From Lutraria lutraria (taxonomy: Eukaryota > Mollusca > Bivalvia > Venerida > Mactridae), in the NCBI GenBank assembly GCA_964023205.1, contig OZ026850.1, positions 2,502,368 through 2,566,367 on the forward strand: a stretch of 64,000 nt of DNA, written 5' to 3'. Within the stretch, counting starts at the first letter, position 1; the number at the start of each line of letters is the position of its first letter. A program made the position numbers and the translations under genes. The notes under the pieces are model-generated. The model made no database searches and had not been told where the DNA came from. It saw only the letters and a list, made by a program, of their open reading frames with translations. Positions 1 to 64,000 of this stretch are shown here, in pieces.

Positions 1-794
1 TACATTATGGGTACAAAAGGGGCTACATGAGGGTAAGGATACAATTAAGAAAGAAAAAGGGGTCACATTAGCAATGTTCTTATTAAATGTATATTATCAT
101 GCATACTTAATGTTAGCCTAGACATGTAGCACAAACATACATGTACCATAAAACGCAGACATAAATTACACGCACGCTAACTGCCACCTTTAAATCAAAG
201 CTACAAACTGGCTAACAGTCAATTTTCAATTGCGTCTTCAAAAAATCTTTGTTTGCAGTAACATTACCTATTCACCATAAAAAGGTCCTGGCCTAACTTT
301 TTTTGGTCTTTGGAATGAATTTTTTTCAAAAAAAAAAATTCACTATTATAATTATGAACAAATTATTAAACAAAACACAGAAATTTATCTGAGTACGGTT
401 AACGCAAACAAATGTTTTTCATGGATGGCCTAGACAAATAAGCTGCAGAGTAGACCTCTTTCAAGGATAAATATCATTATTTTCCCAATCCAACAAGGCA
501 TGTCTAAAATCCATTCAGTTTATTTTAATTCTTGGTAAGAAAACATTTACAGACGGACGCAAAATGCAATAAAAGACACATCATCTCACTTTCTTACAGC
601 TGTCCCCAAGACTAGGCCAGCTGCTCTGAATTAAAGGTAGATTATTATACTAGACTACCAATATAAACAAGGGTGTGATTAGTTGCTGATCAGAGGGGAG
701 AAATTTATTTTGTCACATCATTGAATATGGCCGCATTTCAATAGTCAATTTCTATGCATTATTTACATTCACTAAACGAACATTTGAGAAGAAT
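1..794. other. No gene recognised; AT-rich
   Basis: I looked on the minus strand for the missing LBD helices 9-12 and AF-2 of the receptor and found no convincing exon here. No repeat recognised. Confidence 0.5.
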
Positions 795-1060
795 GGTCTA
801 ACCCCAGCCACTACCACACTAATCCCTTCCCCTACCATGCTAACCCCTCCCACTACCACACTAATCCCTCCCCTACCTCACTAACCCCTCCCCCTATCAC
901 ATGACCCCTCCCACTACCACACTAAACCCTCCCACTATCACACTAAACCCTCCCACTACCACACTTACCCCTCCCAATATCACACTAAACCCTCCCACTA
1001 CCACAATAACCCCTCCCCTTACCACGCTAACCCATCCAACTTCCACACTAACCCCCTCCC
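795..1060. repeat. CCCACTACCACACTA-type minisatellite
   Basis: Imperfect tandem copies of a ~19-20 bp unit built on 'taacccctcccactaccaca', variably decayed, about 13 copies. The small open frames on both strands here are products of the repeat, not genes. It lies just downstream (receptor sense) of version B of the LBD exon. Confidence 0.85.
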
Positions 1061-1205
1061 AATTGATCTTATATACAGATTTATGTGTTTCAAAACAATG
1101 GTCCCATGTTAATTCAATCATATCAGCAGAAAAATCACACTCTTGTAAAAAATAAATCTTCCGAAATGTTTACAAAGCAGTAAAGTTCACCACGGTACTA
1201 CTGAC

Positions 1206-1439
1206 CTGGAAATGTTATCACGATAGATTTTAAAATTATGGTCTCTTGAAAAGTAAGGTTTAAAGCCAATACATCGGCTACTTGACCAATTTTTATCGAA
1301 CAGTATTCTTCAGGAAATATTTTGTTTATTTCATCCAAATGATATTCCTTGTTCCATGGCAGAGTGGCAATATTCAAAGACGACTGAATGCATTTTCCCA
1401 GTGCACGAAACTGAATCATGCCATGCTCAAATCGTGAAG
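1206..1439 (-). CDS. Nuclear receptor LBD exon, helices 5-8, version B (probably alternative to A)
   Basis: Exactly 234 bp, acceptor tatgtttcag before 1439, donor CCAG|gtcagt at 1206, phase 1 on both sides, joining to the 3611-3839 exon with an Ala codon. It begins [17 protein letters not shown] and ends [17 protein letters not shown]. The fixed points shared with version A are SRF, PWNK-x-YHL, K-I-x-P and the terminal IVITFP; the stretches between differ widely. A single LBD holds one such segment, so including both would duplicate helices 5-8. Mutually exclusive splicing is the simplest reading. Alternatives are a decaying duplicate or an exon of a second partial receptor gene. Confidence 0.88.
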
Positions 1440-4400
1440 CTGAAACATAAATATTAATTAAGATAGGTTTTAGCACAAAGGATGAAACAAACAAGCAGAT
1501 GATTGGTAGCTGGATGCTGAATCAACTTCATTACCAATCAATATATGTGTTCAATAAAAAAAGTACCAATAAAGACTTTAATTCCAAAATCAATACTTCC
1601 CAATTTCAAAGTAAAAAAAACATCTGACAATTTTTTTACTGAAATGTTTAAACATCACATACTAAATTTTACTTGATTAATATTGTTCAGACTTGAAGGA
1701 TAACAAAATCAAACGCACCCATTTTGTACTTCGTTATACATTTTCGTGACCTTTTATAAATCAATGAAATTTTTCACACACTGTCAAATGACTGATTTTT
1801 TCTGAATTGGTCAGTACAGACAATTTCCCCAAAATGTGAAAAAAAACGCTGTATTTTTGGGCGTAAAAATCCACCATAAAATATATGGTTATCTGACTAT
1901 GCAATAAAAATATCCAGATTTATCTTATTTCAAAATTACCATTTTAATTACCTGGTTCGCACTTCTTTTATATAAGTCAGCAAAATTTTTAGAAAAAAAC
2001 AACGATAATGTTAGTATCCAAAGAATTTCAACTACAAAAAAAAAACACAAATAACACTACACCCTATCTAGCATCCAACTACCGAATCACACAAGGTGCA
2101 AGCTATAGATTTCAGAGAAACATCTTTGGCATCACATGCAAGCATTAACAAACCTGGGAAAGTTATGACAATGCCTTTCAGTAAAACACACTCCTCCATT
2201 GTGAGGTACAACCTGTGCACTTCAGATATAAAGTTCATCTTAGCTTCGAGGTGATTTAACGGGTAAATTTTGGTCAATTCCTCTAAATGATAATCCTTGT
2301 TCCATGGAGTCGTGGTGACCCTGGATCCCGTTCTCATGCAAATTCCGTATTTCGGCATTTTTATCATTTGAAAGTCAAATCTAGAAACTGAAATATGGCA
2401 TTTCTAAGTAAATTTGTATTCCATATTAAATACTGGTACACATATACATCATGGAAACAGACCCGCCTCCGTGGTCGAGTGGTTAAGGTCGTTGGTTTGT
2501 TAAGGTCGTTGGTTTCAAATCACTATAACCTCTCACTGATAGAGGGTCATGGGTTCTAGCCCCGCTACCGACCATGTATCTTTATGTGAGAAAGTAGGCA
2601 GTTGCTTACGGAGGATGGGAGTCTAGTACTGGTTCTTCTCAGGAACAATGCTTAGGTGAACTGTCATACGCATATGACTCTGACTGTTGAAAAGGGGCGT
2701 AAAACTCAATATAAACAAACAAACAAACATCATATTAACAATTGAATATTTTGTGAAGAAACCAGCAGTCAACGTCAGAACTTGGCTTAGCGGAGTTTTC
2801 GAGTTAAGTCAGATTCTAGACTTCTACTACATGATATTGCTCTCTTCCACTTTTAATATACAGCAAATTAACTTGATTATTCCAATTTACATACAGGGTA
2901 CATCATTTCCAACATAATATTGAAGTGTCAACAAACTAGGCAACTATCTTTGGTAATACAGTACAACCTCTCCAGAGCAGCCCTCTCTTGAGCAACAACC
3001 TCCCTTCAAAAACAGCATGATTTCTCCCACTGCAGATTTAACTATTCATTCAACCTCTCTAGAGCAACAACCTCTCAACAACAACATATTTTTGCTACTC
3101 CTAAAGGGTGTTGCTTTGGAGAGGTTGCACTGTACACACAAAGACACCAAGATTAAAATTGTTTTGGCGGAAATTGTGAACAAAAATACTCCATGACTCT
3201 GCATGAATTTGTCAAACACTTCTAGTTTAAACTTATTTACTTTACATCGAATGTAGAGCAAGTTCTTACAACTTATATTAACTTTATGTACTCTTGATGA
3301 CTGCTTCCTGGGTTCTGACAAGTTCTCGCACCAAAAGAAGGGATTGTGAAGGTTCCGGTCAAATTCCGCCACTGACGGGATTCGAACCCGCAACCTTCGG
3401 TTAGGATTCCGACGCTCTAACCCTACACCACTTCTCCTCAAATAAATCCATGGTCCCAACCAGGGATTGAACCCTTGACCTTGAGCACTGTAGGTGGGCA
3501 CTCAACCACATCCCTAAAGACTTTACACTAGAGCTAGGCTGTTGAAAGTTGCCCATATACTTATTCCTTAAATCACAACAAAGCATATTCAAGATATTGC
3601 AGTTACTTACCTTTCACAAGATTCACCTGATCGTCAATAAGTAAATCGGAGAATCCTGGAATAAATTTGGCGAACTTGACCAATTTTGAGATCATGTCTT
3701 CAATGAACTGAAGGGCTTCGATAAGAATCTGTTGACGATTGTCAATTTCGATACCCGTCTGGTTGTAGAAATCCAAGTATTCTTCCTTTGAAATATTTGA
3801 CATATCGCCAAAAACTTCCTTCTTTAACGTGTATTGTTCCTTTATATGAAAGAAACACAATTAATTATACATTTCAGGCTATATGAGTCAAAATGGAAAT
3901 AAGATTATAAACAAGATGTTATTAAAAATAGAAGCAATATGTAAATTAGAAAAGAAACAAGATGTTACTAAAAATAAAAACAATATGTAATTTAGGATAA
4001 AAACAAGACGTACCTAAAAATAGAAACAAGTTGTAGATTAGGACAGAAACAAGATGTTACTAAAAAAAGAAACAAGATGTTACTAAATATAGAAACAAGT
4101 TGTAAATTAGGATAAAAACAAGATAGTACTAAAAATAGAAAGAAGATTTAAATTAAGACAGACACGAGATGCTACTAAAAATAGAAGAAAAATAGTACTA
4201 AAAGTAGTAACAATGAATAAAACTGCATGAAGCAATCATTCACATTTGGCTTATTAGTTAATTTCTCTGAAAATAAAACAAGGCTACTCACAAGATACTC
4301 TGCATGTCTTTTTTTAATTTCTGCGCAAGAGAGTTTCGGCCTGTCAAACAATACAGAAGCTGCCATTACTAATGTTGAAACAATCTTATGAGCTTGTGTC

Positions 4401-7400
4401 AGGCTCATACCCTGTCCAACCACCACAGCTGGATTCTCAAAGCGATTCAACTGCTGCATTTGTATCTCCAAATCATCAATATTATCTGCTGTATACACAT
4501 CGTCTTCAAGGTCTTGTTTAATGTAATCATTTGCCACCTCAAAGGGATCATTAAAAGCAGGATCCATTTTGGTGGCTATAAGAACATTGTCTTCACAGTT
4601 TTCCGGTTTTGTGTTTATAGGAACACCAGTGTTAACTCCGTAAAGAACAACTGTTTTGTCATCATTTAGGGCACTTGGCTTTATGTCATTCATTTGGGTC
4701 ACGGGACCGTTAACTGTTTCCTGTTTCATATCAGTAGGCATATTGAGACTGCTAGTTAAGTCAGCCACATCAACATGATTTGTCTGTGAATTTAAGTTGC
4801 CATTGGTCATGAGTAATGTCTCAATTGGAGAGGGCTTAACAGAAGGGGGCTTAGAATCTTGTAGCTGCATCATATTATTGTCTTTCAACAAACTTTCAAT
4901 TGGAGATTCAGTAACTGAATTAGAAATGGGAGCATCAAAAGTGACTGGTATTCTTAAATCATCTTTCACTTCTGCTTTAAACTGGTTCATTGATGTTAAA
5001 CACTGATCTTGACCATTGTGATAAATCAACTTTTCATCAATTTCAGCAAGGATATCGACCTCGATCCCGCTGTCAGGTAGAAGGTCAAATGATTTTACAT
5101 TTACAGGAACATTTTGAATAGGAGTATCACCATTCATCAATAATTTTTCAATAGGGGTCTGGCCGGATGATTTTTCAGTTGGGCCTGTGGTAGCCATCAA
5201 ATGATTACCATAATTCTCATTAATAATTCCAGGGGCAGGCAACTCTGAAGATAAGAAATCTTCAAGCGACGTCTGCTGCGTTGGATTAACAGGTGTTTCA
5301 TCGTTCAACAATCTTTCGACAGCTGACGGCTCATCAGACGGTATCTCTTGGTAATTCATGACAAATTCAACAGGCATAGTCTCCGGTGATATCATTCCTA
5401 CTGAAGTCTTCTGGTTTTCCATCAATGACTGTATTATACTATTTGTGAGTGAACGATACAGGAAACCGTCTTCTGGATCATTGTCATCGTCATGACGTCT
5501 TTTACGAGCCGTCTGTGTTTTCATGGAACTTTGTAGACTTAAGGAAGTTATATCAGATGACAGCTCTTCAGGAGAACTTACACTTTGACCTAAAATCAAA
5601 CAATGGAACTCAAACTTAGACTGTAGATTTCAAACATACATGTATCAGGTAAAGTAGGATGGATTTGTTTGTGAACAAAAATGATTATAATTTGATCTTT
5701 TATCAATATTTCAATAATGTGTGTCAAAGAAATCTTTTTGTCTTACCTCATTGTTGAACTTACCTGTACAAATGCTAGCATCTTTAAGTGGACTGAACTG
5801 TATGAAGACCAGTACCTTTGAAGTGCACTTAATTGTACTAACTAATAATTTATGGTGAACATGCCTGTACTAACACTAGTACCTTTAAAGTGAACATAAT
5901 TGTACTAACATTAGTACCTTTAAAATGAACATAACTGTACTAACATTAGTACCTTTAAAATGAACATAACTGTACCAACTAGACTGGCTATAGTGAACTT
6001 ACCTGTACTATATGGAGACAGTGAGGAACTTACCAGTACTATATATGGAGATAGTGAGGAACTTACCTGTACTATATGGAGACAGTGAGGAACTTACCTG
6101 TACTATATGGAGACAGTGAGGAACTTACCTGTACTATATGGAGATAGTGAGGAACTTACCTGTACTATATGGAGACAGTGAGGAACTTACCTGTACTATA
6201 AGGAGACAGTGAGGAACTTACCTGTACTATATGGAGACAGTGAGGAACTACTTTTCGATGAACTTTCGCTCAATTTTCTCCCGTCACCATTACGGCTCCC
6301 GGCTTTTAAAGATTTCACTTCTCGATCATTTTGTCTCTTTCTTGTTATCGTGTATCTACCGATCTTTATAGCTATAAATAAAACAATCATACGCCGTCAA
6401 ACCCATGATAGTGGTTAACTCTGAATAAAAGCCAATCTGTGAATCACAGGGCTTTTTTTCCATCTATAACAGAGGCCGAAATTCGGTGACTTCCCAATTG
6501 CAAAAATGCTGTTTTTTTCCCAATTTTAGGCAAGAAATTCAAAAAATACTATTCAAACTCAGTAGTCTAACTCAAAATTTGGCCAAATATCGCGCTTGAA
6601 TTTCCGAATCCCAAAATAAAAGGCTAAGGCCACTTCCCAATTTTTGCAAAAAGGCCGTGAATCAAGGTCATTGCCTTAAAACTGGATGATTCATTTGATC
6701 AAAATGACCTCCGAATAAAGGCCACCTGTCAATAAAGGCCTCATTTTGTCTTTCTCAAAGATGGCCTTTGTTCCCAGATTACACTGTATAAACACTTGAA
6801 ACAATAAAAAATTTACTTTCACTCGTGGATTTGATACATTCCCGACCCAACAAACATTAAATTGATTAATCAATGTCATTTCTCAACATTTTCAGCAGAG
6901 CTCCTGAATTCTAAAATGATATTAAATGGTTTCCTGTAAAAAATACAATTTTTGAGAACTCTCCTACTGGAAAATAAAGTAAAATCTGTGTACTGAAGTC
7001 AAGGGAAGGCCTGTAAGTCAATACAAGGGATGATTGGTAGTCTAGTGGTAACAAGGTGGACTACAAAAAGTCATTGCGATGGCTCAGCGCAACACTATCG
7101 TAACTTGTTCTTATTTCAATATGAGTTACGACACTCTTACGCTCCGCCTGCCAAATTTTCTGATACGCTTTCTCAGTGTCCCTATGCCAAATACCTAGCC
7201 AAGTACTGTGTTAAGAAAAGCACAGGAACCAGACGAGTCATGAATCAGTGCTTTACACCTGACATGATAAAGAACTACGAAAACTTATTTGGCCTCAAAC
7301 GTGCCTCGTCAACATTTCCTTTGGAAATTTCATTGTCAAAGTCACTATAATGAGAATCAGTCCGATTCTACCTCACTTTCACTACCAAAACTAATGTTTT

Positions 7401-10400
7401 TATCCCTATCTGAATTATCAGCGTCCGATGCGAGCATGATAACGAATAAACACCTCCGGTTTTCCATTTCTTAAACACTATGTACCTATTTTACTAATTG
7501 AGATATCTCAATCAATTTTTCTCTTCCGTGAAGGTAAACCTTTATACGCTGTATATAACGCGTTTTCTGATTGGTCTAAAAACTTGGAATCCCAAAATAA
7601 TGCTTGTAGACAACCAATGAAATACGCCGACACAACTCGTCACTCGGGATTCAAAGGGAATTAAATCTCGACGACTTAACTCGTCACGCGGGAGAGCCGA
7701 TAAAGTTTAAACGGCGACGTAACTAGGCGCTTGGTATACGGATGTCGATACGGGCGACGAGTTTACTCGTCACTAGGGTCAAATGAGTTAAGGGTAGGGA
7801 TATAAATGCCCTGTTCTCCTGTATCTTATCTCCCCTCTCTCTGGGGCTGCCCAGAAATGACCAAAGCTGTCCAATGGGCCGTTAAATAATAGATACAGAT
7901 AAATGTAATCAGAATAAAGAATATTGAAACACATACCGTCTTTTGACATCCCAACCATGATGCATCTTTCATAGCGACATTTCGCGCATGTGAACTTTCT
8001 CGGAAACTCGATGCCTAATTTTTTCTCTTCCTTTGTACAAGAACATGTGAAATCTATTTTTGCCTTCTTCAGGGTACGGCGAAAAAAAGCCTACAATGCA
8101 ATAAGAATGACTGAAATCTTTGTCAACAAAGGACCAGTCCTAACAATATATAAACTAGAAATGTGTCCGGAAGACAAGAATGCCCCCGCTGAGAGATAAG
8201 TCAAAAAGGGGCCATCACTCCTGTGAAAATGTTTGGATTTTAACAGAAATCAAACTTGATCTGTATTTTATTATTACACACATTCAGGTAAAATATGAAA
8301 CGAATCCATGAAATATTTCTTGAGTTATTGCTCATAAACAAAAATTTGAACTGACAGACAGGGATAATATTATATGCCCTTCTGCTATTTCAAAAGGGGG
8401 CACAAAAACTAATTTGAAAAGTATTTTTTGTTATTCGGAAAAAGCAGCTAGAAAAAATAGACTGTGACCGTAAAAATCCTGGGACGGCACAGTTAAAGGT
8501 TGTTCAATTTAGTGGAAATCAGTAAATTTTTGATAGTCAATTTTAAAAGTTGAAATTAGTAAAATTGCAAGCCTTACCTTACACGCCTCGCACGTGTTTA
8601 CACCATAATGAAGACCAGACGCTTTATCGCCACAGATTTTACAGGGAGGTAACTCAGTGCCTGAAATATTTTAAACACATTGAACATAAATCTGAGCTAT
8701 TTAAATTATAGAAATATCCTTTTACAATTTCTTTTGTTTTACACCAATCGTCAACTTTATTTCAGTTTTAAACAGTGCAGATCGTGCCAGGACATACCCT
8801 CCCATGGAAATTCGACAACTATGTTGATATTCCTCCACATGTGCGTACCATAACTAAATTGGTATTTTTTATCTTATCTTGTTGACCATTGTCAACAGCT
8901 TAAGACACTAGTTCATACGTCTATTATAATTCATCGAATTGTACACAAGTTTTACGGAAATTTGTTCGTTAAATAGGAAAACGAACGCGACTCAGATTGA
9001 GTCGTTTACCTGTTAGCTTTTAAAGAACGAGTGGCTATGACGATGAACTGCAATGTAATGCATTAGTATCATCGTCAAAGACCTTCGACTAGTGAAGAAG
9101 TTGCCATTTCCTACAGGAAGTACTGGTTAGAAGTGAACCAGCTGTCGTATATAACTGAAAATTTGTTGAAAAACAGCTTTAAGCCCAAATGAATAAATAA
9201 GTATAAACAGAAGAGTTGTACTTACTCAATGGGGTCCAGCCACTGGTTTCCGACTTAGTCTCTGAGATTGAACTATCTTCCATGCCGGCCTTGTCATGGT
9301 TGAATTTAAATCCGACAAGCTCGATGCCTTTGGGGGAGTCACTCAAAGCAACTTCGCCACTTGATTTAGTCGATTTACTTCCAGTTGGACTTTTCGGAGT
9401 TATCTGATTGGTTGACTTAGACGTCAGTTTCGACGAGTTAGATGAAGACATTCTTGTAGACTGCTTGCTGGTTACTGGCTTGCCAATGATACCGTTAGAA
9501 CCGAAGTCTACAGTCACCATAGAAGGGGACATGACCTGTCTGCCCGGCATGCTCAAAGGGTTCTGAATAGGGGGCAGCTTCCTGTATACAGGGATCTGTA
9601 TGTCAGAATTCTTCTTTATGGTAGTGGAGGACATTGGGTTTATTATGTCATTATCATGCTGTAAATAATTAATTGATCATTTTGTAACCATAATACTAAC
9701 CTACATACTAGTCTTGTACTTATTTCATTTGAACAATATTTCATTGATCAAGGACACTATTTTTTACGGGAAGTGTTAGTTTATTTTCAGTATTTAGGTT
9801 ACAAATTCCAATCCATTCTAAGTTCAATGTAATCTTGAAAATTATGACAACGAACACATTTTCAGCAGGAACCTTAAGGAGATTTGATCAGGTACATATT
9901 TTTAACTACATATCAAATTTTGACAAAGATATATGTGTAGAGGAATTATAGACTCTGGATGCCAAATTGGATGTATTAAAGTCCCATAAGCTTGTAAATT
10001 TATCCGTCGTAAAATTTTCTGTTTGTCCTATAACAGAGGAATCCGGTGTTGTTTCCTCCCGTGCATACTTTATAGCAAGAAAAAATGTTTCCGAGACCAC
10101 TATCGTATTTCTTTCAATATCATTAAAAAATACTACTTAAAGAACTGCTGTGTTTTCCCGCAGTCATGTTATGCACACGGCATAAAGTGACGTCACACGC
10201 TCTATATGTTTCCAGTTCACAAAAGCAAAAAGCACTGCAAAATGAATGTTTTTAGAAGAAAAAGGGGCTCGTTTTGTCAGTAATTATAATCTTGGGATAA
10301 TATCAGCAATTGCTTGTTTTTTTGCATAATTTTGATAGCAAAAAGCTAATGGGACTTTAACGGTCATAGACTTGAATGTCCCACCTATGTATAGTGCTAG

Positions 10401-12549
10401 AAAGAGATACTGGGATCAATCCCTTATGTTAAAGGCTAGTCACACACTCATGACACTAACATAGTATAGGGAGAATAACAATGTACCCGATGCAAGGCCC
10501 GAACATGCGACCTCCTGTTTGTAAATCAGATACTCTACCAACTGAGCTAATCAGGTAAATATCCCAGCCAATTCATAAATACAATATACCAGACTGCTAC
10601 CGAGACTCAATCATCAAACCAGTGGTCAAATTAGAAGATTGTCAGTCATTACTAGGTAAGATATTAGTTCAGCATTTTGTACGGAAACAAATAGGAATTC
10701 CTTCAAGCAGAATGTCACCTAGTCTACCTAGTCTAAGCAAGGACTTATATACATACAAGAAGTCGCAACTTCCACGTTAACAGTTAGAAATAATCAAATC
10801 CCGTGGTCGTGACACGTGAATCAACAGGATTTCATGCCCCTGTTTACAATAGCGAAAATATCCGTGGTATTCCGAACGTTTAATCCCGGGGACGAAAGAA
10901 TAATAATAAATGACCGCCATCTTGGAATATTTAAAATGCTCGACTGATGTCTTTTTCAATGCATATAACTTACACAGTTACAAGTGGCTTTTAAGTGTAC
11001 AAATGTATCTCAATATTATCAAGGACTTATATACATACATGGATTCGCAACTGCTAAAAATAGCTCAAACGATATCGTTCGGCGATCCCACATTGCATTG
11101 CTATATACTCGGCAATGTCCGACAGCTGTAATTGGGTGTTTACAAATTTTATTGTACTAAAATAACTCTGGCAATTGGGCACGGGAAATTGGTAAAGGAT
11201 GCAACAAAATCCTAAAAGATATTGAGATATATTTATAATGCACAAAGTCTAAGTATTAGCATTGAAAACGGCATCAGTCGAACATTTTAAATTCCAAGAT
11301 GGCGGACATCTATTATAATCCTTTCGTCTCCGAGATTAAACATTCGGAATACCATGGATATTTTCGCTGTTATAAAAATTCTGATTATCACAGATATTTT
11401 TGTAGTTTCGCTTTTGTAAACAATAGCATGTATTCCTGTTGATTCACGTATTATCGCGGGATTTGATTACTTTAAACTGTTAATACGGAAGTTGCGAATC
11501 CATGTACGTATATAAGTCCTTGATATTATTATGAAATTTGTTGCATCCATTCCAAATCAATGTCTCATGCCAAATTGCCAGAGATTTTTATTATATTTAA
11601 GTTCATCAACACCCGATTACAACTGTCGGACATTGCCGAGTATATAATCAATGCATTGTGGGATCGTCTCTCAATATTGTTTGAGCTATTTTTAGCAGTT
11701 GCGAATCCATGTGTATCGTATAAGTCCTTGGTCTAAGCAAAGGAGATTGAAATTGTATCCATATGTTACTTGCTACTACGAATCACTCAATATGTATACA
11801 ATATACACTCCTTGTGTTTATACATAGCTAAATAGTCCGAGGGTACCTTTAACTTAATTCTGTGTCGTAATTTCAATCTCCTGTGGTCTAAAATCTAATA
11901 TTATAATCAACACATGTATAAGAAATTGATCAGTGAAAATGTCAATACATACCAATAGCTAATATAATCACAAATCATGTAATAAACACATGTGGAAGCA
12001 AGGGGAGATATGCTTTGAACACAAATTCATTTGCTAACTAAAATAATATTTACAAAAATTTCCTCTAACCGCAGCCATTTTGTTATGAGTGAATTTGCAA
12101 ATCGTAATAGTGCAAAATATTCCCATAATACATTTAGATGTCGAAACAAAATTACATCAGACCGCTGTTAATAACTTTGAGTCAACGTCTCATGAAGGAG
12201 TGCTCGCGAGACAATAAACCTGAACTCAACGCGTCCCACTTTCCGTAAATATTCAGGACATTCTTACCTGCTTGTTTACAACTGTCAGGTACCAGCCAAA
12301 TCTGGTAGTTAGGATTATATCCGATATATTCCGTATATCTATACTGGTTACCGTTGATTCTGTTTGTACACGGATGTTTGTTGGATGTGGAACGGAAACC
12401 AGTTGATGTGTGCTATCTATCGCAGTAGTCTCCCTTTGCAGCATTCTTTCTGCTCCATCCGTGCATTGAGCCACGGGCAGTCGTAACGGACCTGATTGTA
12501 ATGTAGAAGTATGGTATTTATCACAGGTAAGAGGGCTGGTGAATGGACT
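1206..12549 (-). CDS. NR1-type nuclear receptor gene, overview (C-terminus off left edge)
   Basis: Ligand-regulated transcription factor of the nuclear receptor family, read right to left. Visible exons are 12549-12268, 9658-9226, 8660-8578, 8090-7937, 6371-6222, 5589-4292, 3839-3611, then either 2387-2154 or 1439-1206. All junctions are GT..AG and reading phases agree throughout. Counting from ATG 9634 the visible chain is about 852 residues: A/B domain 1-137, DNA-binding domain 143-215, T/A-box and basic region 216-250, long hinge to about 660, then LBD. The P-box (CEACKAFFRR) and the stretch [13 protein letters not shown] resemble NR1 receptors such as E75/REV-ERB, PPAR and ROR, but I cannot assign a named orthologue. 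A lophotrochozoan-expanded NR1 lineage is possible. LBD helices 9-12 and the AF-2 motif are not visible and should lie beyond position 1 or be unrecognised in 1-1205. Confidence 0.9.
1440..2153 (-). other. Intron between the two alternative LBD exons
   Basis: 714 bp, AT-rich, with no repeat family recognised. This is the place to look for splicing-control elements or base-pairing that makes the two exons exclusive. Confidence 0.6.
2154..2387 (-). CDS. Nuclear receptor LBD exon, helices 5-8, version A
   Basis: Exactly 234 bp, acceptor atatttcag before 2387, donor CCAG|gtttgt at 2154, phase 1 on both sides. It begins [17 protein letters not shown] and ends [17 protein letters not shown], matching the receptor region from helix 5 through helix 8 (family pattern L.kaivlF.pd). 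The preceding exon ends with one base, which completes the Val codon before SRF. The exon shares about 33 of 77 residues, length and phase with version B at 1206-1439. It is the nearer of the two to the shared upstream exon. The donor gtttgt is slightly weaker than consensus. Confidence 0.9.
2461..2712 (+). repeat. tRNA-derived SINE, family 1, copy 1
   Basis: Pol III A-box-like GTGGTCGAGTGGTTAAGG and B-box-like GGGTTCTAGCCCC form a tRNA-like head, followed by a shared body (agtaggcagttgcttacgga) and an (AAAC)n tail. It carries a 17-bp internal duplication (gttaaggtcgttggttt). Homologous copies lie at 23933-24158 and, inverted, 38568-38791. Confidence 0.85.
2957..3134. mobile_element. MITE 'CAACCTCTCC', copy 1
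   Basis: 178 bp with inverted ends taCAGTACAACCTCTCCAGA and its near reverse complement TTGGAGAGGTTGCACTGta, flanked by TA. Same family as 24788-24965 and 62116-62297. It lies in the receptor intron. TA target duplication suggests a Tc1/mariner-like mobiliser (inference). Confidence 0.85.
3345..3515 (-). repeat. Dimeric tRNA-like SINE
   Basis: Read on the minus strand, two tRNA-like units lie head to tail. The first has TGTGGTTGAGTGC and GGGTTCAATCCCTGG; the second has TGCGGGTTCGAATCCCG with an anticodon-like CCT loop. Neither has a pairing acceptor stem, so these are not tRNA genes. Confidence 0.65.
3611..3839 (-). CDS. Nuclear receptor LBD exon, helices 2-5 with family signature
   Basis: A 229-bp exon, acceptor tatataaag before 3839 (phase 0), donor AAAG|gtaagt at 3611 (one base over). 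It encodes [17 protein letters not shown]... through [21 protein letters not shown]. The last segment is the nuclear receptor LBD signature (F-A-K-x-x-P-G-F-x-x-L-x-x-x-D-Q-x-x-L-x-K) joining helix 3 to helix 5. The Lys of FAKF and of NLVK are at the positions of the charge-clamp groove that receives coactivator LxxLL motifs. The intron before the next exon holds a TIR-bounded MITE and a dimeric tRNA-like SINE. Confidence 0.96.
3895..4190. repeat. Irregular tandem repeat 'gaaacaagatgttactaaaaa'
   Basis: About seven decayed copies of a 35-50 bp A-rich unit in the receptor intron between exons 3611-3839 and 4292-5589. Confidence 0.7.
4292..5589 (-). CDS. Nuclear receptor giant hinge exon, entering LBD helix 1
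   Basis: A 1298-bp exon, acceptor gattttag before 5589, donor TATCTT|gtgagt at 4292, open for all 432 codons. It starts [13 protein letters not shown] and carries a basic patch [16 protein letters not shown] long acidic, Ser/Thr/Pro/Asn-rich region follows with five related short blocks: [36 protein letters not shown] and SPIETLLMT. The last ~40 residues ([20 protein letters not shown], then IKKRHAEYL) look helical and fit the start of the LBD. A hinge of roughly 390 residues is far longer than the ~50-100 usual in this family. The blocks may bind a partner or carry phosphosites; that is inference. Confidence 0.92.
5796..5983. repeat. ~35-bp minisatellite 'gtactaacattagtaccttt'
   Basis: Four to five copies of a unit including 'tgaacataactgtactaaca', directly next to the 31-bp splice-donor minisatellite. 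The shared 'gaac..tacctgtact' words suggest the two arrays are related by slippage. Confidence 0.75.
5984..6245 (-). repeat. 31-bp minisatellite made of copies of an exon/intron junction
   Basis: Eight copies of a 31-bp unit (one of 33 bp). On the minus strand each reads CTCCATATAGTACAG|gtaagttcctcac, the true 3' end and splice donor of the receptor exon 6222-6371. The exon's own donor is the 5'-most copy. Any downstream copy used as donor would add a few codons and meet an in-frame TAG. Confidence 0.92.
6222..6371 (-). CDS. Nuclear receptor T/A-box and basic hinge exon
   Basis: A 150-bp exon, acceptor tttatag before 6371, donor ACAG|gtaagt at 6222. Its first two bases complete an Ala codon with the preceding exon, giving [19 protein letters not shown], close to the C-terminal extension of E75/REV-ERB/ROR-type receptors. 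That segment contacts DNA next to the half-site. Basic clusters ([13 protein letters not shown]) could act as a nuclear localisation signal. It then becomes Ser-rich ([17 protein letters not shown]). The 3' end is the source of a 31-bp minisatellite running into the intron. Confidence 0.93.
6449..6635. mobile_element. MITE 'GGCCGAAATTCGG', copy 1
   Basis: About 185 bp sharing the blocks ccgaaattcggtgacttccc and ggccaaatatcgcgcttgaa with an inverted copy at 50813-51003, which is complete and nested in another element. It lies upstream (receptor sense) of exon 6222-6371. Confidence 0.7.
6690..6795. repeat. Interspersed repeat 'AATAAAGGCCACCTGTCAAT'
   Basis: Shared core 'aaaggccacctgtcaataaa ... 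ttgtctttc ... ggcctttgttcacagatt'. Related copies lie at 15275-15445, 33810-33975 (inverted) and 39305-39480. Confidence 0.7.
7081..7145. repeat. Hairpin mini-element H1, degenerate copy
   Basis: Matches the 'ctcagcgcaaca.tgtcgtaa / atgagttacgacac' hairpin seen complete at 23363-23438, 31312-31389 and 31866-31943. The arms are decayed here. Confidence 0.7.
7790..7890. repeat. Interspersed repeat, inverted relative of 22575-22680
   Basis: Shares 'gtatcttatctcccctctct' and 'gggccgttaaataat' with the inverse of the 22575-22680 sequence. No coding content. Confidence 0.6.
7937..8090 (-). CDS. Nuclear receptor DBD exon 2: second zinc finger with unusual spacing
   Basis: A 154-bp exon, acceptor attgtag before 8090, donor GACG|gtatgt at 7937. 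It starts [14 protein letters not shown], completing the recognition helix, and ends [13 protein letters not shown], the conserved end of finger II. The finger II cysteines read C-S-C (180, 182), then 16 residues, then C-A-K-C (199, 202). Receptors of this type normally have C-x5-C-x9-C-x2-C (x3 in the D-box of PPAR). The D-box here is therefore shortened to one residue and the following loop is lengthened, which may alter dimer contacts or half-site spacing. Frame and flanking motifs are intact, so this is not a sequence break. Confidence 0.95.
8578..8660 (-). CDS. Nuclear receptor DBD exon 1: first zinc finger
   Basis: An 83-bp exon, acceptor atttcag before 8660, donor AAG|gtaagg at 8578. 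It encodes [19 protein letters not shown] followed by VNTCEACK. The four zinc ligands are Cys143, 146, 160 and 163 (numbered from ATG 9634), with the canonical C-x2-C-x13-C-x2-C spacing of nuclear receptor finger I. The intron falls right after CEACK, the classical position splitting NR1 DBDs inside the P-box. P-box residues are E-A-A with CEACKA completed by the next exon, instead of the common CEGCKG. Confidence 0.97.
9226..9658 (-). CDS. Nuclear receptor A/B-domain exon with candidate start ATG 9634
   Basis: Exon of 433 bp with acceptor ttatttacag before 9658 and donor TTGA|gtaagt at 9226. The frame is open from the acceptor. The first ATG is at 9634 (MSSTTIKK), eight codons in. The product is Ser/Thr/Lys-rich and low complexity ([25 protein letters not shown]), typical of a disordered A/B domain with many phosphorylatable sites. 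It ends WTPLS with one base over, and that base completes a Ser codon with the next exon's leading GC, leading directly into [13 protein letters not shown]. No AF-1 motif is recognised. Conservative translation starts at 9634; if exon 12268-12549 is coding, the start lies further upstream. Confidence 0.85.
9660..10390. other. Receptor intron, no feature recognised
   Basis: AT-rich intron sequence between receptor exons; no exon, repeat family or RNA gene seen. Confidence 0.4.
10395..10600 (-). repeat. tRNA-derived SINE, family 2, copy 1
   Basis: Minus strand: A-box-like AGCTCAGTTGGTAGAGTATC and a B-box-like GCATGTTCGGGCC in tRNA order. The flanking 'aatataccagactg' is shared with the copy at 31497-31620. 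The B-box is off consensus, so it is probably dead. Confidence 0.7.
10736..11732. mobile_element. Interlocked fold-back element (arms A-B-A'-B')
   Basis: Arm A (10736-10945) is the inverse of A' (11275-11523), and arm B (11017-11215) is the inverse of B' (11530-11732). The order is A, B, A', B', so the two pairs interlock rather than nest. A and B share the same terminal word CAAGGACTTATATACATAC. Arms are about 200-250 bp with small indels. There is no coding content. Shorter relatives of the terminus occur near 54702 and 56988. Confidence 0.85.
11760..12267. other. Receptor intron, no feature recognised
   Basis: No repeat family or exon seen before the donor at 12267. Confidence 0.4.
12268..12549 (-). 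CDS. Nuclear receptor A/B-domain exon, 94 codons, phase 0-0
   Basis: A 282-bp stretch is bounded by an acceptor (ttttag before 12549) and a strong donor (CAG|gtaaga at 12268-12262). It is open over all 94 codons and starts and ends in phase 0, which fits the phase-0 acceptor of the next exon at 9658. It is hydrophilic and Thr/Ser-rich with no recognised domain, as expected for an N-terminal transactivation region. An internal ATG at 12444 could be an alternative start. If the exon is non-coding 5' UTR instead, translation would begin at ATG 9634. The long open frame and matching phase favour coding, which then requires an upstream start exon. Confidence 0.6.
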
Positions 12550-13978
12550 CTAAAACCAATATGCTTGACTCAGAAGCATACAAAAAATTAACATACAGTA
12601 GCTCTAAACATTTTGGAGGGGGGATTCGTTTTATAGTTTCCAAAGGGGGCTAGTGCTCAACATGCTGAAAGAGACACAGATGTTATCTATGTCTCTGGTG
12701 CTAGCCATCTATGATATAAAGTATCTGTATAATTGAATTGTTCCTCCTCTTTATAATTACAGTAATTTCTTTATAAATTGGATGTAAAACAGAATTATCA
12801 CAATTTTATCATTACAGATAAGTCTCTACCTCCATGCATATCAGAAATAAAAAACATATTTATGACAAAACATGGTAAAAAGTTGAAAGAGAAATGAAGC
12901 CTTGGGGTGGCGCTTTGCATCGTAGTAAAGACCTATACATGTAGACTCAGTTTTACCTTAGGTATGTCCCTGTTGTGTATTGAGCAAAAGATCTTCGCAG
13001 ACTGCATAGCTTAGATTTGTAAATTGTACTTATGTATACATTTAATACATGTATATGAAGACGAGATCTTGTAGTTTCCATCACATACAACATTATGCAG
13101 CAGAGGCTGATTCAAGGGGGGGAGGGAGGTGGGTGCCCTTCGCTACCTACTTTCTTATATATTACCCCCTCCCCCTAACCTGAAATCCTGGAGCCGCCTC
13201 TGTTTAGTATTATACACTTTAGGGCTGCAAACCTTACTGGTATTTCTTGGTTAAAATACATGTGCTAACCTTGTTCATTGCATGAATCACACTTGAACCA
13301 GCAGCTTTAAGGTCGAATGGCATTAGATGCAATTTCTTCAGCCGAATCATCGAAGAGAACACGTGCCACGCCCAACTGACAATTCTCAATATGCAGGGCC
13401 TGATGTTTTTAAGGTGATTCATGAATCACTTTCCTGAGGCATTGTTTGGAACTAATGTATGTTGACCTAATAACAGCTATTCTAGTTTTGTCGCGTAGAA
13501 TAACCGCACAGAAAATAGGTCTTAACTAAATAGTGTGATATAAAATTATAATAATACGTGGTATTTCTTCAATTAAGTATGTTGGATCTAAAAATATTTC
13601 AAATTATTTAATATTGTATATAACCACATGTAAATTTCATTCAAATTAAATGTTTTGCGTATCTGCAGTTAGGGCTGTATGATTATGAAAAAAATGTCTC
13701 AAAGTGTTGTTTTGTATATCCTGTTTCCGGGTAGTTCTTCTTTCGGCTTTCGTTTGATGGGTCAGTAATTTCTCTACAGACATACGCATGCATTTGCAAT
13801 AATCTACAATTGATGTATGGGTTTTTGACATTATCTGTAAATGTTGAGTCGGTCCGTTAGTGTAAATGTTACCTTTCTAAACAATGGAAAAACAACTCCT
13901 GGTCTGGATCAGTGCCCAAAAATGTTTGTGTCTGGTACGTGCTCATTGAAAATAGGATAGTTAGGGTGGCATTATTTC
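12550..13978. other. Upstream of visible receptor exons; no confident feature
   Basis: Apart from the weak exon at 13264-13422 I see no gene. A promoter cannot be placed: there is no clear TATA box or GC-rich island. Confidence 0.4.
13264..13422 (-). other. Possible upstream coding exon of the nuclear receptor (weak)
   Basis: Minus strand: from ATG 13422 an open frame of 53 codons (MNHLKNIRPCILRIV...) runs to AAG|gttagc at 13264, phase 0, which would join in frame to the phase-0 exon at 12549. The donor is only fair and the composition is not clearly protein-like. I give it as the best visible start candidate upstream of 12549. Confidence 0.2.
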
Positions 13979-14460
13979 TAGACGAATTTTAGTCATGGGT
14001 ACAAATTTGATCTAGTTGTTTGTGGGTATATAGTATAGTGTCTATTACTAGTTTGGGTAATCCTGGCCATTTAATTGGCTAATGGTGATGCCTGAATCTA
14101 TTAATAGTTGATAGGTAAGTAAATCATGCAGGCATTGCTCTGTGATGTTGAGCTAGATAAGTTGTTACGTGGCAGAATATCGGAAATGCTATTTGAAGTT
14201 CAATGTGGTTGTATCATAGCAGATAGTGGTGAATTTGTTAGCATTGAGGGTATATCCTATTTGATTGATGTAGGGTATGATATTACCATGTGCTTGTTAA
14301 CTTTACATGAATTTATTTATCTGTCTGTCAATACATGCGTATTATTCATATCATAAATATGTTATACTCTCCATAATGGAGGATTGAATAAAATATAGTC
14401 CTTTATAAAAAAAACTTCATACAAAAAACATTAACCAATATGCTTCTTGTAATTCGTACA
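13979..14460 (+). mobile_element. MITE 'TAGACGAATT', copy 1
   Basis: About 480 bp beginning TAGACGAATT and ending with its near inverse (taattcgtac). The body includes 'gaagttcaatgtggttgtat' and 'cataatggaggattgaataa'. Homologues lie at 32734-33211, 48618-49183 (inverted) and 50745-51303. Open frames inside are accidental. Confidence 0.85.
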
Positions 14461-15274
14461 CCTATAACGTTTCGTTATAGTTTTACTTGTTTTGACTCTT
14501 TAGGACAAATGCAGTAAGTATAAACAAAATAAGGAAACAGTATTTATAATTTTATTATACAGACATTCAAAATGAAAACAAGTTTACTACACAATAATAT
14601 TTGCATGATCAGTGTTGAAATTTTACATAGAAAAAATAATTTATTACAATACCAATGTTAGGAGTACAATGAGGTGAACACAAATACACTGAACAAATTG
14701 AAATAAAGGCCGAAAAATAAATATCTGGTTTCTGCATATATCCTCCAAACATAAATAGTCGTTGAGTCAGCAAAACTTTTTTCAACTATTTTTTCTTAGT
14801 TCGGAGATTAAGTTCAGAAGGAAATAATGGCAAGAAAAAAATTGACAGTCCGAAAAAGTCTAATGTTGACAGAACAATGCCCCCCCCCCCGGGTAAGTTT
14901 GACCTTTTACCTATTGACCTGAAAATGCACAGGTCCTGTAAAGCTTGTCATGAGGAACCTACATATAAAGTCTGGTGATTGTTGGTGGAAGCGTTTTGAA
15001 TTTATAGGCAAGGTTAAAGTTTGGTACACAGGCAGGCGATATGGGGGGGGGGGCATAAAAAAGGTAGTCAGTCCAGTTTACAGAAACCAGTAACTAACTT
15101 TTTAAAGTTTTTATGCCTTAACAGTGTATTCAATAAACAGCAGCCAGATCCCAAACTGACTGCTTAGAAATGGGCATTTAACTTTGAATCACTGAAATAG
15201 TTAGTGGAAATGTTTCTTATGAGATTAAAAAAGCACCCGCCATTTCTTCGGCACAGCTATAGCATATGCAGTCA
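14461..15274. other. No gene recognised; short G and C runs
   Basis: Intergenic AT-rich sequence between the receptor and the 3' end of the secreted-protein gene, with homopolymer C and G runs near 14880 and 15044. Confidence 0.4.
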
Positions 15275-15445
15275 AACCTGAGTTAGCGGCCACCTGCAGA
15301 TAAAGGCCATCTTATGATAAGGCCATTCATTGATAAAAACGTCAATAATCATTTAGGAAAAAATGGCCTCTGGATAAAGGTCACCTGTCAATAAAGGCCA
15401 TGTTTTGTCTTTCCCAGGTGTGGCCTTTGTTCACAGATTTGACGG
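15275..15445. repeat. Interspersed repeat 'AATAAAGGCCACCTGTCAAT', copy 2
   Basis: Same words as 6690-6795: 'aaaggtcacctgtcaataaa', 'ttgtctttcccagg', 'ggcctttgttcacagatt'. Confidence 0.7.
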
Positions 15446-15501
15446 TAAACCAATCTATGCTCATATCAGAAAAGATCAACTGCTAAAATTGTAGCTTATA
15501 T

Positions 15502-17897
15502 TAACAAGAGGGCCATGATGGCCCTATAAATGCTCACCAGGAGAAAAGGTCATTTGGAGATTAACATTGTTGAAGTTTTCTATACGAGTCTAAGTAAGAT
15601 CAAGTGACCCATCTGGGCCGTTTTTTATCCCATGGCCATTATATGAACAGATTTTAAAGAGGTCCATTAGACAAAGCTAGATACCAAATATCTTAGCTCT
15701 AGGCCTTGTCACTGGTTTCGGAGAAGATTTTTTTAAATTTTCCTATATAAAATAGATTAAACTCCAGGGCAGGGCTAATTTTGACCCCGGGGCCATAATT
15801 TGAACAAACTTGGTAGAGGTCCACTACACAATGCCACATACAAAATATCTAAGCTCTAGGCCTTGCGGTTTCGGAGAAGAAGATTTTTTAAATTTTCCTA
15901 TATAAGTCTATATAAATCAAGTGACCCCCGGGGCGGGGCCAATTTTGACCCTAGGGCAATAATTTGAACAAACTTGGTAGAGGTCCACTAGACAATGCTA
16001 CATACCAAATATCTTAGCTCTAGGCCTTGTGGTTTCGGAGAAGAAGATTTTTTAAATTTTCCTATATAAGTCTATATAAATCAAGTGACCCCCGGGGCGG
16101 GGCCAATTTTGACCCTAGGGCAATAATTTGAACAAACTTGGTAGAGGTCCACTAGACAATGCTACATACCAAATATCTTAGCTCTAGGCCTTGTGGTTTC
16201 GGAGAAGAAGATTTTTAAATTTTCCTATATAAAATAGAATAAACCCCAGGGCAGGGCCAATTTTGACACCGGGGCCATAATTTCAACAAACTTGGTAGTG
16301 GTCCACTAGACAATGCCACATACAAAATATCTAAGCTCTAGGCCTTGCGGTTTCGGAGAAGAAGATTTTTTAAATTTTCCTATATAAGTCTATATAAATC
16401 AAGTGACCCTCGGGGCGGGGCCAATTTTGACCCTAGGGCAATAATTTGAACAAACTTGGTAGAGGTCCACTACACAATGCTACATACCAAATATCTTAGC
16501 TCTAGGCCTTGTGGTTTCGGAGAAGAAGATTTTTTAAATTTTCCTTTATAAAATAGAATAAACCCCAGGGCAGGGCCAATTTTGACACCGGGGCCATAAT
16601 TTCAACAAACTTGGTAGAGGTCCACTAGACAATGCCACATACAAAATATCTAAGCTCTAGGCCTTGCGGTTTCGGAGAAGAAGATTTTTTAAATTTTCCT
16701 ATATAAGTCTATATAAATCAAGTGACCCCCGGGGCGGGGCCAATTTTGACCCTAGGGCAATAATTTGAACAAACTTGGTAGAGGTCCACTAGACAATGCT
16801 ACATACCAAATATCTTAGCTCTAGGCCTTGTGGTTTCGGAGAAGAAGATTTTTAAATTTTCCTATATAAAATAGAATAAACCCCAGGGCAGGGCCAATTT
16901 TGACACCGGGGCCATAATTTCAACAAACTTGGTAGTGGTCCACTAGACAATGCCACATACAAAATATCTAAGCTCTAGGCCTTGCGGTTTCGGAGAAGAA
17001 GATTTTTTAAATTTTCCTATATAAGTCTATATAAATCAAGTGACCCTCGGGGCGGGGCCAATTTTGACCCTAGGGCAATAATTTGAACAAACTTGGTAGA
17101 GGTCCACTACACAATGCTACATACCAAATATCTTAGCTCTAGGCCTTGTGGTTTCGGAGAAGAAGATTTTTTAAATTTTCCTTTATAAAATAGAATAAAC
17201 CCCAGGGCAGGGCCAATTTTGACACCGGGGCCATAATTTCAACAAACTTGGTAGAGGTCCACTAGACAATGCCACATACAAAATATCTAAGCTCTAGGCC
17301 TTGCGGTTTCGGAGAAGAAGATTTTTTAAATTTTCCTATATAAGTCTATATAAATCAAGTGACCCCCGGGGCGGGGCCAATTTTGACCCTAGGGCAATAA
17401 TTTGAACAAACTTGGTAGAGGTCCACTAGACTATGCTACACACCAAATATCAAAGCTCTAGGCATTGTAGTTTTTGACAAGAAGATTTTTTAAATTTCCT
17501 ATATAAGTCTATGTAAAATCAAGTTACCCCCGGGGCGGAGCCAATTTTGACCCTAGGAAAATAATTTGAACAATCTTTGTAGAGTTCCATTAGACAATGC
17601 TACATACCAAATATCTAAGCTCTAGGCCCTGTGGTTTCAGACAAGAAGATTTTTTAAGTTTTTTCAATTTGTTGCCATAGCAACCAGAATTTTTAATGAA
17701 ATTTAATTTTTTGAACAACTTTGAAAGGGGACCACCCAAGGATCATTCCAGCCAAGTTTGGTTGCAATTGGCATAGGGGTGTAGGAGGAGATGATGTTTT
17801 AAGTAAACACGGACGCCACGTATTCGTAACGACGCACGATGGACGCCGGGCGATCACAAAAGCTCACCCTGAGCACATTCGTGCTCTGGTGAGCTAA
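15502..17897 (+). mobile_element. Element of tandem ~154/164-bp core repeats, Helitron-like/pearl-like
   Basis: It opens with a small hairpin (agggccatgatggccct) and holds about eleven core monomers of two alternating lengths, ~164 and ~154 bp ('gtagaggtccactagacaat' ... 'gacccccggggcggggccaa'). A unique right flank follows, ending with a hairpin AGCTCACC...GGTGAGCT followed by AAAA. Bivalve 'pearl' elements, considered non-autonomous Helitron relatives, have such a flank/core-array/flank layout; a 3' hairpin followed by CTAA would fit that (inference). No coding. Partial relatives: 24180-24330, 31775-31815 and 33245-33495. Confidence 0.8.
16045..17318 (+). repeat. 637-bp higher-order repeat, two near-identical copies
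   Basis: Inside the core array the monomers repeat as a four-monomer block of 637 bp. Landmarks at 16141, 16295, 16459, 16614 and 16778 recur at 16778, 16932, 17096, 17251 and 17415, including diagnostic variants ('gtagtggtcc', 'cctttataaaatag'). This points to a recent unequal exchange or an assembly collapse/expansion. Confidence 0.88.
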
Positions 17898-18700
17898 AAA
17901 TGAAGTTAACATTCTAATTGAACCAATCAAATCCTAGTTGACATTCAGAATGACCAAATCAAATAGTATTTAATATTTAAAATGAACCAATCAAATTAAA
18001 GTTGACATCTAGATAATAGCATGACCCAATCACATTGTAGTTAGTGTCAAAATGGACCAATTAAATTGTAGATTCCATGTATGAATGTAGCATATTAATT
18101 TCCACTTCCCATCTTCATTCAACCAATCAGATCGTTGGTCTTATCTAGAATCGACCAATCAGAGCGTAGTTGCCAATCAGAATGCCCTTGTTATATCTAT
18201 TACTGACTATATAGTACAAATGTACCATAAAGTTAAAATTTATGGTAATTCTATGTACAAATAAAGACAAAAAATGTCACATTCAATACATTGCACTTAA
18301 AACATGATTTAAAAATCCAGGAAAGTTTCATCTCTAGGGGCATCCATTTCAATATTTGCAGAAATTAAATTTTCTTACATACATATAGCATCTGGCAAGA
18401 AAAAATCTTTTGTTAACTGGAAGTACGCCATTAATGAACACAATCTTATTGTCACTATAAATAGAAGACTTTGTACAACCCAAAATGTGCAGCCCCTCTT
18501 GACTTAAGTCTTACAATGTCACCATTTTATTGTTTCACATCCTCCTGAGCTGCAGACACTTTAAACTGTCTCTGGACATCCTTTTGCAATACCATTCATA
18601 ACAATAACAAACATTTAAAAAAAAAGTTATTTTTCTGGAAATAACATGATAGCACCAAAAAGTAAATTTTCCTCTCATCCCAGTCCCATACTGTGCAAGA
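17898..18700. other. Probable 3' UTR and intergenic sequence
   Basis: Holds several loose copies of 'gaccaatcaaat..agtt' (17915-18180), perhaps a decayed short tandem repeat, and the presumed 3' UTR of the secreted-protein gene. Nothing else recognised. Confidence 0.4.
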
Positions 18701-18838
18701 CTAGGGAACTGCCATACACCTCAATGTGTCTATCCAACCGTATCCTTCCGTCATATCATGCCAAATGAATGGTCCCCGTGGGGAAAATTTTAGCATAGTT
18801 CTGTTTTCATTGATGTAATTGCAAGTTGCTTTAGTTAC
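18701..18838 (-). CDS. Secreted protein last exon
   Basis: Acceptor gtatttcag before 18838, phase 0, 45 codons then TAG at 18703-18701. It reads VTKATCNYINENRTMLKF, then SPRGPFIWHDMTEGYGWID and TLRCMAVP. Two Cys, the sequon NRT and an aromatic-rich centre (FIWHD..YGW) suit an extracellular fold. The assignment rests on phase match, strand and composition; no homologue is recognised. It is too short to stand out as an open frame, so it is easily missed. Several AATAAA-like words lie downstream but the poly(A) site is not determined. Confidence 0.72.
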   Translation of the reverse strand, partial: VTKATCNYINENRTMLKFSPRGPFIWHDMTEGYGWIDTLRCMAVP

Positions 18839-21800
18839 CTGAAATACACAAATGACAATAGTTTTAGCATAAAGATAAAATTAGTGTGCTGCTGAAAATG
18901 AAAAATTAAGTTTGTTTGGAGTGCTGCCGTGCTCCAACCCAGAATTTTAGCACTGGGTAGGAAGGTATATATAGGCATGTTTTTTTGTAATAATACATAA
19001 TTATTTTTTTTTATTTAAAACTTTTTGGTTTTTCGTGTGTATGTTAGAGCACTCCAAACAAATTTATTTTTATTTTCATCCTGACAAAATTTGTAATATT
19101 ATAAAGCTATAGACATCTAATGAAAATTTTCTACATAAAAGTCCCTGTATAATCAACCAAAGAAAAAGTTAAACGAAAAAAATTGTCATAAAATACCAAC
19201 ATCCTCCTATTTATACACTTAAGGTGTGAACATTACTTGAATGGGGTCGCATTTCATAGTAATTTCTTTTTATATGAGGTAATTTGAGGCAAATTCAGGT
19301 TTTGCGAATTTTAATCATTTTCACGTTATCTGTCACAGGTACGTTACTAAATGTGTTTTACATAGTCAAGGATTTCAGAATTCCACATCGGTTTTATAAA
19401 ATCTTAGGCCTAAAAAATTTTTGTTTCTGGTTACACGCTCATTAAAGCAAATCATGGCCATTTATTGCTCACCTGAGAACAACTTCATTATATAATTTAT
19501 GACCTGGTAATCATGGTTTTTCATTTCGTACGACCCCGTTTCTATCAAAATGGCCTCTTAATTTTCATGAATACAGTGGATGCATGTAAATGAATTTTAC
19601 TTTCTGTGTAAATATGATTGTTATTAGGGCTCATAAATCTGGGAGTACTGGTCCGATTTTGTCCATAACCAAACTCATCAAAGAGCTTTAGGAGATACGC
19701 ATTCATCGTAAATATGATTATGATTGGTGAAGAAATGAAGGTGCTACAGTGTAAACAAGCTGAATTATAGCAATTTTTCTAGGTCAATGACCCATAACTC
19801 TGCAAGTACTGGTTCCATTTCGCCCATAATCAAACTCATCAAAGACTTTCAGGTCATACACATTTGCTGTAAATATGTTTTGAATGGGTGAAGAAATGAA
19901 GGCGCTAGAGTGTAAACACTCTAAAATATACATGTAGCATATTTTCTAAGTCGAGGGACACAACTTGCTAAAATATAAATGCTAATTCGATTTTGCTCAT
20001 AATTAAACTCATCTGAGATATTGTGGCCACATACAAGTGATCAAGTTTGATAAAAGATTAGTTAATAGTTGTGGATGCTAGAGTGTAACCAAAATAATTG
20101 TGGCTGGATGCCGGACATTCATCGATCCTAAAAATCTCAGGTGAGCTAAACAGAGTACATAGGTAAGCAGAAACAAATATTTTTTTATGTCCATTATACT
20201 GGTATTGAGTGGAATATCTCAGATTAACATGTCACTCATACGTCAAAATCACATGAATGGAGCAATGGTTATCTTAGTTGTCATTAATAATTGATAATGG
20301 AGCTATAGAAAACTAAATACAATGTACCATAAAATTATAATTCTTAATAAATGTCTCAAAGCGGAGGGGAGGGGCGGGGGCAGGGGCGGGGGCGGGTTTG
20401 CAGTGGCGGGTACTTTTTTGAGGCATTACATTCTACTGAATTCTTCAATTTGTTGAAGCATAATAAATAATAATTGAAGGAATTGAAATTTGAAATACTT
20501 GAATTAAGCATAAATTTAAAAAAAACTAGAACTATCACTAAAGGTGATGAATACCCCCAGCTGCGGCCTTGACACAGTTATTGTTACATTTTACAGAGGG
20601 AAATATAATGCATTTTCATTTTCTTAATACCTGCAAATTGTTGCTTAGATATATCCTGACCAGTTTCTAAATATACATTATATAAAAAATAACAAAGGGC
20701 CATAACTCATTAAAATTTACTTGGACAAAACCTATTGTGGACATGCACAACAACATGCAAACTACTTATCACTTCTAAGAAGTTTCACTGAATTCCTGCA
20801 TGTAGTTGCTGAGAAATGGTACGGGCAAAATTTGCCTAATTGTATAAAACAAAGGGCCATAACTCAGTAAAAAATTAATCCAAACAAAACCTGGTTATTG
20901 CATGCACAACTTGGCTTACTTTTTATAACTTCTGTGAAGTTTCATTGAATTCCTATGAGTAGTTACTGAGATATTGTATATACACTGTATAAAAAACAAC
21001 AAAGGGCCATAACTCAGTGAAAATTTAACCAACCAAGACAAGCTTAATGGATGCACAACTAGGCTAACTACTTATCACTTCTGAGAAGTTTTGCTGAATT
21101 CCTGGCAGTAGTCAATGATAAATAGTCAGGACAAAATTTGCCTATTGTATATACTGTAGAAAAAAACAAAGGGCTATAACTCAGTGAAAATCAATCCAAA
21201 TGAAAAATGATTTAAGCATGCACAACTAGGCTAACTACTTATTACTTCTGTGCAGTTTCGTTGAAATCCTGCGAGTAGTTGCTGAGAAATTGTCCGGACA
21301 AAATTTGCCTATTGTATATACTGTATAAAAACAACAAAGGGCTATAACTCAGTGAAAATTGATCCGAACAAAAAATGCTTTAAGCATGCACAACTAGGCT
21401 TACTACTGATCACTTCTGTGAAGTTTCATTGAGCTCCTGTGAGTAGTTGCTGAGAAATTGTCCGGACAAAATTTGCCTTTGTATATACTGTATAAAAACA
21501 ACAAAGGGGTATAACTCAGTGATAATTATTCTGAACGAAAATTGCTTTAAGCATGCACAACTAGGCTTACTACTAATCACTTCTGTGAAGTTTCATTGAG
21601 ATCCTGTGAGTAATTGCTGAGAAATTGTCCGGACAAAATTTGCCTATTGTATATACTGAATAAAAACAACAAAGGGGTATAACTCAGCGAAAATTAATCC
21701 GAACGAAAAATGCTTTAAGCATGCACAACTAGACTTACTACTGATCACTTCTGTGAAGTTACATTGAAATCCTGTAAGTAGTTGCTGAGAAAATCTCCGG

Positions 21801-24800
21801 ACAAATTGTGTCTACAGACGCACGGACCGACCGACCGACCGACCGACCGACCGGCCGACCGACCGACCGTCAAGCGTGAATCCAATATAGCCCCCATATA
21901 TTTCATATCTGGGGGTATAAAAATTCATTTTTAATATTACAGTAATACAAAAATGTAAGTTGTATGTATAATTTCAGCTGTGTATGGTTTAAATAGCAGA
22001 AGGTTACACAGCAATAAAGAGGCCACATTTTTCACCATGAAATATTACAAGTAGAGGACAAACAGCCTGTCTTAAAAGCCAAAAGCCCTCAACCTCAAGG
22101 TGTAACAACAAACAAATGTAACACATAACCAAATGAGCTAAGCCAAGGGTCATAGACTCATAGTGCAGTTTCATAGGCCATGATGATGCATTTATGAAAG
22201 GAATTCACTACTTCTTGTCCTAAAAAAAAGGTACCGTAGGACTTAAAAAGGGAAGTGGCATTTATTTGGGAAAACTGACCTATTCTTTCCCCTAATGAGT
22301 AGGAATGGCCGCTACAATAATTTGCCCACCGAAAGAGAAATAGAAGATGTAAATCTTACAAGCATTTATCTAAACTTCTTTACACAATGCAGTACATGTA
22401 ATATAACCTGCCCTAAGGCTGAACACAGGCAATTAAAACACAATTAATTAGCAATCAACAACAGAATAACTTTGTTAACATTTTCTACTTAATCATCAGT
22501 CCAAAAACATAAAACGATTACTGTATTTAACACCTATTCTATTCACTGTATTTAGTCAGGGACTGTTTAACGTTTATCTGCTGCTTAACGGCCCATTTGA
22601 CAGCTATAGTCATTTCAGGGCCACCCCAAAGAGAGGGGAGATAAGATACAAGAGAACCGGTTTTAATATCCCTATACATGTACTTTTAAAATAGTATTTC
22701 TATAATTCTTTATCGTGCCAAATAGAAAGCACAGACACAAGCTTAGCCTTTTCCTGTGATTTCATAACTCAGTACTTGGCTCATGCAGTAGTTGGGATGG
22801 GGACACTGAAAAAGCGTCTCGGAAAAATTGGAAGGAGGAGCGGAGATTTGAACCCAAGAGCCATCGATCACTTTTCTAAAACTCAAGATCTTACACAAAG
22901 GAATATACAAAATTAGAGGATAGTCTTTCTTAAGTTGAAAGGTCTACAGTTAGCAAACCATCGTCAGATACCCACAGTCGCTGCCTGCGCTCTGTTCCGT
23001 ACACTCAGAGCGGAGCGGAGGCAGGGGCCGTGGGTGTCCGACGATGGTAGTAAACATCTTGTTTATAATGTTATACCATCATTGTTTCATCTCAAAGTTG
23101 ACCTTTCAGTTTCAGTACAAAGCATAAACAATTTAGTCATTACTACACATTAGCAGGTGGTATTGACAATCTGTGACATTTGTTTGTTCACAAGTACTAA
23201 ATGGCATGAAATGATCAGATATCCAATACTAGTAACCATGACACCAGCATGAATATCAACAGACAAGTATGTGGAATCCCTTTATTTGAATCCTTCCCTG
23301 AATTAGTGAACACAATGATCAAACTGGATGTTGGTGTTACACAATGTCATATTAGACACCATTCGAGGGCTCAGCGCAACACAGTCATAACTTGTTCTTA
23401 TTTCAATATGAGTTACGACACTGTTGCGTTGAACCCTCTAAGTATCCTTATGGCACTGATTACTATGACACCTGGAAGACACATAAAATATAAAAAATCC
23501 AATCAAGTTGTTCAATTTAAATCCTAGAGTTGAGAAAGAAACCATAATTCAGACAGGTTACAGGTTTCTAATGATTAAACAAGAGAGACATGATAACCCT
23601 ATATATCGCCCATCTGAACAACCAGATGAATCGAAGAAAACTTTGTTAACAAGTGACTTTGGACAAATATTGACACACAGTCCCTTTTTTACTGTTTTGG
23701 GGATAGGTATTGGGTCCCTTTGATGGGGGAAATTCGTGCCGTGAAACACTAAATTTTGGGATTTTTTTTTTTAATCATTGGGAATTTTTTCTCTGAATGG
23801 GGAAAAATATATACATTCTTACTTGGGGAACAAGGTTAATACCGGACCCAAAAATGGCATAACAAACGACCTGGACACATGAACCTTATCAATCTTGTTA
23901 AAGAACCACTTGACGATATACTACCCGCCTACGTGGTCGAGTGGTTAAGGTCGCTGATTTCAAAATCTCTGTGACTTCTTACTGATAGAGGGTCGTGGGT
24001 TCGAGCCCCACTACCAACCATGTCTCTTTATGTGAGAAAGTAGGCAGTTGCTTACGGAGGATGGGAGTCGTAGTACTGGTTCTTCCCAGGAGCGATGCTT
24101 AAAGGTAAACATGTCCACCTCATATGACCCTGACTGTGGAAAAGGGGCGTAAACTCAGTTTTGCGAAAGATATTTAAAGGTTTTCCTGTATCTAATCTTA
24201 TTTATCTAAGTAAATCAAGAGACCACGGTGTGTGGCTTATTTTCATCCCAGAGTTATTATTTGTAAAACCATGGTAGAGGACCATCCAAGGATTGTTCCT
24301 GTGAAATTGGCTCAGTCAGTGACTTCAGAGATTTCATATGTGTCACATAGTAATGGACATGACAATCACTTCACAGGAGATTTTCTCTCTTCATTGGGAG
24401 GAGGCCTTAGCCTGTTGATATTGGGAAGAATTATCACTAAAATTGCTGACTTGGGAAATTAAAAAGCTGAAGGTTAGGATTTTTTGGAGAACTGCATGAT
24501 TTTAATAAAATTTTGAATTGGGAAAGGGCCTTTAATAGGCCCCTGTTACAGAAGGTGAAAAGAAACTGCTTTGTGCTCAGATGAGCTTCTAAGGAATTCC
24601 AATAATTGAGTAAGCTAAGAGAAACTAAGATGGCTCTAAGATGACAAAGAAAGGAATGAGATTGGAAACCTCTAAGGCATCAGGGCTTGGTGTCAGATTG
24701 ATGTATTTCTCATACTGCTATCAGAATTCAAGGATCAAGATAGTGTTTTTACATCAAATTCAGTTTGAGTTCAGTTTATTTTAAAAGTACAGTGCAACCT

Positions 24801-27800
24801 CTTCAAAGCAACACCTATTGGGAGAAGCAAACTTATGTCATTGCTAAGAGGCTGTTGCTCTAGAGAGGTTTAATTAATAGTTAAATCGTGCAGTGGGGAA
24901 AATAGCACTTTGCTAAAGGGTGGTTGTTGCTCAAGAGAGGGCCGCTCTGGAGAGGTTGTACTATACATCAAACAGTTAACTGTTTAAATGTTTCAGTTTA
25001 TTTCATTTCCTCAGCATATTTATAATTATACATTGTATGATATAATGTAGAACAAAAATATACATAAATGTATTACACTACATGTATGTTAAAGAAACAG
25101 GCTGTATAGAGAAATTAAAGAAAAATGTATGTAAGCATTTATGAAATTTGTCACCAACATAGAACTTCTTTAGAAACAGTAATGTTACTTTTATACAATG
25201 GAACTTTTCATTTAGAAACAAAACAAATTGCCTGTCTGGGACACTACATTATGCAGTTACTTTTTAACTTAACTAGGTCTGTACTAAATTAATGTGCCTG
25301 GAGAAGGGGGGGGGGGGGGGGGGGGGCATAAAAATCCCATTATATGGATTAAAAATCAACAAATCTTCATCAACCATGTTTTTCCAATCTAAAATCAAGA
25401 GTCTTTATTCATTGTCTCTATGTTTGAGTTGTCTCATATTACATGTATCAACTATCTGTCATTTGTGATTAATCAGTGTTTACGAAGTAAAATGTGAGAA
25501 TACATTAACTACCAGTGATGAGCTACTGGTATTCACGGTGAACAATCCACAAACAAAGATTTCATTAACACTGGCTAATTAAATTGCACAACCTATTTTT
25601 TCCAAACTTGCACGCTTCATTTTTATCATTCTAAAAGCACACTTCAAATCCTCAATATGACAAACAAATATGAAAACAGCCAATCTCAAAAATATTTAAT
25701 TCAGCTAAAATTAAAATAATTTTAACAATATTTTTTTCAAAACCTTTTTAAATAGGAAGTTTCTCAGCACTGGGACAAGTCTTAATTTAAGAAAATCCAT
25801 CATTTGTCGATTTTAAATAGCGACTCACAATTTACCCAGACAATATGGATTTTATTCTCATAATGTAAAGTCCCTTGGATGGGATTTGTACGGGAATATT
25901 CAGTGTACATGGATAATGCAGAAACTTACAAAAGCCGCCCAAAGTTCATTTTTCGCTCCTATTTTTCTCATCATTTCACGACAAACTTCGGCAAGCTCGT
26001 CCAATCCTTCTGTTTCCCCACATTTGTTATCTTTAGTCATTGATGGATTATATCCGTAAGCCATCCGCCGGCCGTTTACCCTGTAAATATACATGTTTAT
26101 AATTACACACAATGAAATGACAAGACTTGAGTGTTATAAAAAAGATCTTGGGTTCTTCATACCCATAACCAACCCAAGACTTTTTTCTGTTTTTGGTAAA
26201 TTTTTGCTTTCTATTTTTTTTCACTCACATGAACTGTATCTGTTTGTTTAGTGTTGTTTTATGGCACATCGACAACAAATGATCATTATAGCGCGCAATA
26301 GATATTAAAAAGGGAAATCAAAAGATATAAGTTTGTGTCATGACATAAATGAGAGTGACTGAATCGAATAGGTTGAAAATCGAGTAGTGGTAACAAAAGA
26401 TAACTAAATAACATAGATAAAATTCCTTTAAATATATGAAAATAGTTTCGGGAACTATAATTGCCAATTTATCTGAAAAAAAAACAAGTTTTCTGAACCT
26501 ACCTACATACGTATGACCTAATTTTTTTGATAGATAAGTTATTCGGTTACCCTTTACCTCATAATCCCGCCAAATCACGCCTCTACCTCATCTGCATAGT
26601 CCCGCCAAATCACGCCTCTGATTTTTAATCCCTTATAAAGTGTTTTTTCCAACATAAAATTAAGTTTTTATGTTAATAATTATATACTTCAATCTTTCAT
26701 AAAAACAAATATTTAAAAAAACAATATGCTTTATATTTAAAAAGAATGCTTTAATTACTGTGTAAACATTACACCATCACTGTTTCTGGCTAATTTTCTG
26801 AAGGTCTAGTCAAATCTAAATTATGCATTTATATTTTTTTGTAAAAAACAACACAATTTAATCCCACAGTTTGGCAGGCCTTTGAAGTTAACATCCTGAG
26901 GCTATTTTGTGTGAAAATATATTTTGTTTACAACATTAATTGTTAATTAGTGCAATTATCAAGGGGATTAAGTCCCAGAACAGTATGGGTCCTTAGATAT
27001 CATCAAACACATGTGTCACCAAAAGTTTTATGGTCATGCATTGTTTATTGCAGCTGACAAGTGTGACACTTTTCAATACTAATATATATCATCATTTAAG
27101 ATTTGTTAATGATAAATCAACTATCCATTAATTTATAATAAAACAATATGTTTGTAAAAGGAACTGCCAAATAAAACATGAAGTTTACATGAAAAACGAA
27201 ATGAAACAAGAAATTACAAAATGTATGTTAATCTGTACCCTCTGTTATAAGTTTAATATTTGCCTTACAATAATACTATTTTTATCAAAAGAAATATAAT
27301 TCAAACTGCAAAATATTTTACTGAAAATAAATTTTATAAGATCATTAATAAGTGCTTTTATTAATGATGAATTGAGCAGGTGTCAAATCAGTATAATAAA
27401 AAGAAAGAAAATAATAAAAAAATATCCATTTAACTTTTATTCAACTCCAATAATTTTCTTACTATTTGTCCTACAGTTACAAAATTTACATCATTAGAAA
27501 GGTAATAAAATTATGCACAACTTTTATATTCACACAAATTTGATCAGATTAATAATTAACACAGTAATAAGTGATGTAATAGATAGTAGTCAAAACAGTA
27601 GCATTTTCTCAATAACCTCTATGCAGATGGTGTACCAGATTAGACTAGGGGGCTATGAGGTAAAGGGGGCCATCATAAAACAATCTTTGCAGTTAACCTA
27701 CCCAGGGAATTTTCTGCAGGTACAAGTAGGTAAGCAGAAAATTGTTTTTACTGTTTTTTATATTGAACGTAAAATACACGTCAAACTGCTGGGGTTTTTT

Positions 27801-30800
27801 TTATTGGAAAAAATTGATCCGCGAGACTAAAAAATGTTGGGTAGGACCTTTTTAGTGCGTACGTAGCATTACAGTAAACAATTTTTTTTTAAAGATAATC
27901 TTATCTTTTTTTTGTCTAAATGAGGCGAACTTTAAAATCCATTACATATACTATAATATAAGTCTGATCTTCTATTTCACTAAATCAACTCAAAGAAATC
28001 CTCTGAGATAAAGCCAGACAGAAGTTATAGATTTGTAGTGAAATATTGGATCGCATGATATTCATCACTATATCAAAGAATTCAAGACTTCCAGAAGGTT
28101 TATGTCAACCATAGATTTTGTTTATCAGATTCTGATAAATGTTGAGATACAATTCACATAGATGTAAAATGAAACATGAAATAGTTTATTCTTTGTTAAA
28201 ATGTGTAATAGGGAAAAATGTGTTTTTTGGAGGGGGGGGGGTATATCTTTCTTCAGAGTTAACTAGATATGTGTCCATGGGGTACAGATGCCTCCCCCGC
28301 TCCATGTATTTTCATATAAGTAATACCAAAATACAAAAGCAAGGGCAGACAACTCCAGAGTGATCGTCAGCCTTTGACCCAGTTAAAACCCTTTAAAATG
28401 CACAACTACATAATATACTGATAAACATAAAATTTTCTGTATAATTTCATTACTCAACTGCTTATTGAGATATTTATGCCACAAGATTTTCACCCCCCCC
28501 CCCCCCCCCCGCATCTTTCGGAGTGGTGCATTAAGGCGTGACAGTGGAATATTCAGCCATTCAAAACAGATAAAGTTGGTCATCCACCTTTACAAACGGA
28601 AAACCTGGTAAATAATGATCAATTTATCATCTAACAATGCTAGATAGTTGATAATTGGCAAAGGTTAACAATCTGTATATAAATCCAATAACATCAGTAA
28701 TGGAATTCGGTTAAAATCAGATAGGAAATAATGCAAAGAAGCACAAATGACTGAGCACTCACTATGCAAACAAGAGGTCATGAGAAGTTCACGGCCATTG
28801 AAGAAAACAAAAGGCATTAACGGTCAGATACTTGATTAATGGGATTTCATACCAAAGAAAAATAATTGGTATATACAGGAATAATGGGCATAGAATAGAA
28901 CTGAATTGTTTATTTACAGTCTTTTCACAGACTTGTTCAAACAATGTTTTAAAATAATTTATTTAAAGTAAATAGAAACTGAACAGTCACACTATTTTTA
29001 ATTACAAGTCAATTGTTGTCTTTATATAGTCTCATACAATGCCAAGTTATTGACATTTTCAACATGAACTTGAAGTCAATGATTTATTTCGGGATCAAAT
29101 TCAACCGGCTGCTTCATACGGCTTCCCATTCTAGATATAGCCTCTTTAAGAACATTATAAATTCACTATATAATGTTTCTTCTTCAAACTGAATTCTTAC
29201 AGCACAAAATTACTGGTAATGTTAAGAATATTTTCAACAAAAAGTCCACAGTTTATTTTTGGGTCAAAATGCAGCTGCATGCATTTGTTTGCAGCTTCTA
29301 GATCTAGCCTTGTAAGGATATCACTAATTCACTCATGTTTAATTCAAACTGAATTTTTAAAAGCTCACTTACTCAGTGGCTTGAAGTAATCAAAGAACTG
29401 TTGATTAACAGCTTAGTGCTAGTACACATTATAAAACTATATAGTTAAATTCATTGCCAGTTCAGGGGTGTCTAAGATTGCTCCAAGAGCAAAAACGCTA
29501 AAATACCCTACCCCACCCCCATCATGCTTGCATTAAAACATCATTTTTGAGAAGGTTAGACTTGATCTGGATCCTATTGTTTCAAAGATTTTAAGACAAA
29601 AAAAGAGGAAATCAGCGTAAAGGAGGGAGAATCACACCCCTACAGTTGAATAACTTATTAAGTAAAAAGCAATCTAGTTGTTCAACACCACAGGGCTCTC
29701 CATAGACTTCAAAAGTCAGGGGTCAAAATGACCTTTAGCTGATAGAAATTTAAAGAGTCAACAAAATTTCCTACTAATATAAATTTGAACTTTTGGTTCC
29801 AATTCTCAAGAGTCAAAAACCTTATTTTGCAAATTACAAGAGTCAGAATGCCATTTTAAGGGTCAAAGGAGAGCCCTGCACTTCGTATTAAACAGATTTC
29901 ATTAATACAGAAGTGTGCAATTAACCCTAACCAGTCTTATTTATTCTGCACTTGAAATGACCTTGTACTTCCGCTATTAATTGTCAACTTCTCGACATGA
30001 ATGCTTGGTGCTGAGAGGTCATTGTTTGGTTAATTAATCTAAATTCTTTCAAACAATATTGCTTTATTTAATTATCACAATGCATCAATTACATTGTTCT
30101 ACAACATTTTTGGCCACTCCCTGACTTAAATTTGTAATAAAACACTGAATGATGACAATACTGGGCTCTCAACAATTTAGGGAAATTAAATGGGGCCAAG
30201 GGAACAGACAAAATTTTCAAACACTTTTTCACGATAAAGGGGCAATGTTTCTTCATTTTGGGGACACAACATACCATTTCCAGGTGGAATGGGGCCAAAT
30301 GTCTGCCCCAAAATAGGCATACAAGTGCGGGCCCTGCAATATAATTTATTGGAATTATATAAGGTAAAAACAATCGGCAAACAAAGGCCCGCAATATAGT
30401 TCATTTATGGAAATGGGTCCTCATATACCGCAGCCCCTAAACAATGACATAGAAAAAGGGTTCAAAAGCAAATCAAAGCCCTAATTATGCATACAAGTTA
30501 TGCATTCATCAATGTCAAATCTTAAACCTTACCATAAGACAGTGAGTCTGATGATCATCATTACAGCAGTGTATTCAACCACAAAGGAATTTATAACATT
30601 TTGATGAGATTACCAGTCGTAACATCTTTACAGGATTTCTGAACAAACTACGCACAACAATTTGATATAACAATTGCTTGGCTCACACTGCTTGCCTAGA
30701 TGTGTCTGATTGTAGACAGTTTTATTACCATACTAAAGCATTGGCCAAAACTACATAACACTTGCTGTATGAGTTATCACTGAATAAAAAACAAACCTGT

Positions 30801-33800
30801 GACTCATTTATTAATACACATGAAAACATATGATCATGCAGGTGCTGCTCCATCGACAAACAAGTCACAGGAGTTGTCAGTAAACCTGGTTTTTGATTTT
30901 CCAGGTGCTTGTAACCTGTTCCTACCTTCATGCAGTCATTGAGTGGAAATATTTTGACATGTACAAGTTAAATTTTTATAGTTCATATTACGTAACTGAA
31001 GCCAAAATGATCAAATTACAAAATCCATGCAACAATATGCACTAGGGTACTACTTAATGACAATGTTTCTAGCATCATGCCAAATACAGACATACACGCA
31101 AAATTAATTAATTAGCAGCATTTGTGCCAATTCCCATGTCCCATGTTGAGAACAATCAATACAGTCTCTGAATCATTGATTGATGGCAACCATAGGTTTC
31201 TAATTAACTTTTCCTCATGATAGATGAACCAAGCTGGCATGGCTCCTGAAAATTGAGGACTGGAAAAATGAGGACTTTCTTTTCGTGGATGGAAATTAGG
31301 ATCTATACAAATCGAGGGCTCAGCGCAACACTGTCGTAACTTGTTCTTATTTCAATATGAGTTACGACTCTGTTGCGCTGAACCCTCGAAATATTGCATC
31401 AGGGAAGGATACATTTACTCTCACTGAGTGAGAAACATCAGGCCATCGGTAAATTTTTGTTTGTTTTGAGTTACACGACCAATTCATTATAAACAAGAGG
31501 GCCGAGTAGGGCTCGACCCCGGGACCTCCAGCTTGCAAGTCAGATGCTCTACCAACTGAGTGAAACAGGCTGGTGAATACTCCAGCCAAATTATAAAAAC
31601 AATATACCACACCATTACACCAAGTCCTATCTTGCTCACATGAGAATCATTGCTTGCTGATCAATGAAAATATTGTTTTGAACCTGTGTCATGAGGTCTG
31701 TGATTTGAGAAAGTTTGGTGAAGATCCAATCAAAAGCATGATATCTTAAGGTATTCCTATGGTGATGGACGGCATACAAAGTCAGATCACAAAAGCTCAC
31801 CCTGAGCACTATGTGCTTATGTGAGCTTAGCATCAACAGACTCACCAAAACAATATGTCTATATATCGAGGGTTCAACGCAACAGTGTCGTAACTCATAT
31901 TGAAATGAGAACAAGTTACTACAGTGTAGCGCTGAGCCCTCGATATATATAATGCAAGTTTGATTAAATATCCCATTATCAACCTCTGGAAGGCCTTTCA
32001 ACAAATATATAAAATAAAATATACACAATTTACTGGTATTTAGAAATATAATATTTCAATATAAACATGAAGCAAATTCAATCAATCAATAAATTGTTAA
32101 CTTAACTGTCATAAATTGTAATCAAATTACTGAATTATAAATCTCATAAAGTTTACTTATGATGTTTTGTTGAAATACCAGAATGTTATGGTTGTATAAG
32201 TAATAGATACAGTACGAGTTTTTCTTCAAAAGTGTCTTCTTACAGACGTAAGAAGACGGTTCGCTTAGATGAACATACCAATTTGTCCGAGGCGAAGCCG
32301 AGGATAAATGGTTGTTTGTCTAAGCGAATCTTCTTCTTAACGTCTGTAAGAAGACATTTTTGAAGAAAATACAAGTATGTGTATCTGACTTATACGACGA
32401 TAAAGGATAATGTCCACGTGAAAGTTGAGTTATTGAAAAGTGTCCTCTTACAAACGTTAGAAGACACTTTTTGAATAGCTCTGCTGGGGGTCTAGTCGTA
32501 TAATTATACAATAAATTCAATAATAATCTACATCATGTATCTTTATTCCTGTGTGTGATGACAGTGCCAGTATTTGCCTGACTCAGACTTTGGTATAAAC
32601 AGATCAAGAAGGGATTATGTTCTTCCTCATTGAACATGAAAAGTTAACATAAGTTCATTCATGTGTTTAATTACAATGTCAGTATCTTGCTTCACTGACT
32701 GATATAAACAGATCACGGAGACAAAAGATTTTCTAGACGAATTATACTTATGAGTATTAGTTTATTATAGCTGTTTGTGGGTATATAGTGTAGTGTCTAT
32801 TACTAGTTTGGCTAATCCTTGCCATTTGATTGGCTAATGGTGATGACTGAATCTATTAATAGTTGACAGGTAAGTAAATCATGAAGGCATTGCCTAGATA
32901 AGTTGTTGTGTAGCTATTTGAAGTTCAATGTGGTTGTATGATAGTGCGAATTGAATTCGTAAACATTTCGGGTTGATTTTATTTGATTGACGTTGGGTAT
33001 GATATAAACATGTGCTTGTGAACTATATACATGAATTTATTCATTTGTCAAAAACTCATGATTGGCATTATAATGTGTATTACTCATATCATATAAATAT
33101 TTTATACTCTTCTTAATGGAGGATTGAATAAAATATACATACAATATCCTTTATGAAAAAAGCAACTTCATACAAAAAACATAAACCAATATGCTTCTTG
33201 TAATCCATCTACCTATATAACGTTTTGTTATAGTTGTTCTTGTTAAAGATTTTCCTATCGGTTTCCATGGCAACCAGAGTCCTGCATGAATTTTTTTTTC
33301 AACATCTTTGGTACAGCTTCATGCAAGGAACATCTCAGACTGTGAAGTTCCACTAAAATTTGCTTAAGAAGGAGATATTGTTTTAAGCAATAATTGCTGA
33401 CACACATACAGACATCTGGATGCACACATGCATGCACATACGGATGACGGCCATCATGCCATCACCATATAGCTCACTTCGTACTCTGGTGATCTTAAAA
33501 TAACTCATACATAAAGATAGCAAAACGTAAAGCTAGTCAAAAATACCATCTTTTCCTAGGAAAACGTAAATATAAATCCAAAACCATTCTCTTAGTTCAA
33601 ACACTAAAACAAATATTTCAATCAAATTATAAACCAATTCCTGAACACACTATTCCAAGAAAAGAGAAAAATAACGCCTACCTTACTATTGGGGAAGACA
33701 AATACGGATATATCTAGAGACTGCAATTAAATTACACTGCTCGACTGTCTTAAGAGAATTTAAGAAATTTTCTTGTATTGTCGTAATGGGAGTATGTTGT

Positions 33801-36800
33801 CAATCCCGTGAACAAAGGTCACTCTTGGGAAAGACAAAATATGACCTTTATTGACAGGTTGCCTTTATTCGGGGGTCATTTTGTTTTAAATAATCAACGA
33901 CAGTTTTTAAAATAATGGTCTTTATTCACAAGGTCGTCTTTATTAAGAGTTGGCTCAGCTAACCCAGGTTTTACTATACATGAGCCAAAATGTTTGTTCA
34001 CTGTCATCCTACACAGACAATTTTCAGCTATGTTTTTTTTACAATTTTATTTTTAATTTTATATTGAACCCAAACCATGTGTCAGCATGCTATATTTTAT
34101 ATTGAAAAAAAAATATATTGGAAAGACAAATTTTAGTTCTTTGGTGAGTTAGGTACATGTAGCCTTACTGTGAACAAACTGTTTTTTAAGGAAGGCCTTA
34201 TAAAAACGAGCAGGAAGGCACAAGATGAAATTCGAAGATAACAAACAAGAAGCAACATTTCTCATTTTATACATTAACAATTGAATCTACTTTAGCTAGA
34301 GAGTTGTAATTGAGTAGGCAGAATCCACAGATATATATTGGACACATTTGCAGAGAAACATTGTAGTATGGATAAAAGCAGACATAGTATGGAATTCACT
34401 GGTTTTCAAACATTTGGATTTCCGGAGAAAAGAAATTGATTATATTACATAGACTTAACCCTTTACCTCAGGCTAAACATAAAAATAAGTTTGTTTTGAG
34501 TGCTCCGACTGACTCAAGAAAATCCTAGCACATTCAAAACTAAAAAAATATTTTTTATTTTTTTACTATGATTTTTATGGTAAAATAAAATCCCTACCTA
34601 CCTATCAGAGCTCTAATTCTGGGTCAAACTGACTGCAAAGCACTCAAAACAAACTTGTTTCTTTTCAGCCTTATCATGGCCTCCTAGCACTTTCTGCATA
34701 CAAGTAATTAGTTACTGGGAATTCCGGAAAATGCACCAGCTTCAAGGCAAATTTTTAACATAAACCATGTGGGGGTTTATCATTAATTTTGTTTTTATGG
34801 AAGATTGAAGTATTATGAATATTTACATCGAAACTTCATTTATACAGTGTTCGAACTAATTTGTTTAAAGCACTAGCCCAAACTATATGTGGACTATTGA
34901 AAATAAAAAATTTACCACTAGCCTGAGTACACAATTTTTAGTAAGTTCACTTAAAAGTCCGATAGGAAATTTACTAGCCTCAGGCTGTGGGCTAGTGGGT
35001 TAGCCTGAAGAATGTTTATAATTTGAAGAGTCAACCAAATTTTTCCTACTTTATATGTATACTGCGATTTTATTAAACTGTCAAAGTCGCATAATTTCAC
35101 GGTCAATGCTCCCATTCATTTTTAGCATCGATTAATTTCATAAGTGACATGATATTCTTTGTTTTACTGTATAAACATGTGGAATGGGACATATTCCCTA
35201 ACAATAAAATAAACGAAAAGTATCGACTGTGGTACGAAGCTTAAAATAATCATATTCAGTGACCGTGTAATTATTCATCTTTGACAGTTTATTAAAATAG
35301 CACTATACACTGAGTATAGACCCTATATCATACATTTTGGTTAAACAGTTTAACTTATGATAAAATTTCTTACATCTGTATTTGACCTTGACAACAACAC
35401 AATTATGTAGAAACATTTTATACTGATATTGTGATCAGGGGTCATCTTTGACCTAATTCACAATTTTATGTATTGTAATATAATTGACGTTCTGAATAAA
35501 TCTAAAATCTAAAAAAAAAATCTGTACATGTATGTAGTAAATTTACCCTTTCAGAGTCCGCCCTTTGATTCCGAAGCATTATTTTGCTTATCTGTATATG
35601 CCATTTTAAGGGACAAATGAAAGCCGCCGTGATCATTGAATTAATTGTCACTTATGTATAGCTTAGGCCATCCTTAAAAATAATTTGTTTGCCGTAACGC
35701 TACCCACTCACCAAGAAAGTTCCATACTCAACTTTTGTTCGGCCTGTAAGGATTTTTTTCGTACATTTTTTTTTCATTCAAAATAGATTTCTGACAAGTA
35801 ATTTAGGTTAAATACGAAAAATAAATTGTAAAAAATATTCTACCAACGAAAATTTTCTGGGTCGGGTGACAGCAAACAAACATTTTTTAAGGATGGCCTA
35901 AGCCAGTATGTCATTGCAAGAGAGAGATTTCGTTCATAATCTTTGTTTCTTAAGTAACCAGAAATATCTTCATCACGTACATTTATCCCAGCATAATACT
36001 CACAGGGATAAAATCTATTGATTTTGATGTGAAATAAGTCAGAAACTAACGTTGTTACACCACCTTGGAATAACTACGAAGGGATCATTTAAATATTAAA
36101 TCTTTAATAGACTACAAAGTAAAAAAATCATGCATCTTCTAAAAGAAATAAGTACCTGGCTTTCCACTATTTGTTTGTTTACAGGGCCCTCATTTGACGT
36201 TTTTTGGGGCCGAAATTCGGCCCCATTCCCCTCCTAGAAACATATACTTTTTTCCCCTATTTTTGATAAAAATTCCCCTAAAAAAAAAAAGTTTTTTTTT
36301 TTTTTTTTGCTTAACCCTTTACTTCATAGCCCCCTAGTCAATATACATACTGTATACTAATAGTGGATCAGATAAACTTGGTACACTGTCTTCATACAGG
36401 TTATTGGGAAATGCTACTGATTTGACACATGTCTACTTCATCACTGGTTTATTATACTAAATATTAATCCCATCAAATTATAGTAAATATAAAAGTTGTT
36501 CATAATTTAATAACCTTTTGTATGATGTAATTTTTGTAACTGTGGGATAAATATTAAAAGAAATAAAGGGGAACAAAAATTGCAAAAAAAATCTGTAAGC
36601 ATATTTTTGCCTTTTCTGATTTTTTTCTATTGACACCTGGTCATTTTATCACTTCATTGTAATGCTAAATAATGGTTTTATAATTTCTGAATTATACCAA
36701 ATTGATGGTATTTAATTTATCTTACTTGCTATACAAAAATATCTGATGTTAGGCAAATATTAAGGGCAATATATTGTGTACAAACTGACACAAGGTCCAT

Positions 36801-39800
36801 GTTTTTTCCTTATCCTTTTTTTTAATTTGCCCTTTCTGTTTACTACAAGACATACAATAAAAAATCTTAATGCAAGAATTGTTATTGCAAACTTCACTAA
36901 ATAATACTTTGGGTTGTAAAAATCAATACTTTACACTCGAGATTAAATAAATGTGCAAAGGTAAAACTTGGCTCAGTGCCAGTGATTGACGGTGCACGTG
37001 CAGGAATTCATGTCCAACAATCAAGGTCATCGTGACCCAGACAGAGTGTCTTATAAATGTGTCAAGTTCAAAGGATGTTTTTTTTAAACAATCAGAGGTT
37101 GTGAAAGTGTACCATAGTACAAAAAACTTTAACCTAGTTGATCATAATTTGGCATATCAATTAACACCGAATTCGTTATGTTTTTAATAGTATTTCACAC
37201 GCATTCGCGGCGAGTCTTTGTGACTTGAATATTGTTTTACATCAAAGACGAGTGAAACAGTCGTATATGACTTTTACTGCATCAAATTTGTTTGATGATA
37301 CGGAATAAAGGATAATATTTACGTATGTTTCAACAAATCTCCCAGCATATTAAATTCATGTCAAAAATAAACCATGTGCTTGCAGACTTCTGTGTTCGTG
37401 ATACGTCTAGTGATCGGCGCGCACCTGACTCGTTTTGTGTTTACATAGTATTTACAACTTTCACCGAATAATAGACGAAATATTTTTGTTGGTGGTTTGT
37501 CTTCATGGAATATTAGAAATTATAGTTTTTGGAATAAAAAATCGGTGATATTTCGGAGGGAAAGGTATTTATTTAGGCTGAACAACAAATTGATTTGATT
37601 GGTAGAGTCATATTGTTCTGCAATAAATAAGCCCCGCCCATGAGAAGATTAAATCCCATATGGAAACTTGTCACACGTGTCAGCTGTAAAAACAATGCGG
37701 CACCATAAAACTCCGGGTGACATTAAAATTTGATGATATAATTAGGGACCCATACTGATAGCCAACTTAATCCCATTGATGACCGCATCAATTAGCACAT
37801 GTTATTTGTTAATCTGAATTTGATTTTCACACGAGACATTGACACTGTATATTTCTTTTATTGCACCCGAGACACGGCGAACTACTGATTATTATCTTTA
37901 TTATGTCATTTTTGTTTGAAAATATTTAAGATATATAATTGTTCTACTGTTTTTTGGCTTTGACTTAAAATTCCACGGCAAAATTGTCATTAGAAATGAA
38001 CCGCGCGTCTGCAGACTGTATACTGTGTAATCTCAACACGATACGTCATCGTGTACGCGCGACCTGTCTTGTGTTTAAACGCAGTTAACCACATAATTTT
38101 ATATACAAACAATATTTTTTTGTTAACGTTATGTCTTCATGAAATATTGAATTTTACAATCGTTGTTTTAAAAAATCGCCGATATTTTGGGAAAAATGAT
38201 TTATTGAACTTCAAAAATCAACCACGTAGAATACCGGGATTATGAAGTAGACGGTCTACCCGCAAAATACCGGGATTATGAAGTAAGCGGTCTACACGTG
38301 AATATACGGCTACATGAAGTAAAGGGTTAAATGCCATAATAAATGGTTGATATTAAGTTATCATTCTTTGATTTATTGTATATTTCATGTATTTAATATA
38401 TCTAAATACAGCCATTTTAAGCTTAAAATGCTTATTGCAGGGTTATAAAGCAGTTGAAAAAAATTCCCTGAAATTCCCCTTTTCCATCAAAATGACGCAA
38501 AATTCCCCTACCTGAGGGCCCCGGGCCCCTTCCCCTAAAGTGCAGCTAGGGCCCTGGTTTATATAGAGTTTTACACCCCTTTTCAACAGTCGGTCATATG
38601 AGGACAATTCACCTAGTATGCATGACGTTTCTAGGAAGAACCAGTACTAGACTCCCATCCTCCGTACGCAAATACTTTCCTAAATAAAGAGACATGGTTG
38701 GTAGCGGGGCTCGAATCCACGACCCTCTATCAGTGAGAGGTTACACTGATCTGAAGTCAGCGACTTTAACTACTCGACCACGGAGGCGGGTCAGATTTCC
38801 ACTAACACAGGAAGGTGGTAGTCCAGGGGTTTGTATGCTGGACTTGTAACCCAGAGATCTGAAATTTCAGCTTACAAAGTCACCAAAGAAGGGCCCAGGT
38901 GACAAGTCACATGGTCGATCAGGGCCCTCATTTCACAAGTTATGGGGCCAAATTTTTTCTGCTCGTATTCTGAAAAATCCCCTTCCGGGAGAGGTTTTTG
39001 TAATATCGATTTAAACAACTGGTGTCCCTGAACTAAATGCATAAATGTTATACAGCAGCTGTTGTTGAAGCTTGAAATTGACTTTTTGTTAAGTAAATAC
39101 AGTCATGTAGTACATATAATTATGTACGACTGAAAGAAATGTTGTTGAAAGACAAAATTCTCTGTTTTTTTCAAAACCACACGAAAACTTCCCTGCCTGG
39201 GAGCCCCAGCCATAAAATGTAATACATTGTTTTGGCTCTGTGGATCGAATTTGATAATATTCAAAGCATTGCTCAAGATTGATTTGTCAATTGATAACAG
39301 TATAGTCAAACCTGTATTTGTGACCATCTCCGAATAAAGGCCACCAAGTGAATAAAGGTCATTCTGTAATAAACCACCATTGATTATTTAGAACAGAATG
39401 ACCTTCAAATAAAGGCCACCTGTCAATAAAGACCACAATTTGTCTTTTCCGTGAATGACCTTAGTTCACAGATTTGCCTGTATGTATACATAGCTTATAA
39501 TCTGAGGCCAGCAATAAATAAACTTTAATCTATGTTTAGATATAGTATACAATGGTAAGTCTTATATTAATTCATTCACTTTTCTCATTTATAAACATGC
39601 ATTCAGTGGGGTTTTTTTTCATCAAAATGAGATAAGGCGGTGGGGCCATTAAGGGGAAAACAGCATAATTTAGAAGACAAATAGAGGAAAATTACATAAA
39701 AGGCATACATTTCCTCATTAACCAGCTCATAAAAAACTACTGTTCATAAGGGGGGAATGGGGCCTAATTTTGGCCCCGAATTTCAATTAGTCCCAAAAAT

Positions 39801-42800
39801 AACTCACTGACAATTTCTATGAAATAAACTTACTGTATATTTGTTCAGACAATGAACTGCTAGTACATGTAAAATTTGACTAAAGACCTGTCAGATAAGC
39901 CTGAACTAAAAGACTAAAAATATAGCACAAAATATTTTTTTTTCCCCAACCCCTCCTACCCCACCCACATTTTGACTAGTATTCGCTGTTTAATTTATGT
40001 TGCTTTTATGGCACACATATGACTAATGGTCATGTAGCATGCATTAAAATTAAGATTACAAGCAACAAGATTTATCTGTGCAAAAAGGATACCGGTAAAT
40101 AATACTAATATATTAATTAATTAGAAATGAAGGCTAACTGATATGAAGAGGTAGATTTGACTTGTTCAGTAGCAAAATGAATTAGGTGTGCAGGGATGTC
40201 AATACAGCCAAATTGAAAATCCTGAAAATCATACCGGTACTCAGTTGACGATTTTTGCAAAACGAGAGACCGTCAACCACATTCAACAGTTAAATTTCCA
40301 TATTTAACTCAATTTGTAGTATTAAAAAGAAAATCATTCAGAGCAGATTAAATTTACCATAACTTTACCACTTCTTGAGATATTTTCATCAAATAACTTT
40401 TATTTCGCACATAAATCATAGCATAGAGATAAATCCAGAATTCCAGATATATCTGGAATATTGTCACCTGACGGAATGTTATAATTGTTTCAGGCCTGAA
40501 ATATATTTTCCAAAACTCCATGGAATTCTTTTGGACAAAAATGGGTTAGAATGTCATTAGATTTTAAGACCTCATCAAAACATCCCATTATTATTGCAGA
40601 ACGACTGAGATCTAACTAACTGACTTTCACATTCAATATTTGTCTAAAAGATTTTGCCACATTTGACATAATCATGAATTATTTCCCTGATCAGAAAAGT
40701 AAATCTAGCGGAAAATCATTTTTCAAAATCATAAAATATTTAGAAAAGATTAATGCAGCCACAATAAAATACTTCAAATTCACTCAAACGTAAAAATTAT
40801 AAATCAGGTAAACATCATGCAGACTTGACATGAATTTTATAAAACGACTCTAAAATACAACTGACCCAGTTATTTTGATAATATCCTTTGATACAAAGAA
40901 AACATTCTACAGTGTAATAAAATTATATTTAAGGCCTAAATTAAAAATATGTTGGTTTGCCCTTTACCGGCTCTGAATTTTAGAAGAGGGTCGGTAGGTA
41001 GGAAAAATATTTTATTTTATTTCTGAACTTGACCTTTACCTAGCATGAAATTACTATTTTATCTAGAAGCATTCTATAGTTATTTTATGTATTCTGCTAT
41101 CATACATGTACAACCATTTATTGTGTGCTTTAGCCTTTAATCAACCATAACATGTACTCAGTGCCGTGACACACATGATTGTTTTCTTTCATTACTTTAA
41201 ATGTTTATCGAAAGCACTGAGTACATGTATATTTTCCCAAATATAAAAAATTCTCCCAGATTTTGCAATAAAATGTTTTGAGTCGGCATGATTTTTTCGG
41301 GTCGGTCGGTAAAGGGCAAACAAACTTAATTTTAATTTAAGCCTAATAAGGCCGTCATTTAAAGATTGTTTGTTTTTCCAGAGGTGGGTAGGTAAGGTTG
41401 TTGTTTTTTTGGAATATTTTCTTCAGAAATTGCTTTGATAGAATAATTGGCAATTTTGAAATACACAATATTTTCATGTAGTCTGTTCTGCATTAAACAT
41501 GTAATTAGACAGAACAAAATATGATTAATATGCAACCAGTTTGTATTGGATAAAGGCCATGTACATTGTATTCTGGTATGATGTAAACTGAAAGTACTTT
41601 TTCACTGAACAGGACTGGTGCGAACAGTTCAAACTCGGAGCACTTCAAACAAAGAATTTCTTATTTTCAGCCTAAAGTAGTGTTCACCATTCAACCTACA
41701 TTGTAAAATCTTCAAATTTAGTCCTGAACCTTTTGACAGAGTTCAGCAAAATGACCATCGGTCCAGTAAATTTGACAAGATCACTGGTCAGATGGTCCAG
41801 CAAAATTTTCAGTGATAAATTTACCATGTTTCAGAACAAAAAATGAAATATTTTAATCACTCTTGAAAAATATGTTTTTAGCAAAATTATATGACTTTTT
41901 TGTACGTACACTTTTTGGTCCACTACATGTAAATGATTATTCAGACCCAGTGGTTTTTTTTCGTATATTTTACAGTCTTAAATACCTGTAGGCTGTTTCC
42001 CCTGGCCCAAAAAAACGATATTTTCCCCTAAAAATGCTATATTTCCCCCAAAAATGATGTTTTATTTCCCATTGAAAAGAAATTAAAGAAGTTTACTAAC
42101 AACAAAATGCCAATATTTTACAAAATAGATCACCAAAAATGGCTTTAAAATGCAAAATAATCCAATGAAATTAAAGGCCATGTCAAGAATTTGACAAAAA
42201 AGATTTATTGCGCTATATTTTCCCCTTCAGAAAGCCAATTTAAAGGTAGTTTTGAAAATTCAAAAGAAATAATCACTGGGTCCAAGGATCAGTACAGTTT
42301 GCATTTTCACTGGACCGAATGTCCAGTGCTTAAAAAAAATTTTTTGTGAAGACTCTGACTGCATGTATATTTCGACAGAAAATACTGTCACAACTCTGGG
42401 TGATAAAAACAGAAACAAACGATTTTAAAATAGCAATAATCAGCTCACAGAAAATAGAAGACACTGAGTGAATACCAATATCAAGATTACCATGTCAGGA
42501 ATTGAGAAAACAACTTGATAAGCAGTAATGTCAGTAAATTGATTTTTCAATTAAATCCAAATTACGATAATGAATATTCAAGTCCTCTTCCCTAAGACAA
42601 GAAATTCCAGAGAAACGTGTTTATCGGTACACACTCTCCGTCATAAAAACATGAATTTTTTTTAAACTTCTCTTGCATAGTTCATGAATAGTTTGTGAAT
42701 AATGCATGAACTAAAAGTAGCACGAATATTTATTTGACACGGGAATTTAGTGTATTAATGGGGCAGTAGTATTAAAACATTCACAGAATGATAAAATAAG

Positions 42801-45800
42801 TTAAAATACAAACATCATATTTTTACAGGTCCACGTCTGAGCAGCATAGAAACCTGGTTTATGTTCATTTTTATCTTCACATGTAACATTTTTACCATGA
42901 ATCATAATCGGTACAGGAAATGGTTTATCTGAAAATAGAAGAAAAGAACAATAAATAATTAACATGTAAAATATCAAACCAGAGCCCTTAAACTGTAACA
43001 CTGTACTTTGGGGGAAAGGGTCCTAAGCCTGTTGGAGGGTATTTTTTTCGATATATGGGGGTATTTTTCTGACTAAAAAGAAACTCCTTTTTACAATAAA
43101 ATTAATACACATGCATACCATAAAATGAATGATCTAGAAACTGAATACATGCAGATGTAGAAGATGGACTTTAGATGGTACTACGTTTTTTAAACCAAAA
43201 TCCAACTTTATTAACTGTATTTAAAAAAACATTTTACCAGTACATGTACTAATTTCTGAGGAAGGGGGGGATTTGTTCTCTTTGGGTGAGATGGAAATAC
43301 TTGACAGAATGCCCCGGGACTGCCACCGAAATTTTGGGGATGGGGGAATTTTACAGATTGAGGGCCCTGTACTCAGTGTATAATACTGATGTAGAAATCA
43401 ACTGAATTCTGCCAATTTCAAAACTAATCAACTAAATCTCTTTGGGAAGCACATCATGTACCCAATGTACTTCAGGCTAGCTAATAGTTAAGCTATCCAT
43501 TTTAATCCAGACAAAGAATTTAAAACAAACCACTGAATTAAAGAAAGAAATCCGCTAATGTCTGCATTATATTATTAATTTTGTTTGCATAAATATTAAC
43601 CGAAAGTGTTTCCAAAGGACTCTAATTTGATTAAGTAAAATTATACGTAACACTAACAGTGAAGCTATATCATCAATGATCAATCATAGACTCTTTCATT
43701 TTGTTCTCTCTACTTCAATTCTCTGGAATTTTATGAATTTACTAAAAGGTCACAAATACAATTAAAAGCGGGAGCGTTTAGCCTTTCACAGCTAGACACA
43801 GACTGAGTGTCAAATTGACAATAATTTTAGCTTTATCAATTTTCCAGCAATTTTCCAGGGAATTTTCTGCCATGTTTTGGAATACACAAACAAAATTGTC
43901 CCAAAATGAGAGATTTCTTAGAAAATAAGTTAATAGAAAATCAATATATAATTAAAATGTAACACCATTGTTTCTTGCCAAGTACCGGTATAACCCTCTT
44001 GAGTCTGACAGAACATTTCCTGTTCGGGTGATATTTTCAAGAGTGAAAAAAATATTCTGTATATAATTCTTTGGAATGGAAGAGTAAATTCATTAAGTTT
44101 ATCGCAGATAGAAATGTACAATGATAACTTAGGCTGAACGCTTACAGTCTTCGAATTTGGCAACCAGTTCAAAGACCGAGTCCGCCTAAATCACAGACAA
44201 TCTGGTAAATATTGTTGTGTTACCAGACCGATGGTCTACAGTCTGGTGAAATTCTAAGCTGATATATTGTCTAAAATGCATAATCAAGTACCTAAAACTT
44301 ATGTTTTACTAGTCAGGGATTTTTTTGGGGGCAATTTTATAGCCGAAATTCAGTCATATTCCCAATGGAAAATACCGGTAGTATCTTTTTTTTTTAAAAT
44401 TCCCAATTTTTTTTTTTTTTATTAATTTTAAAAGTTCATTAGTACATACCTTATTCTGCTACTGTTCTATGGGAGAATAAGTAGACGGCTAAAACACGGT
44501 ATTGGTGCTGATTAGGGTATTTTTATGTTATATTCATGATAAAGAAAAAATAAACAAGATAGGAACTAATTTTAACGATTAGTTAGCCTGGCATTTACCT
44601 TTCTTACATTCCTGAAAATTTCAAGAGGCTAGTATCACCCATTGTTGAGATATGCATTGAAACATGCTCTAAAAATGGCCAATTTTGAGCGTTATGCAGT
44701 CTCACTTGAAAAAAACTTGTATTTAAAATAGGAAATTTTCTTAATATCAGAAAGAAATTATGCTTATATTGGTATGGTTTTATGCAGAATTCTGTCCTGC
44801 AAATGTTGCTACTTGAATTTAAAAAATTGGTAAAATATTATGGATTTTATAAGCAAAATACCATCGGCAGATGTTTTGTTTCAACACTAAAATTCAAACA
44901 TATACCTGTTGTTATATGCCAATATTTGGTACAAAATAACATATATTATAACTTTTATTGACATTTACAATTCGGCTTTTTATCATGGTAAGTAATAAAA
45001 CCATTTAAATTACATGACTAGCCCAGATTTTAGCATGAGCGCTTGTTCTTTGTTAAACATTCTAGTTCAAAATTTTGTAGTGTCTGTAACCTTTACAAGT
45101 TTAGGAGGCAATAATTTTATTGTTTTACAATGCAAAAGTATAAATCCTACATAGGCTAATGTGTATTCATGTGATGTCCAAGTTGGCCAAAATTGGGAGT
45201 GCTATATAGTAGCATTAAAAAAAAATACTAAATAGAAAAAGTTACAGACACTACACAAAAAAGGTATAAACATGAAAGATAAAAGTATTGTTCTATTTGT
45301 CATCAAAAATTTGTTTTTCTCAAGAGAAAGTTCCATTTTATATGTTGTAATGTTGCATCCTCTATTTACCTATGCAGCCAAGTGCAAAAAAGGGATGCAA
45401 GAACTTGTGTAATGGAATATTGTATCATTCTTGCAGCACTGTCTGTTTGAGCAATTAACTACATGACAATGTAACCAGAATTTCTTATCCTAGAAGAAGC
45501 CACCTATTTATTTTTTCTGTTCTTTACCATGGTACATCCCTAAGATATGGGAAGACAACAAGAGAAAACCTCTGTTAACAACTCTGGTAAGTTTATATTG
45601 AATTGGTAATGCTACACTGTTAAATTGTAGTGTCTGTAACCAATACCCCCTTTTTATTATGTCTATGACTTTACCCCTCATTTTTTAATAAAATGAAACC
45701 AAAGTATGTTTCCTATTACAGTGTTGATGTTTAAGGCTCAATTTTGACATACTATCTGTCTGAAATTTTTAATAATTAGGTATATAAATAGTTTCTTTTT

Positions 45801-48800
45801 TGTAGGTTTCTAATAACCGGCACCATTTTCAGTGATATCTTTAAATATGCAATGGAAACAGAGTATTTTTCATTCGATAGCATTAGACTAGTAAATTCAA
45901 ATAGAAAGATTATGAGAATTCAATGAGCTCAGACAAAGTATTGAATACTTTGCTGTTATTGTCAAATGGTTACAGACACTACAAGACATGTGAATTAAAC
46001 CGACTATTGTTTATATCATCAAAGAATGTGAGATATCATTGTAAAAGCTAGAATATTGAATAATCATCAAGTTTTATGTTATTTCTTTTTCAATCAGACA
46101 CTTTTCTTTAAGGAGCTGCAGGTTATTCCAGTTTGCTTATGTATGAATGCATAGTGCAGACTCATAACAAGTATGCTTTATAAACTCTAAATTTCCATCC
46201 ATATACATAGATGAACATCACAAGAGTTTGCAGATATGAAAATGAAGTTATTTGTTTTTCAGGAAGCAAAGATAACCCAAAGAAAGATGAACAGAAGGTA
46301 AAAGCTAGAAGGGAGAAGACAAGGCTTAAGATACAAGCATAGAGAAAAAAGCTGATCGAAAATAAGGCGAAATATGAGGAGCTAAAAAGGGCTGATAGAG
46401 AAAGAAGAAAGGACGCAAGACTAATAAAAAAGCAGCCAGCACTTTTAGACCCAAATCTTCAGCAAGAATTGAAAAAGAAAAAACATGAAGAAATGAAAAG
46501 GTATCGGCAGAAAAAGAAAGAAAAAGCAGCCCTTTTATTATCAGTTCATAAAAGTGCTGATTTAAAAAGTCCAAAAACTGCTGAATTAAATAGGAACGAA
46601 AGAAGCTGTGAAAAGAACCCAGGCATGGAGAATGCGTATCAAGCTGAATGAAAGTACACAGCAAGAGTCTAATATTCCAACTGATGGTGAAAATGGAAAA
46701 TACAGACAATGAAGCAAACACAGTTTCAAGAAGGGAGTTCATCCTTGTTAAAGATGTTGAAAGGAATAGAGTAGAAACTAATGTGCAGACACTGCAAGGT
46801 ACAAGAAAATTACATGCTGTAAAGTCAGAAGGCAATGATTATGAACCGAGCATAAGCAACCTGAGCTGTTATTGTGAGCAATGCATGAAAGTTGGGGGAA
46901 GATGCAACGTCAGCGAACATGCCAATGCCTGGGAAATGAGGAACACTCATCAATGATAATTTAAGTCAGAAAGGAAAACAACTTAAAGACAAGAAAGGCA
47001 AGAACCCATCAACAACAGAAAATAATGACAAGATAAATCAGAAAAGAAAACAAGCAAGCAACCAGAAGGAAAAGAGCACAGCAACAAATGGAAAGCTTCC
47101 TAAGAAAAGGAAGTCAACAGAAAGGCACAACATTGCAACAAAGAAGAACAAAGTTGACAACAAAGTACCAACCAAAAGAGAGAAACCACTAGAGTCTGAG
47201 AAATACAACCCTGGAGACTTTGTAGCTGTAGGACTTAAGCCAAAGAAGGGACCTCTAAATGTATACTTGGCAGAAGTAATAGACATCTTCGGTAAAGAAG
47301 TAAGACTTAAATACATGAGGAAGTCCGGCAACATTTATGTCTGGCCTGAAAAAGATGATGATTCAAAAGATGCACTAGATGTTATCTTGTACAGGGTAAA
47401 AACTCCAGACATAGTCAATGAAAGGGGTCATTTCAAGTTTAATGCAGCTGATATGTCAAAGCTAAAATCTGATCTGGAAAAAAAACATAAGCACTTCTAT
47501 TTGAAATGACAATATAACTGTAGAGTAAAGATCAGGCTTAATGTGTAGTGTCTGTAACCAAATGATCGATCACTTATGGGTCTGTGTATGAGTCAGCACC
47601 TTGGGTCAGAAAATACTTCAGTGACTATGATTTAATGAACATTCATTAAACTTAAATATTGTACACTTTTGAACACTGTTTTGTTTTAAACTTTAAAATT
47701 CTGTTCACGTGTTCACAATTTTAACACAAGGCTTGGACATATACTTGCTAGAATGTGTTTTTTATCATTATTCTAACTAATCAACATTCATTTGATGAAT
47801 TATTCCAGTCAATGTGTTCATGTTGAATTGCTTTTGTAGTGAATTTTATGGAGATGTTCATGGTTTTGCAACTGTATTGAAATGCTAAAGTTTTGTAGTG
47901 TCTGTAACCAATTTTATGGGCATTGTACTTCTACCTTTTTTGAAAATTTGCAATACTTTTGGCCAGTGTTAATGATTTTGTTTGTTTAAATATTCTTCTT
48001 TGTGTTAGATAAATGCCTAAATAACATTATTCTGTTTCTTTTATGATAGTTTAACAACAGTTTCATGCTTAGGTTCTTTTTTGATCTGATACCTATGTCA
48101 TAAATGTTTTGATTTTTTTGTTAGGATGTTTACCACTTCCAGTTAAGTTGTTTACTTTAAATGTTGATATCCTGTTATTGATGTCACAGTGAAAAAAAAA
48201 AAGTTTTAAAGTTTCTTTCTGTTTTTCTTGCATGTTATACACCTTGTGTAGTGTCTGTAACCATTGATATACCAAAGGATTGAAATGGTGGATAAAAAAA
48301 TTTTGCATGCATGTTCACACTAAATTTAACTTGATCTGAGTAGGGGATACCCTAAGCTATATAATGAACTCTAAGGAAATGTTGTACCTAAAATTTTATT
48401 TTTTTGAGTAAGTGAGACTACTTTCAGCATCAATACCGTGTTTTAGCCGAGAATAAGTTGAACATTGCAAAAATTGTAGTTATGCATTTTTTTCCAATTT
48501 TTATTAAAACACTGCGAAAATTCCCAATCCCAAGGGTATGGGTCATATTCCCAAAATACCGAGAAAAAATCCTGCTAGTAAATAATTACAAGAACAACTA
48601 TAACAAAACGTTATAGTTAGACGAATTACAAGAAGCATTGGTTTATGTTTTTTGTATGAAGTTGCTTTTTTTCATAAAGGATATTGACCGTCTACTTTAT
48701 TCATTCCTCCATTATGGAGAGTATAACATATTTACAAGTTATAGATAATACACATATTTTGACAATCATGAGTATTTGACAAATGTATACATTCATGTAT

Positions 48801-51800
48801 ATAGATCACGTGCATTGTATTACCATACCATACATCAATGGAATAAAGTACACCCTAAATACTACCAAATCGACCATAGTCTGATATGATACAACCACAT
48901 TAAACTTACATCTACTGATGTTCCCGATATTATGCCACGTTAACATCATAGAACGATGCCTACATTACTTAATTGCGTTTCAACAACAGAGCAGACGAAC
49001 AGATTCAGTCAAACATGACAGGTAACGCCACGAATAGCCAGTCCAATGATTGACCAATCAAAAATGACCGAAATCACCATTAGCCAATCAAATGGCCAGG
49101 ATTAGCCAAACTAGTAATAGACAATACAGTAAGTACTCACAAACAGCTATAATAAACAAATACTCGTAAGTATAATTCGTCTAGAAAAAGTTTCCATAAT
49201 TTATTGTAACACTTAATCACCATCAATAATACAAAAGTTTTATTATTCGATAAATGTTGTAGAAACAAAATAAGAATACAGGCATTTGGTCCAGTAAAAG
49301 TACATTCGGTCTGGTAAAATTTACTTATAAGTTTTATATATATAAATTTACAAGACCTTAATATGTTATTCATGAAGACTGGCTTATTATAGGGTCAAGT
49401 TTAATTATATATTCTTAAATCTCATTTAGCACCCACATGAGGCTTAAATTAAAATTAAGTTTGTTTGCCCTTTACCGACTGACCCGACGAAATCATGCCG
49501 ACTCAAAACACTTTATTGCAAAATCTGGGAGAACTTTATTTTTATACTTGGGAAAATATACATGTACTCAGTGCTTTCGATAAACATTTAAAGTAGGTAT
49601 CATTTGAATTAATGAAGGAAAACAATAATATGTGTTAATTAAGGCACTGAGTACATGTAAATAAAAATGATGTTCATGGTTGATTAAAGCACACTGGTTG
49701 TATGGTAGCAGAATACATAAAATGAATACAGAATGCTTCTAGATAGAAGTGTATTTTCATGCTAGGTAAACGTCAAATTCAGAAATAAAATAAAATATTT
49801 TTCCTACCTACCGACCCTCTTCTAAAATTCAGGGTCGGTAAAGGGCAAACAAACATATTTTTAATTTAGGCTGGATTATTTCTTTTTTTGTGTCTTCTTT
49901 TAAATTATTATAATACATGATTTAGTAGCCAATGTCATCAACATGGATTAAATAGCATTGGTCGACAAGTTTTCGATACATACCATATTGATAAGCATTT
50001 ATATAATGCATACATGTACCCACTTTAAGTAGAACAAATATATAAATAAATACGGAACTTGCAAAATTATTAATTTATTAATAGCAATGGATTAAAAGAG
50101 AATCACTGGATTATAAATTTAAAAAGTAAAATCTGTTAATTATTGCTTATAAATCTATAGAATTTCCAAATACGATTAATCATGAATCATTTGGTTCAGA
50201 GTGACATTAGTCGGTCTGTCAGTTCCATTAATAAAACTGAGGCGCTAATATCTGTTAAATACTATTGCACAATGTAACAGCTATTTATTTTTCTATTTAT
50301 TTGTGTACTTTCAGACATGAAGCAAATAAAAACAGCCCAGACTCTACACTTTAACAGGCTTTAACTTTAAAATCTACTTGCAGCCCTTTCTTATTATTTT
50401 GGGGACAACAATCCTGCTATGAGTAGGTAATACAATTTGTCATATTTACTTTAAAATACAAAAAGCCAATTTCTTGAGCTTAAACAACAGCTGCTGTATA
50501 ACATTTTGTGAATCACACCATGCAGTGATTTTTCACCCTCTATAACAGAGGCCTATTTAGTTTTTCCTAGGCATGGCATTTGCTATCATAGCAATCTGTG
50601 CAAAATTATTCCTGAATGAATTAAATTGTGTTGCTTTCTTTATTGATGATACATTGCCCTACATGTATATACAATTTATAAAGGCAGCATGGCGATTTGT
50701 CTTTGTGGCATGGCGCAGCGTCATCCTAAAAATATTATATAAATGTTGACCTAGATAAATTGTTGTGTGGCATTATATAATATCTGAAACGCTATTTGAA
50801 GTTCAATGTGGGCCTTAGCCTTTCATTTTGGGAAATTCAAGTGCGATATTTGGCCAAATTTTGAAAAGGTTACTTAGAAAACCGAGTTAGAATAGCATTG
50901 TATTTTTGGGAAGTTCTTGCCTCGAATTAGGAAAAAAACTGCCTTTCTGCAATTGGGAAGTCACCGAATTTCGGCCTCTGTTTATAGTATGAAAAAAGGC
51001 CCGGGGTTGTATCATAGCAGATTATGGTGAATTTGTTAACATTTAGGGTTTATTCTATTTGACTGATGTACTGGTATGATATTACCATGTGCTTGTAAAC
51101 TATTAATACATGAATTTATTCATTGTCAAATACTCATGATTGTCAATATTATATGTATTATTCAAAACACGTACATTTTGTAAATATGATACTCTCCATA
51201 ATGGAGGATTGAATAAAATATACAGTCAATATCCTTTATGAAAAAAGCAACTTCATACAAAAAACATAAACCAATGCTTCTTGTAAAATGTAATTCTGTC
51301 TACCAGCTAGTATAACGTTTTGTACAGTTTTTCTTGTTAATGTTATGTGAGCTTTTTTTTCTCTGCATTAATACAATGACAATTTGTTACCATTCCTTGC
51401 ACAAGATAATTGCAAAGTGTAACTTCATATCAGATACTTCCGATAGAAGATGTTTCATACTGAGTTAATTATATTTCCTGTCAAATTCAAATTGAATAAT
51501 GAAGCTATTGTAAAACAGTATCATGCATGATGAATGTGTATTTTATGGCATGTGTTTTTTTTTAAGAAAAAAGGAACAGACACTGCTTGGGCACTCAGGT
51601 ATTAAAAGGGGTAAAATTTACACCAAAGAGGGAAATTTGGGGAATATCTATTAACCTAATAGGAGGTTCAGATTTTTTTGGGGGAAAATATCATTATGGC
51701 AAAGATGCTTTTAAAAGTCCTATCCAGTCTACACAAAAAACTTTTTTTAAGCACTGGACATTCGGTCCAGTGAAAATGCTAAAACTTTACTGAACCGAAT

Positions 51801-54301
51801 GAACTTTTATGGACCAAAAAGTGTACATACAAAAAAATCATATAATTTGGCTAAAAAATATATTTTTCTAGAGATTGAAATATTTCATTTTTTGCTCTGA
51901 AACAATTCGGTAAATTTATCACTGAAAATTTTGCAAGACCATCAGTCAAGTGACCTTGTCAAATTTACTTGACCGATGGTCATTTTTTTGGACTGGGTCC
52001 AAGGTCAGGGGCTGAATTCTAAGACTGCTATCAATGTCACTTTCAAAAGTAAAAGAGAAAACAACCTGTAATTCTCGGGGCATTAATTTTTAGCCTTTAA
52101 GACTCTTGACATTTAAAAAGTGTAGTAGGAACAGTTCACATTTTATTGGGCCTGAAGCACGTTTCATACATACATGTAGTTGGTACAAATTATGCTTCTT
52201 TTGAACCATGTATTAATATTCACCATCAAGTAGACTTTGTGACAGCCAGCGACTTTTTTATTTGGGCCCGTCCAGCTTAGTCTGATAGGTTGGACCTAGA
52301 AATTCAGAATTTGTTTACAAAATCGAACATCCTGAAAGCCACATTAGTATTCATGACTAAGCCAGGTCATTAACATAAACTTAACACCTAATTTAGAAAT
52401 CAGATGGAGACGACAAGACACTATTCTTCGGGATCGGGCTCATCATCATCAACATCAACAACAACATCATCATCATTTTCGGCTGAAGGGTTGTAATCCA
52501 TGAATCATGATCAGTGCTTTTTTTTCAAAATTTTCTCACTACCCATGCCCATCAAAAGGGGAAATTTAGCGCACCAAATTTCAAATTGGGAATATAAAAT
52601 TATATATTATAACATTTATTTCTGTGGTATATGTGATTATTTTAGTTGTTTAAATCATAAATATCAATATTACTACACTGTAATTGGTGACAATGGTGTG
52701 AAAACTGTTGTATTTTTCTTCTTTTTACATGATCATGTGGAAAACACTTCTTGTTTGGGAAAAATTCAGGCCATTTTAGGGGGAAAATTAAGGCAATTTT
52801 ACTTGGGGAAACTGCCCATATTCTGCCCATATTTGGCAGTAAATATAGCGAAAAAAAATCACTGATGATAAATTGTCGGGAGACCTTTTTGTACTATTCT
52901 GTGCAGTCTGATCAATAAAAATGTGATTACACAGTGAAGTTAAAAATATTAACAGGTAATTTCAGGTTCTGCTAGTGTGGTGATAGGGATCCCAGTCTAG
53001 CTTGGATAGTCCAACTACCGGTAATTAAGATTGTTTGTGACGGCGAGACACTTTTTCAATTTCGCCACGTTCCATACAGGCTGACTCTGAGAGGATGGCC
53101 CTTCCGATTTTGTTTATAAAGTACATGATTGTATATTAATTATATATAAATTAAGATAAGTCACATATTGCAATTGTTAATAAAATCTTATATGAAATCA
53201 GCCAACTGAAAGCTGAATTTAAGTAAGGCCAAAAGCTATTGCATGGCTTGGAATGCCTCTATGCATGGTGATGCAGTTGAACTTGAATTGATTTATAAAA
53301 TCAACCAGACTTGTAAATTGTAAAAATTAGTTGGCTATATTAATCAGCTAGAGTGACTATATTATTTAAATTTTAATACACAAAACTAGGACTTTCAAAC
53401 AACTTGTTATATTTATTCAAGCATAGGGGACTCTGACACACACACACAAAAATGAAAAAAAGTGTCTAAGCATATATATACTAGCATCTATATAATAAAA
53501 TTATATATGCTTAGACACTTTTTTTTCGACTTTTTGTGTGTGTGTCACTGTCAGTCCCCTATGTATTCAAGTCTGAATATGTTGTTTTCGTGCTTTGAGT
53601 AAATTAAAGACATTAAAGATATACAGACAATGTGATGTTGTCCTATTTCAATCACCACAGGCATAATTTACAAGATATAATGATATTGCACCGTCCATAT
53701 AAATCATGTGGTAATCTGACAGACTTTGTATATATAAAACTTGCACTTTAAATTTGATACGGATCTGTGTTCAACCAATCCAGACTGAAACCCGGTCGCA
53801 ACATATCTATAGGTAAAGGAATTAGCCTATTTATAATTTAAATAGCTTAAGTTGGTAAATGTCAACTATGAATGCATTCAACAAACACGCCGTAAGCGCA
53901 CGGTATTTCCTGCGTCTTAACAAATTAACAAAAAGCACGTGTTGAGAACTTGTTTGTATAAACATTAATCTCTGTAATTAATGTCAAGCAAGCGAAGCGT
54001 GTACCGTAAACACGTCGCTGGCTAATAAAATATCATAACTAAAACGAAGGGTTGTTTACGAGATATAAGTTCAGGGTCAACGCGTAGTTATGTTTATATC
54101 AGTATATAGTTATCCGATAAACAACTCTTCTAGGTTAGTATATTTCATCTTTAGACATTACATGTAGATGAATACAGTAAATGCCAGTATCTTACCAGGA
54201 ACCCGATCCGTATATTTATCTGCGTCGGAATACACTAAGTCCAAACAGAATGTGATAATAATTCCAACATAAACTAATAAATTTCTATAATTTAACTCCA
54301 T
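18701..54301 (-). CDS. Unrecognised small secreted protein gene, overview
   Basis: Four minus-strand exons: 54301-54196 (signal peptide), 42928-42827, 26080-25930 and 18838-18701 (with stop). Phases agree between exons 1 and 2 and between 3 and 4. Exon 2 leaves one base while exon 3 needs two, so at least one exon in the ~16.7-kb interval is unassigned, or exon 2 uses another donor. The visible coding sequence is 497 bp, for a protein of perhaps 170-200 residues with five visible cysteines after the signal peptide and two N-glycosylation sequons (NVT, NRT). I do not recognise the family. The introns are long and full of transposons. If exon 2 or 3 belonged to another gene, the phase clash would disappear. 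Confidence 0.7.
18893..19080. mobile_element. MITE 'AAGTTTGTTTGGAGTGCT', copy 1
   Basis: 188 bp with inverted ends (aaaattaagtttgtttggag / ctccaaacaaatttattttt). Homologous to 34470-34672; a fragment lies near 41625-41675. Confidence 0.8.
19467..20147. mobile_element. Core-repeat element with GCTCACCTGAG ends
   Basis: Bounded by GCTCACCTGAG (19467) and its exact inverse CTCAGGTGAGC, then TAAA. Inside are about three decayed ~150-bp monomers ('aatcaaactcatcaaaga ... gaagaaatgaaggcgctag'). The end sequence resembles that of 15502-17897 (GGTGAGCTAAA), so they are probably the same broad class. Confidence 0.8.
20360..20396 (+). other. G-quadruplex-capable G-rich run
   Basis: Six closely spaced runs of 3-5 G separated by single C or A bases meet the usual G4 pattern. 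It lies within the last intron of the secreted-protein gene, on the strand opposite to transcription. Confidence 0.6.
20549..21920 (+). mobile_element. Pearl-like element: seven ~154-168 bp core repeats plus microsatellite
   Basis: The outer ends ATACCCCCAG (20551) and CTGGGGGTAT (21909) are exact inverses. Core monomers start at 20695, 20851, 21004, 21171, 21339, 21507 and 21675 ('gggccataactcagtgaaaa'), followed by a (GACC)n tetranucleotide tract (21824-21871) and a short right flank that folds back on itself. Left flank, ~160-bp cores, tetranucleotide microsatellite, right flank is the published layout of bivalve pearl elements (established knowledge). Family membership here is inference. 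Confidence 0.85.
22575..22680. repeat. Interspersed repeat, partner of 7790-7890
   Basis: Contains 'gagaggggagataagataca' and 'cttaacggcccatttgacag', inverse of the earlier copy. Confidence 0.6.
22681..23362. other. Intron of secreted-protein gene; one short inverted pair
   Basis: A palindromic pair lies around 22958-23045: 'accatcgtcagatacccaca' against 'tgggtgtccgacgatggt', with GC-rich 'ctcagagcggagcgg' between. Probably a small fold-back element. No exon seen. Confidence 0.45.
23363..23438. mobile_element. Hairpin mini-element H1, copy 2
   Basis: 76 bp; almost the whole length is one hairpin: TCGAGGGCTCAGCGCAACAC pairs with the inverse GTTGCGTTGAACCCTC, with a loop around ttgttcttatttcaatatg. 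See also 31312-31389 and 31866-31943. Confidence 0.85.
23933..24158 (+). repeat. tRNA-derived SINE, family 1, copy 2
   Basis: A-box GTGGTCGAGTGGTTAAGG and B-box GGGTTCGAGCCCC, both close to pol III consensus, then the same body as 2461-2712. The best-preserved head of the three copies. Confidence 0.85.
24788..24965. mobile_element. MITE 'CAACCTCTCC', copy 2
   Basis: Bounded by taCAGTGCAACCTCTTCAAA and CTCTGGAGAGGTTGTACTATA; inverted relative to copies 1 and 3. Confidence 0.85.
24966..25929. other. Intron of secreted-protein gene, no exon seen; poly-G run
   Basis: Contains a G run of about 20 at 25306-25326. Nothing else recognised. Confidence 0.4.
25930..26080 (-). CDS. Secreted protein exon 3
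   Basis: Acceptor tatttacag before 26080 and strong donor GCTTTT|gtaagt at 25930; one leading base plus 50 codons, all open. It encodes VNGRRMAYGYNPSMTKDN, then KCGETEGLDELAEVCREMMR and KIGAKNELWAAF. An amphipathic helix is likely over GLDELAEVCREMMRKIG, with two Cys. It ends in phase 0 and continues directly into the phase-0 last exon at 18838. Confidence 0.75.
26547..27666 (-). mobile_element. Non-coding DNA element 'CCCTTTACCTCATA', copy 1
   Basis: About 1.1 kb, with inverted ends CCCTTTACCTCATAAT and GGGGGCTATGAGGTAAAGG. The terminal motif is tandemly repeated at one end ('tcccgccaaatcacgcctct' twice). The interior is homologous, in inverse orientation, to 36311-38330. No coding capacity. 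Confidence 0.8.
27667..29692. other. Intron of secreted-protein gene, no exon recognised
   Basis: AT-rich with G or C runs at 28230 and 28493-28510. I found no exon of phase 1 to 2 that would bridge exons 2 and 3. One short open segment between an AG and a gtaagt (minus strand, about 29374-29398) does not fit the phase. Confidence 0.35.
29693..29880. mobile_element. MITE 'AGGGCTCTCC'
   Basis: About 188 bp bounded by CAGGGCTCTCC and GGAGAGCCCTG; interior repeats 'agagtcaaaa'. A possible relative starts at 30160 ('ctgggctctcaacaattt'). Confidence 0.75.
31312..31389. mobile_element. Hairpin mini-element H1, copy 3
   Basis: TCGAGGGCTCAGCGCAACAC and GTTGCGCTGAACCCTCGA pair over nearly the whole 78 bp. 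Confidence 0.88.
31497..31620 (-). repeat. tRNA-Ala-like SINE, family 2, copy 2
   Basis: Minus strand: CTCAGTTGGTAGAGCATCTG (A-box region), an anticodon-loop-like TTGCAA and GGTCCCGGGGTCGAGCCC (B-box region) resemble tRNA-Ala(TGC). No matching acceptor stem, so not an intact tRNA gene. The flank 'aaaaacaatatacca' is shared with 10395-10600. Confidence 0.72.
31866..31943. mobile_element. Hairpin mini-element H1, copy 4 (inverted loop)
   Basis: Flanked by 'atatatcgaggg' and 'ccctcgatatata', suggesting insertion at TA-rich sequence. Same arms as the other copies with the loop in the opposite orientation, only 477 bp from copy 3. Confidence 0.88.
32221..32368. mobile_element. Fold-back element with ~48-bp arms
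   Basis: Arm 32221-32268 (cttcaaaagtgtcttcttac...) pairs with 32320-32368; the loop holds a second palindrome (gaggcgaagccgag). A degenerate relative follows at 32431-32476 (aaaagtgtcctctt / agaagacactttt). Confidence 0.85.
32734..33211 (+). mobile_element. MITE 'TAGACGAATT', copy 2
   Basis: Same body words as 13979-14460 ('tggctaatggtgatg', 'cttaatggaggattgaataa'). Confidence 0.85.
33245..33495 (+). repeat. Right-flank fragment related to the 15502-17897 element
   Basis: Shares 'ccatggcaaccagag', 'aggagatattgttttaagca' and a terminal 'agctcacttcgtactctggtga'. No core monomers are left. Confidence 0.65.
33810..33975. repeat. Interspersed repeat 'AATAAAGGCCACCTGTCAAT', copy 3 (inverted)
   Basis: Inverse of 15275-15445 words ('gacctttattgacaggttgc'). 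Confidence 0.65.
34470..34672. mobile_element. MITE 'AAGTTTGTTTTGAGTGCT', copy 2
   Basis: Inverted ends 'aaaataagtttgttttgagt' and 'actcaaaacaaacttgtttc'; pairs with the family at 18893-19080. Confidence 0.8.
34673..36181. other. Intron of secreted-protein gene, no feature recognised
   Basis: AT-rich. Small palindromic remnants near 34840-35035 ('actagcct..aggctagt') suggest a further decayed MITE. Confidence 0.35.
36182..38555. mobile_element. 'AGGGCCCT' element interrupted by a second element
   Basis: Outer ends CAGGGCCCTCATTT (36182) and AGCTAGGGCCCTG (38555) are inverted. The uninterrupted ~173-bp relative at 61893-62065 shows that most of this 2.37-kb span is inserted sequence (see 36311-38330). 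A fragment of the same family starts at 38920. Confidence 0.82.
36311..38330 (+). mobile_element. Non-coding DNA element 'CCCTTTACTTCATA', copy 2, nested
   Basis: Inserted in the AGGGCCCT element. Ends TTAACCCTTTACTTCATAGC and its inverse GAAGTAAAGGGTTAA; the right end carries three tandem versions of 'taccgggattatgaagta'. The interior contains two diverged direct copies of a ~200-bp block (about 37380-37570 and 37990-38200: 'gtctgcagact ... cttcatg.aatatt ... aaaaaatcg.cgatatt'). Homologous to 26547-27666 inverted. No long open frame. Confidence 0.82.
38568..38791 (-). repeat. tRNA-derived SINE, family 1, copy 3
   Basis: Minus-strand copy beginning ACCCGCCTCCGTGGTCGAGT and keeping a GGATTCGAGCCCC B-box. 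It abuts the AGGGCCCT element. Confidence 0.85.
39305..39480. repeat. Interspersed repeat 'AATAAAGGCCACCTGTCAAT', copy 4
   Basis: 'ctccgaataaaggccaccaa', 'aaaggccacctgtcaataaa' and 'agttcacagatttg' as in the other copies. Confidence 0.65.
39605..40931. other. Intron of secreted-protein gene, no exon seen
   Basis: 39605-39800 resembles the decayed 'ggggcc..aattttggccccg' MITE type; the rest is unremarkable AT-rich sequence. Confidence 0.35.
40932..41346. mobile_element. MITE 'GTTTGCCCTTTACCGAC', copy 1
   Basis: 415 bp with ends 'aggcctaaattaaaaatatg' and 'ttaattttaatttaagcct'; subterminal TTTGCCCTTTACCG and CGGTAAAGGGCAAA. An inner palindrome 'acatgtactcagtg'/'cactgagtacatgt' is also shared with 49440-49872. 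Confidence 0.85.
41745..42345. mobile_element. 'GGTCCAGTAAA' repeat interrupted by a 335-bp MITE
   Basis: Family words 'catcggtccagtaaatttga' and 'ccatgtttcagaacaaa' are shared with 51735-51995 (inverted) and 62385-62645 (uninterrupted). The insertion 41946-42280 has inverted ends CCCAGTGGTTTTTTTTCG and AATCACTGGG and a C-rich interior ('tttccccta'). Confidence 0.75.
42827..42928 (-). CDS. Secreted protein exon 2
   Basis: Acceptor tattttcag before 42928; the first two bases complete an Asp codon with exon 1, giving VPDKPFPVPIMIHGKNVTCE and then HKPGFYAAQTWT. The donor is placed at ACCT|gtaaaa (42827), leaving one base. Reading on instead reaches a TAA within about eight codons. It contains one Cys and the sequon NVT. 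The donor is weak at positions +5/+6, so the 3' boundary is the least certain part. Confidence 0.7.
42929..44304. other. Intron 1 of secreted-protein gene, proximal part; no feature recognised
   Basis: AT-rich; a decayed 'gggggtattttt' G-rich MITE-like stretch around 43015-43370. No exon seen. Confidence 0.35.
44486..48449 (+). mobile_element. 3964-bp DNA transposon, 26-bp TIRs, internal 14-mer array
   Basis: Terminal inverted repeats CGGCTAAAACACGGTATT.. (44486-44511) and the inverse (48424-48449) match at 25 of 26 positions. It is flanked by AGAATAAGTAGA (44474-44485) and AGAATAAGTTGA (48450-48461), i.e. a target duplication of 8, or of 12 bp with one mismatch. Seven copies of TAGTGTCTGTAACC (one 13-mer) lie inside: plus strand at 45078, 45628, 47546, 47896 and 48249; minus strand at 45241-45253 and 45968-45981. 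Such arrays are commonly transposase-binding sites (inference). It carries a broken protein gene with no recognisable catalytic domain. Superfamily not determined. Confidence 0.88.
45547..47509 (+). pseudogene. Broken protein gene of the 3.96-kb transposon
   Basis: Possible first exon ATG 45547 (MGRQQEKTSVNNS) with donor G|gtaagt at 45586, then acceptor tttttcag before 46263, matching phase. Exon 2 starts Lys/Arg/Glu-rich (KKDEQKVKARREKTRLKIQA) and hits an in-frame TAG at 46340-46342. At least two changes of frame follow between about 46600 and 47000. A Cys-rich patch (SCYCEQCMKVGGRC) lies near 46860-46910. The C-terminal frame, ending TGA at 47507-47509, has a PGDFVAVGL...YLAEVIDIF segment that resembles a small beta-barrel (SH3/Tudor-like) module. 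Lys-rich N-terminus, Cys patch and barrel resemble proteins of other animal DNA elements, but I cannot name the family. Confidence 0.65.
48618..49183 (-). mobile_element. MITE 'TAGACGAATT', copy 3 (inverted, longest)
   Basis: Starts TAGACGAATTACAAGAAGC and ends TATAATTCGTCTA, so both ends are intact inverted repeats; 566 bp. Confidence 0.88.
49440..49872. mobile_element. MITE 'GTTTGCCCTTTACCGAC', copy 2
   Basis: Inverted relative of 40932-41346 with both ends present ('aggcttaaattaaaattaag' ... 'catatttttaatttaggct'). Confidence 0.85.
50745..51303 (+). mobile_element. MITE 'TAGACGAATT', copy 4, truncated left, with nested MITE
   Basis: The body reads 'gaagttcaatgtgg' then a ~190-bp insertion (50813-51003) of the GGCCGAAATTCGG family, then resumes 'ttgtatcatagcag'. 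The left end is missing. Confidence 0.85.
51735..51995. repeat. 'GGTCCAGTAAA' repeat, copy 2 (inverted)
   Basis: Inverse words 'gcactggacattcggtccag' and 'tgaccgatggtcat'. Confidence 0.75.
52511..52866. mobile_element. MITE with ATCAGTGCTTTTTTTTC ends
   Basis: About 356 bp; ends ATCAGTGCTTTTTTTTC and GAAAAAAAATCACTGAT, similar to the nested element at 41946-42280. Overlapping open frames on both strands are accidental. Confidence 0.75.
53423..53562. mobile_element. 140-bp fold-back element with ATAGGGGACT ends
   Basis: ATAGGGGACT...AGTCCCCTAT with inner pairing (aaaaaaagtgtctaagcata / tatgcttagacactttttt) and a CA/TG microsatellite in both arms. ATTCAAG flanks both sides and may mark the target duplication. 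Confidence 0.9.
54196..54301 (-). CDS. Secreted protein exon 1 (signal peptide)
   Basis: ATG at 54301-54299 and donor CCTG|gtaaga at 54196; 35 codons plus one base. MELNYRNLLVYVGIIITF followed by CLDLVYS is a classical signal peptide: short N-region with one Arg, an ~18-residue hydrophobic core, and likely cleavage after VYS before DADKYTDRVP. Upstream, in the presumed 5' UTR, a 14-codon open frame begins at GCCATGTCAGAG (about 54370) and stops before this ATG. That could dampen translation if transcription starts further upstream. The start is chosen because it gives the signal peptide and the frame is closed before it. Confidence 0.8.
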
Positions 54302-54420
54302 GTTTATAGGCTAAGATACACACGTTTAAATATCCACGATGAATTTTATGTTTATCAGCTCTGACATGGCTTTCTCGGTGTAGATTTCTGCACTGTACAC
54401 TGGCCGTTAGCGTGTCGCGT
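54302..54420 (-). promoter_or_regulatory. Presumed 5' UTR/promoter-proximal region of secreted-protein gene with uORF
   Basis: Minus strand upstream of ATG 54301. A short upstream open frame starts at about 54370 (ATGTCAGAGCTG) and stops within 14 codons. No clear TATA box; the transcription start is unknown. Confidence 0.4.
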
Positions 54421-55361
54421 TATCTGAAGCATTCAACCAATCAGGAATCAGTAAAGACAGTGTTTACACTTTTCGTCGTGAGAAAAATCTGTTATAGCCC
54501 GTTTCAAACAATTTCCGACCTAGACGGAGAAATCACACTACACGTGCGGTTTAATACGATTCATTATTTCTACGGATTGTTTACTTCAATGAATCTTATT
54601 AATTAAATATTTATAGTTACTTCTTTATTGAAAGATAAGTTCGCTAATTGACGTATTTGATATGTTTTATTGTTAACGACTGATTTTAAATTGCTCGATC
54701 AAGGACTTTATGCATACGTATATGATTGGCTCGATGCTATTAAAAAGATTAACATCACTAAAAAAGTGTTATTCTTTGATAATTAATTTTACTACACAAT
54801 TTATAAAATAGTTAAAGTAGAACAGTGGGTTTTGTTGAAAATAGAAAAATTGATTAAAGAAATTGAAAATATTGCACGATGACTTAAATATTTCTTTATT
54901 AAAGTAGCTTTATATCGACGTGCAATTCTATATTTTACTGTGAGCTTCCATTTAAAAAAAAAATTTCTCAGTTAATTCTTGAAAAAAATGGCTATACCCA
55001 TGGCCATAGACTTCAATGCAATTAAAATAAAAATCGCAGTAAATCATATTCTATCAAAATTGTAACGCCGCGATTCCTTAATCTGTCTGCTCCATTTCGA
55101 AATAATAATTCATTAAAAAAACATATAGAGTATAAAACCTTAATGTAAGACAGTCGGATTTTTGCTTGATCATTTACACAAACACTAAAATCACTATTTA
55201 CCTATGTATACATAGGCTTTTGAAATGCACGTTGAAAGGTATAAACTATACCACGTGATCATACATTTACGAGTAAATATTAAACGCGTAAAATACTTTC
55301 ATTCATAAATCGCCATACTACAAACTCTGACCAGCAGTGAATTTTCGTGCTAAACCACACC

Positions 55362-55430
55362 AAACATGACATCGTGGTAGTAATTAAGAGAGCACGGTGC
55401 TCTCTTAATTACTACCACGATGTCATGTTT
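55362..55430. repeat. Perfect palindrome, 34-bp arms, 1-bp centre
   Basis: AAACATGACATCGTGGTAGT... to GAGAGCAC, centre G, then the exact inverse ending ACTACCACGATGTCATGTTT. All 34 positions pair. It lies between the divergent secreted-protein gene and the plus-strand gene at 58284. Mirror-image open frames here are a consequence of the palindrome. Confidence 0.95.
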
Positions 55431-58283
55431 GTTTATATCATTAAACACGAAATTGCTCTCTCGTTGCCATTGTATATACGTAATGATAGTCCGACAAAGT
55501 TTTACCTTTTTACTAGTATCACACAAACTTCTGTAACGTGCAGGGGGTATATTTATCAAATACAACCGTGGGGCAATATATAATTTTCCTCAGGCTACTT
55601 AGCCAAACTGATTCGTAAAAACAACTAAAGGTTGATCAATATACAAAATGAACAATTTATAACAATTACTATAGACAGTGGTTTCTTAAACCGATATATC
55701 ATAAAATCTTGCTTCAACTTCAACTCAGAACTTATCAGCCATACAGACGATGACACGAAATTATGTATCCGTAACAAATCAACCTTTGTTACTATCTCTG
55801 TGCTACGCCAATATAATACCACAGAACAATGCTGGGTAGCTCTTTCTCGTGGTTTCACAAAGCACAACAAACTAAGTTTGAGGTGCAGTGCTCCGCGCAC
55901 GAGAGACTCAACCACCCAATAAGCACGAGTTTCTGCTACTTTCCTATACCACAAACTATGCTTGTGGCCATAGTATTCGTAAGCAGAAGGTCAAGATACT
56001 TATTACTGCTCTGCGATAAATATATATAATACACAGTTACAACGGAGGTCTTTACCTTTCGAAAGCCAAACCAGATCTCATCTTGAAAACGCTACAACAC
56101 TTGCTTTTATAACCCCGTTAACGGAAGAGTCTAAAACAACTCCGGTGTTTCAGGTAAATAGAAAATCCCTAATTTCGGTCCCAGATTTCAACAGTCATTC
56201 CACAAATGATGTCTTACGAACAAAATTAACGTCTGATAAGAAAAGAAACATTAAACAGTGCAAATCAATGTATTATAACTAAAAATACTGAAATAATAGA
56301 GTCAGTCAACCTGACTTACCCATGTGCAAAAATACAATTGACAAGTCCAATCTAAAAGCGTTTTATACGTAAATTCTAATGAAAACAAACGTGTTAACTA
56401 TGTTTAACGATTGCAATTGCTAGAAAACAAATTAATAGGTACTTACAGGATAAAATAAATCACTAATAATCCTTGATTAAATGAATATATCCAAAATAAC
56501 AGTTGCGATGGCCACTTCCGGTTTTTTGGACATAGGTCAGACTGTACTAAAAGATTTAGGCTAAGCTGATTTAAATGATCACACGATTAGCACTGAGAAA
56601 GTGTGTGTAATAAAAAGATTTAGGATCACGGGGAAGAATTATCTCAGGTCGGGTGACCAGAAACAATTTTTTTTATGTCTTATAAATAACGAATAAAGGA
56701 TTGACCGGTCAAATTTTACAAACAATGCCAATTGGAAATATCCGAACCGTGATTTTAAAACAAAAACTCAAATGTAATCATCAATAAATCCATAAAATTC
56801 ACGGCGGTCAAGAGGGTCGTAATCTAACATCTTTCATTGTCTCTGACAAGTTACAAGGACAAATCTTTGATAGAACAATAGTTGCATACAAATTGACGAT
56901 CAAAATGATTGAAATATTCGTTGCTTAAAATCCTTGATTATCCGTATCCCCCACTTGACTTCTAAATCAATAGCTAAGACCAAGGACTTTATATATAAGT
57001 CCTTGCTAGAGCGTAATCAAATTGCTTGTTTCTGGTTACCCGGCCGATCCTATTTTCTGGTGAGCATGTAACCAGAAATAAACAATAATTATTTTATGGG
57101 GGGGGGGGGGGGTTAATGTAGGTCTACCCGGTAACCAGAAATAAACAATGTTACGCCTTGAGATCAGTTTTAAAATACTTGTGTATATCGATTATATAAT
57201 TTTGGGAAAAAAAATATGAATTTTCATAAAAATTGAAACGGTTTCATTTCTAAATCGAACTATAAAAGGAATATTGAAACCAGATATGGAAAATATTCGT
57301 TTAGAAGAAAGGGCCATACTCATTATCGGGGACATGTGGGTTCCTTTATATGGTCAAAATGAGTGTACGCACATGTAAGGCCTAATAATACGTTTCTTTC
57401 TGTTTGCATGCTCATTAAAATAAGACGGGCCTTTTTATCTTGAAACCATGTGAAAAGGTAAAAAAATAATAAAAAAGAATGTACCGTTTCTCGGGATGAA
57501 TAAAAAGTCAAGGGTCGCGTTGGGTATACATGCAGACACAAACATTTTTACGCCTGATGTCTAAGACATTCAGTAAGCCACATGTCTAGATTGGGAGATT
57601 AATAGATTCTTATATTCATCAATTTGTATTTTGTATCTATTATTAAATTTATTCGCCCTTTTTAATTTCTTTTTATTTTCAATATTTTGCCATTTTAAAA
57701 TAGTTTTTCATTTTTTCTAAGCAAGCGTATGCACGTGCGTATTGCGCGTATAGGTAGGTACGTCCCAAGGGAGATCGATTAGTAAGGTTTATACATCTGT
57801 ACATGTTCTAATCTGACACTAAATATATTATTGATTTCGAGTGTAGCAAGATTATGCCCACAAACCTTTGCCATGACTTTTGTCGTCTGATTATAAATTA
57901 TTCTGCTTGAAGTAACATGTGATCATTTATCGATTATAAAGAGAGATAACTCCTATATAGATTTAAATTGATATTATTTGAGTTGCTTCCCTTATATAAA
58001 AAATTCGCGGGTAATATTTGCCTCGTTCTGAATGCATTAAACCGCAAAGTACATGACGTCATTGACCTAAATAATCTACCGATCGAAATTCCCAGGGATT
58101 TTCGATACAATTTGATACGATTCGGACATAATTTCTTCTAAATCACTTGTCATTCGTTTGAATATGCAATAATCTCGCGTTTGCTAAATATGTCACTCTG
58201 GATTTTATCGTCAAACCGCCGTAAATCTTGGGAATTCGAAAAGTGAAACGACCATCTAGCTCGTGGACGGTCGCCATTCGGGG
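55431..58283. other. Intergenic region between divergent genes; no confident gene
   Basis: Holds overlapping accidental frames at 55625-56029, a short palindrome caaggactttatatataagtccttg-like at 56985-57010, and a small repeat around 57020-57150 ('ctggttaccc'/'ggtaaccagaaataaacaat') with a poly-G run. The last ~150 bp before 58284 are somewhat richer in CpG and may include the promoter. Confidence 0.4.
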
Positions 58284-58323
58284 ATGCCACGTCAAAGACA
58301 GTCTTCTTCATCGCAAGAAAAAC
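58284..58323 (+). CDS. Acidic protein exon 1 (start)
   Basis: ATG at 58284 in context ggggATGcc; MPRQRQSSSSQEK plus one base; donor AAAC|gtaagc at 58323. Short first coding exon, supported by phase match with exon 2. Confidence 0.7.
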
Positions 58324-61300
58324 GTAAGCTTTTAATGGTTAATTTGTGTCATACATCATAATAATACATTTCTTTATCAATTCAGAAATTGACAATCACT
58401 GGAAAGTCGTCGGTAGACCATACCCATCCCTCGTTGCCTCATTGGGGAAAACCCTAGGCCACCTTGTTGACGGTCCAGTCTCGCGAAGGGGATGCCCTAA
58501 ATCGAAATACGCTTCGTTTGGTTTTATTTCAATATAATCGGATGGTGTTAGTGATTGTAAATTCGTGTCATGTGATATAGGTGGTTTGCTAAATGCGTTC
58601 ATGTTTCAGAGATGTCGCTGTTTTCTATGTTTTTGTCTTTCGCAAGGCTTAGCTGCGGAAAACAAACCCAATAGACGAATCTATTATTATATTGTAGATA
58701 TAAGGATAGTTCAGTTAAATATTTTTGGTTCTTTCTCAAGGTTTTATCGACTCGATGTCCTTAATTTACCAATAAAATGTGATAGTATTAAAAAAAGCAC
58801 GTGTCAACTTATAAAGACTTCAAACATCTTGTTTAATTTGTTTACCTTTGAGTCTATTCTACCTAGCGATTAATTTGGAATCGCCCATTGAATGTACGCA
58901 CCAATCAAAAACGGCTATGACTAATATGTTTATTTATAGCAGAATCTGGGTGGATGCGGGGGCGGCTATACGTGTTCTAGTGTGAGGGGGCGCGCTGTGT
59001 AAATTCTACAAAAAATAAAATTACAAATTTATACTGTATAAATAGAAGAACTATTCTTCTTTATAGATTCTGTATATCGTTTGAAAGCCATTATAAAAGG
59101 ATTGTATGTGTTCTTGTGCATAAAAATATAGGGTCTGGAAATATCAAAATGAAATATCAAGGGGGGGGGCTCCCAAGTAGTGAATCACCCATCAGCCTAC
59201 GTATGATAATAGGCAGCACTGAAGTTAGATTTTGTGAATCACGATTTTTTAGAATGTCTATAAAAAAGCTCTGAATTCATTCATGGATACGCTTGTAAAA
59301 TCACAATTACTCATCCATTTTCGATTGAGGCGCAATGGCAGACAAATAAATCTTGATGACTTCATAAGTTGGCAAGAAACAAAATTGAACAGTAACGTGT
59401 CAAAAATAAAACTGAAATCAAGGATTTAAGTTCAAATAAGGCCATCCGTAAGAATCAATGGTATACATATGTATGCGATTATGCAAATAATCTGCTAATA
59501 TTCTTAGCAATTTTGACAACTTCCGGGATTTTTTGGGGCGATTTTATATCTGAAATTCGGTCATAATCTCATATTCCCAATGGAAAATACAAGTAGTATC
59601 TTTTTTCCCAATTCGCAGACAAAAAAAATTTCCAATTCCCCCCCCAACTTTTTTTTTTTACCTATTTTTTTTTATTAATCATGTAAGTTCATTAACGTCA
59701 TCACTGTTGGTAGTAAATACCTTATTTTACTTCTGTTCTATGGAAGAATAAGAATACTAAGGTAAACATTGTAAAATTGTATTTTTACATTTTTTCCCAA
59801 TTTTGATTAAAACACATCGAAAATTCCCAATCCCAAGGGTATGGGACATATTCCCAAACTACAAAAAATAAACTGAACTTGTTAGTTATTTATTTATTCC
59901 AAGATTTTTGTTTTCAGTACATGCTTACAATGTTTACCAATCAATAATGTCTACCCATTGTTAAAAGTTTGCTTCGAGTTGCTGGGTACCAACAATTTTA
60001 AGGAAGGGCTTATATGTCAGAAGTTAAATTTATGTATTGAACTTTCCTAGTGTTAATATGCCTGATGTGCTATTTTATGTTTTAGGTTGTTTAGAATCAG
60101 AAAATGAAGAAAACAGTCCAAAGAGGGTTAGGACAGTAGGTAAGGTATCTTATTATACGCCCGTTTGAAAATTAGGTCATATTATGGAAACACCCACGGT
60201 GCGTGGACAGACATACTCACTGAAGTGAAGTTGAGGGGTGCCACCTTTGATCTTCTTTTCATCTTCTGAACCCCACAAGCAACATTTTTGCACCCCATAA
60301 GCACAAATTTTCCCCACACAACGTCAGTTTTGTACGTACTGGAACCCCATAACGACAACTTGTATTTACCCTAACCCCATAACGACACAAGGGTGCGTAC
60401 GGACAGATGGACAGGTTGGCTGGCAGGCGGCGTCAAAAACGATGTCAGCTCTCTATAATATGGGAACACATAGCAGGTTGGCGGGCGGCATCCGCAATGG
60501 TGTCCGCTCTTTAATTAAAACAGTTTTATTCGGATCCTCACCAAATGTTTATGGCCATGAGATCTCAGTCAAGTTCGATAACCAGCCCAATGGGCCCAGG
60601 TACATCTGAGTTATGGCCTTGATGCTTTGAAAAATGAATTTTGACGGGTGTATTTTGTGACCTGGCACGCTTGTTTTAATATACCTGTTCACAAGCATAT
60701 TAATTGGTTAGAGAGTTTGTGTAATCTGAATGGTCACCTCATGTTCTTTGTATAAATGAAGGATCTTAATACAACTATAGAAAACAATTTTGCAGTTGTG
60801 TATATAATGCACCTGTCAATATTTTGTCCGTCGAGTGGGGGGGGGGGGGGCAGGCAGACCCAAGGGGAAATTTGACATTTTGACAATTTTTGATGTCTAA
60901 ATCCCCACCCTAGAGCCTTCTTGGTCTATCAAATGCAACATGGATGTAAAACCCGGCCAAAGTCTATTTCCTGGGACACAGAGTCATTAAGTTTATCAAA
61001 TTCCTGCCTGTCGGAAATGGTCATCCCGTGAATGTCCGCTGCCCCCCTGGGCGGGTGAAATATTGACAGGTGCATAACTTAGAAAAGAATCATGGTGATC
61101 TTTAAGATACGTTTTTTTTCTTTCTAGAAGATGACACTAAAAGCCATGATGATGTCACTGATGATGTCATAGATGGCGGACTACAAACTACAGAGGGACC
61201 AAGATCATTGGATGTAACCAATAGCAACTCGGGTAAATATTCCTCATCCATCTTGTAAATTCATATCCATGTAGATCTTTTTAAGAAGTTTTATCAACAA

Positions 61301-63197
61301 AGCTGAAAAGCTGGTTACATCAAACAATTTGTCCCCGTTTTGAACAATTTACTGTAAATTGACTGAACTTGATTTACAGCAATTTGTTTTGGTGACCCAG
61401 CTTATGATTGCATTTTGGGGTCAAGGGTCGATATTGCTAAAACTAGGAAAACAGTTTGATGGTATTGTTGCCGTGGCATTTCTTGTTATTACTTCTGTTG
61501 CCGAATTTGTCATTTGTTCTTGACAAACATTTTACATTGATTTGAATTAATATACAGTAGAAATGACTTAATGCGTTATTTATTTAATTTCATTTTAAGT
61601 AGCGTTCACATGCTAAGTACTATAACGGCAATTTCGGAAATTAACAAAAATCATACTTTTGGTTTCAACAGTGTTGATAACATCAAAGACACTTTGCGAC
61701 TGTTTTTTTAAAGACATTTCTTGTTTTTCTCTCTTAGAAAATGTGGATGAAGAGTTTCAAGCAAAGGGAGATAACTCCACTGGCGATAAACAGGAGATTG
61801 AGATAAGGGAGAGAAGTCTGTCCAGTTCCTCGTCAACTGAACAAAGGAACAGAAGTTTAGAAGCGTTATTTCAGGTAATGTCTTTGTAACAGCAGGGCCC
61901 TAGCTGCACTTTAGGGGAAGGGGCCCGGGGCCCTCAAGTTGGAGAATTTTGCATCATTTTGAGGAAAAAGGGGAATTTTATCTAAACTAGGAGAAAAAGG
62001 TATATTATTTGAGAAGCAGAATAGAGCCAATATTTGGCACCAAAAAACTTTAAATGAGGGCCCTGTAACAATCTTATGCCAGGCAGATTTTAGAATTTTT
62101 AAGTTGTTGAGGTAATAGAGTACAACCTCTTCAGAGCGGCCCTCTCTTCAGCAAAAACCTCCCTACAACAACAGCATGATTTTTCTCACTGTACTTAACA
62201 ATTAACTTAACCTCTCTAGAGCAACAATCTGTCAACAACAACATACCGTAATTTTGCTTCTTCCAAAGGGTGATGCTTTGAAGAGGTTGTTCTGTATAAT
62301 ACAAAGCTGTTATCCTTATCTGCGTTTCGGAAATGTGTACCAGTGTAAACCTTGTTCTCCGTATTTCATAGATCACCAACTTCCACCAAAATGGCCATCG
62401 GACCAGTAAATTTAAAAAGTCAGTGGTTCGAAGATCCAGTAATTTTTCCAGATATAATTTTACCATGTTTCAGAACAAAGAAAATGAAATCCTTTAATCA
62501 CTCAAGAAAAATATGTTTTTTAGCCAATTATAAGAAATTTTGTTATAGTACTCTTTTTGGTCCACTCAAAATGCATTCGGTCCAGTAAAGTTTGCATTAT
62601 CACTGGACCAAATGTCCAGTGCTTAAAAAAGTTTTTCATGAAGACTGTTTCATAGATAGATCATCAACTTTAAAGTCGCCTCCAAACAATAGGGTTGGTT
62701 AAAGGTGTGTGATGAATTATGATGATTTTTAAGGCTAAACAAATCAATGTTTATGGTCACTTGACAAAAATAAATAGAGTTGGTAGTTCACGAAAATGTT
62801 CTGTTATATTCTACAGGTACCTCTTTACTTTGGAGGTACAATTTGTCATCAAATGTTTTCAAACTTTGGATTTTAATAGTTTTACTACTTAGACATTTAG
62901 GATTGGCAACTTAGCACTGAAACATCAGATGGGCGACTTTTTTTCTGGCCTTATTTTAATATTTACAAACACTTGAAATTTGGCCATCTTTAAAAAAATG
63001 TTTGGTTAAGGTGATTACCGTATAAATAAAATCATGTATCTATTATCCAGGTCACTGATACAGAATTACAAGCAATCTCAAAGCAGGCTCCTGACGGTCA
63101 TCACGTCATTCAGATAGATGAAGACGGGCATTCCGAAACATTGTACGTAATCGACTCGGCCATTCAAGAAAGAGAAGAGCTTGTTGAGGAATCAGAG
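58284..63197 (+). CDS. Unrecognised acidic, Ser-rich protein, N-terminal part, overview (continues right)
   Basis: Five plus-strand exons with matching phases: 58284-58323, 60086-60139, 61128-61232, 61738-61874 and 63051-63197; 161 codons so far, no stop, and the last donor (gtgatg) leads off the window. The product is acidic and disordered with a basic nuclear-signal-like PKRVRT and an Asp-rich middle (HDDVTDDVIDGG). It ends in a segment with beta-prone HHVIQIDEDGHSETLYVID. The composition suggests the N-terminal region of a nuclear regulatory protein, whose functional domain would lie beyond 64000. That is inference; I do not recognise the protein. Confidence 0.72.
59513..59890. mobile_element. 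Uninterrupted ~360-bp element, relative of 44305-48582
   Basis: Shares 'cattcccaatggaaaatac'-type left words and 'aaaattcccaatcccaaggg' right words with the split copy, giving an empty-site reference for the 3.96-kb insertion. Confidence 0.82.
60086..60139 (+). CDS. Acidic protein exon 2
   Basis: Acceptor tgttttag before 60086, donor GTAG|gtaagg at 60139; 54 bp, phase 1 on both sides. Encodes CLESENEENSPKRVRTV after the split Arg codon; holds the basic cluster. Confidence 0.72.
60140..60660 (+). repeat. Unclassified interspersed repeat with internal repeats
   Basis: Internally repeated 'accccataacgacaa' and 'aggttggc.ggcggc' motifs and the phrase 'gatcctcaccaaatgtttat' look like a decayed repetitive element in an intron. 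No coding. Confidence 0.45.
60808..61073. mobile_element. MITE 'TGCACCTGTCAATATTT'
   Basis: 266 bp; ends TGCACCTGTCAATATTT and AAATATTGACAGGTGCA are exact inverses over 17 bp; it contains a G run. Located in an intron of the 58284 gene; single copy in this window. Confidence 0.88.
61128..61232 (+). CDS. Acidic protein exon 3
   Basis: Acceptor ctttctag before 61128, donor TCGG|gtaaat at 61232; 105 bp, phase 1 on both sides, so skippable without a frame change. Encodes DDTKSHDDVTDDVIDGG and then LQTTEGPRSLDVTNSNS. Confidence 0.75.
61738..61874 (+). CDS. Acidic protein exon 4
   Basis: Acceptor tctcttag before 61738, donor TTTCAG|gtaatg at 61874; 137 bp ending in phase 0. Encodes ENVDEEFQAKGDNSTGDKQE, then IEIRERSLSSSSSTEQRNRS and LEALFQ. 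Confidence 0.78.
61893..62065. mobile_element. 'AGGGCCCT' MITE, uninterrupted copy
   Basis: Ends CAGGGCCCTAGCTGCACTTT and AATGAGGGCCCTG; 173 bp, inverse orientation to 36182-38555. Confidence 0.82.
62116..62297. mobile_element. MITE 'CAACCTCTCC', copy 3
   Basis: taGAGTACAACCTCTTCAGA ... AAGAGGTTGTTCTGTAta; same internal words as copy 1 ('acaacagcatgattt', 'aacctctctagagcaacaa'). Confidence 0.85.
62385..62645. repeat. 'GGTCCAGTAAA' repeat, copy 3
   Basis: Contains 'catcggaccagtaaatt', 'accatgtttcagaacaaa' and 'ccaaatgtccagtgcttaaa'; the uninterrupted version used to recognise the nested insertion at 41946-42280. Confidence 0.75.
63051..63197 (+). CDS. Acidic protein exon 5
   Basis: Acceptor tattatccag before 63051, donor TCAGAG|gtgatg at 63197; 147 bp, phase 0 on both sides. 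Encodes VTDTELQAISKQAPDGHHVI, then QIDEDGHSETLYVIDSA and IQEREELVEESE. The next exon lies outside the window or was not recognised in 63198-64000. Confidence 0.78.
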
Positions 63198-64000
63198 GTG
63201 ATGCTTTGAACATATATATATATAACGCACACTATCTTAGATCCAATCTTGAGTGCTAGACTATGTTTAAAATTGTCGGCGATTTTTATGCCCTCCGCCA
63301 TTCAAAATGGCAGACGGGCGTAGTGTTACCCCTGTCTATCCATTCAAATCTTGGTTTCCTAGCGATAACTCAAGAAATATTTCATGGATTGCTTTCATAT
63401 TTTACAGTCATGAAGATGTGTAATAATAAAATACTGGTTAAAAAGATTTCTGTTAAAAGCCAAACCTTTTCACAGGAGTTATGGGCTTATGGCCCCTTTT
63501 TTACTTAGCTCACAGCGGGGGTATTTGTGTTCTCTGGACACATTTCCCGTACAATATTTTTCAGAATTTGGTCAGTAGCAGTTCATGTCAAGTCAGTGAT
63601 CATAATTTTATTTTCATTTTGAACACAAAAAAGAAAAATATGGGGAATTGATTTACAAATGGTACTTAGTAAGATATATTAGTGACACGACTTCTTACTG
63701 ACCCGATATGGTGTGTTAAACGGTCAGTCATTTAATATTGAGCGAGAGCTATGTGTTAATAGTGTTAACTTTAATCTTAAGTGGCAAGATTAATTATATC
63801 CCTTGACTGATTGCATGACACAGGCCAGAGTGCACCTGTAAATGTTGCAGGGGTGACTGTAAATATTCCCGATATATCGGGAATTCTGGATTTATCTGTC
63901 CCAAAAGAGCTATGATGTCTGAGCAAAATAAAAGTTCTTTGATGAAAATATCTCAAGAAATGGCAAAGTTATGGTAAATCTACTCTGTACTGAACGATTT
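63198..64000. other. Intron of the 58284 gene; decayed repeat, no exon seen
   Basis: 63280-63700 reads like another molluscan interspersed element ('gccctccgccattcaaaatg', 'gttatgggcttatggcccc'). No acceptor plus open frame that continues the protein was found. Confidence 0.35.

Follow-up and report, generated by a model that had tools for sequence, protein, structure and literature searches.

EcR is a member of the NR1 receptors, and the crustacean version of this receptor is, by analogy, the nearest precedent for exchanging a segment of the ligand-binding domain (LBD) within one gene. Eriocheir sinensis Es-EcR-4 is described as losing the 150-bp exon 7 and keeping a same-length 150-bp stretch of the LBD instead, Macrobrachium nipponense MnEcR carries a 49-residue substitution, and variation in the D/E domains is reported for 10 of the 11 crustaceans tabulated in that paper (PMC5636884). 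As in the clam gene described here, the account given is of one receptor gene with a common DNA-binding domain (DBD) and an equal-length LBD segment that is swapped (PMC5636884). However, crustacean EcR is another receptor from another phylum, the segment is shorter, and the term used by the Eriocheir authors in their description is exon skipping with intron retention, not mutually exclusive exons (PMC5636884). The original prediction had treated alternative LBD-core exons as not known to be standard among NR1 receptors, a claim that has to be trimmed in view of the equal-length 150-bp swap reported for Eriocheir EcR (PMC5636884).

Homologous tandem exons of which one or the other is used, like the clam pair, have been catalogued in human, where 236 tandem duplicated exon substitutions, often old, are listed in 214 genes (PMC9741552). 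As summarized there, ligand-binding residues tend to lie outside the swapped regions, and where the two overlap, 80.6% of these residues are kept; the phrase "nuclear receptor" is absent from the main text of the paper (PMC9741552). In the clam pair, in contrast, the differences pile up in the helices that form the pocket. For molluscs, the oyster NR1P group is described as a mollusc-only NR1-like branch with weak similarity to NR1C-F (PMC4070562), and the clam receptor is a possible member. Alternative splicing of one gene also yields bivalve receptor isoforms in the case of Chlamys farreri RXR; these are stated to differ by small T-box insertions only, and the mollusc RXR isoforms known at publication to differ in the C domain only (PMC3774650). 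Mutually exclusive exons are reported for an oyster lipid-binding protein gene (PMC5399370). The open-access literature that we searched lists no case of alternative LBD exons in a nuclear receptor of a mollusc.

The window, by which we mean the whole 64,000-nt stretch of Lutraria lutraria DNA that was analysed, was placed on contig C19 of a genome of 728.5 Mb in 71 contigs. On its minus strand lies a nuclear receptor gene with eight exon positions, of which position 7 is present in two versions, 7B and 7A (Table 1). The two products with a single exon 7, the A form and the B form, are 931 aa each and contain no internal stop. Products with both exons 7 (1009 aa) or with neither (853 aa) are in frame too, so the reading frame does not enforce exclusivity. 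Elsewhere in the window, a 31-bp tandem array (5995-6249, 8.2 copies, 94% matches) lies directly past exon 4, and its unit is a copy of the exon 4 end with a full donor site (CAG/GTAAGT); the corresponding exon 4 end is repeated in the protein of a Mya model, P0014. A satellite-like array of period 319 (or 164) occupies 15658-17662 (6.3 copies, 93% matches).

Table 1. Features of the receptor gene and of the intron between its two exons 7. Positions are those of the window; helix assignments and exon roles are predictions.
Feature	Position	Strand	Basis
Exon 1, coding from the model's first ATG (putative start)	9226..9634	-	protein N-terminus aligns with orthologs
Exon 2, first zinc finger, P-box CEACKAFFRR, running into exon 3	8578..8660	-	Pfam zf-C4 E 1.8e-20
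Exon 3, second zinc finger with non-canonical CxC...CxxC, plus C-terminal extension	7937..8090	-	
Exon 4, hinge start	6222..6371	-	gene model
Exon 5, long DBD-LBD linker region, 4 PIExLL-like motifs	4292..5589	-	
Exon 6 (...DQVNLVK), LBD to helix 4, common to both forms	3611..3839	-	
Exon 7B, very likely alternative LBD exon, helices 5-8, apparently the faster-evolving type	2154..2387	-	
Stem 5' arm; 14-bp core begins 71 nt past the 7B donor	2070..2090	-	
Stem 3' arm; 14-bp core ends 65 nt ahead of the 7A acceptor	1499..1518	-	
Exon 7A, very likely alternative LBD exon, helices 5-8, apparently the slower-evolving type	1206..1439	-	
Exon 8, common last exon, helices 9-12 and stop	-1411..-1649 (outside window)	-	fetched flank

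The encoded protein has a C4 zinc-finger DBD, recognized by Pfam zf-C4 (Table 1), whose best solved relatives are RORgamma (PDB, E 2.5e-22) and NR1D1. For the LBD, the best solved relatives are NR1D2 and then the vitamin D receptor (VDR). Both forms exceed the PF00104 cut-off of 23.5 bits (A form, 41.5 bits; B form, 41.9 bits), and their alignments to NR1D2 score 59.5 and 60.1 bits, respectively. The VVLELF sequence in exon 8 fits the AF-2 motif and is a candidate for the AF-2 helix. The cysteines of a second zinc finger are usually spaced Cx5C-x(7-12)-CxxC, and those in exon 3 are spaced CxC-x(13-22)-CxxC. Across 43 rows (the window and P0001-P0042), 35 had a recognizable first finger; the odd spacing was present in 18 of these 35 (the window, P0001-5, 7-10, 12 and 15-21), the usual spacing in 15 and neither in 2. 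The odd second finger seems to be common to a whole group of bivalve receptors, and its spacing would alter the D-box. In the region between DBD and LBD we observed repeated PIExLL-like motifs, four each in the window, P0001 and P0003 and three each in P0002, P0004 and P0005. These repeats resemble the LxxLL boxes of coactivators and may dock on the AF-2 surface of the same receptor.

The exon pair itself proved to be as originally predicted: 7B and 7A are 234 bp each, open and of phase 1-1, have good splice sites (AG acceptors CATATTTCAG and TATGTTTCAG; GT donors GTTTGT and GTCAGT), and each joins exon 6, and likewise the common exon 8, in frame. They are neighbouring homologous exons of equal length and phase, which is one of the marks of mutually exclusive tandem exons. 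The peptides share the 33 residues first counted, over 78 positions rather than 77, and their alignment scores 185, compared to 50 for the best of 2000 shuffles. Identity by codon position was 44, 54 and 27 of 78 (positions 1, 2 and 3), and the pair is, judged from this pattern, one in which the protein has been kept and the silent positions are worn out. A dinucleotide model built from the local introns gives a probability of 0.003 for a frame that stays open over 78 codons. An argument from weak splice sites was dropped: the exon 7 donors match at 8 and 7 of 9 positions, and because the gene's other donors range from 6 to 9, splice-site strengths set 7A and 7B apart only unclearly.

When aligned to NR1D2, exon 7 covers helix 4/5 to helix 8, in line with the proposed span of helices 5-8. 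With helix boundaries set by hand from this alignment, the identities between 7A and 7B are as follows: helix 5, 6/16; beta-turn region, 8/18; helix 6, 5/9; helix 7, 3/17; helix 8, 11/18. The largest differences between the two are in helices 7 and 5. In known receptors, helix 5, helix 7 and the beta-turn line the pocket. From the location of these differences, it is plausible that the A and B forms have two different ligands.

A tblastn search of 84 kb detected exon 7 twice (7A-7B match, E 1.7e-20) and exons 6 and 8 once each; no further copy of exon 6, 7 or 8 was present in these 84 kb, where the remaining matches had E values of at least 0.1. The locus could also be read as a tandem pair of genes, one of them perhaps a pseudogene, with separate 3' or 5' ends, and tandem copies of the receptor do exist near 16 Mb on the same chromosome. 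We set this reading aside as highly improbable because, within the 84 kb searched, both exons 7 share a single exon 6 and a single exon 8 and have usable splice sites and equal phase. Across the genome, the LBD had 34 matches. The two paralogs that we examined, near 16 Mb on C19, have exons 6, 7 and 8 with identical boundaries and one exon 7 each, so the doubling is no feature of those two neighbours; further paralog loci lie on chromosomes 4, 6, 7, 10 and 15, and one more on 19. We also observed that a cluster of related receptors on C19, at about 15.99-16.02 Mb, has the same LBD exon plan. In relatives on C4, C6, C7 and C10, the LBD lies in one open frame, which suggests that they are intronless copies.

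Protein searches yielded five full-length orthologs, all of which have a single exon 7, 77-79 residues long. Three are A-type: P0001 from Mercenaria mercenaria (isoform X3; 48/78 identities with 7A, 35/78 with 7B), P0004 from Dreissena polymorpha (35/77 with 7A, 30/77 with 7B) and P0005 from Mya arenaria (41/77 with 7A, 31/77 with 7B). The other two are B-type: P0002 from Mactra antiquata (38/78 with 7B, 29/78 with 7A) and P0003 from Ruditapes philippinarum (isoform X1; 34/78 with 7B, 32/78 with 7A), the latter assigned by the tree, as its identity margin for B over A is slim. These counts omit P0006, which has no LBD, and P0014, a second Mya model with a truncated exon 7. Mercenaria and Ruditapes both belong to the Veneridae and agree at 72/76 residues of exon 6 (95%) and 68/79 of exon 8 (86%), but at only 33/78 of exon 7 (42%), a split that a gene with a single exon 7 would not be expected to show. 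Both types together were seen in the window alone, the other clams being represented by protein models. When short LBD fragments were sought among 2756 candidate proteins, none matched at E 1e-5, and no transcript was seen. The single exon 6 and single exon 8 in 84 kb, together with clam models that carry either type, bear out the view that 7A and 7B are parts of a single receptor gene, and they are very likely alternative exons.

The phylogeny of exon 7 was inferred from 22 rows (20 of the 42 matched proteins plus the two window forms) and from a smaller set of 11. One branch parts all A-type from all B-type sequences, with support of 91/91 (94/92 in the smaller set); group supports in the large tree were 80/74 for A and 91/91 for B, below the star threshold. 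The tree of exons 6 and 8 instead pairs Mercenaria with Ruditapes (95/91) and Mactra with the window (98/95). The AU test rejected a recent duplication in the lineage of the window, in which its A and B exons would be sisters (p 0.0026; smaller set, 0.0005), and likewise rejected a sister relationship of the Mercenaria and Ruditapes exons 7 (P0001 and P0003; p 0.022; smaller set, 0.006). The duplication is therefore older than the split between Mactridae and Veneridae. The tests did not reject a duplication later than the Myida split (p 0.27 and 0.24), which leaves the Mactridae-Veneridae split as the sole bound on the age of the pair. A clade of the window's 7A and P0001 was absent from the best tree and was not rejected (AU p 0.23).

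Path lengths for the B type were much greater in exon 7 than in exons 6 and 8 (window to Mactra, 1.52 versus 0.23; window to Ruditapes, 1.93 versus 0.40), while the A-type path from the window to Mercenaria was 0.74 in exon 7 versus 0.41 in exons 6 and 8. These lengths suggest that the B type evolves faster than the A type. So rapid a change of B exons is also what would be seen if 7A were the normal exon and 7B a duplicate in decay, with a frame that is open by chance and with little or no use. We regard such decay as improbable, since the B-type exon is open over 78-79 codons and keeps the nuclear receptor anchors in three species, third codon positions are worn between A and B while positions 1 and 2 are kept, two annotated orthologs use a B-type exon, and B has residues of its own (F6, P12, Y43 and E57, in 3/3 B rows and 0/4 A rows).

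The predicted mutual exclusivity of 7A and 7B agrees with the finding of one exon 7 in 5/5 orthologous protein models, with the reservation that these are models and not transcripts; on this footing, mutual exclusivity is likely. Neither the frame nor a short intron can be its enforcer, as all combinations are in frame and 714 nt of intron separate the two exons. The same two facts suit a gene whose exons are alternative without being strictly exclusive, producing A, B and double-inclusion forms: the doubled product of 1009 aa is in frame, and an intron of 714 nt is spliceable by length. We consider this unlikely, although less so than decay of 7B, as two copies of exon 7 were found in 0/5 full-length orthologous models, a doubled block of helices 5-8 should not fold as a single LBD, and the intron between 7B and 7A is bracketed by a stem.

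FGFR2 IIIb/IIIc has a stem in the intron between its alternative exons. Intronic base pairing has been proposed to control the choice of tandem exons in PGRP-LC and others, as reported in a paper on such structures (PMC9013439). In the clam gene, a 20-bp stem interrupted by one bulged base can fold within the 714-nt intron that separates 7B from 7A; it differs from the competing or looping RNA structures of the PGRP-LC kind in being single, non-competing and seen in one genome. Its energy is -30.9 kcal/mol, compared to a mean of -19.6 and a minimum of -24.3 in 160 shuffles. Genomic DNA is a stricter control than shuffles: among 117 genomic windows of 714 nt, the intron's own included, equal or stronger stems occurred in 12 with arms at least 100 nt apart and in 4 with arms at least 500 nt apart. 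In 274 kb, scanned as 1490 window-strands, a stem between the two 110-nt ends reached -31.7 just once, at a place that overlaps the 7B-7A intron. A duplex test with 160-nt ends was weaker (10/300 shuffles reach the intron's value), and the folding energy of the whole intron is ordinary (-148.8 versus -144.8, sd 6.2). The stem was selected from 24 inverted repeats after its position was known, and the 110-nt end zones were chosen later still.

The arms could instead be the inverted ends of a transposable element with no role in splicing. Comparable stems elsewhere in the genome (the 12 of 117 windows) lend this some weight, but the intron is not multicopy: a genome search with window positions 1500-2090, which skips very common words, gave three matches: the query's own locus and two partial matches to its interior, of 72% and 76% identity, neither of which reached the arms. 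We judge a transposon origin possible, if doubtful. As a post hoc pick from one genome, the stem is a candidate that may help to hold 7A and 7B apart.

Taken together, these data give us considerable confidence that this heterodont clam receptor gene contains two ancient, diverged exons for helices 5-8 and that its pre-mRNA takes 7A or 7B, never both. The spliceosome would join exon 6 to either 7A or 7B and this in turn to exon 8, leaving the DBD, helices 1-4 and helices 9-12 constant while the middle of the LBD is swapped, and the stem in the 714-nt intron may help to stop 7B from being spliced to 7A. Both products would recognize the same DNA sites, retain the putative AF-2 segment of exon 8 and differ in the pocket. 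One gene probably makes two receptors in this way, which would read the same DNA and sense different molecules. The slow A exon might answer to a steady ligand and the fast B exon to a shifting one. A fuller joint reading, in which the A pocket takes an internal ligand, the B pocket senses diet, microbes or pollutants, and the choice is set by the stem looping the intron, is speculative, and we think it rather unlikely to hold in all its parts.

Receptors usually gain new ligands via gene duplication. If the present reading is true, most of a pocket is swapped within one gene and has been kept so since before the Mactridae-Veneridae split, and a single gene would respond to two signals through one set of target genes. 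Surveys that take one protein per gene would miss such pockets. In commercially farmed clams, few of whose receptor ligands are known, the exon pair would serve as a natural A/B comparison for the part that helices 5-8 play in ligand choice.
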